IMG/VR virus record: IMGVR_UViG_3300025704_000065
Location: 1 to 34,346 of that record
Direction: 5' to 3' (one strand)
DNA length: 34,346 nt
Origin: a virus
Each line of letters opens with the position of its first letter. Positions within the stretch are counted from its first letter, which is position 1. Below the pieces are notes generated by a model that had not been told where the DNA came from, did no database searches, and was given only the letters and a program-made list of their open reading frames with translations. The translations under genes and the position numbers were made by a program. Of the stretch, positions 1 to 34,346 are shown one piece after another.

Positions 1-83
1 ATACACGGGTTTTTAGGTCTTAAATATCAAGATTTAAAATTTTAATAAGTTAAATTATTAAATTATAGGTGATTATAAAAATA

Positions 84-103
84 AAATTAAATTAAATTAA
101 ATT
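84..103 (+). repeat. Four tandem copies of AAATT before the first gene
   Basis: The pentamer AAATT occurs four times without interruption and ends directly at the ATG of the first gene. The rest of the 103-base leader is also nearly pure A/T, and I see no Shine-Dalgarno sequence near the start. A/T-only leaders are usual for translation starts in Bacteroidetes. The repeat may act as an unstructured ribosome loading site or may be simple slippage. I could not identify a promoter in positions 1-83. Confidence 0.6.
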
Positions 104-346
104 ATGGCAAAAATTAAAGAACAGGAATTACAGTCAATTATTTCTCAACAACAAAAAGCTGATAGCATTATTACAAACTTAGGTTTGTTAGAGGCTAAAA
201 AACACGAGCTGTTACACACGTTTGCTCAAGTTAACGCGCAAATAGAGGATATTAAAAAAGACTTAGAAGCTACTTACGGTAATGTAAATATTGATTTACA
301 AACTGGTGAGTACACAGAAATTAAAGAAGATGAGCAAGATAATTAG
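104..346 (+). CDS. Small coiled-coil protein, unknown function
   Basis: This 80-residue, Glu/Lys/Gln-rich protein is predicted to be almost entirely helical. Residues 5-60 have coiled-coil character, with repeated Leu/Ile spacing between charged residues. The end contains a YGNVNIDLQTGEYTEI stretch, which resembles the ends of small proteins I recall from uncultured marine phages. It is the first gene of the packaging and virion block, and its stop overlaps the start of the next gene by 17 bases. There is no enzyme motif. A structural or scaffolding accessory role is possible, but the function is unknown. Confidence 0.75.
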   Translation: MAKIKEQELQSIISQQQKADSIITNLGLLEAKKHELLHTFAQVNAQIEDIKKDLEATYGNVNIDLQTGEYTEIKEDEQDN

Positions 347-557
347 AAAAATAAGTATTGGCTCAGATTATAAAAATGACGCCATGCACTACGCTGTTAA
401 TCAGTCTGTGTATGGTGGTCATATCATAAAAGCTATATTGCACGACGAAGCTGATGGTTCTTACAGTATTCATATTAAAAAGAATGATGAAGTATTACCT
501 TGGAAAAAGTTTAATTGCAACATGGCTATATCTGTTGAATACGATTTAGAGTATTAA
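330..557 (+). CDS. Small conserved phage protein, unknown function
   Basis: I place the start at the ATG at 330, inside the end of the previous gene, giving 75 residues. A longer in-frame version from 291 would overlap that gene much more and adds 13 residues that do not look conserved. The product starts MSKIIRKISIGSD and continues as a short mixed alpha/beta protein without transmembrane segments or catalytic motifs. It resembles a family of small proteins I recall next to terminase genes in uncultured marine phages, though no function is known. Its stop shares a base with the next start (TAATG), implying translational coupling. Confidence 0.7.
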   Translation: MSKIIRKISIGSDYKNDAMHYAVNQSVYGGHIIKAILHDEADGSYSIHIKKNDEVLPWKKFNCNMAISVEYDLEY

Positions 558-1162
558 TGAATAGCTTAGGTCAATTTATTATAAGACCTTTAAATGATAG
601 ATATAATAATCAAGTAAAGGTAGGCGATAAAAATCTTATTACTAATACAAGAGTAGAAGATTGGAGATCCGTTAGCAAAGAGGCTGTTGTTGTTTCAACA
701 CCTTCTGCTTTAAAAACAGATATAAAACCAGGTGATAAAGTAATAGTACATCACAACATATTTAGAAGATGGTACGACGTTAGAGGCGTAGAAAAAAACG
801 GTTCTACATTTTTTAAAGACAATATGTACTTTGCTAGTCCTGATCAAATATATATGTGTCAAGTAAACGGAGAGTGGCATACTAATATGCACTATTGTTT
901 CGTTGCACCTGTGATAGAAACAGATGTTTTAAAGGATCAAAAAGAAAAGGAACTTGTTGGTATACTAAAATACGGTAACAAGTCCTTAGAGGCGCTTAAA
1001 ATAACTCCAGGAGACTTAATAGGGTTTACACCTAACTCTGAGTTTGAGTTTGTTTTTGATAATAAGCGTTTATATTGTATGAAATCTAATGATATTGTAA
1101 TTAAGTATGAAGATAAAGGAAACGAAAAAGAATATTATCCTAGCTGGGCAAATAGCCGTTGA
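557..1162 (+). CDS. Two-lobed GroES-like co-chaperonin-related protein
   Basis: This 201-residue protein appears to hold two GroES-type (Cpn10) beta-barrel lobes in tandem. The first covers about residues 1-100 and includes EAVVVSTPSALKTDIKPGDK followed by VIVHHN, matching the GroES pattern of a valine-rich strand and then a KPGDKV turn. The second covers about residues 125-195 and includes ITPGDLIGFTPNSEFEFVFD followed by a terminal strand SNDIVIKYE, like the GroES ending before its last residues. Phages such as T4 (gp31) carry GroES analogues that help the host GroEL fold the capsid protein, so a chaperone role beside the terminase genes is plausible. The mobile loop that binds GroEL is not obvious. 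It could instead be a structural protein that borrowed the fold. Confidence 0.5.
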   Translation: MNSLGQFIIRPLNDRYNNQVKVGDKNLITNTRVEDWRSVSKEAVVVSTPSALKTDIKPGDKVIVHHNIFRRWYDVRGVEKNGSTFFKDNMYFASPDQIYMCQVNGEWHTNMHYCFVAPVIETDVLKDQKEKELVGILKYGNKSLEALKITPGDLIGFTPNSEFEFVFDNKRLYCMKSNDIVIKYEDKGNEKEYYPSWANSR

Positions 1163-1382
1163 AGAATTAATTAAAGTAGCTAAAGAGGCTATTGTAGATT
1201 CTGATGATGATATTTCTGCAGACAGATTAAAAAATGCTGCAGCAACAAAAAAGTTAGCTATATTTGATGCTTTTGAAATTTTACAAAGAATACAGGAAGA
1301 AGAAGATAAGTTAAACGAAAAACCTAAAGAAGAAAAGGAAGAAAAAGCTTTTAAGGGTTTTGCAGAACGTAGATCTAAATAA
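1107..1382 (+). CDS. Possible small terminase subunit
   Basis: This 91-residue helical protein overlaps the end of the previous gene by 56 bases and ends one base before the large terminase ATG. Residues 15-62 form two or three helices, including SADRLKNAAATKKLAIFDAF, and the tail is Glu/Lys-rich. Small terminase subunits are short helical DNA-recognition proteins usually encoded directly before the large subunit, so position and composition fit. There is no clear helix-turn-helix signature, so the assignment rests mainly on context. It could also be a conserved small protein of another kind. Confidence 0.45.
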   Translation: MKIKETKKNIILAGQIAVEELIKVAKEAIVDSDDDISADRLKNAAATKKLAIFDAFEILQRIQEEEDKLNEKPKEEKEEKAFKGFAERRSK

Positions 1383-1383
1383 G

Positions 1384-3609
1384 ATGTACAAGCAAACTTT
1401 ATATAGTGTAGAAGAAAACTACATCAAGCCTCAGGTAATAAAGCGAATGAATCGCTATAAAAAGTGGGAATATGGTTACAATGCTGATTATGACGTCGTG
1501 GTTATTAGCAAAACTGGAAAGATTGGAGAAATATATAATATCCAAAATCTTAGAATCGCTTTACCAGAAGCAACAAAAAATGTACAAAAACGTTCTGCTA
1601 AGAAAGAAGAACAATTCTGGGAGGCTTCAGAATATCCAAAAGAACTAACAAAAATAAAAAGTGTTTTTGATTGGGAAGATTATCCTTTAGATTTTAAAGA
1701 AAAATGGTTTGATTACATAGACCAGCAATTTACATACAGAGAAGAAGGTTTTTGGTTTTATAATAACGGTGAACCAACATATATTACAGGTACGCATTAT
1801 ATGTACTTGCAATGGACTAAAATTGACGTAGGGCATCCTGACTTTAGAGAATCAAATAGATTATTTTTTATATTTTGGGAAGCTTGTAAAGCTGATAGTA
1901 GAAGTTATGGAATGTGTTACCTTAAAAATAGACGTTCTGGTTTTTCTTTTATGTCATCATCTGAAACAGTTCACCAAGCAACTATGTCTAGTGATGCTAG
2001 GTTTGGTATACTTTCTAAATCAGGTAGCGATGCAAAAAAAATGTTTACAGACAAGGTAGTACCTATTTCCATTAACTACCCGTTTTTCTTTAAACCAATA
2101 CAAGACGGTATGGATCGTCCTAAAACAGAATTAGCGTATAGAGTACCTGCTAGTAAATTAACTAGAAAAAAATTAGGTTCTAAAGATAAGTTAGAAGAAA
2201 TTGTAGGACTAGATACTACGATTGACTGGAAAAACACAGGGGACAACTCTTATGATGGTGAAAAACTAAAGTTATTAGTTCATGATGAAAGTGGTAAATG
2301 GGAAAAGCCGGATAACATATTAAATAACTGGAGAGTTACAAAAACCTGTTTAAGATTAGGTAGAAAAGTTATAGGTAAGTGTATGATGGGATCAACATCA
2401 AATGCTTTAGAAAAAGGTGGTAATAATTTTAAAAGTTTATACAATGCCTCAGATGTTAAGAAAAGGAACCGCAATGGACAGACTAGCTCAGGATTATATT
2501 CTTTGTTCATACCTATGGAATGGAACTACGAAGGATTCATTGACACTTTTGGATTACCTGTATTCGACACTCCCGAAAAACCAGTCAAAGGAGTCGACGG
2601 AGAGTTAATAGATTATGGCGTAATAGAGCATTGGGAAAATGAAGTAGATGGTTTAAAGAACGATCAAGACGGATTAAACGAATACTACCGTCAGTTTCCA
2701 AGAACAGAAAAGCACGCTTTTAGAGATGAAGCTAAAGAGTCTATATTTAATCTTACTAAGATATATGAACAAGTAGACTATAATGAAGATTTAAAAAATA
2801 CAGCAGTAGTTACAACAGGTAGCTTTGCTTGGGAGAACGGAATGAAAGATACTAGAGTAGTATTTTACCCTAATAAAGACGGTAGATTTAAAATATCTTG
2901 GGTTCCTCCGAATAATCTTCAAAATCAGGTGATAATAAAGAATGGTGCTAAATACCCAGGAAACGAACATATGGGTGCGTTTGGGTGTGACAGCTACGAT
3001 ATATCAGGTACAGTAGATAAAAGAGGTTCTAACGGGGCTTTACATGGATTAACTAAATTCAGTATGGAAGATGCTCCGCCTAATTGTTTTTTCTTAGAGT
3101 ATATATCAAGACCGCAAACTGCTGAAATGTTTTTTGAAGATGTACTTATGGCTTGCGTGTTTTATGGTATGCCAATACTAGCAGAAAACAATAAACCTAG
3201 ATTACTGTATCATTTTAAAAGAAGAGGTTATAGAGGTTACAGTATGAACAGACCAGATAAAGTTTGGAATAAACTATCTGTAACAGAAAAAGAAATTGGA
3301 GGTATACCAAATTCAAGTGAAGATATAAAACAAGCTCATGCAGCTGCTATTGAATCTTATATAGAGACCCACGTTGGTTATTTAGGAGAAGGTTATGGGA
3401 ATATGTACATGCAAAGAACCTTAGAAGACTGGGCAAAGTTTAATATAAATAACAGAACAAAACACGATGCTTCTATAAGTTCGGGTTTAGCTATTATGGC
3501 TTGTAACAAAAACAGGTATACACCGGTAGCTACTAGGCAAAAAAGTAAAATATCTTTACCTTTTAAAAGATACGACAATAACGGATCTATTTCGAAAATA
3601 ATAAAATAA
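1384..3609 (+). CDS. Terminase large subunit (packaging ATPase-nuclease)
   Basis: This is the motor that cuts concatemeric phage DNA and pumps it into the prohead through the portal. I chose the ATG at 1384, one base after the previous stop, giving 741 residues; an in-frame TTG at 1360 would lie inside the upstream gene. A degenerate Walker A-like stretch KNRRSGFSF lies at residues 181-189, Walker B LLVHDE at 297-302 with catalytic Glu302, and the coupling motif around GSTSN at 336-340. The C-terminal half has a likely RNase H-type nuclease with acidic residues at FGCDSYD (Asp536 and Asp539) and a later AENNKPRLLYHFKRRGYRGY segment typical of phage terminases. The length is within the range for tailed-phage large terminases. 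The gene abuts the portal gene with no gap. Confidence 0.9.
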   Translation: MYKQTLYSVEENYIKPQVIKRMNRYKKWEYGYNADYDVVVISKTGKIGEIYNIQNLRIALPEATKNVQKRSAKKEEQFWEASEYPKELTKIKSVFDWEDYPLDFKEKWFDYIDQQFTYREEGFWFYNNGEPTYITGTHYMYLQWTKIDVGHPDFRESNRLFFIFWEACKADSRSYGMCYLKNRRSGFSFMSSSETVHQATMSSDARFGILSKSGSDAKKMFTDKVVPISINYPFFFKPIQDGMDRPKTELAYRVPASKLTRKKLGSKDKLEEIVGLDTTIDWKNTGDNSYDGEKLKLLVHDESGKWEKPDNILNNWRVTKTCLRLGRKVIGKCMMGSTSNALEKGGNNFKSLYNASDVKKRNRNGQTSSGLYSLFIPMEWNYEGFIDTFGLPVFDTPEKPVKGVDGELIDYGVIEHWENEVDGLKNDQDGLNEYYRQFPRTEKHAFRDEAKESIFNLTKIYEQVDYNEDLKNTAVVTTGSFAWENGMKDTRVVFYPNKDGRFKISWVPPNNLQNQVIIKNGAKYPGNEHMGAFGCDSYDISGTVDKRGSNGALHGLTKFSMEDAPPNCFFLEYISRPQTAEMFFEDVLMACVFYGMPILAENNKPRLLYHFKRRGYRGYSMNRPDKVWNKLSVTEKEIGGIPNSSEDIKQAHAAAIESYIETHVGYLGEGYGNMYMQRTLEDWAKFNINNRTKHDASISSGLAIMACNKNRYTPVATRQKSKISLPFKRYDNNGSISKIIK

Positions 3610-6015
3610 ATGATAGAAACTAATTACAATAGCTCGTTTCCTACACAAACTGTTAGCGATGAAGAAAAGGCTAGTTTAGAGTATGGATTAAGAGTAGCTA
3701 GAGCAATAGAGCACGAATGGTTCGGAGGTTCTAGATCTTCCAATAACAGGTTTTCGTCGAACTATGCTAGATTTCATCAGCTTAGATTATACTCTAGAGG
3801 TGAGCAGTCCATTCAAAAATATAAAGATGAATTGTCAATAAACGGCGATTTATCTTACTTGAATTTAGATTGGAAACCTGTACCAGTAATACCTAAGTTT
3901 GTAGATATAGTAGTTAATGGTATATCACAAAAAAATTACGATATAAAAGCATTTGCTCAAGATCCTGAATCTAATAAACAAAGAACAGAATACGTATCGG
4001 CCATTGTTGCGGATATGAATACTAGAGAATTCAACGAAAGTATGATGTCTCAATTAGGTATGGATACTTACAACGTAGAAGATCCTTCTATGCTACCTGA
4101 AAATGAAAATCAACTTTCATTATATATGCAGCTTGACTATAAGCAGAATATAGAAATAGCTCAAGAAGAAGTAATAAATACTGTGTTAGATACTAATAAG
4201 TATACTTTAACAAAGCGTAGATTAAATTATGATTTAACTACTATAGGTATTGCAGCAACTAAAACTAATTTTAATAAAGCAGAAGGTATAACTATTGATT
4301 ATGTAGACCCTGCTAATTTAGTTTATTCATACACTGAAGACCCTAACTTTGGAGATCTTTATTATGTAGGTGAATCAAAAGAAGTTACTCTTGCTGAAAT
4401 TAAAAAAGAGTTTCCTCATCTTGGTAACGAGGAAATGAAAGAAATTGAAAAAATGGCAGGTTCGCGTGATTATACCACGGGGTATAGTAGTCATGACGAT
4501 AATAAAGTAGGTTTAGTATATTTTGAATACAAAACTTACAGAAACCAAGTTTTTAAAATTAAAAAAACAGATCAAGGTTTAGAAAAAGCAATTGAAAAAA
4601 CAGATGAGTTTAATCCCCCAGAAAATGATACGTTTAAAAAAGTATCAAGAACTATAGAGGTTATATATTCAGGTGTAAAAGTTTTAGGTTATAATAAAAT
4701 GCTTAAATGGGAACTTGCTGAAAATATGACAAGACCATTTGCCGATACAACTAAAGTTTCTATGAACTACTCTATTTGCGCACCTAGAATGTACAAAGGT
4801 AAAATTGAATCTTTAGTAAGCCGTATTACAGGTTTTGCAGATATGATTCAACTGACTCATTTGAAGTTGCAGCAAGTAATGGCTAAGATAGTTCCAGACG
4901 GGGTATTCTTAGATATGGACGGTTTAGCAGAAGTTGATTTAGGTAATGGAACCTCGTACAGTCCAGCGGAAGCATTGAATATGTATTTTCAAACCGGTAG
5001 TGTTGTAGGTAGATCACTTACGCAAGATGGAGATATGAACAGAGGTAAAATACCAGTTCAACAATTAACGTCGTCTTCAGGCCAAGGAAAAATAGCATCT
5101 TTAATTAATACGTATCAATATTACTTACAGATGATTAGAGACGTAACTGGTTTAAATGAAGCGAGAGATGGAAGTACTCCAGATAAAAACGCTTTAGTAG
5201 GGCTGCAAAAGATGGCTGCTAATCAATCAAACGTTGCTACAAGACATATATTACAAGCTAGTTTATATTTAACTCTTAAAACTTGTGAAAACATATCTTT
5301 AAAAGTAGCTGATGTAATAGAGTTTCCTTTAACTAGACAATCGATAGAATCAAGTATTTCCGTTTACAATGCTGAAATATTAAAAGAAATTGTAGATTTA
5401 AACCTTCACGACTTTGGAATCTTTTTAGAACTAGAACCAGACGAAGAAGAAAAACAGCAGTTAGAACAAAACATACAGGTTGCGTTACAGGCTGGTGGAA
5501 TTAACTTAGAAGATGCTATTGATATCAGACAAATAAAAAACATTAAGTTAGCTAACGAGTCTATTAAATTTAAAAGAAAGAAAAAAGAAGAAGCAGATAG
5601 AGCGGCTCAGCAAGCTAATATACAAGCGCAAGCGCAAGCAAACGCACAGGCATCAGAGGCAGCGGCTATGGCGGAAGTGCAAAAACAGCAAGCGCTAGCA
5701 CAGACTAAAATACAAATAGAGCAATCAAAATCTCAATTTGATATTCAAAAACTACAACAAGAAGCTGAAATTAAAAAGCAATTAATGGAAGTTGAATTCC
5801 AATACAATATGCGTTTAGCAGAAGCTAATTCTGGTGTAAAAAAAGAAAACGAAAAATATAAAGAAGATCGTAAAGACGATAGAACAAAAATACAAGCAAC
5901 TCAACAAAGCGAGTTAATTGATCAAAGAAAAAATGATTCTTTACCAAAGAATTTTGAATCTGCAGGGTTTGACAACCTCGGTGGATTTGGCCTAGAGCAA
6001 TTTGAACCTAGGTGA
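3610..6015 (+). CDS. Portal protein with long C-terminal coiled coil
   Basis: This 801-residue protein is encoded immediately after the terminase, the standard portal position. The dodecameric portal forms the DNA channel at one capsid vertex. Residues 1-640 are a mixed fold including the helix YMQLDYKQNIEIAQEE, which I recall from portals of crAss-like and marine flavobacterial phages. From about residue 653 to 780 it becomes a Gln/Ala/Lys/Glu-rich coiled coil (KRKKKEEADRAAQQAN and onwards), which could form the inner barrel of P22-type portals that projects into the capsid. The ATG begins directly after the terminase TAA. Identification rests on position, size and recalled motifs. Confidence 0.85.
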   Translation: MIETNYNSSFPTQTVSDEEKASLEYGLRVARAIEHEWFGGSRSSNNRFSSNYARFHQLRLYSRGEQSIQKYKDELSINGDLSYLNLDWKPVPVIPKFVDIVVNGISQKNYDIKAFAQDPESNKQRTEYVSAIVADMNTREFNESMMSQLGMDTYNVEDPSMLPENENQLSLYMQLDYKQNIEIAQEEVINTVLDTNKYTLTKRRLNYDLTTIGIAATKTNFNKAEGITIDYVDPANLVYSYTEDPNFGDLYYVGESKEVTLAEIKKEFPHLGNEEMKEIEKMAGSRDYTTGYSSHDDNKVGLVYFEYKTYRNQVFKIKKTDQGLEKAIEKTDEFNPPENDTFKKVSRTIEVIYSGVKVLGYNKMLKWELAENMTRPFADTTKVSMNYSICAPRMYKGKIESLVSRITGFADMIQLTHLKLQQVMAKIVPDGVFLDMDGLAEVDLGNGTSYSPAEALNMYFQTGSVVGRSLTQDGDMNRGKIPVQQLTSSSGQGKIASLINTYQYYLQMIRDVTGLNEARDGSTPDKNALVGLQKMAANQSNVATRHILQASLYLTLKTCENISLKVADVIEFPLTRQSIESSISVYNAEILKEIVDLNLHDFGIFLELEPDEEEKQQLEQNIQVALQAGGINLEDAIDIRQIKNIKLANESIKFKRKKKEEADRAAQQANIQAQAQANAQASEAAAMAEVQKQQALAQTKIQIEQSKSQFDIQKLQQEAEIKKQLMEVEFQYNMRLAEANSGVKKENEKYKEDRKDDRTKIQATQQSELIDQRKNDSLPKNFESAGFDNLGGFGLEQFEPR

Positions 6016-6046
6016 TAACTATTTACTAATTTTATAATATTATATC

Positions 6047-7156
6047 ATGTCAGACACAATTAAAGTGGATCTTAGAGAAGGTCCTAAAACAGTTGAAGAT
6101 AACGTTACTAAAGTAGATTTATCTAAAACAGAAAAAACAGAAACAGATGCCGTTCAAGAGCAAACAACAGATGAAGCTGTGCTTCAAAATGAAAAACCCG
6201 AAGTGGGATTGCAAGAAGTGGTTGAAGAAAACAAACAAGAAGATACTGAAGAAGTAATTACAATAGGTGAAGTTACTGAAGAAACAGTTGAAGAAAAAGA
6301 AATACAACAAGTAATAGAGTCTACGCCTAAAGCTGATTTACCTGAAAACGTAGAAAAGCTAGTTGACTTTATGAAAGAAACTGGTGGAACATTACAGGAT
6401 TACGTTAGGTTAAACGCTGATTATAGTAATGTAGATTCAGATACATTGTTAACAGAATATTACAAACAAACAAAGTCACATTTAGACGCTGCTGAAATTG
6501 ATTTTTTAATGGAAGACAGTTTTGAATTTGACGAAGAAATAGATGAGGAGCGAGACATCCGCAAAAAGAAACTCGCAAAAAAAGAAGAGGTTGCAAAAGC
6601 GAAAAAGTTTTTAGAAGGTCTGAAAGACAAATATTACTCGGAAATCAAGTTGAGACCGGGTATGTCACTAGAACAGAAAGAAGCTTCAGAGTTTTTCAAT
6701 CGATACAATGAGAATCAGAAAGTAGCTGAGCAACAGCATTCTGCGTTTAAAGAAAGCACTAAACAAATGTTTTCACAAGATTTCAAAGGTTTTGATTTCA
6801 AATTAGGTGAAAAAACATTTAGATATGGTATTCAAAATGTAGAAAAAGTTGCAGACAACCAATCAAACATTAATAACCTTATTGGGAAGTTCCTAAATGA
6901 CAAAGGTGAAGTAACGGATACGAAAGGTTATCACAAAGCTATTTATGCTGCTGAAAATGTAGATACTATTGCAAAACACTTTTATGAGCAAGGCAAGGCT
7001 GATGCAGTAAAAGACGTAGTTGCAAAATCTAAAAATACAAGCTTAGAAGCGAGGTCGACGGCGCCTTCTGAAGTTACTGTTGGTGGATTTAAAGTACGAG
7101 CAATAAGCGGTGTTGATTCTTCAAAATTAAAGATTAAAAAAACATTTAACAATTAA
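6047..7156 (+). CDS. Acidic scaffold-like protein
   Basis: This 369-residue protein lies between portal and major capsid genes, where scaffolding proteins are usually encoded. Residues 1-110 are extremely rich in Glu, Asp, Thr, Val and Lys and probably disordered. Residues 150-240 are charged and helical, and the end is basic (KLKIKKTFNN), which could bind the inner capsid face. Scaffold proteins direct prohead assembly and then leave or are degraded. No protease motif is seen here. The identification comes from position and composition only, because scaffolds are poorly conserved. Confidence 0.65.
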   Translation: MSDTIKVDLREGPKTVEDNVTKVDLSKTEKTETDAVQEQTTDEAVLQNEKPEVGLQEVVEENKQEDTEEVITIGEVTEETVEEKEIQQVIESTPKADLPENVEKLVDFMKETGGTLQDYVRLNADYSNVDSDTLLTEYYKQTKSHLDAAEIDFLMEDSFEFDEEIDEERDIRKKKLAKKEEVAKAKKFLEGLKDKYYSEIKLRPGMSLEQKEASEFFNRYNENQKVAEQQHSAFKESTKQMFSQDFKGFDFKLGEKTFRYGIQNVEKVADNQSNINNLIGKFLNDKGEVTDTKGYHKAIYAAENVDTIAKHFYEQGKADAVKDVVAKSKNTSLEARSTAPSEVTVGGFKVRAISGVDSSKLKIKKTFNN

Positions 7157-7175
7157 ACATTAAAAACATTTTATT

Positions 7176-8552
7176 ATGGCATTAACAGGTGGAACAGGCT
7201 TAACGCCTTTCGCAAAAAAATCGGTATTATCAACAAACTATATCGACTTTACAAGTGCTGACGCAAACAGTGCAAACTGGGCGCAGCAATACATTCCAGA
7301 AGTATACGAAGCAGAAGTTGAAAGATTCGGAAATCGTACTATTGGAGGATTTTTAAAAATGGTAGGAGCTGAAATTCCTATGACTTCTGATCAAGTTGTT
7401 TGGTCTGAACAAAACAGATTACACGTTTCTTACGAAGGTTTAACCCTTACCGCTGGTGGAGCTTTAGGTGCATTACCTGCTACAAACGTTTTAGCTGAAG
7501 GTCAAACTATTTTGGTTATTAAAGCTGACGGAAGTGCTTCCGCAAAAGCTTATATATCAGCAACACCTACTTCAACAACCGCTACAATTCACGGTTACTC
7601 TTTGAGTGACTCTGAAATTCACGCTTTAGTTGGGGCAACTGGAGTAAAAGTATTTGTTTACGGATCTGAATACAAAAAAGGAACTGATACTACTGCTGTA
7701 TCTGTAGAGCCTTCTTTCACTCAGTTTTCTAACAAGCCAATCATCATTAAAGACAAGTATGAAGTAAGTGGATCTGACGCGTCTCAAATTGGATGGGTAG
7801 AAGTAACTACTGAAGGAGGAGACTCTGGATACTTATGGTACTTAAAAGGTGAAGGAGAAACTCGTTTACGTTTTGAAGACTATTTAGAAATGGCTGTAAT
7901 TGAAGGAGAAAAAAAATCAGGTAACGGAGATGTTCCAACTGGAATTGAAGGTACTGAAGGTTTATTTTCTGCTGTATCTAGTAGAGGACAAGTTGACAAC
8001 GCATACGCTGGAAACTTAACTGACTTTGACAACATTCTTAAAGGATTAGATAAAGAGGGAGCTATTGAAGAGAACATGTTATTCTTAAATAGAGTTACTG
8101 CTTTGGCTTTTGATGATATGCTAGCTGGATTAGACGGTGGTAACACTGGTGCTGGATCTGCTTACGGTGTATTTAACAACTCTGAGCAAATGGCATTAAA
8201 CTTAGGTTTCTCTGGATTCAGAAGAGGTTCTTATGACTTCTACAAAACTGACTGGAAATACTTAAACGATGCTTCTACAAGAGGAATCGCTGCTGATGCA
8301 AGCATCAACGGTATTCTTGTACCTGCTGGAACTTCAACTGTATATGACCAATCGCTAGGACAGAACATCAGACGTCCATTCTTACACGTACGTTATAGAG
8401 CTTCTGAAGCTGACGACAGAAGAATGAAGTCTTGGTTAACTGGATCAGTTGGTGGAGCTGCTACATCTTCTTTAGATGCAATGGAAGTTCACTTCTTATC
8501 TGAAAGATGTTTATGTGTACAAGGTGCTAACAACTTTGTATTATTCACATAG
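7176..8552 (+). CDS. Major capsid protein
   Basis: This 458-residue protein should build the icosahedral shell. It follows the scaffold-like gene and precedes a hairpin. The segment PIIIKDKYEVSGSDASQIGW (about residues 188-207) and the following LWYLKGEGETRLRFEDYLEM are features I recall from capsid proteins of crAss-like and marine flavobacterial podoviruses with an HK97-type fold; the long first beta-rich portion may contain an inserted domain. Codon choice differs from neighbours: TTC, TAC, AAC, GAC, GGA and GCT are preferred where flanking genes use TTT, TAT and AAT, as expected for a very highly expressed gene. Confidence 0.87.
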   Translation: MALTGGTGLTPFAKKSVLSTNYIDFTSADANSANWAQQYIPEVYEAEVERFGNRTIGGFLKMVGAEIPMTSDQVVWSEQNRLHVSYEGLTLTAGGALGALPATNVLAEGQTILVIKADGSASAKAYISATPTSTTATIHGYSLSDSEIHALVGATGVKVFVYGSEYKKGTDTTAVSVEPSFTQFSNKPIIIKDKYEVSGSDASQIGWVEVTTEGGDSGYLWYLKGEGETRLRFEDYLEMAVIEGEKKSGNGDVPTGIEGTEGLFSAVSSRGQVDNAYAGNLTDFDNILKGLDKEGAIEENMLFLNRVTALAFDDMLAGLDGGNTGAGSAYGVFNNSEQMALNLGFSGFRRGSYDFYKTDWKYLNDASTRGIAADASINGILVPAGTSTVYDQSLGQNIRRPFLHVRYRASEADDRRMKSWLTGSVGGAATSSLDAMEVHFLSERCLCVQGANNFVLFT

Positions 8553-8575
8553 TAAAGAGTATATTATTGTAATTT

Positions 8576-8602
8576 TTACCCTCGTATAATTTACGGGGGT
8601 AA
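8576..8602 (+). terminator. Hairpin after the major capsid gene
   Basis: An 11-base-pair stem, TTACCCTCGTA paired with TACGGGGGTAA, encloses a five-base loop TAATT. One pair is a G-U wobble. It sits 24 bases after the capsid stop and is followed by a C/T-rich but not purely T tract, so it is more likely a partial terminator or 3' stabilising hairpin than a full stop. It would raise capsid transcript abundance relative to downstream tail genes. Confidence 0.7.
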
Positions 8603-8639
8603 CTATTACTTTTATTAAATTATTAAATCTTATTATATT

Positions 8640-9470
8640 ATGGCTAAACAAGCTACAGCAAAAAAAGTAGAGGTTGCACCTCAACCAATAGTAGAAACTA
8701 AAAAAGTATCTACACCAGTACAGCCCGCAAAACCAAAGTGGGAAATAAAAGACAGAAGCTATTACTTAGCTGGAAATCAAGAACCTTTAACGTTTAGGCT
8801 TAAAGCTAGGCATTCAAGGTTAAAACCTTTGCTTTATTTTGATGAAGAGCAAGGTGTTCAAAAAGAAATTAGATATGCGACTAACCAGCAATCTCCATTT
8901 GTACAAGATCAAAACGGAGAAGCTACGTTAGGGCAAATTGTTTTTGAAAGCGGTATATTAACTGTACCTAAACAAAAGCAAAATTTACAAAAATTACTAT
9001 CATTATATCACCCTGATTTAAACAAAAAGTATTATGAGTTTGATGCACAGGAAGTGGCTAAAGATGATTTAGAAGATTTAGAACTTGAGTTCGATGCAAT
9101 TTCAGCTGCAAGAACAATGGACATTGATCAAGCGGAAGCGATATTACGAGTTGAAAAAGGCTCTGAAGTATCTTCTATGAGTTCTAAAGAAATAAAAAGA
9201 GATTTATATATATTTGCTAAAAGTAATCCAGGTTTGTTCATAGAATTAGCTAATGACGATAACGTTCATTTACGTAACGTAGCTATTAAAGCAACAGAGA
9301 CTGGTATCATAACTTTAAGTGGAGATAATAGAACATTTAACTGGGCTAGTAACAACAGAAAGTTAATGACTGTTCCTTTTGATGAAAACCCTTATTCTGC
9401 TATGGCTGCTTTCTTTAAAACCGATGAAGGTATTGAAGTTTTGAAGTCAATAGAGAAAAAACTAAACTAA
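8640..9470 (+). CDS. Head-associated structural protein, unknown function
   Basis: This 276-residue soluble protein stands alone between two hairpins, after the capsid gene and before the head-tail ring genes. Residues 1-35 are Ala/Lys/Val/Pro-rich and probably flexible. Residues 36-105 look like a beta-rich domain (KWEIKDRSYYLAGNQEPLTF onward), 120-200 is helical, and 205-240 has several short strands. No enzymatic motif or membrane segment is visible. Proteins in this position are commonly decoration, head completion or capsid-lining proteins. A virion role follows from context alone. Confidence 0.7.
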   Translation: MAKQATAKKVEVAPQPIVETKKVSTPVQPAKPKWEIKDRSYYLAGNQEPLTFRLKARHSRLKPLLYFDEEQGVQKEIRYATNQQSPFVQDQNGEATLGQIVFESGILTVPKQKQNLQKLLSLYHPDLNKKYYEFDAQEVAKDDLEDLELEFDAISAARTMDIDQAEAILRVEKGSEVSSMSSKEIKRDLYIFAKSNPGLFIELANDDNVHLRNVAIKATETGIITLSGDNRTFNWASNNRKLMTVPFDENPYSAMAAFFKTDEGIEVLKSIEKKLN

Positions 9471-9484
9471 CGTGTAATAATCAA

Positions 9485-9518
9485 TATATAGGGGATAGTT
9501 AACTCTGTCCCCTTATAT
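9485..9518 (+). terminator. Hairpin terminator after the head-associated gene
   Basis: GGGGATAG (9491-9498) pairs with CTGTCCCC (9505-9512) around a six-base loop TTAACT. The stem includes one T-G wobble. Flanking ATATA and TTATAT extend it with a single bulge. It begins 15 bases after the upstream stop and is followed by an A-rich leader for the next gene rather than a T run, so termination is probably incomplete. Confidence 0.65.
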
Positions 9519-9537
9519 TACATAAAAAAATAAATAA

Positions 9538-10221
9538 ATGGCAATAAGCGTAGATACTGTATACAAAACAGTTTTATTAATACTTAACAAAGAGCAGCGT
9601 GGATATATGACGCCGGATGAGTTTAATAAAATTGGACAGCAAGTGCAACTTGAAATATTTGAAAAGTATTTTGAAGACTTAAATCAAATAGTTAGAGCTC
9701 CTCAAACAGATGCAGACTACGCGGATCGCTTATCATATTTAGAAGAAAAAATATCAATATTTGAAAATAATAGCACATACACCGTATCAAGCGGAGTAGT
9801 TAATCTTTCAGATGTACATAGATTAAACACAGTTACTTATAATAACATAGAACTACAAAAAGTAGGTAGAAAAGAATACTACAATATAATAAAATCACCT
9901 TTAACAAAACCTACAGAATTATACCCTATATATTTACAAGAGGGTAGTTCTTTAAAAATAGAACCTACAAGCATAGGCTTTATTGATATTTCTTTTATAA
10001 AAAAACCACTAAACATAAATTGGAATTTTGTTGCGGATGCAGGTTTAGGTATTTTTGTTTTTACCACTAACGGCACTACTGATTTTGAATTACATTCTTC
10101 AGAGCAAACAGAAGTTATATTAAGAGTTTTAGCTTACGCGGGTATAGTTATAAGAGATCCTCAAATAATACAAGCTGCCTCGGCTCAAGTACAACAACAA
10201 AATATAAACGAAAAAAGATAA
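9538..10221 (+). CDS. Head-tail connector (ring) protein
   Basis: This 227-residue protein is the first gene of the connector and tail group. Its start, with ILNKEQRGYMTPDEFNKIGQ and a long helix after it, resembles the first ring or adaptor protein encoded after the capsid in crAss-like phages. The middle is beta-rich (residues 75-185), and the end is helical with a Gln-rich tail. Such adaptors dock onto the portal and join it to the tail tube, comparable to T7 gp11 in role. The stop is three bases before the start of the next ring gene. The family assignment is from memory of motifs plus gene order. Confidence 0.6.
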   Translation: MAISVDTVYKTVLLILNKEQRGYMTPDEFNKIGQQVQLEIFEKYFEDLNQIVRAPQTDADYADRLSYLEEKISIFENNSTYTVSSGVVNLSDVHRLNTVTYNNIELQKVGRKEYYNIIKSPLTKPTELYPIYLQEGSSLKIEPTSIGFIDISFIKKPLNINWNFVADAGLGIFVFTTNGTTDFELHSSEQTEVILRVLAYAGIVIRDPQIIQAASAQVQQQNINEKR

Positions 10222-10224
10222 TAA

Positions 10225-11316
10225 ATGGGTTTAATAACAGAAAACAACGCGCACTATTACTCTGGACAACAAGCTTATATAGAAGAAACTGGAGGTTCTA
10301 ATATATCCATAAAATGGATTGGGGATGTTGTGTTAAAACCTACGATAGAAGGAGCTCAAAACTCTAATTACGAAGTTTTTAAAAATAATGTACTTTTAAC
10401 AGAATCTACCGATTATAATTTAATTAATAACGAATCAGTTGTTATTGGTAGTCTTTCTATTAATGATGAAATAATTATACAATTAAAGCAATCCGCAAGG
10501 CAAGAAAACTATGGTGGGTATGCTTACGTTTCTTTAAACGATGTTGTAAACAACTTTATAGTTGCTTATGTAGGTGAAGACAAACTTATACCGAGGGTTA
10601 AAAGAAGTGATATTATATTTCATGCAAAAAGAGGATTACAAGAATTTTCTTATGATACTATAAACAGTATAAAATCTCAAGAGTTAACAGTACCTTTAAA
10701 CTTAAGTGTACCAATACCTCAAGACTACGTTAACTATGTTAGTATATCTAGCGTTGACGATAATGGGTTAGTTAGACCTATTTACCCTAATACCATAAGT
10801 AAAGCTCCTACTTCATTGCCTTTACAGGATGACGGAGGTATTCAGTTACAAGATAGTTTTGGTAATAATATAGACGCGGGTAGTTCGCTTACCGAAGAAA
10901 GGTTTAGTGATCTTGACATGAGCAAAGTAACCGGTCAAAACAATCAAGTAGGCCAAAGATATGGTTTAAGGCCATCAAGCACTAATCGTAACGGACTTTT
11001 TATGATTAACAAAAGAGAAGGTAAGTTTTCTTTTTCAAGCGACCTAGCTGACAAAATAGTAATATTAGAATACTTATCTGATGGATTGGCTTATGATCTT
11101 GATACTAAAGTTCCTAAAATGGCAGAAGGAGCTATGTACGCACATATTAGTTATTCTATTTTAGCAAGTAGATCAAATCAACCTGAGTATGTTGTTAACA
11201 GGTTAAAAAGAGAAAAAACAGCACAACTGCGAAAAGCTAAATTAAGGCTATCAAACATAAAGCTTAGCGAGATTATTCAAGTAATGAGAAACCAATCTAA
11301 GTTAATTAAACACTAA
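10225..11316 (+). CDS. Head-tail ring / tail accessory protein (P22 gp4-like role)
   Basis: This 363-residue protein has two parts. Residues 10-95 are beta-rich (IKWIGDVVLKPTIE, then NYEVFKNNVLLTESTDYNL) and read like the small N-terminal domains of podoviral tail fibre proteins. Residues 100-363 resemble the tail accessory or second ring protein of crAss-like and marine flavobacterial phages, including VPKMAEGAMYAHISYSILAS and the basic ending KAKLRLSNIKLSEIIQVM. Such proteins seal the portal exit and anchor tail parts. The gene sits between the first ring protein and the large tail stabilisation protein. The fusion of the N-terminal part to a ring protein is unusual. Confidence 0.65.
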   Translation: MGLITENNAHYYSGQQAYIEETGGSNISIKWIGDVVLKPTIEGAQNSNYEVFKNNVLLTESTDYNLINNESVVIGSLSINDEIIIQLKQSARQENYGGYAYVSLNDVVNNFIVAYVGEDKLIPRVKRSDIIFHAKRGLQEFSYDTINSIKSQELTVPLNLSVPIPQDYVNYVSISSVDDNGLVRPIYPNTISKAPTSLPLQDDGGIQLQDSFGNNIDAGSSLTEERFSDLDMSKVTGQNNQVGQRYGLRPSSTNRNGLFMINKREGKFSFSSDLADKIVILEYLSDGLAYDLDTKVPKMAEGAMYAHISYSILASRSNQPEYVVNRLKREKTAQLRKAKLRLSNIKLSEIIQVMRNQSKLIKH

Positions 11317-11320
11317 TTAA

Positions 11321-14300
11321 ATGGCAGAAGTAAAGAATAGTTTTTTAGCGTCTAAAATGAACAAAGATTTAGACGATAGGCTTATACCTAGTAATGAATA
11401 TAAAGATGCTTTAAACATAGCTGTATCTAACTCAGAAGACAGCGATGTAGGTGCGTTAGAGAATATTCTACAAAATACTAATGTATTTCCAATATCTGAA
11501 GAAGCTAATGTAGGAGAAAACAACGGAAAAATTATTGGTCATATTGTAAACCCCAATAATGATGACATTTATTTATTTTACACAAACTACGTAGATACCT
11601 CTAGCGACGGATTAAGTAATCACCAATCAAGTAGTTTTGGAGCTAATACGTCTTCTGTTATAATAAGATACAACCCTGACCTACCTGTAGGCTTGTCTTC
11701 TCAACTACTTATAGGTAGATTTTTAAACTTTTCAGAAAACAGTCCAATACACGGGATAAACATAGTTGAAGATTTTCTTTTTTGGACGGATGATAGAAAC
11801 CAGCCGAGAAAAATAAACATAAAAAGAGCTTCCGCTAATCGCTTTCATTACGCAAATGAAGACGATATATCTGTTGCAAAATATGCTCCATACGCACCTA
11901 TGGATTTATATAAAAGCTACAATGGAGTCTACAAGACAACCATGAAAGATGTTTCTAGTGCGCTTTTACCGGACGGAACCACTGTTAATCCAGATTATAA
12001 TGCAAATTACGCAGGTGACCCTAATTATCTAGAAGATAAATTTGTTAGGTTTAGTTATAGGTTTAAGTATGAGGACGGAGAATATTCTATTATAGCTCCT
12101 TTTACTCAAATAGCTTTTATACCTAAGCAAGATGGTAGTTTTTTAGACGGAGACGAAGACAAAACTTTTCAAAGTACGGTTGTTTCTTTTATGGAAAACA
12201 AGGTGGACCAAATATCTTTAGTTATAAATTTACCAGAAACCGGCAACAACTTACGCGAAGCTTACAAATTAAAAGAAATAGACATCCTATATAAGGAATC
12301 TGACAAACTTGCTATTAGTGTGTTAGATACTATTGAAATAAATGAAATAGAATTAAAAGCCGGTGCTGCAAGCGTTTATGAGTATAGTTATCAATCTAGA
12401 AAGCCAGTTAGAACTTTACCACAAAACCAAAGCACTAGAGTTTACGACAAAACACCCGTGAGAGCATTAGCTCAAGAAGTAACTGGTAATAGAGTTGTTT
12501 ATGGTAATTTTATAAACAAACATACAGCTCCTGATCATTTAAACTATCAAGTTTCAGTTACTCAAAAATTTTCTACTGGATCTGATGGAAATTACTCTTA
12601 TATAGAGTATCCTGAACACACTTTAAAGAGAAATAGAAATTATCAAGTAGGATTTGTATTAAGTGACAGGTACGGTAGGCAATCAGATGTAATTTTATCT
12701 AACGTTGTTAACAATGACACTGCAGATGGTATTTTTGGAGCATCTACTCTTTACTTTCCTTACAAAGAAAATGCGTCATCCCCCACAACTGTTTTAGCCG
12801 ATGTAGGTAACTCCATAAAAATCCAATTAAACGAACAAATACAAAGTGACAGAAGCCCTTTAACAGACTCTAACTTGTCTTCTACAGGAGAACCTGGTTT
12901 GTATGATTTAAATACCAACCCTACTGGGTGGTACTCGTACAAAATTGTTGTGAAACAAAATCAACAAGAATATTATAACGTTTATTTACCAGGTTTTTTA
13001 GAAGGAGATTTAAACAATGCTCCCGGTTCTATAACTCATTCTGTTTTAATAAGTGACAATATAAATAAAGTACCTAGAGATTTACAAGAAGTAGGTCCTT
13101 TGCAGAATAAATACAGTAGCGACGAAGTTCTTTTCCCTGTTGTAGAAAACTACCACACCAATACTTCAAACTGGAATCAAGCTTTTTACCCTGGTATTAA
13201 AAAATATGAGGTAACAACCATCGCTTCTTTTGAAGATTTAAACGACTTGGGTGGAACGGCTCACGGGGCTATTTTTGAAAATACAGAAGATCCTTTAATA
13301 ATGAGGATAGGGAATAATGAAGGAGGCCTTGGAGCTACTTCTCAACATATGGAGCCTACGTTGTCAATAGCGGAAACTACTCCTTTTGTATCTAATCTTG
13401 GTATTTACTATGAAACATCTACATCTGGTTTAATTTCTGATTTAAACACTAGTGTAATAGCTAATATAGGCACACCTGTTGCTGGTTTTAATATATTTGA
13501 TTACACACATAGAGAAAATCAAAACTTTCAGGGTAGCAGCAACATAACAGGGGCTACTGAATCGCCTTATGTTACCAGCGATATGTTGCCTGTTAATAAC
13601 TTAAACGCTTCTATAACTACTACTATAGATTCTTCCGCTACAACAAACGGCTCATTCACTTCCACTTCTACTATAACAGTACAAAATGTGGTAAATGTTA
13701 TATTTGTTGGGCAAACGTTAAATATAGAAGGCATTCCATCAGGAGCTAAAGTAGCTAATGTAAATGGCTTAACAATAACACTAGATAACCCTGTCACTAT
13801 ATTAACTAGCGGTACTGCTGTACAGTTTTCGGATACTTCTTTAAGCGTTGTAGATAATCTACAAACGGATAGATCAAGTGAATTTGAATTAGTGAGCGGT
13901 GGTGCTACCGGTAGCTATAGAATTAAAATAAAAGATAATTTTTACTATGGCCCAAATGCAAGCACTAAGGAAAGTTATGTATTTACAATTTCTTTAAGAA
14001 ACAGTGCTGACAATGCTTCTGCTACCACAAACGGCTCATTTAACGATGTTTCTACCATAACAGTGCAGAATGTTGTGAACACTATATTTGCTGGGCAGAC
14101 ATTAAATATAGCAGGAACACCTTCAGGAGCTAAAGTAAGTAGCGTAAACGGTTTGGTAGTAACACTAGATAAGCCTGTTGATACAGGAAATAGCGGCACT
14201 GCTGTACAATTTTTAGCACCTATTAACAGTTTTACTAATCGAGGAGCTCTAGCAAATAGTAGCCCTGTTATTGTAGACCCTATTGTTTACGTTACGCCTG

Positions 14301-14683
14301 CTTTTTCTACTATGACCGGATTATATGCTACTATAACAGCTTTTAACGGAGCGTTTGGAGCAAGTGATAAAGTTAAAGGTTTGCAATATGCTTGGTCAAC
14401 CTTGCAGCCATTACTAAGTGGCGGCGGGACTTTTACTTTAAGCAGCGCGGGCTCTAATAGTTTAATAACGATTAATAATCCAAATGGCGGACAAGTTGTT
14501 TTATCTGTTGCTCAAAACGGGCAAATAAAGGTAGAATCAGGTGCTTTTGATTTTTTATCCACGTTTAGTCTTAAGGTAGCCGTAACAGATGTTGGCGGAC
14601 TTACGGCTGAAGCAACAATACTTTTTAACGACGTAATACCCGGTGCTTTTACAAATGCGTTTAGTACCGCTTTTGATATATAA
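11321..14683 (+). CDS. Large tail stabilisation protein with duplicated C-terminal domain
   Basis: This 1120-residue tail protein starts four bases after the previous stop. Its N-terminus (KNSFLASKMNKDLDDRLIPS, then a region ending SDVGALENIL) is the signature I recall from gp10-like tail stabilisation proteins of crAss-like and uncultured marine phages. Residues 60-600 are strand-rich and consistent with a propeller-like tail hub. Residues 772-836 and 900-964 are two copies of a 65-residue beta-rich unit. The last roughly 150 residues look like an Ig or cadherin-like module (KVAVTDVGGLTAEATILF), typical of surface-exposed adhesion domains. The conserved N-terminal half would fix it to the virion, and the C-terminal part may face the host surface. 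Confidence 0.7.
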   Translation: MAEVKNSFLASKMNKDLDDRLIPSNEYKDALNIAVSNSEDSDVGALENILQNTNVFPISEEANVGENNGKIIGHIVNPNNDDIYLFYTNYVDTSSDGLSNHQSSSFGANTSSVIIRYNPDLPVGLSSQLLIGRFLNFSENSPIHGINIVEDFLFWTDDRNQPRKINIKRASANRFHYANEDDISVAKYAPYAPMDLYKSYNGVYKTTMKDVSSALLPDGTTVNPDYNANYAGDPNYLEDKFVRFSYRFKYEDGEYSIIAPFTQIAFIPKQDGSFLDGDEDKTFQSTVVSFMENKVDQISLVINLPETGNNLREAYKLKEIDILYKESDKLAISVLDTIEINEIELKAGAASVYEYSYQSRKPVRTLPQNQSTRVYDKTPVRALAQEVTGNRVVYGNFINKHTAPDHLNYQVSVTQKFSTGSDGNYSYIEYPEHTLKRNRNYQVGFVLSDRYGRQSDVILSNVVNNDTADGIFGASTLYFPYKENASSPTTVLADVGNSIKIQLNEQIQSDRSPLTDSNLSSTGEPGLYDLNTNPTGWYSYKIVVKQNQQEYYNVYLPGFLEGDLNNAPGSITHSVLISDNINKVPRDLQEVGPLQNKYSSDEVLFPVVENYHTNTSNWNQAFYPGIKKYEVTTIASFEDLNDLGGTAHGAIFENTEDPLIMRIGNNEGGLGATSQHMEPTLSIAETTPFVSNLGIYYETSTSGLISDLNTSVIANIGTPVAGFNIFDYTHRENQNFQGSSNITGATESPYVTSDMLPVNNLNASITTTIDSSATTNGSFTSTSTITVQNVVNVIFVGQTLNIEGIPSGAKVANVNGLTITLDNPVTILTSGTAVQFSDTSLSVVDNLQTDRSSEFELVSGGATGSYRIKIKDNFYYGPNASTKESYVFTISLRNSADNASATTNGSFNDVSTITVQNVVNTIFAGQTLNIAGTPSGAKVSSVNGLVVTLDKPVDTGNSGTAVQFLAPINSFTNRGALANSSPVIVDPIVYVTPAFSTMTGLYATITAFNGAFGASDKVKGLQYAWSTLQPLLSGGGTFTLSSAGSNSLITINNPNGGQVVLSVAQNGQIKVESGAFDFLSTFSLKVAVTDVGGLTAEATILFNDVIPGAFTNAFSTAFDI
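13634..13828 (+). repeat. Coding repeat, copy 1 of a 65-residue unit
   Basis: The encoded unit runs from SATTNGSF to SGTAVQF and includes STITVQNVVNVIFVGQTLNI. Copy 2 at 14018-14212 has exactly the same length of 195 bases and the same order of segments, with many identical bases. Confidence 0.9.
14018..14212 (+). repeat. Coding repeat, copy 2 of a 65-residue unit
   Basis: This is the second copy of the unit at 13634-13828, in frame in the same gene. It encodes STITVQNVVNTIFAGQTLNI where copy 1 has VNVIFVGQTLNI, and it ends in the same SGTAVQF. The two copies are 189 bases apart, and the spacer encodes unrelated sequence. Confidence 0.9.
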
Positions 14684-14709
14684 AAATAATAAAATAAACA
14701 ACAACCAAT

Positions 14710-15483
14710 ATGGCAGCATTACCAAAAAGAGATCTTTTAGCGCAGCTTGAAGATAATACCTCAAAGCAAATTAGCGCTTCAGATGTATCAAGCATTGTAA
14801 CCACAATGTACCAACCAACATTAATATACTACGGAAGATTAGAGGACGCCGTAGGAGCTACTTGTATAGACTATTATTTTAATCCTGATTATTTTCAGAA
14901 AAAAGGTTACGATGGAAATACCGGGGGAAAAGCATTAACAGATATTTCTCAAACATATCAATTCACGGACTTAGGCTCCGGTATACCAGACGGATGGAGT
15001 GCCCCTTGTACTGTAAACAACATTAACCCAGCAGACTCAGCCGGCGAAGGGTTAACAATAATGGTATTTGGAGCAGGTGGTGTGGTTACTGACTATCAAA
15101 TTGTGACCCAAGGAGGAGGGTATAGATCAGGACTTGCTTCCAGCTCTAAGCCTGGAGATGAGCTTAGAGTTATAGTTAACGGAGCAACATCAAGCCCAAC
15201 TATTAGATATAGAGGCGTTATTAGGTTTATTTCCACTAATATATATGGTATGACTTTTAATGCAGATAACGGCAATCATACGCAAATAAATACCATACCG
15301 AATATGGTTCCTTACAGTATAAGCGGTTCTGATGATATTGACGATTTATGGTGCAGGATAGGTGATTTAAGCAGTTTACCTAATCCTGTTTATTCAAATC
15401 CCAACATACTAACTGCTAAAGCTGGATACGGAAGTAACCAATTTGCTATGAATATTTCTTTATGGCGAATAAACGGAGCTTAA
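14710..15483 (+). CDS. Tail-region structural protein, unknown function
   Basis: This 257-residue protein begins with a helical N-terminus (residues 1-33) and continues as strand- and glycine-rich sequence, including GLTIMVFGAGGVVTDYQIVT followed by QGGGYRSG. It contains no membrane segments or recognisable enzyme motif. It lies between two proteins that both look like parts of the tail stabilisation complex, so it is probably a tail component or host-contact protein. The low charge and high Gly, Ser, Asn and Thr content fit an exposed beta-structured virion protein. I do not recognise a family. Confidence 0.65.
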   Translation: MAALPKRDLLAQLEDNTSKQISASDVSSIVTTMYQPTLIYYGRLEDAVGATCIDYYFNPDYFQKKGYDGNTGGKALTDISQTYQFTDLGSGIPDGWSAPCTVNNINPADSAGEGLTIMVFGAGGVVTDYQIVTQGGGYRSGLASSSKPGDELRVIVNGATSSPTIRYRGVIRFISTNIYGMTFNADNGNHTQINTIPNMVPYSISGSDDIDDLWCRIGDLSSLPNPVYSNPNILTAKAGYGSNQFAMNISLWRINGA

Positions 15484-15522
15484 TAAAACTAAATAACATT
15501 GTAAACAAGTAATTATAGATAT

Positions 15523-16968
15523 ATGAGTGCTATTATAGAAGTAAAATATTTTAACTCTTTTCTACTACGTAAGACTGTAACAGCAGATAATGCTATTCCG
15601 CCTAACGTACCTGTTTGGTATAAAACAAGTGGCTTGTCAGCTAACTCTACTAGAAACTGGATTATTGAAGAGTCTAGAATTAGAGGTGGATACAATAATA
15701 CTTCTGTAGACCTTGGAACTAAAGCTTATTTAGTGGCTGATAATAATAAAGGGTCAATAGTTAAATCAGGATTAATATATTCAGGTATACTAAACTCTAG
15801 GACAGGTGTTAACAACACTAATCAATTCCCAGTAGGTGAAGATATTACAAGAAGTTTAGATCCTGCGAACGGTAGTATACAAAAGCTACATGCTGAAAAC
15901 ACTAATTTAACCATACTACAAGAAAATAAAGTAAGCAAGGCTCTTATAGATAAAGACGCTATATATTCAGCTGAAGGAGGTGCTATAACCACATCAGCCG
16001 CTAATGTAATTGGTCAAATTGTTCCTTACGGAGGTACTTACGGTATATCTAAAGACCCTGGTAGTTTTGCTGTGTATGGTTATAGAAAATATTTTACAGA
16101 CAAAAATAGGAACGCGGTATTAAGATTATCTTCAGATGGAATAACTGAAATATCAGCGTATGGTATGAAAGATTTTTTCAGAGATAAGTTTAGCGAAATA
16201 GATTTAAACTCATTTAGCTTAGGGGAAATAGTTGGTGGGTTTGACGTTCATACTAAAACTTACGTGGTTTCTTTACAAAACTATAACGGCATAGATTACG
16301 ATACATTAGCTTTTGATGAAAGCGTTAAAGGATGGGTTTCTAGATACGATTATAAGCCTGATCAAATTTTTAGTTTAAAAAACAATTACTTTACTACTTT
16401 TAGCGGTGGTGCGGAAAACTTTAATGGTTTGTATAAACATTATTTTGGATCTGAATACGGTAAGTTTTACGGAGTAAATGTTGATTCAACTGTGACTACT
16501 GTATTTAACCCTAAAGTATCTTTATCTAAAAACTTTTCAACTATAGGTTACGAAGGCAGTAACGGGTGGGAAATGAATAGTTTTATATCAGATTCTACAG
16601 GTGTTGATAGCGGTACAGGCTATAGCGACGCTACTCTACCTATTAAAAGTTACAATGAAGGAGAGTATATTTTAAATCCAGCTACAGGGCAGCCTGTTGT
16701 GCCGGCAAATTATCAAACCGTATTTCAAACTCCCTTTCCGCCTTATACGAAGTCAAGAGCTGGTTTTAATAGAAAAGAAAACAAATACGTATCAAATTTA
16801 AAAAACACTAGTCAACCAAGGCCAGGAGAAGTAATATACGGACAGTCTTTATCTGGTATAAAAGGTATGTTCGCAACAGTTACATTTTCTATAGACGCAA
16901 CAACAGATGTTGGTGGTAAAAAAGAATTATTTGCCGTATCAGCAAATTATGTAGAATCATCATATTAA
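15523..16968 (+). CDS. Tail protein related to the crAss-like stabilisation complex
   Basis: This 481-residue protein contains segments I recall from tail stabilisation or hub proteins of crAss-like and marine flavobacterial phages: ESRIRGGYNNTSVDLGTKAY (about 50-69), DPANGSIQKLHAENTNLTIL (about 113-132) and SFAVYGYRKYFTDKNRNAVL (about 181-200). It is strand-rich throughout, consistent with a propeller-like fold, and has no signal peptide or membrane helix. In related phages the same motifs follow or belong to the large stabilisation protein, so this gene probably forms one complex with the 1120-residue protein at 11321. Separation by the gene at 14710 suggests a split or a modular tail. Confidence 0.65.
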   Translation: MSAIIEVKYFNSFLLRKTVTADNAIPPNVPVWYKTSGLSANSTRNWIIEESRIRGGYNNTSVDLGTKAYLVADNNKGSIVKSGLIYSGILNSRTGVNNTNQFPVGEDITRSLDPANGSIQKLHAENTNLTILQENKVSKALIDKDAIYSAEGGAITTSAANVIGQIVPYGGTYGISKDPGSFAVYGYRKYFTDKNRNAVLRLSSDGITEISAYGMKDFFRDKFSEIDLNSFSLGEIVGGFDVHTKTYVVSLQNYNGIDYDTLAFDESVKGWVSRYDYKPDQIFSLKNNYFTTFSGGAENFNGLYKHYFGSEYGKFYGVNVDSTVTTVFNPKVSLSKNFSTIGYEGSNGWEMNSFISDSTGVDSGTGYSDATLPIKSYNEGEYILNPATGQPVVPANYQTVFQTPFPPYTKSRAGFNRKENKYVSNLKNTSQPRPGEVIYGQSLSGIKGMFATVTFSIDATTDVGGKKELFAVSANYVESSY

Positions 16969-16983
16969 ATTAAATGAAATTAA

Positions 16984-17394
16984 ATGGAATTAAATATTAG
17001 AATGCTTCAAGATTCTGACTGGGATACATTGGTATCGTGGTGGGATGCTTGGAAAGAATGGAAAGCGCCGCCTAAAGATATGCTTCCTGATAATGGTAAA
17101 GGTGGATTTATGGTTGAAAACGAAAGCGGCCCCATAGTAGCTGGTTTTGTATATACTGCAAATTCAAAAACTGCTTTATTAGAGTTTATAGTTTCAGATC
17201 CTAAATACAAAGGAAACGATAGAAAAGAAGCAATTGAGCTCTTAATAAAAGGGGCAGAAGAAGTGTGTAAAGAAAAAGGGTATAAATACATATTCAGCAT
17301 AGGTAGAAATAAACATTTAATGAGAACACATGAGAAGCTAGGATATCACGTAGATACAAAGCCCTCTTATGAAATAATTAAAAAAATAAATTAA
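16984..17394 (+). CDS. GNAT-type N-acetyltransferase-like protein
   Basis: This 136-residue protein has the layout of a minimal GNAT acetyltransferase, which transfers an acetyl group from acetyl-CoA to an amine. Residues 1-30 give the first strand and helix, 40-75 the central strands (KTALLEFIVSDPKYKG), and YKGNDRKEAIELL at about 74-86 is where the pyrophosphate-binding loop and following helix should be. The end, HLMRTHEKLGYHVDTKPSYE, matches the usual GNAT ending in which a residue-rich helix precedes the GY strand. The binding loop lacks the full Gln/Arg-x-x-Gly-x-Gly/Ala pattern, so activity is uncertain. It lies among tail genes, and its substrate is unknown. A decoy ATG at 16974 is out of frame. 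Confidence 0.7.
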   Translation: MELNIRMLQDSDWDTLVSWWDAWKEWKAPPKDMLPDNGKGGFMVENESGPIVAGFVYTANSKTALLEFIVSDPKYKGNDRKEAIELLIKGAEEVCKEKGYKYIFSIGRNKHLMRTHEKLGYHVDTKPSYEIIKKIN

Positions 17395-17395
17395 T

Positions 17396-18274
17396 ATGGC
17401 AGCAGTAACAGCTATAGTAGCCGCAGGAGCAGCGGTAGTAAGTTCAGGAGTGCAAGCTATTAGCGCAAATCAAAGAGCTCAAGGAGCTAAAGGAGATGTG
17501 GCTAGAGCAAAGAATAATCTTGCAGAGCTAGAAGCTTCAAGGCAAGCTATTATAAATCCATATGAAAACATGGAAAATATATCAGGAATGGCTACTGATG
17601 CTTCTGGAATTCTAAAAAATAGGTTTGATAATATAGGTGTCGCTACACAGGCTGCAGAAATACAAATAGAAGAGGCTGACATTGCGTTAGCTAACACTCT
17701 AGATACTTTAGCTGCTACGGGAGCAAGCGCGGGTGGAGCAACTGCATTAGCGCAAGCTGCTTTACAAAGCAAAAAAGGTGTTGCTGCTGGTATAGAAAAG
17801 CAAGAGGTTGCTAATCAACAAAAAGCTGCTCAAGCAGAAATGATGATAGACCAATCTAAAATGTCTGAACAATTAAGATTACAAGGTGTATCAATGTCTG
17901 AAGCTAAGCGTATCCAACAAGCAGAAGCTCAGGGTGCCGCTTACGAATTTGAAGCAAGGGAAACAAGAGAACTTACCGCTTTAGATAGGGCTCAAACTCA
18001 AGTAGAAAACAATCAAGCTAGAGTAGCTAGTTATCAAGCAGCCAGAGATGGAGCAATTGGTAGCGCTATTGGAGGCCTAGGAGCAGTAGCTTCATCTGTA
18101 GGTGGATTAGTTGAAGCAAACGCGGCTAAAGGTGCTGCGAGAACCAGTTTTACAAACAAAGTAGACGGAGTAAATTTAAACACGCCTGTTAATACTAGCA
18201 GTGGTTTTAACGCTCCTTCTTTATCTACACAAATGCCTTCATCTGGATCTAATTATGGATTAAGAGGAAATTAA
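17396..18274 (+). CDS. Internal virion protein (T7 gp14-like role)
   Basis: This 292-residue protein starts one base after the previous stop. Residues 1-22 are a hydrophobic Ala/Val stretch (AAVTAIVAAGAAVVSSGVQA). Residues 25-215 form long Ala/Gln/Glu-rich helices with coiled-coil character, residues 216-245 are a second Gly/Ala hydrophobic segment (GAIGSAIGGLGAVASSVGGL), and the end is Ser/Asn-rich. This layout matches the smallest ejection protein of T7-like podoviruses, which leaves the capsid first and sits in the outer membrane of the cell as part of the DNA channel. Two larger probable internal virion proteins follow. Confidence 0.65.
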   Translation: MAAVTAIVAAGAAVVSSGVQAISANQRAQGAKGDVARAKNNLAELEASRQAIINPYENMENISGMATDASGILKNRFDNIGVATQAAEIQIEEADIALANTLDTLAATGASAGGATALAQAALQSKKGVAAGIEKQEVANQQKAAQAEMMIDQSKMSEQLRLQGVSMSEAKRIQQAEAQGAAYEFEARETRELTALDRAQTQVENNQARVASYQAARDGAIGSAIGGLGAVASSVGGLVEANAAKGAARTSFTNKVDGVNLNTPVNTSSGFNAPSLSTQMPSSGSNYGLRGN

Positions 18275-18285
18275 AATAATAATAT

Positions 18286-19635
18286 ATGAGTTATAGAAAT
18301 CCAAAAGCGGCGCCAGTAAACACAGGAGCTGCAGTGTATCAAGGCATACAAAAACTTGCTGGAGATGTTTACACATTTGCTAACGAAGAAAGAACCCGTA
18401 AAGGAGAGCTAATAGCGGAAAGCTTAGCTGCTCAACAAGCTATTGATGACGATGTTAATGAAATGGGATTGTCGCTTGAAGAAGGTGAAAATAACTTTGA
18501 AAGACAAATATTTGAAGAAGCTCAGGCTGCTAAGCAAAAAATCGCTGCCCAGTACGATGTAATGAGCAGAACGTTTTCTAGTCCTAAACAAAGAGCGGAA
18601 GCTAAGGCTGAAATAAATAGATTAAATAAATATCCTGAAAGCCTTGTGGCTGATCTTGCTACGGGTAAATACTTGGTAGACCAGCTTAATAAAGGTTTAA
18701 CTGTAACACCTGGTAAAACTGGATCTATTAGCAACACTAATAGCCTTGATCTTTTAGAGGTTATTACAGACATGAAAGGCGGTGGTAAAAATACTAAAAT
18801 GGAAACCAATGCTGCTGGGGCAAGGACTTTAGTTACAACCGTTGGAGATAAAACTTATAAACTTAATATTTCAAATATTACAAACGGATTAAAAACTAAT
18901 CCTAATCAAATGATTTTTAATACCATAGCAGATGACTCTGGAACAACGGATACTTATTTATCAGCAATGGGTTTAGCGGGCAAAACATTAGACTTACCTG
19001 CTTTATTAAAGGATGGTATATTTAAAAAAGAAACAAGATTAGTTCCTATTGCTGGAAAATCTAATGAAATATACACTATAAATAGAGATAAAGTTGAGGC
19101 TGCTGTATCTAACTTAAGCACAAGCTTAATTGACGATCCAAGTAGCTACACTTACGCAAACAGTATATGGCAAGATAAAATGAATGGACAAGGAACACTT
19201 AAGCAAGCTTTGGGTGAAAACTACAAAAACCGTGATGCTGTTTTAAAACAAATAAGAAATTACTATGCAGATGCAGCTATAAAAAAGGCAAACCTAGATC
19301 ACGGTATCTCTGTACAATTACCTAAGCCTGAAAAAGCTGATAAATATGAATCAGATAAACAGCTTAGAACTTTAGCAAAAAATGTTGGAAAAATGGTTCC
19401 TGTAAAAGGTACAGATTATAAAATTGTAGGTGACAAAGATGATAAAAGTACCTTGTACATACAAGCATCTAGAGAGACCCCGGCGGTAAACGCAGAGGGA
19501 ACTATAATTCCTTCTTATGAATACGATGCAAAAAATCAAATTCCATTATATGTTTACAACGAAAAAACAAAAAAGTATTCTTTAGATTACGAAGCTTTTA
19601 GATCACTAACAGGAGGTATAGGAAGAAAACAATAA
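18286..19635 (+). CDS. Internal virion protein (T7 gp15-like position)
   Basis: This 449-residue soluble protein is encoded between the gp14-like protein and the giant virion protein. Residues 20-110 are strongly helical and Ala/Glu/Gln-rich; residues 110-330 are mixed. The C-terminal 110 residues contain short strands and end EAFRSLTGGIGRKQ. No enzyme motif is seen. Position and size suggest the middle component of the ejection apparatus that spans the periplasm, as T7 gp15 does. The sequence itself does not prove the match, and a tail assembly role cannot be excluded. Confidence 0.6.
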   Translation: MSYRNPKAAPVNTGAAVYQGIQKLAGDVYTFANEERTRKGELIAESLAAQQAIDDDVNEMGLSLEEGENNFERQIFEEAQAAKQKIAAQYDVMSRTFSSPKQRAEAKAEINRLNKYPESLVADLATGKYLVDQLNKGLTVTPGKTGSISNTNSLDLLEVITDMKGGGKNTKMETNAAGARTLVTTVGDKTYKLNISNITNGLKTNPNQMIFNTIADDSGTTDTYLSAMGLAGKTLDLPALLKDGIFKKETRLVPIAGKSNEIYTINRDKVEAAVSNLSTSLIDDPSSYTYANSIWQDKMNGQGTLKQALGENYKNRDAVLKQIRNYYADAAIKKANLDHGISVQLPKPEKADKYESDKQLRTLAKNVGKMVPVKGTDYKIVGDKDDKSTLYIQASRETPAVNAEGTIIPSYEYDAKNQIPLYVYNEKTKKYSLDYEAFRSLTGGIGRKQ

Positions 19636-19654
19636 ACTAAATTAAACAACAATT

Positions 19655-22600
19655 ATGAGCGATTACCGTCAAGAAGGAACAGGGAAAGTAATAACTGAAC
19701 AACAATTATTAAATCTTGCTGCAGAAAGTAGCTTCTCTGTAGAAGAAATAATAGAAAAAAACAATTTAAAGTTAATAACCGAAGACTCGGGAAATACAAC
19801 AGGCGCTGCAACAACAACTGCAAATGTAGTGCCAAAAAATCAAATAGCAGATACGGATTTAACATTGGAAAATGGTTTATCGGAATTACAAGATCCTGAT
19901 CCAAAAAACTTCACTAAAAGGGATTCTTTGGTTTTTAACATACAAGAAACTGAAAAACAAATAAACAACTATATAGCTAAAGGAGGCGAAGTTAATGCTT
20001 CAGATGCCGCTGTTTTGCAGGGTTATAAAGATGAGCTAGCGACTTTAGATAAGCAAAAAGTTGTAAAAGAAAAAAATTGGGCTGAGGATTTTGCTTCAAA
20101 TGTTAAATCACCTAGGTTTTCAGACTTAAATAAAGACCAATTACTAAATATACAAAATGAAGCTATAAAAGAGCTTACTTCTAAATACAAAAATAAAAAA
20201 GATGAATATTCTTTTGACGAAACAGATATTAGGCTGAAAGCTACTAGTATATTTGAAAATCAAGTTTTACCAAAAGTTTCTTTAGAAAAAGACACAGCTT
20301 TAGAAAAGTTTGTTAAAGAAAAAGCTCCTATATTAAATCCTTATGCTGACTTTATATCTGACATATATACAGCTGGGGCTCAAGGGCTTTCTACTTCTAG
20401 CTTAGTAGATCCAACATTTGAGTTACTTAAAAAAGGATCTGGCAGTTCAGACGAAGACATAACAAAGTGGATAGAAGCAAACAAAAAAGTAGCTTCTGAA
20501 AACATGCAATCAGATGAAATGCGTGATTTTAATAAAATATATAAAGAAAATGGATCTGGAGTTTTTGGGTTTATAAAAGGGGTTGTTAATAACCCTAGTA
20601 TAATGCCATCACTACTAGTTAGTTCTTTACTTACGCAGATTGGATCATTTCAATCAGAAGAAGTTGCTTTAGCTGCTGCTACTGGAGCTGGTACCGGAGC
20701 TATTGCTGGTACTGTTTTACCTGGAGCCGGAACTGTAGCAGGCGCTATAGGAGGAGGAATAGGAGGAGGGGCTGCTGCTATGGAAGCATCCTTAACTTTT
20801 TCAGAGCTGCTACAAGAAGAAGTAGGTGAAGATCTTAGCTTACAAGCCGTTAAATCTTTATTTGAGAACGAAGACAAGGTAGCTGATTTAAAAAGTAAAG
20901 CTATTAAAAGAGGTATAGCTATAGGTTTAGTTGAAGGTTTAACTGGTAGTATAGCTAAAGGTGTTACTGGTAAAATTTTAAAAGCAGGGTTTAAAAAACC
21001 TGTAGCTACAATAGCAGGAGTGGGTGTTGAAAGTATCGGAGGTGCAGCCGGTGAAGTAGCTGGTAGATTAGCTGCGGATCAAGAAATGGATGTTGCTGAA
21101 ATTGGATTTGAAGCTATTACAGGCACCACTACAGCTCCTATAACTGTAGGTTCTGAATTAATTAATTTAGACAATAAAATAACTAATTACAAAATAAATA
21201 AGGAATTAAAAAATACAGAGTTTAAAACAATAGAACAAGCATTTAAGCCTGAAGCAATTGTCACAGATACTCAAATAAAAATATCTCAAAATAAAAAAGC
21301 GGAAAGTGTATTAAATAATGAATTAAAAAAATCAGTAATAAAAGGAGATATAACACAAAAACAAGCTAATCAGTCTATAAATAAATTTAAACAAACTAGA
21401 AAATTTGCAGATCAAGTTGAAAAAACTAAATTAGATCTTACAGCTGATAAAAAAGCAGAAGTTGTTAATTTACTTTCAGAAAAAAATGATCTTCAAAAAC
21501 AAATTAAAGATGTAGATCCATCTCTTGCTTCCGTTCAAAAAGAACGTATTAATGAAATTGACGAAGCTATTAAGACTACAGCTCAAGAAGCTAGCAAAGT
21601 AAAACTACAAAAAGAAACTAAAGTTGTTGAAAAATTAATTGGCAAAGAAAAAGTTAAAAGTTTTGAAACAGCTGAAGAATTTGTAAAAGAAACCGGTCAA
21701 AGAAAAGACGCAGATGCTTTTGTAGATGAAAGTGGAAATGTATTTATTAATACGCAAAGAGCTGCGGAAGTTGGAGCTTTTTCAGCTGCTTCTCACGAGT
21801 TGTTGCATAGAGTAATAAAATCAACTTTCTCCGACAAGGTAGCGTCGACGAATTTAGTTAAAAACTTTAACGAAGTACTTGAAAAAGAAGGTTACTTAGA
21901 TGTTGTTCAAAAAAGAATTGATGACAACTACAGGTATAATGAAGATGGTTCTGAAAGAGCCTTTGAAGAATATGCTGAAGAATACTTAACATCTTTTTCT
22001 GATGCTATTGCTACTGGCTCTATTGAATTTAACGAGAGTAAATTTAAAAAGTTTATGCAACCTATAGTCAACTTTTTAAGGAAGGTTGGGTATAGCAAAA
22101 TTGAATTTAAAAACGGTAGAGATGTATATAATTTTGTAAAAGATTACCAAAAAAATATTCAAAAAGGAGAGCTATCTAAAAGAGCTCAGGCTTTACAGGT
22201 TAAAGGTGAACAAGTAACGGAAGATATTTCTAAACCTAGTGTTAGTAAAATTAACCAACAAATAGAACAACTTGAAACAGAATACGAACAAGGTGAAGTT
22301 GATTTTGATGTTTACGAACAGCAATTAGCAAATTTAGAAACAAAGCTTGAAAGAGCTGAAAAAGCGGAAGCAACTACAGTAAGTGAAAAACCTAAAACAG
22401 TAGCTAAGCCAAAACCTACGAAAGAAAGCAATCAAGTATTAAAAGAATCAACGGCTAAATCTAAAAAGGAACTTGATGGTATAGGTAATAATCCAGATGG
22501 TTTTAATAAAGACAACCCTAAAATATATACTATATTAAAAGGTCTTATAAAATCTAAATCATTGGTTTTTAAAACTAAAAAAGGTAATATTGTGAATCTT

Positions 22601-25600
22601 AACTCACTCCCTGGGTTTGATATGAACAGTATGGTTAGTGAAACTATAGCTAACATGCTTCCTTACATTGCTAAATTTAATCCAAAACAAAACGATTCTT
22701 TGTTTGGTTATTTAATGGCTCAGCTGAATAACAGAATGAAAGGCGCTTTAAATACAGGTAAAGTAACAGATTCCGCTTTCGATGTTGACGTGTCCGAGGC
22801 AAAAGGAATTACGGCTAGTGAGCCAACTGCTCCTGCTGCTCCTGAAAAAACTAAATACAAAAACTTAGTTCAACAAAAAGTTTTAAGTACAGATGGTTTA
22901 AAAACCGTTAGAGATAAAGTTATTTCATCTGTTAGAGTGCTAAAATCTAAATTCGATGCTTCCGTAACTAAAAACGTAAGCGTACCTCCAATTATTGCTG
23001 AGATAAAAAAGGACATTGGAAAACAAGCTGACATTGTACTTAAAAAGGAAATGGGTGGTATTAAGAACAACGAGTTGCAAAACTACCTTAAAACCAATAA
23101 AAAGGCTATTCTGGAGAATATGACAACCTTTTATTTGACTAAAGCATTTCCAGAAGCAATACAAAAGTCTGTTGGAGGAAAATATTTATTAGATAAAGAT
23201 AGTAAAAGAGTTATAAACGCTTTCGGAGACGCTACCTTTGTTCCTAACTTTGTTAATAGTGATGTATGGAAAGGAGCTAAAATAGATAGGGAAAAAACAT
23301 CGACAGAAGCAAAAGGTAAAACATCGGGTAACGAAATAATAAGAAGAGTACCCAATATAAGCCAAGCTATATCGGACGAATTATTTTTAAGTTCTATTAT
23401 AGGGTCTGACGGTAAACCTATTAGAGGTAGAAAAGAATCTTTAGCTAAAGCTATGGGTGAAGAAATTGCTTTTGATATTATTAATCAAGACTTAAAAACA
23501 GATGGACCTATTTCAGAGGCTTTAAAAAATAACCAAGAAGCTTTAGGTGTTGTTATTACAGAAAACTTTGAAGAAAATATGTCTCGTCAAATTGAAAGAG
23601 GCAACATTAAATTTTCAATTAGTAAAGACATTAACGAAGGAGTTAGTATTCTGCTTGAAAATAGTATGGACCAAAGCTCTACGGCTTACAATAGCTGGTA
23701 CAGTGCTTTGAATCCAGAAACGAAAGATTTTTGGGATGAAGAATTTTTACCTATGTTTTCTAAAATGGATAATGCTACCAGACGTCACTTTGTTAAAAAC
23801 GGAGAAGAGTTATCTAAAACATTCCCAAATTTAAAAAATGGGATTGAAGAGTATAATAAAGCTTTTTTAGGTTCTAGTAACCCTAAAAGCAATCCGGAAT
23901 TAGCAGCCGAGCAGTTGGTTAGCTTCCAAGATGGATTATCTGAAATAATAGGTAATACTCTTTCGAAGATTAAAGGCTTTAAAGTTTACGGAAAAAGCAC
24001 TAGGGTTGGTGATCTGAGCGATAAAACAAAAAACAATTTAACTAAATCTCCTTTTAAAGAATCTAAGGCTCTTAAAAAAGCTCGTGAAGCAGCTGAGGCT
24101 GCTATTGATAAAGTTATACTTTATAAGTCAGGTAAAGAAATTAATAGAATTAATAACTTTATTACAAATTCTATTGACGGTAGCCCTTCTGATGTCGCAG
24201 CAGCTTTTGAAAAAGAGCTAGGTAAAGAAACAAGAGAGGCTAAAGAAGCTAACGCTTTAATATTTGAATACGTAAATCTTGCTGCTTTGGAATATGTTAT
24301 TAATTCTAAAGACGTAAATAAAGCTTTTTCAGGGTATTTAAGATGGTTAGAGACAAACAATAATAATAGTACTGGCTTGAAAGCTTTAGCTTTTGTTGGT
24401 GGTTTTGAAATTGTTAAAAATCAAGCTGTATATTTAAACTCAAAAGGGAAAAAGTATTATTCTAGGGGTGGACTAAAAGTTTTAGAAAATTTTGACAACG
24501 GCAAAGGGCTTAAAGTAAACAAAAAACACACTAACTGGAAAGAAGCGGAAAGCTTTTTAAATAAAGAAGGGTTTTTAAAAAATACAACAGGATTACAAAG
24601 AGACAAAATGATTGCATCCGCTTTAGAGATAATGGGAGAGCATCAACAATCTATGGGCGAAACCGGTATACGATTAAGTATAGCGTTAGCAGAAACTTTA
24701 CAAAGTATTGAAAACGGAGTTTCCGTAGAAGTGGCTAAAGAAAACTATAATATAAAAACAAAACAAATATATTCTAATTTTGGGCTTATATTTAATTCAA
24801 GGTTTATTGGGTCTATCCAAAACAAAGCGCTAGGTTTAACGAGCACATTGAAAAAAGCAAGAATATTTGCTGTTGATAAAAAAATATCTAACAACTTTTT
24901 TACTATAGAAGGTAATAGGCTAACAGAAGAGGGTAAAAACGAATTAAATGAAGTAGTTAAAAACATAGTAAAAGCTAAAGAAACAGCAAGTTTAAACGAT
25001 AAAGTTAAAAAAGAAAAGCCATCTAGCACTAAACAAAGCTTAACTAAAGAATTTAACAGTATAATTGAACGCAACAAAGGCGTTGCAGCTGACGTTACTT
25101 ACTCTAAAATAGTAGCTAAAAGAATGGGTGCAGGTATAGGTAAGTATAAGTTTTATATACCTTCATCTGCAGAAGATTTTAGATTACTTACTGGTTATAC
25201 TTTTTCAGGTAAAGGAAAGCAGGGTACTAAAGATATGGCTTGGTTTGATAAAAACCTAATAAGACCTTATACGGAAGGTGTGGCTGCTATTGATGTTGCT
25301 AAGCAGACGACTAAAAATGACTTTAAAACTTTAAACAAGGCAATGCCTAATATAGCTAAAACTATAGGTGATTTAATACCTACTAAAGATTATACAAATG
25401 ATCAAGCTGTTAGGGTTTATTTATGGAATAAAGCTGGTTACGCTGTTCCTGGTTTAAACGAAAAAGAAGTTGGTGCTTTAGTTGCTTATGTAGCGGGTAA
25501 TCCTGAATTAGCTCTTTATGCTGAAAGTTTATTAGCTATATCAAAGAGTAACGAATGGTTAAAACCAAGTGAGCATTGGGATGTAGGTACAATACTTTCA

Positions 25601-27292
25601 GATATAAATAATTTAACTGAAAAAGGTGGTAGAAAAGCATATTTAGCCCAGTGGATCGAAAATGTAGATGAAATATTTAGCGATGAAAACATAAATAAAA
25701 TAGAGGCTTTGTACGGTAAAAGACATGTATCTGCCTTAAAAGATTCATTGTACAGAATGAAAAACGGTACTAATAGGCCTTCTGGAACAAACGCTCAAGT
25801 TAACAAGTGGAATAACTGGTTAAACAATTCTATAGGGTCTATAATGTTTTTCAACCGTAGATCAGCATTGTTACAATTACTTTCAACTAGTAACTTTTTA
25901 AACTGGAGCGATAACAATCCTGTTAAAGCAGCGGCAGCATTTGCAAATCAAAAACAATACTGGAAAGATTTTTCTACATTATTTAATTCTGACAAATTAA
26001 AGCAACGTCGAGGTGGATTGAGAGCAGATGTTAATGAAGCGGAAATTGCAAACGAGGCAGCAAATTCAAAAAATAAAGCTACTGCAGCGTTGAGCTGGTT
26101 GCTTAAAAAAGGTTTTACACCTACACAAATAGCGGATAGTTTTGCAATTGCATCGGGTGGAGCTACTTTTTATAGAAATAGAATTAACACTTACTTAAAT
26201 CAAAAAGATGCTGAAGGCAATAACTTGTATACGGAAAAACAAGCTGAAGACAAAGCGTTTTTAGATTTTATTGAAGTGTCTGATCAATCTCAGCAATCTA
26301 GTGATCCATCATTAGTATCTATGGAACAAGCAAGTGTATTAGGTAGATTAGTATTAGCTTTTCAAAATACAACTCAACAGTATTCGAGAATAATGAAAAG
26401 AAGCGCATTAGATATTATTAAAAGACGTCAAATGCCAGGGACTACTTCTATGCTGCAAAGTGATTTTTCTAACTTTAGCAAAATAATGTACTACGGAGCA
26501 ATACAAAACCTTATATTTAACAGTTTGTCTGCAGCTATATTTGCGTTAATACCAGGGTTTGGTGAAGAAGAGGAAGAAGAAGAAATAGATAAAAGCACAG
26601 CCGAAAAGCTAAAAAGAATAACTAACGGTAGTGTAGATTCTATTTTAAGAGGTACAGGTGTTAGAGGAGCTGTTGTAGCTCAAATTAAAAATACTATAAT
26701 AGAATACTTTAAACAAAAAGATAAAGGCTTTAAGGGTGATCAGGCTTATACTGTGTTACAAGTAGCTAACCTATCTCCTCCAATTGGATCTAAGCTTAAA
26801 AAGATATACGGTGCTTTAAGAGGTGAACAATACGGTGGTGAGTTAATGAAGCAAAGAGGATTTGACTTAACCGCTAATGGAAGATTGAATTTAAGTCCTA
26901 CTTATTCTGTCTTAGGTAATTTATCAGCTGGAGCAGCTAATATACCATTAGATCGTATGTACGCGGAAATTCAGAGTGTATCAGAGATGCTTGATAATCG
27001 TAATACTATATATCAAAGATTAGCATTGTCGTTAGGGTTTAGAACCTGGGATGTTAACGCTAAAAATGAAGAAGATGATTTAATTAAAGCGCAACTTAAA
27101 GAGGTTAAAAAAACAAAGCAAAAAGAAAAAGCTAAAACTAAAAGAGTTGAAACAGCTAAACAGAAAGTAATAGATAGAAGAAAAGCTTACGAATCTTTAA
27201 CTGAAGGTCAAAAGCAATATATACTTAGTTTAGGTAAAAATGCAAGAAAAAAAGCTTTAGATAAACAAGCAAAACGATTAAAGGAAAAATAA
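19655..27292 (+). CDS. Giant virion ejection protein with HELLH zincin motif
   Basis: This single 2545-residue protein covers 22% of the window. Residues 315-380 and 420-490 carry Gly/Ala-rich hydrophobic segments (for example TGAGTGAIAGTVLPGAGTVA) that could insert in membranes. At 714-718 is HELLH, an HExxH zinc-protease motif, inside INTQRAAEVGAFSAASHELL, with FEEYAEEYL at 770-778 offering a Glu as third zinc ligand. Residues 900-1100 are charged and linker-like. The last 500 residues (including FFNRRSALLQLLSTSNFLNW and PLDRMYAEIQ) resemble the C-terminal domains of very large phage polyvalent proteins that travel in the capsid. The end is Lys-rich. It follows the two ejection-type proteins, so entry into the host with the DNA is likely. 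A glutamate run lies near residue 2303. Confidence 0.75.
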   Translation: MSDYRQEGTGKVITEQQLLNLAAESSFSVEEIIEKNNLKLITEDSGNTTGAATTTANVVPKNQIADTDLTLENGLSELQDPDPKNFTKRDSLVFNIQETEKQINNYIAKGGEVNASDAAVLQGYKDELATLDKQKVVKEKNWAEDFASNVKSPRFSDLNKDQLLNIQNEAIKELTSKYKNKKDEYSFDETDIRLKATSIFENQVLPKVSLEKDTALEKFVKEKAPILNPYADFISDIYTAGAQGLSTSSLVDPTFELLKKGSGSSDEDITKWIEANKKVASENMQSDEMRDFNKIYKENGSGVFGFIKGVVNNPSIMPSLLVSSLLTQIGSFQSEEVALAAATGAGTGAIAGTVLPGAGTVAGAIGGGIGGGAAAMEASLTFSELLQEEVGEDLSLQAVKSLFENEDKVADLKSKAIKRGIAIGLVEGLTGSIAKGVTGKILKAGFKKPVATIAGVGVESIGGAAGEVAGRLAADQEMDVAEIGFEAITGTTTAPITVGSELINLDNKITNYKINKELKNTEFKTIEQAFKPEAIVTDTQIKISQNKKAESVLNNELKKSVIKGDITQKQANQSINKFKQTRKFADQVEKTKLDLTADKKAEVVNLLSEKNDLQKQIKDVDPSLASVQKERINEIDEAIKTTAQEASKVKLQKETKVVEKLIGKEKVKSFETAEEFVKETGQRKDADAFVDESGNVFINTQRAAEVGAFSAASHELLHRVIKSTFSDKVASTNLVKNFNEVLEKEGYLDVVQKRIDDNYRYNEDGSERAFEEYAEEYLTSFSDAIATGSIEFNESKFKKFMQPIVNFLRKVGYSKIEFKNGRDVYNFVKDYQKNIQKGELSKRAQALQVKGEQVTEDISKPSVSKINQQIEQLETEYEQGEVDFDVYEQQLANLETKLERAEKAEATTVSEKPKTVAKPKPTKESNQVLKESTAKSKKELDGIGNNPDGFNKDNPKIYTILKGLIKSKSLVFKTKKGNIVNLNSLPGFDMNSMVSETIANMLPYIAKFNPKQNDSLFGYLMAQLNNRMKGALNTGKVTDSAFDVDVSEAKGITASEPTAPAAPEKTKYKNLVQQKVLSTDGLKTVRDKVISSVRVLKSKFDASVTKNVSVPPIIAEIKKDIGKQADIVLKKEMGGIKNNELQNYLKTNKKAILENMTTFYLTKAFPEAIQKSVGGKYLLDKDSKRVINAFGDATFVPNFVNSDVWKGAKIDREKTSTEAKGKTSGNEIIRRVPNISQAISDELFLSSIIGSDGKPIRGRKESLAKAMGEEIAFDIINQDLKTDGPISEALKNNQEALGVVITENFEENMSRQIERGNIKFSISKDINEGVSILLENSMDQSSTAYNSWYSALNPETKDFWDEEFLPMFSKMDNATRRHFVKNGEELSKTFPNLKNGIEEYNKAFLGSSNPKSNPELAAEQLVSFQDGLSEIIGNTLSKIKGFKVYGKSTRVGDLSDKTKNNLTKSPFKESKALKKAREAAEAAIDKVILYKSGKEINRINNFITNSIDGSPSDVAAAFEKELGKETREAKEANALIFEYVNLAALEYVINSKDVNKAFSGYLRWLETNNNNSTGLKALAFVGGFEIVKNQAVYLNSKGKKYYSRGGLKVLENFDNGKGLKVNKKHTNWKEAESFLNKEGFLKNTTGLQRDKMIASALEIMGEHQQSMGETGIRLSIALAETLQSIENGVSVEVAKENYNIKTKQIYSNFGLIFNSRFIGSIQNKALGLTSTLKKARIFAVDKKISNNFFTIEGNRLTEEGKNELNEVVKNIVKAKETASLNDKVKKEKPSSTKQSLTKEFNSIIERNKGVAADVTYSKIVAKRMGAGIGKYKFYIPSSAEDFRLLTGYTFSGKGKQGTKDMAWFDKNLIRPYTEGVAAIDVAKQTTKNDFKTLNKAMPNIAKTIGDLIPTKDYTNDQAVRVYLWNKAGYAVPGLNEKEVGALVAYVAGNPELALYAESLLAISKSNEWLKPSEHWDVGTILSDINNLTEKGGRKAYLAQWIENVDEIFSDENINKIEALYGKRHVSALKDSLYRMKNGTNRPSGTNAQVNKWNNWLNNSIGSIMFFNRRSALLQLLSTSNFLNWSDNNPVKAAAAFANQKQYWKDFSTLFNSDKLKQRRGGLRADVNEAEIANEAANSKNKATAALSWLLKKGFTPTQIADSFAIASGGATFYRNRINTYLNQKDAEGNNLYTEKQAEDKAFLDFIEVSDQSQQSSDPSLVSMEQASVLGRLVLAFQNTTQQYSRIMKRSALDIIKRRQMPGTTSMLQSDFSNFSKIMYYGAIQNLIFNSLSAAIFALIPGFGEEEEEEEIDKSTAEKLKRITNGSVDSILRGTGVRGAVVAQIKNTIIEYFKQKDKGFKGDQAYTVLQVANLSPPIGSKLKKIYGALRGEQYGGELMKQRGFDLTANGRLNLSPTYSVLGNLSAGAANIPLDRMYAEIQSVSEMLDNRNTIYQRLALSLGFRTWDVNAKNEEDDLIKAQLKEVKKTKQKEKAKTKRVETAKQKVIDRRKAYESLTEGQKQYILSLGKNARKKALDKQAKRLKEK

Positions 27293-27325
27293 AAATGAGC
27301 ACCATACTCAAAACTTCCTTAAATA

Positions 27326-27360
27326 AAAAAACGCCCCTAATTAATTTAGAGGCGTTTTTT
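27326..27360. terminator. Bidirectional terminator between convergent blocks
   Basis: A GC stem flanked by an A run and a T run: AAAAAACGCC pairs with GGCGTTTTTT, then one C-A mismatch, then CTAA pairs with TTAG, leaving a short TTAAT loop. On either strand the hairpin is followed by a T tract. It begins 33 bases after the giant gene stop and lies 111 bases beyond the nrdA stop, so it can end both the virion transcript and the opposing nucleotide-metabolism transcript. Confidence 0.88.
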
Positions 27361-27366
27361 AATTAA

Positions 27367-27395
27367 ATATGTATAGCATTAGTTATTATACATAT
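27367..27395. repeat. Perfect 9-bp inverted repeat in the convergent gap
   Basis: ATATGTATA (27367-27375) and TATACATAT (27387-27395) are perfect inverted copies around an 11-base loop. The arms are A/T-rich with one G-C pair each. A second small hairpin, AAAAGT-TATG-ACTTTT, follows at 27398-27413. These lie between the bidirectional terminator and the nrdA stop and could be extra RNA 3'-end structures for the minus-strand transcript or a protein-binding site. Confidence 0.55.
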
Positions 27396-27470
27396 CAAAA
27401 AGTTATGACTTTTAGCCTTTAGTAGACATATATGCTTACTTTTGCTTCATATTGTAAACGTATACGCTTA

Positions 27471-29195
27471 CTATCCATCACAAGCTAAACAATCTTCATT
27501 CATAGCGTTAGCTGCAATATCTCCACGCAAAACACTTTCAGTTCTAGTGTAATATAAAGTCTTAACACCTTTCTTCCAGGCATCGAAATGAACTTTGTTC
27601 AACCACTTCGGAGTAGCTTCAGATGGGAAAGCTAAGTTTAAGCTTACGGCTTGATCTATGTACTGTTGGCGTATTCCAGCCTGATTAACTAGCTCTAGCT
27701 GATTGATCTCCTTAAACGTCTTAAAAACGTCTTTAATAAGCACATCGTGATCTCCAATTAATATATTGTCAAGTTCATTAATACCTTGTATAGATCCCCC
27801 GTCGTTTAATATCTTATTCCAAACTTTAGAATTATTTAAGTTTAATTCTTCTAAAACTTTTTCAAGCGTAGCATTTTTTCTAATAAAGGTGCCATTAGCT
27901 CCTTGTTCTGTAAATACATTAGCAGCCCAAGGTTCTATCCCTGGTGAGACGTTCCCGCTAAGCTTACTATTAGATACAGTGGGAGCAACAGCGCGCAAAT
28001 GAGTATTACGCATACCAGTACCAGCACACCACAAAGGCTCGCCATAACTTTCAGCAAGAGCCATAGAAGCCCTTTCGCTCTCGATTTTAATTTGCGAAAA
28101 TATTTTCCTAGTCGCGAACTGAGAAAGTAAACCTTCGAAAGGAATACCTCTGTCTTGGAGATACGTATGCCATCCGAGGACTCCCAGACCCAAAGCCCGT
28201 CCTTTTTGCGCGGACCTAATACTATTCTCAAATCCCCGTAAACCTTTTGCTCTCTGAATAAATTCTTCCATAACTCCATCAAGAAAGTAAATAGAGTCAT
28301 ATATAAGGTTAGTGTCTTTCCATTCTTCATACTTTGCTAAATTTAATGATGATAAACAACATACAAAACTGTGTGTCTCATCGGTGTGTAATGCTATTTC
28401 GCTACATATATTAGTCATATGTACCTTTAATCCATTTTCTTTATATGCTTGTGGATTTGCTTTGTTAACATTTCCTTTAAACATAATGTACGGTTCTCCA
28501 GTTGCTTTTCGCTTTCTAAGAAGTTTACTCCATCTAGACCTAGCATTCTTATCTCCTTGTTCAAGGCGTCGCATAAATTTATCACCCACAACTGCACACT
28601 GATGTAGATTAAGCGATTGTCTGTTGACATCTCCTTTAGGCTCTCTAATTTCAAGCCACTCTTCAAAGTCATCATGTTCAATATTGATGTTAACCGATGC
28701 AGCTCCTCGTCTGACTGATGCTTGATTAGTCGCGAGTATTGTGCTATCATAGATTTTGCAAAAAGGGACAACTCCGTCTGATGTTCCATTACCTGTAATT
28801 TTAGCGCCAGCGGGTCTAATTTGATTTACACCGAGACCTACTCCACCGCCGTGCTTAGCGAGTAGCATCATTTCTAAATTTTTCTGCCCAATATCTTGTA
28901 TGCTATCAGCGACATCAAGACCGAAGCAGCTAATAGGTAGGCCACGATCGGTCCCTGTGTTACTAAGAACCGGACTAGCAAGGCATAGCCAACCGTTCCA
29001 AATATAATTAAAAAACGTTTCGGCCATTTCCGGTTTATCCAATCGCCTAGCAACTGCATTAGCGACCCTATAGTATGCCTCTTTAGGCGTTTCTCCGTTA
29101 TATAAATATCCCCCGGATATTGTCTTCTTGTATACGTCTGTATCACCCCACGTAGGGTAATCTTCTCCTTTAATCCAGTTTTCATTCCAACTCAT
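27471..29195 (-). CDS. nrdA: Ribonucleotide reductase class I large subunit (no ATP-cone)
   Basis: This enzyme reduces ribonucleotides to deoxyribonucleotides for phage DNA synthesis. The catalytic elements are complete in 574 residues: redox Cys90 in LPISCFGL, Asn262/Cys264/Glu266 in TNICSE, redox partner Cys279, radical-transfer Tyr548/Tyr549 in KTLYY, and a C-terminal CxxC (Cys569, Cys572) in EDCLAC for reactivation. E. coli NrdA has about 760 residues; this one lacks the N-terminal ATP-cone that gives dATP feedback. It starts directly after the stop of the small membrane protein gene and is the last gene of the minus-strand block, separated from nrdB by three small genes. Confidence 0.95.
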   Translation of the reverse strand: MSWNENWIKGEDYPTWGDTDVYKKTISGGYLYNGETPKEAYYRVANAVARRLDKPEMAETFFNYIWNGWLCLASPVLSNTGTDRGLPISCFGLDVADSIQDIGQKNLEMMLLAKHGGGVGLGVNQIRPAGAKITGNGTSDGVVPFCKIYDSTILATNQASVRRGAASVNINIEHDDFEEWLEIREPKGDVNRQSLNLHQCAVVGDKFMRRLEQGDKNARSRWSKLLRKRKATGEPYIMFKGNVNKANPQAYKENGLKVHMTNICSEIALHTDETHSFVCCLSSLNLAKYEEWKDTNLIYDSIYFLDGVMEEFIQRAKGLRGFENSIRSAQKGRALGLGVLGWHTYLQDRGIPFEGLLSQFATRKIFSQIKIESERASMALAESYGEPLWCAGTGMRNTHLRAVAPTVSNSKLSGNVSPGIEPWAANVFTEQGANGTFIRKNATLEKVLEELNLNNSKVWNKILNDGGSIQGINELDNILIGDHDVLIKDVFKTFKEINQLELVNQAGIRQQYIDQAVSLNLAFPSEATPKWLNKVHFDAWKKGVKTLYYTRTESVLRGDIAANAMNEDCLACDG

Positions 29196-29474
29196 TTATG
29201 TTAAATATAGTATTATGTAGGCTATTGCTACGTTTAAATTAACTGCGACTAAATTCCATTGTTTAGCCACAAACACTTGAGGTATTGATATTACACCTGC
29301 TATTACATATGTAATCATACCTATTTTATCGGGTAGTAAATGAGGACTCATCATCATAAATGAAGTCCCCATATATCCTAGTCTACTCGAAAGTCTTTCC
29401 ACTGGTGTCAGCTTCTTCTGCCTTACCAGATTCTGCAACCACTTTTTCTTTAAGTTTTTCGATAGCTTGCTCAT
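29196..29474 (-). CDS. Small membrane protein with PQ motif
   Basis: This 92-residue protein has a basic N-terminus (residues 1-30) and two or three hydrophobic segments at about 33-50, 52-70 and 75-91. Residues 51-68 (IGMITYVIAGVISIPQVF) carry a Pro-Gln pair inside a membrane helix, as in the PQ-loop or SemiSWEET transporters, though the protein is near the minimum size for that family. The start is uncertain: the ATG at 29474 overlaps the previous gene by 92 bases, while the ATG at 29372 follows that gene's stop, has AGGAT just before it and gives a 58-residue product. A transport role is speculation. It sits between nrd genes and abuts nrdA. Confidence 0.6.
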   Translation of the reverse strand: MSKLSKNLKKKWLQNLVRQKKLTPVERLSSRLGYMGTSFMMMSPHLLPDKIGMITYVIAGVISIPQVFVAKQWNLVAVNLNVAIAYIILYLT

Positions 29475-29622
29475 AGCTTTCCATATTTTTAATTGTTTCT
29501 AATGTACCTATTGATAGATCTTTTAAATAAGATAATTCATTTATAATTTGCTGAATAACATTAGTTGTTGCAGCCATACGTTTTTCTAAATTATCTAATC
29601 TACTTTGTTTTTTTTCACTCAT
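29383..29622 (-). CDS. Small coiled-coil protein, unknown function
   Basis: This 79-residue protein overlaps the end of the oxygenase-like gene by eight bases. Residues 1-55 have coiled-coil heptad spacing (KKQSRLDNLEKRMAATTNVI), and the end is acidic and low in complexity (ESGKAEEADTSGKTFE). There is no membrane segment or catalytic motif. The gene is inside the minus-strand nucleotide-supply operon, but nothing in the sequence ties it to that pathway. The unusually simple C-terminus coincides with the region where the following gene may start in another frame. Confidence 0.65.
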   Translation of the reverse strand: MSEKKQSRLDNLEKRMAATTNVIQQIINELSYLKDLSIGTLETIKNMESYEQAIEKLKEKVVAESGKAEEADTSGKTFE

Positions 29623-30172
29623 ATTTATAAAACATTATTAATACTACTCTTTGATTTTTAAATTCATTTGGGTATTTACTATGAAAGTATTCAGAAGGGT
29701 ATGACAATAACCTATTATCTCTGTGCCCTATGACTGAATTTAACTTCCATTTTGTTACATCATTGGAATCTTCTGTTAACATACGATTAAACTCTTCGTT
29801 ATTGGATTTTGTATAATTAAATTTATAATCCTTATGTTCCCAAAAAGCTGTTCCATTAAGTTCTGCTTCGTTACTTTTTACATATAGCACAATTGCTCTA
29901 TCAGGTTGTTGACCTTCTATTATAGAGTCATTATGTATACGCCAATCAGCATCTTGCCTCTCTTTAGCTTCTCTTAAGAATGATAATATATTCTTAATCT
30001 TTTTACCTTCGATAGCTTCTAGCTTATCTGTTATGTACTTTGTCAAATTACCAGGTAACTCCTTTATCCAAAAAGATTTACCCGGCGTTTTAACTTCTTT
30101 AAAGTTATTGCTGTAACTTAATAAAGATTGAAAAACATTATGCGGTAGAAAATTATCTTCTACATAAATCAT
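29615..30172 (-). CDS. 2OG-Fe(II) oxygenase-like protein
   Basis: This 185-residue protein starts directly after the nrdB stop (TAA then ATG). It shows the order expected for a 2-oxoglutarate and iron dependent oxygenase with a double-stranded beta-helix: an HxD pair in DWRIHNDSI, a following strand region with GTAFWEHKDY, a distal His in SEYFHSKYP and a basic residue for 2-oxoglutarate in NQRVVLIMFY. Such enzymes hydroxylate proteins, nucleic acids or small molecules using oxygen, and small members are common in marine phages. The substrate is unknown. Its location between nrdB and nrdA suggests a link to nucleotides or DNA, but this could be convenience of operon position. Confidence 0.65.
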   Translation of the reverse strand: MIYVEDNFLPHNVFQSLLSYSNNFKEVKTPGKSFWIKELPGNLTKYITDKLEAIEGKKIKNILSFLREAKERQDADWRIHNDSIIEGQQPDRAIVLYVKSNEAELNGTAFWEHKDYKFNYTKSNNEEFNRMLTEDSNDVTKWKLNSVIGHRDNRLLSYPSEYFHSKYPNEFKNQRVVLIMFYKYE

Positions 30173-31141
30173 TTACCAGATGTCCTCAAAGTTCTCTCCC
30201 TCACCAGCTTTCGAATAATCCGTTGGCCTAAGTGCGAAAAAATCAGTATGAGTGACCCCCCCGGTAAGATGATAGAACCAATCAAGATTAGCTGCTGCTT
30301 TTTCGTCATAAGCAAAATAACCCCCAAGGTCGACGTAACCAAGTTCCACAAGTTTTTCATTTGTTCTCTTTTTTATAAAATGTTTTAAATCGTTAGCTGA
30401 TATTCCTTCTATATCACCCATCTCAAACATTTTGTTAATGTAATTTGTTTCTAAGGAAACCATTGTTTCTGCAGCTTTTATTATATCTTCTCGGCATAAG
30501 TTTAGTAATTGATTGTCTTCTTCACACATATGGCGGAATAACTGACACCCCATTTTACTGTGTAAAGATTCATCTCTTACTGACCATTTCATTTGTTGCC
30601 CAATACCCTTAAGCAAGTTTCTAAGCTGAAAAGAATAAAGTACCGCAAAAGCAGAATATAAAGAAACCCCTTCGGCAAATGCAGAAAATACAGCAAGAGA
30701 CTTAGCAATACCAGTTCTACTATTGCCAGTATAAGATACAAGATTATCAAATCTTTCCGCCGTAGCAGGTTCGTGTAAAAACGCTTCATAGTCTTCTAGT
30801 TTTAATGTTTCGTTTAAATAACTATATGCAACCGCATGTATTGTTTCTTGCGAACCAAACATCATTGCCATTTGTTGGATCTCGTGCTTCGGAAACCATC
30901 CAACAACTTTTTGAGTCCAATAGTCGGACACTGCGCATTCTGTTTGAGCGAACCCAAGTAAAATGTTTCCGACGAGGTGTTTTTCTTTTTCATTAAGTTT
31001 TTCATTCCAATCTTTAATATCGCCTTGCATTGAGATTTCTGTATGTAACCAAAATGCTTGAGCTTGTTTTAACCAGCCTTCCGTGTAATACTCGGGGTAC
31101 TCAAAAGGCTTATATGCTATTCTTTTATCAAATAATCCCAT
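30173..31141 (-). CDS. nrdB: Ribonucleotide reductase class I small subunit
   Basis: This 322-residue ferritin-like subunit stores the radical that starts ribonucleotide reduction. The metal ligands occur at the spacing of E. coli NrdB: Glu68, Glu99, His102, Glu157, Glu191 and His194. Tyr106 is at the position of the radical Tyr122 (ETIHAVAY). The first ligand is Glu where E. coli has Asp84, a variation to note because Bacteroidetes are known to use manganese variants (class Id). The C-terminal acidic tail (GENFEDIW) would dock on NrdA. The start begins one base inside the stop of the 54-residue gene before it. There is no N-terminal ATP-cone, unlike the NrdB of some flavobacteria. Confidence 0.95.
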   Translation of the reverse strand: MGLFDKRIAYKPFEYPEYYTEGWLKQAQAFWLHTEISMQGDIKDWNEKLNEKEKHLVGNILLGFAQTECAVSDYWTQKVVGWFPKHEIQQMAMMFGSQETIHAVAYSYLNETLKLEDYEAFLHEPATAERFDNLVSYTGNSRTGIAKSLAVFSAFAEGVSLYSAFAVLYSFQLRNLLKGIGQQMKWSVRDESLHSKMGCQLFRHMCEEDNQLLNLCREDIIKAAETMVSLETNYINKMFEMGDIEGISANDLKHFIKKRTNEKLVELGYVDLGGYFAYDEKAAANLDWFYHLTGGVTHTDFFALRPTDYSKAGEGENFEDIW

Positions 31142-31305
31142 TATTCGTCATTTGTTATATAAGTTAATGTCTGTAGTTCGTTTTCCCATGCTTCTATGTA
31201 AGCGTACATTTCTTTTTTAGTAGAAGCTTTTGTTATTAACTTCATTTCTTCTAATACGTTTTTAGCATACATATCCATAAGTTCTATTTTTCCTTCGTCT
31301 GTCAT
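31141..31305 (-). CDS. Small helical protein of 54 residues
   Basis: This short gene fills the space upstream of nrdB: its stop overlaps the nrdB start (TAATG) and its start overlaps the stop of the next upstream gene (ATGA). The product begins MTDEGKIELMDMYAKNVLEE and is predicted to be two helices with mixed charge. No family is recognised. The two coupling overlaps and absence of any other frame here support that it is real. Confidence 0.6.
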   Translation of the reverse strand: MTDEGKIELMDMYAKNVLEEMKLITKASTKKEMYAYIEAWENELQTLTYITNDE

Positions 31306-31457
31306 TTGTACATATAAAAAGCTATGTCTATAAATGGCAAGTAAAGCACGTGAATACTTCTATCTTCTTGCTTATAAGTTCTAACACCTAACAATACACC
31401 GGGATACATACCGATTTCTATTGCCCATGCTTTTTTATTCTCGTCTTGTTTGTCCAT
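31302..31457 (-). CDS. Small conserved phage protein of 51 residues
   Basis: The product contains AWAIEIGMYPGVLLGVRTYK and ends with an aromatic stretch HVLYLPFIDIAFYMYK. A very similar pattern (GMYPG, then HV-YLPF) is one I recall from small proteins of uncultured marine phages, with no known function. The ATG lies inside the 3' part of the 62-residue gene upstream, and the stop overlaps the following gene as ATGA. It is probably a small beta-structured protein with no membrane helix. Confidence 0.65.
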   Translation of the reverse strand: MDKQDENKKAWAIEIGMYPGVLLGVRTYKQEDRSIHVLYLPFIDIAFYMYK

Positions 31458-31623
31458 AACACTGTATACCGTATTTAGTTTGTAATTGTTTTATATCTTT
31501 GTATTTGACTTTACCTTTAATTTCCCAGCTCCATTTAACAAACTTGTCAATTTGACGCTCAGCATATTTTTGCCTAGCTATTAGCTTTTCTTGGAAAGGA
31601 TTATTCTTACCGTCTCTTTGCAT
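31435..31623 (-). CDS. Small basic protein of 62 residues
   Basis: The gene starts 43 bases inside the end of the endonuclease-like gene and ends 23 bases inside the next gene. The product is Lys/Arg/Gln-rich (KFVKWSWEIKGKVKYKDIKQ), so nucleic-acid binding is possible. Only one ATG is available in this frame. The double overlap is usual for this block but makes the exact start less certain. No family is recognised. Confidence 0.55.
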   Translation of the reverse strand: MQRDGKNNPFQEKLIARQKYAERQIDKFVKWSWEIKGKVKYKDIKQLQTKYGIQCYGQTRRE

Positions 31624-32036
31624 TCTGCTTGGTTTTGTGGTTTATAAATCGTATAACCAGGAAATTGATTAGTTACTAATAGTTTAAATAACTTCCATCG
31701 CATAGGAAAAGATTCGTTAGCTCTACCTTTTGTTTCAATTATAAAATCTTCGCCAATAAAATCAGGGGTATATTTAATAGGTAATATGCGTTTGCATCCT
31801 CTATTCTTATACTCTCCTTTACCATTAGCCTGTCTTTCATATACTTCGTTCTCAAAATGAAAACCAGATAATAAAACAAAAGTTTCTCCTTCGTATTTAG
31901 TTTTTATACCAGCTTCTTTTAAAGCTATATACATATGCTTCTCTAGCCCGGAAGCAAAGTCGATACCATCATATGATACCTTCTTTGCTCTCACTGGCCC
32001 GCGCTTTCCGCTTCTTCTTTTAAATTGTTTTTTCAT
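31581..32036 (-). CDS. T7 endonuclease I-like nuclease
   Basis: This 151-residue protein carries the PD-(D/E)xK core in the arrangement of phage T7 endonuclease I (gp3): Glu32 in FASGLE, Asp92 in IKYTPDF, then Glu101 and Lys103 in IIETKG. T7 endonuclease I cuts four-way junctions and branched DNA and, with the exonuclease, breaks host DNA to nucleotides. Residues 1-20 are highly basic and would contact DNA. Compared with T7 gp3 there is an insertion around residues 58-84. It follows the MazG-like gene with no gap and lies in the operon with dNTP genes, which fits host DNA recycling. Confidence 0.75.
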   Translation of the reverse strand: MKKQFKRRSGKRGPVRAKKVSYDGIDFASGLEKHMYIALKEAGIKTKYEGETFVLLSGFHFENEVYERQANGKGEYKNRGCKRILPIKYTPDFIGEDFIIETKGRANESFPMRWKLFKLLVTNQFPGYTIYKPQNQAECKETVRIILSKKS

Positions 32037-32411
32037 TTACTTTAGTATTTCTTTATACTTTTCAGTAGCATCTACCAAAGCTTTAGTAGGATTGCCTGGG
32101 CTTTTAATTTCTTCTGCAATAACTTCGATATCATTTTGTGATAGTTTTATATAGTTTGATATATCTACAGGATCCATATCTTCTATTATTTTATCTTGTA
32201 ATTCGTCTGTGTAAGTTTCTTTAGCTTTTTGTAAGTATAACACAGCATCCATAAGCTCTTCTTGCAAGTGATTAAGCCACTCAAACATTTTTGAAGGATC
32301 ATCTTGAAGTGTTACTCCATATTTAGCAAAGCCTACATCAGATCTTGATACAAACTTGTTAACAACACGCTCAACAACTGGGTCTCTAAATTCTATTTCT
32401 TTTTTATTCAT
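32037..32411 (-). CDS. MazG-like all-alpha pyrophosphohydrolase-type protein
   Basis: This 124-residue helical protein contains EWLNHLQEELMDAVLYLQKA, with Glu51, Glu52 and Asp55 giving the first metal-binding half (ExxxD type) of the all-alpha NTP-pyrophosphatase superfamily. A second acidic cluster needed for full activity is not clear, so it may be a degenerate or partner-dependent member. The preceding motif DVGFAKYGVTLQDD is common in small phage proteins of this kind. It is encoded immediately after the GIY-YIG/MazG fusion gene, with a 97-base repeat-bearing gap between them, and directly before the endonuclease gene. Confidence 0.6.
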   Translation of the reverse strand: MNKKEIEFRDPVVERVVNKFVSRSDVGFAKYGVTLQDDPSKMFEWLNHLQEELMDAVLYLQKAKETYTDELQDKIIEDMDPVDISNYIKLSQNDIEVIAEEIKSPGNPTKALVDATEKYKEILK

Positions 32412-32452
32412 TATGATTTGTATATTAATTTATGCGTTAATTAGGTTTATGT

Positions 32453-32519
32453 ACGTTTTTATATGCTTTATACACGTTTTTTGTACTTAACGTGTGCTTT
32501 TACGCGCTTTATAACGTTT
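32453..32519. repeat. Short repeats in the 97-base gap before the MazG-like gene
   Basis: GCTTTATACACGTTT at 32465-32479 recurs as GCTTTATAACGTTT at 32506-32519, 41 bases apart, with one base deleted in the second copy. Further ACGT tetramers occur at 32453 and 32490, so four ACGT cores lie in 65 bases. The second copy overlaps the stop of the fusion gene. This is the longest non-coding stretch in the minus-strand block. It could hold an operator, a promoter or a small iteron array. No standard promoter match is visible. Confidence 0.45.
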
Positions 32520-33267
32520 GCTTTACAAATGTTCCGTTAATCATTTTACCTTTACGCTTTGCTATTACTTTGTAAGCTGAATCAATACAGTCTTCTACAT
32601 TAAGATTTTCTAAAGCAGCTAAGTTTGTTAACACAACAATCATATCACCAATAGCATCGATAACTTCTGGTTTATCTTTATTAAGTAATGCTTTAGCTAG
32701 TTCTCCAGCTTCTTCCATTAGTTTAACATATTGAGTATTAGAATCACCTTTGTCGTATATGCCTCTAACGTGAGCCCACTGTCTTATTAATTCAAACCTA
32801 GAAGCTGCATCAGCTGGTAAATCAGAAAATGAATTAGCAAAAGCTTTGTTATATACATAACATCGGTTAGCATCGTACATAGATGTTCTAGCGTTAGACA
32901 ATATCCACTGTATAGTTTCTTTAGTAACTTTAAAATTACCGTGTGATGTTTCCCAGCTTAAGTCTAAATTGTCCATTAATCTGCCTTTCAGCTTATTTAA
33001 TGGACACGGGAATGTTGAGGTCTGCTCTGTAGCGTTAATTTTCATTTTATTGTTTTTATTAATTAAATTTTTATAAGATTGTCTGTCGACTTTATAGCCG
33101 TAAGACTTTTGAAGTTCTATTTCCATATCAGACACATAATTAATGTCATCGCTAGTAAGTAGAACTTCGTATTCATCTGGTGCATATCCTTGTTGCTCCG
33201 TAACTCTTTTATTAATATTACGTGTAACACCAATTTTCTTACCAGGAATGTGGTAGATTGTATACAT
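32509..33267 (-). CDS. GIY-YIG nuclease-like domain fused to MazG
   Basis: This 252-residue protein joins two domains. Residues 1-78 match a short GIY-YIG fold: YTIYH as the first motif, KKIGVT where YIG is expected (the second Tyr is Lys), Arg21, and Glu49/Glu51 in MEIELQKSYGYKVD as the metal-binding Glu. Residues 160-250 are MazG-like: LMEEAGELAKAL gives the EExxE motif (Glu185, Glu186, Glu189) and EVIDAIGDMIVV gives the second acidic pair (Asp204, Asp208), with an arginine/lysine-rich helix before the end. MazG hydrolyses NTPs or (p)ppGpp-like molecules. The middle region (88-158) has no recognised domain. The gene follows thyA by eight bases. Confidence 0.75.
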   Translation of the reverse strand: MYTIYHIPGKKIGVTRNINKRVTEQQGYAPDEYEVLLTSDDINYVSDMEIELQKSYGYKVDRQSYKNLINKNNKMKINATEQTSTFPCPLNKLKGRLMDNLDLSWETSHGNFKVTKETIQWILSNARTSMYDANRCYVYNKAFANSFSDLPADAASRFELIRQWAHVRGIYDKGDSNTQYVKLMEEAGELAKALLNKDKPEVIDAIGDMIVVLTNLAALENLNVEDCIDSAYKVIAKRKGKMINGTFVKQTL

Positions 33268-33275
33268 ATTTGTTT

Positions 33276-34127
33276 TTATTTACCAACACTTAGCTCTGCT
33301 TTTATAGCAGGTAAAGGATTGTAGTTATTTAATTTGATTTCACTTTTTTCTGGAATTATTAATTTACCGTGATCATCCATCTTTTTAGATATTCTAATCC
33401 CCTCTTCTAACTTTACACTAGGCGATGCTCGTCTTGGTCTATCAAGATATAGTTTAGCTTGATCTAAATGGTTATTATACAAATGACAATCACCAAGTTG
33501 CCCTACTAATTGGCCGGCTTTTAAACCAGCGCCTTTAGCTAACATTTCTAATAGTAAACCGTACATTGTAATATCGTAAGGTAAACCTAAGAATACATCA
33601 GCCGAACGTTGTTGCCACATTAAATCCATAACGCCGTTATTAATATAAACTTGAAAAGCGTAATGACAAGGAGGCAAAGCCATATCATTCATCTCGTGTG
33701 GAGCCCACGCACTAACTATAAGACGTCTAGAGTCTGGATTAGTATTGATGCTATACACAAGATTTTTGAGCTGATCTACGCCGTTAAAATCACGCCATTG
33801 TTTTCCGTATACAGGGCCTAATGTTTCATCAGTTCTACCTGAACGTTCATAATCTGGTCGCCAATACTTAACGCCATTATCTTCTAAGTATTTTAAATCA
33901 GTTCTACCTTGTAATATCCAAAGCAATTCAGTTCTCGCGGCATTAAAGCTTATCTTTTTTCCTGTAAGAATAGGGAACCCCAAAGACATATCGTGTCTAA
34001 TCGTTCTGCCAAAGACAGACTTCGTCCCAGTTCCTGTTCTATCTGCTTTATCCAATCCTCTTCTGAGAATCTCGTTAATGAGTTCTTTGTAGTCATTTTC
34101 TATGTTTATCAAAATAGTATTTCGCAT
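33276..34127 (-). CDS. thyA: Thymidylate synthase (ThyA type)
   Basis: This enzyme methylates dUMP to dTMP using methylene-tetrahydrofolate. From the ATG at 34127 it is 283 residues, close to the usual 260-280. Visible family motifs are DRTGTGT (29-35), catalytic Cys154 in LPPCHYAF, the phosphate-binding Arg in QQRSADVFLGLPYDI and the nucleotide site GDCHLYNNH. The first residues of the longer form from 34202 do not resemble ThyA and would overlap the previous gene by 110 bases, so I use the shorter start, which still overlaps by 35. It supplies dTTP alongside the reductase in the same operon. Confidence 0.95.
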   Translation of the reverse strand: MRNTILINIENDYKELINEILRRGLDKADRTGTGTKSVFGRTIRHDMSLGFPILTGKKISFNAARTELLWILQGRTDLKYLEDNGVKYWRPDYERSGRTDETLGPVYGKQWRDFNGVDQLKNLVYSINTNPDSRRLIVSAWAPHEMNDMALPPCHYAFQVYINNGVMDLMWQQRSADVFLGLPYDITMYGLLLEMLAKGAGLKAGQLVGQLGDCHLYNNHLDQAKLYLDRPRRASPSVKLEEGIRISKKMDDHGKLIIPEKSEIKLNNYNPLPAIKAELSVGK

Positions 34128-34341
34128 ATTCAAATATTTTTGTCCATATTTCTGTTTTGCCATAAGTAACAGGTGTGGTATTAACTTTACCATTGATTTC
34201 AATAGTTATATACCAGGCTGTATCGTTACGTGATTTTGGGCCTATTGCTATATTGTTTCTAATACACCAACGGTAAGCTTTCCAAAGATCTTCATCAAAT
34301 GGAACTTTACCCATATCACAACGTTTCTTTTTTACTCCCAT
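34093..34341 (-). CDS. Hypothetical protein at the window edge, possibly partial
   Basis: An ATG at 34341 gives 82 residues, beginning MGVKKKRCDMGKVPFDEDLW. The frame stays open to the window edge, so the true start may lie outside. The product is a small alpha/beta protein with a basic start and a central strand pair (TAWYITIEINGKVNTTPVTY). It is reminiscent of small DNA-binding domains such as AP2-like strands, but I cannot support that from this sequence alone. It overlaps the thyA start and would belong to the same transcript. Confidence 0.5.
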   Translation of the reverse strand: MGVKKKRCDMGKVPFDEDLWKAYRWCIRNNIAIGPKSRNDTAWYITIEINGKVNTTPVTYGKTEIWTKIFEYAKYYFDKHRK

Positions 34342-34346
34342 GGCAT

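Follow-up and report, generated by a model that had tools for sequence, protein, structure and literature searches.

The gene at positions 32509-33267, on the minus strand of a viral contig of 34,346 nucleotides (the whole stretch analysed, hereafter the window), encodes in one open frame from an ATG start a 252-residue protein in which a predicted GIY-YIG nuclease domain is joined to a predicted MazG pyrophosphohydrolase domain. This fusion is fixed under purifying selection and is no accident. When viral contigs were searched with the full-length sequence, with each of its parts and with two DNA patterns, several hundred loci were recovered. The same in-frame fusion occurs in 211 distinct full-length proteins, all from uncultured relatives of flavobacterial podoviruses that are mostly marine. 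The dN/dS ratio was 0.22 in both the nuclease part and the middle region and 0.20 in the MazG part. The earlier sequence-only reading, in which one protein combines a nuclease-like module with a full MazG domain, is borne out. GIY-YIG and MazG domains are each already known; no earlier description of the two joined, of the fixed state of this fusion, of the internal start or of the association with a thymidylate synthase (TS) homologue bearing Asp177, discussed below, was found in the literature searched, a body of work that leaves most subscription journals outside it.

Frameshifted or accidental fusions were looked for as a refutation, and the uncut copies were intact single frames with two exceptions. 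In one (L267, IMGVR_UViG_3300001374_000002), the GIY-YIG frame is cut short by a junction deletion, and the MazG frame that remains lacks Met75; this is the only split copy in the viral contigs, and it may be real or an assembly error. In the other (L432, a contig of a Verrucomicrobiales metagenome-assembled genome), the fusion copy is badly degraded. No full-length relative without the GIY-YIG module, that is, no empty allele, was found. The suggestion that the nuclease part might be an inert relic was rejected given the residues invariant in all 211 proteins, dN/dS near 0.22 and the lack of any full-length copy without the module. Among 50,697 named phage records there was no match over 80% of the fused protein. 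The nearest predicted viral structure is an unnamed entry of 248 residues with 48% identity (A0A516MJS7), so a fused relative already lies unannotated in a public database. In 25 related contigs there was a single fusion copy per genome, barring end repeats or joined contigs. Two differing copies (L134 and L151) both lie on IMGVR_UViG_3300047157_000162, which at 129537 bases is about twice the usual genome size and is probably two phages joined in assembly.

The virus belongs near known phages of flavobacteria. Its terminase (44-66% identity) and portal protein (43-52%) are close to those of flavobacterial podoviruses (Elemovirus, Maribacter phage Panino and the metagenomic Podoviridae sp. ctfjg026), and both place the window near Elemovirus and phages of Cellulophaga, Tenacibaculum and Maribacter, as well as ctfjg026. 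The marine group that bears the fusion probably infects flavobacteria. Some contigs of the group (L428, L429, L432) were binned in metagenomes as Aliivibrio, Halieaceae and Verrucomicrobiales, and these placements are probably binning errors, because the related isolates infect Flavobacteriia. The window additionally encodes a very large virion-type protein of 2545 residues (19655-27292), and in Elemovirus and ctfjg026 genes of comparable or greater length occupy the corresponding end of the structural block.

Residues 1-70 (33058-33267, minus strand) are assigned to the GIY-YIG nuclease domain, of the T5orf172/MUG113 type, with catalysis predicted. The T5orf172 Pfam match over residues 7-58 of the window copy had an E-value of 0.0015 and, at 19.5 bits, fell just short of the 20-bit cut-off, while the same domain in four relatives scored 20.5-23.8 bits and passed it. 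The GIY-YIG catalytic set is complete: the GIY tyrosine (Y5), the K-I-G motif (K11-I12-G13), the arginine of helix 1 (R21) and the glutamate of helix 2 (E49). Y5, K11, G13, R21 and E49 are invariant in 211/211 distinct fused proteins, and I12 in 210/211; residue 25, which is His or Tyr in other GIY-YIG enzymes, varies. The lysine that replaces the second tyrosine, pointed out in the sequence-only reading, is indeed present and is the norm of the subfamily; it also occurs in free-standing relatives and at the same position (K73) in the restriction enzyme R.Hpy188I (PMC2630997). An AlphaFold2 model of residues 1-73 (pLDDT 89.9, pTM 0.75) has the strand-strand-helix-strand-helix order expected for GIY-YIG, although a Foldseek comparison of this model with the PDB returned no significant match, so the fold assignment rests on sequence motif and topology. 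A profile of the domain likewise found no match among PDB sequences, nor did the domain alone match named phages by tblastn. Among known types of DNA-recognition domain, none is present as a separate unit in the fused protein.

One could suppose that the GIY-YIG domain no longer cuts and instead tethers MazG to DNA or represses transcription, like the HTH domain of the HTH-MazG proteins of Streptococcus phages. The MazG family has been joined to DNA-binding domains elsewhere, as those HTH_3-MazG proteins attest, and I-TevI is both an endonuclease and a repressor (PMC10448857). We nevertheless regard a binding-only role as improbable, given that Tyr5, Lys11, Gly13, Arg21 and Glu49 are invariant in all 211 proteins and that Glu49 would be needless for binding alone.

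The C-terminal part of the protein (residues 157-249; 32521-32799, minus strand) is assigned by profile, structure match and conserved residues to the all-alpha MazG/NTP pyrophosphohydrolase family, with activity predicted. Residues 169-239 match the Pfam families PRA-PH at 29.2 bits (cut-off 21.3) and MazG at 24.1 bits (cut-off 22). The metal-binding pattern EXXE...EXXD is formed by E186/E189 and E201/D204 (32656-32712, minus strand), with D208 in addition, and E185, E186, E189, D204 and D208 are invariant in 211/211 distinct fused proteins. The modelled MazG half matches solved structures, including 1vmg (TM 0.76 on the target) and the MazG-like protein of cyanophage S-2L (7ody, TM up to 0.70). 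Foldseek probabilities to 1vmg, 7ody and 5ie9 were 1.00, and the E-values are only about 0.01-0.07 because the MazG domain makes up one third of the query. Elemovirus and Panino have stand-alone pyrophosphohydrolases, which were rejected as close relatives (E = 0.03 and no match, respectively).

As to substrate, MazG was for long associated with (p)ppGpp (PMC6850273), and it had been suggested that the fused protein could link DNA cutting to the removal of such signalling nucleotides. The single phage MazG assayed, from a cyanophage, neither binds nor hydrolyses (p)ppGpp and prefers dGTP and dCTP (PMC6850273). Removal of (p)ppGpp is for this reason unlikely, and with the gene lying in an operon for deoxynucleotide synthesis beside a predicted dCMP-modifying enzyme, we consider the proposed signalling link very improbable.

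Between the two domains lies a middle region (residues 75-150; 32818-33045, minus strand) that matches no known family. The sequence-only reading had taken it for some 70 residues joining the domains; such a segment is there, but it is no bare linker. It is a conserved segment (T-E-Q-T-[ST]-T-F ... W-I ... R-x-Y-x-Y-N-K-A) with its own secondary structure, and blocks of residues 71-140 were modelled by AlphaFold2 with pLDDT of 75-92. The whole protein was modelled with a mean pLDDT of 86.7 and a pTM of 0.40, a value too low for the arrangement of the domains to be read from the model. An apparent resemblance of the middle region to "DNA-binding proteins" of Streptococcus phages was rejected, since those carry HTH_3 there and have MazG alone in common with the fused protein. 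In phages SW11 and CHPC1248, the proteins that bear only this annotation (L356 2414-2917, L357 883-1923) combine HTH_3 with MazG, and they offer a parallel instance of MazG with a DNA-binding partner. Designed Pizza proteins, returned as PDB sequence matches of the whole protein, were rejected as repeat artefacts.

The fused gene has a constant neighbourhood. On the same minus strand, a TS-family gene lies upstream (33276-34130), and downstream follow a conserved 124-residue gene of PHROG 11184 with no assigned function (32037-32411), a DUF1064/phage endonuclease I-like gene (31581-32036), and the small and large subunits of ribonucleotide reductase, NrdB (30173-31141) and NrdA (27471-29195). 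This order was kept in related loci (n = 80), with the 124-residue gene found in 79, always next downstream, the endonuclease in 78 and NrdB in 74. The 124-residue protein is a candidate partner of the fused protein. A DUF6445-like gene between NrdB and NrdA (29615-30172) was detected in only 7/80 related loci, so the operon is variable in its interior content. The TS-family frame ended no more than 200 nt upstream of the fusion in 203/219 distinct loci, with a median gap of 8 nt.

The TS homologue has aspartate at the position of E. coli Asn177 (LGLPYDITMY in the window, LGVPFNIASY in E. coli), as do all 349 of 349 readable TS-family frames. Two very different TS types fill the slot, one full-length and the other a short form of 213 residues (e.g., L029 5357-5998). 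Both carry Asp177, and both are predicted to act on dCMP, the window copy as a methylase or hydroxymethylase. Replacement of Asn177 by Asp shifts the substrate of TS from dUMP to dCMP and is a marker of phage contigs whose cytosine is modified; on these contigs, PF01503 often accompanies TS (PMC8670742); PF01503 is the MazG/PRA-PH Pfam family matched by the MazG half of the fused protein. The dCMP hydroxymethylase of T4 has the same aspartate (PMC5175136). Each of 24 related contigs had one TS, end-repeat copies aside, and none had ThyX. Nor did these 24 contigs, many of which are incomplete, yield DNMK (PF21448), carbamoyltransferase (PF02543) or trimeric dUTPase (PF00692), so these genes give no independent indication of hypermodified cytosine.

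These observations suggest that the gene is a fixed part of an operon for deoxynucleotide synthesis and cytosine modification. The MazG half would hydrolyse dCTP, and perhaps other dNTPs, to dCMP and pyrophosphate, which would keep plain cytosine out of the phage DNA and feed dCMP to the adjoining TS homologue. The GIY-YIG half, from the family to which free-standing phage homing endonucleases also belong, would nick or cut DNA with unmodified cytosine, be it that of the host or of a competing phage, and an internal start at Met75 would also yield a MazG protein without the nuclease. Taken whole, with dCTP removal, cutting of unmodified DNA and internal initiation together, this cytosine-modification reading is one we favour tentatively, as falling somewhat short of probable. 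For it speak the in-frame fusion in 211 proteins, the conserved gene order, the Asp177 TS and the absence of ThyX. Counted against it are the absence of DNMK, carbamoyltransferase and dUTPase, the fact that known phage MazG enzymes take several dNTPs (PMC6850273), and the variability of residue 25. Independent exchange of the nuclease also counts against it, since this also fits a selfish homing module with no role against host DNA.

That module is the main rival. A GIY-YIG reading frame may have inserted itself, in frame, ahead of a MazG gene, leaving the Met75 start working. It may spread by intronless homing, in which it would cleave the alleles of a co-infecting phage that do not carry its version, with MazG as the host gene only. 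The sequence-only reading had already raised a link of the nuclease module to homing elements, and the module does have homing-endonuclease-like relatives. Separate-domain homologues were found for the N-terminal domain, as free-standing frames with other tails, zinc-ribbon-like or HTH-like (L269 8828-9226, also in L303; L321 3129-3572; L325 476-958), and those of L269, L321 and L325 are probable homing endonucleases; matches to the MazG part only were contig ends or a frameshift and were rejected as copies of MazG without the nuclease. The known homing genes of the T5orf172 family cluster near ribonucleotide reductase, in 33% of neighbourhoods, and swap domains (PMC10448857).

Moreover, the nuclease segment has been exchanged between phages independently of the remaining gene. 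Some phages have nearly the same sequence from Met1 to about Met75 while differing strongly in the flanks, and the edges of this identity lie near both ATGs. Pairs with at least 0.80 codon identity numbered 247 in the nuclease segment against 9 expected, 5 against 10 in the middle region, and 12 against 0 in MazG, under a site-specific null. The remainder of the gene was saturated at synonymous sites in these comparisons, and the pairs share ancestry and so are not independent events. By raw identity, there were 114 identity islands in the nuclease segment and 0-4 in other windows of 201 nt, a test confounded by the higher conservation of the N-terminal domain, for which reason the site-specific null was used instead. 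Distance correlations and nearest-neighbour ranks indicate frequent recombination throughout the gene. As the pairs are not independent and recombination is gene-wide, the pattern supports homing-like spread of the nuclease segment but does not prove it. A selfish homing module must further be reconciled with the presence of the module in every full-length relative, its single copy per genome and the lack of a recognition domain of known type, and we hold this explanation to be a serious possibility, yet a doubtful one.

The junction itself (residues 66-74; 33046-33072, minus strand) is an A-rich linker whose base composition in the 211 relatives also resembles a translation initiation region. 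It is followed by Met75 (33043-33045, minus strand), a predicted internal start codon. A junction methionine is present in 211/211 proteins, 205 times at the aligned position and six times shifted by 1-3 codons with different neighbours. In the 20 nt before Met75, the relatives average 0.60 A, 0.90 A+T and 0.018 G, and A occurs at -3 and -6 in 80%; before other internal methionines, the means were 28-47% A and 59-71% A+T. The eight codons preceding Met75 rank first of 240 positions in synonymous A/T bias, and of the 60-nt segments folded along the gene, the one around Met75 has the least structure. Within the linker, AAA makes up 96% of its codon choice (76% elsewhere) and AAT 82% (60% elsewhere). 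Where other window genes are rich in Lys and Asn, such bias is missing (AAA 0.83, AAT 0.55, G 0.11). In flavobacteria, initiation does without Shine-Dalgarno pairing and favours A at -3 and -6 together with low structure (PMC6847099).

A methionine kept in all relatives behind a flavobacteria-type start that is A/T-biased, G-poor and unstructured makes a second product likely, and we infer that Met75 is likely used as an internal start, giving a predicted product of 178 residues with the middle region and MazG and without the nuclease (32509-33045, minus strand). We propose that pool-cleaning activity would then be made in excess and that mixed oligomers would be possible. The signal could also be an unused fossil of the gene fusion, with only the 252-residue protein made, for if two genes had fused when the stop codon between them was lost, just such an A-rich stretch and an old start codon would be left behind. 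This seems unlikely, as the signal (Met75, the AAA/AAT bias and the top rank in synonymous bias) is kept in strongly diverged proteins with saturated synonymous sites and is not shared by the Lys/Asn-rich stretches of other window genes. A more elaborate idea joins the two halves of the argument. The two-start gene would make a stand-alone dCTP remover and a nuclease-armed form that spares modified cytosine, a compact system of self and non-self whose nuclease half was recruited from, and is exchanged like, a homing endonuclease; we advance it as speculation with a rather low likelihood.

If these proposals hold, a homing-endonuclease domain has been captured into an enzyme of the nucleotide pool and fixed across a large and widespread group of marine phages, and the fused gene may help the virus to tell its own DNA from other DNA. 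They would also point to modified-cytosine DNA in uncultured flavobacterial phages and provide a clear case of internal initiation conserved by an A-rich context rather than by Shine-Dalgarno pairing.

Among its nearest named relatives, the GIY-YIG/MazG fusion was not found in Elemovirus, Panino or ctfjg026, and ctfjg026 is annotated with an FAD-dependent thymidylate synthase instead. Phage MazG/PRA-PH proteins (PHROG 1992, 715 and 1994; cyanophage S-PM2 MazG; S-2L 7ody) share the EXXE...EXXD pattern and the all-alpha fold, and a tail of the form RKGKMxNGTFVK is common to the fused protein and phage MazG, as compared with the PHROG and Streptococcus members only. These phage proteins, however, are stand-alone or HTH-joined, and none of the named phages searched carries MazG fused to GIY-YIG. 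R.Hpy188I is likewise a GIY-YIG enzyme with the lysine, but it has insertions and lacks a MazG partner. The T5orf172 nucleases (PF10544), including the homing endonucleases of phage ICP1 and Odn, share the Y...KIG...R...E motif and, as here, are modular, with T5orf172 as one domain of a chimeric nuclease, and lie beside ribonucleotide reductase genes. Their known partners (CapR, DUF723 and RepA_N) are DNA-binding, whereas the partner in the fused gene is a nucleotide pyrophosphohydrolase.

The closest functional parallel is found in phage T4, where a dCTPase removes dCTP and its product is modified by dCMP hydroxymethylase. Endonuclease II of T4, itself a GIY-YIG enzyme, breaks down the DNA of the host, and the modified T4 DNA is protected (PMC1564403). 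The likeness is one of functional analogy only, with the nucleases compared at the level of their superfamily. The division of labour proposed here would be the same as that among dCTPase gp56, endonuclease II (DenA) and dCMP hydroxymethylase gp42, but where T4 has separate genes, the fused gene would carry two of these roles on one protein.
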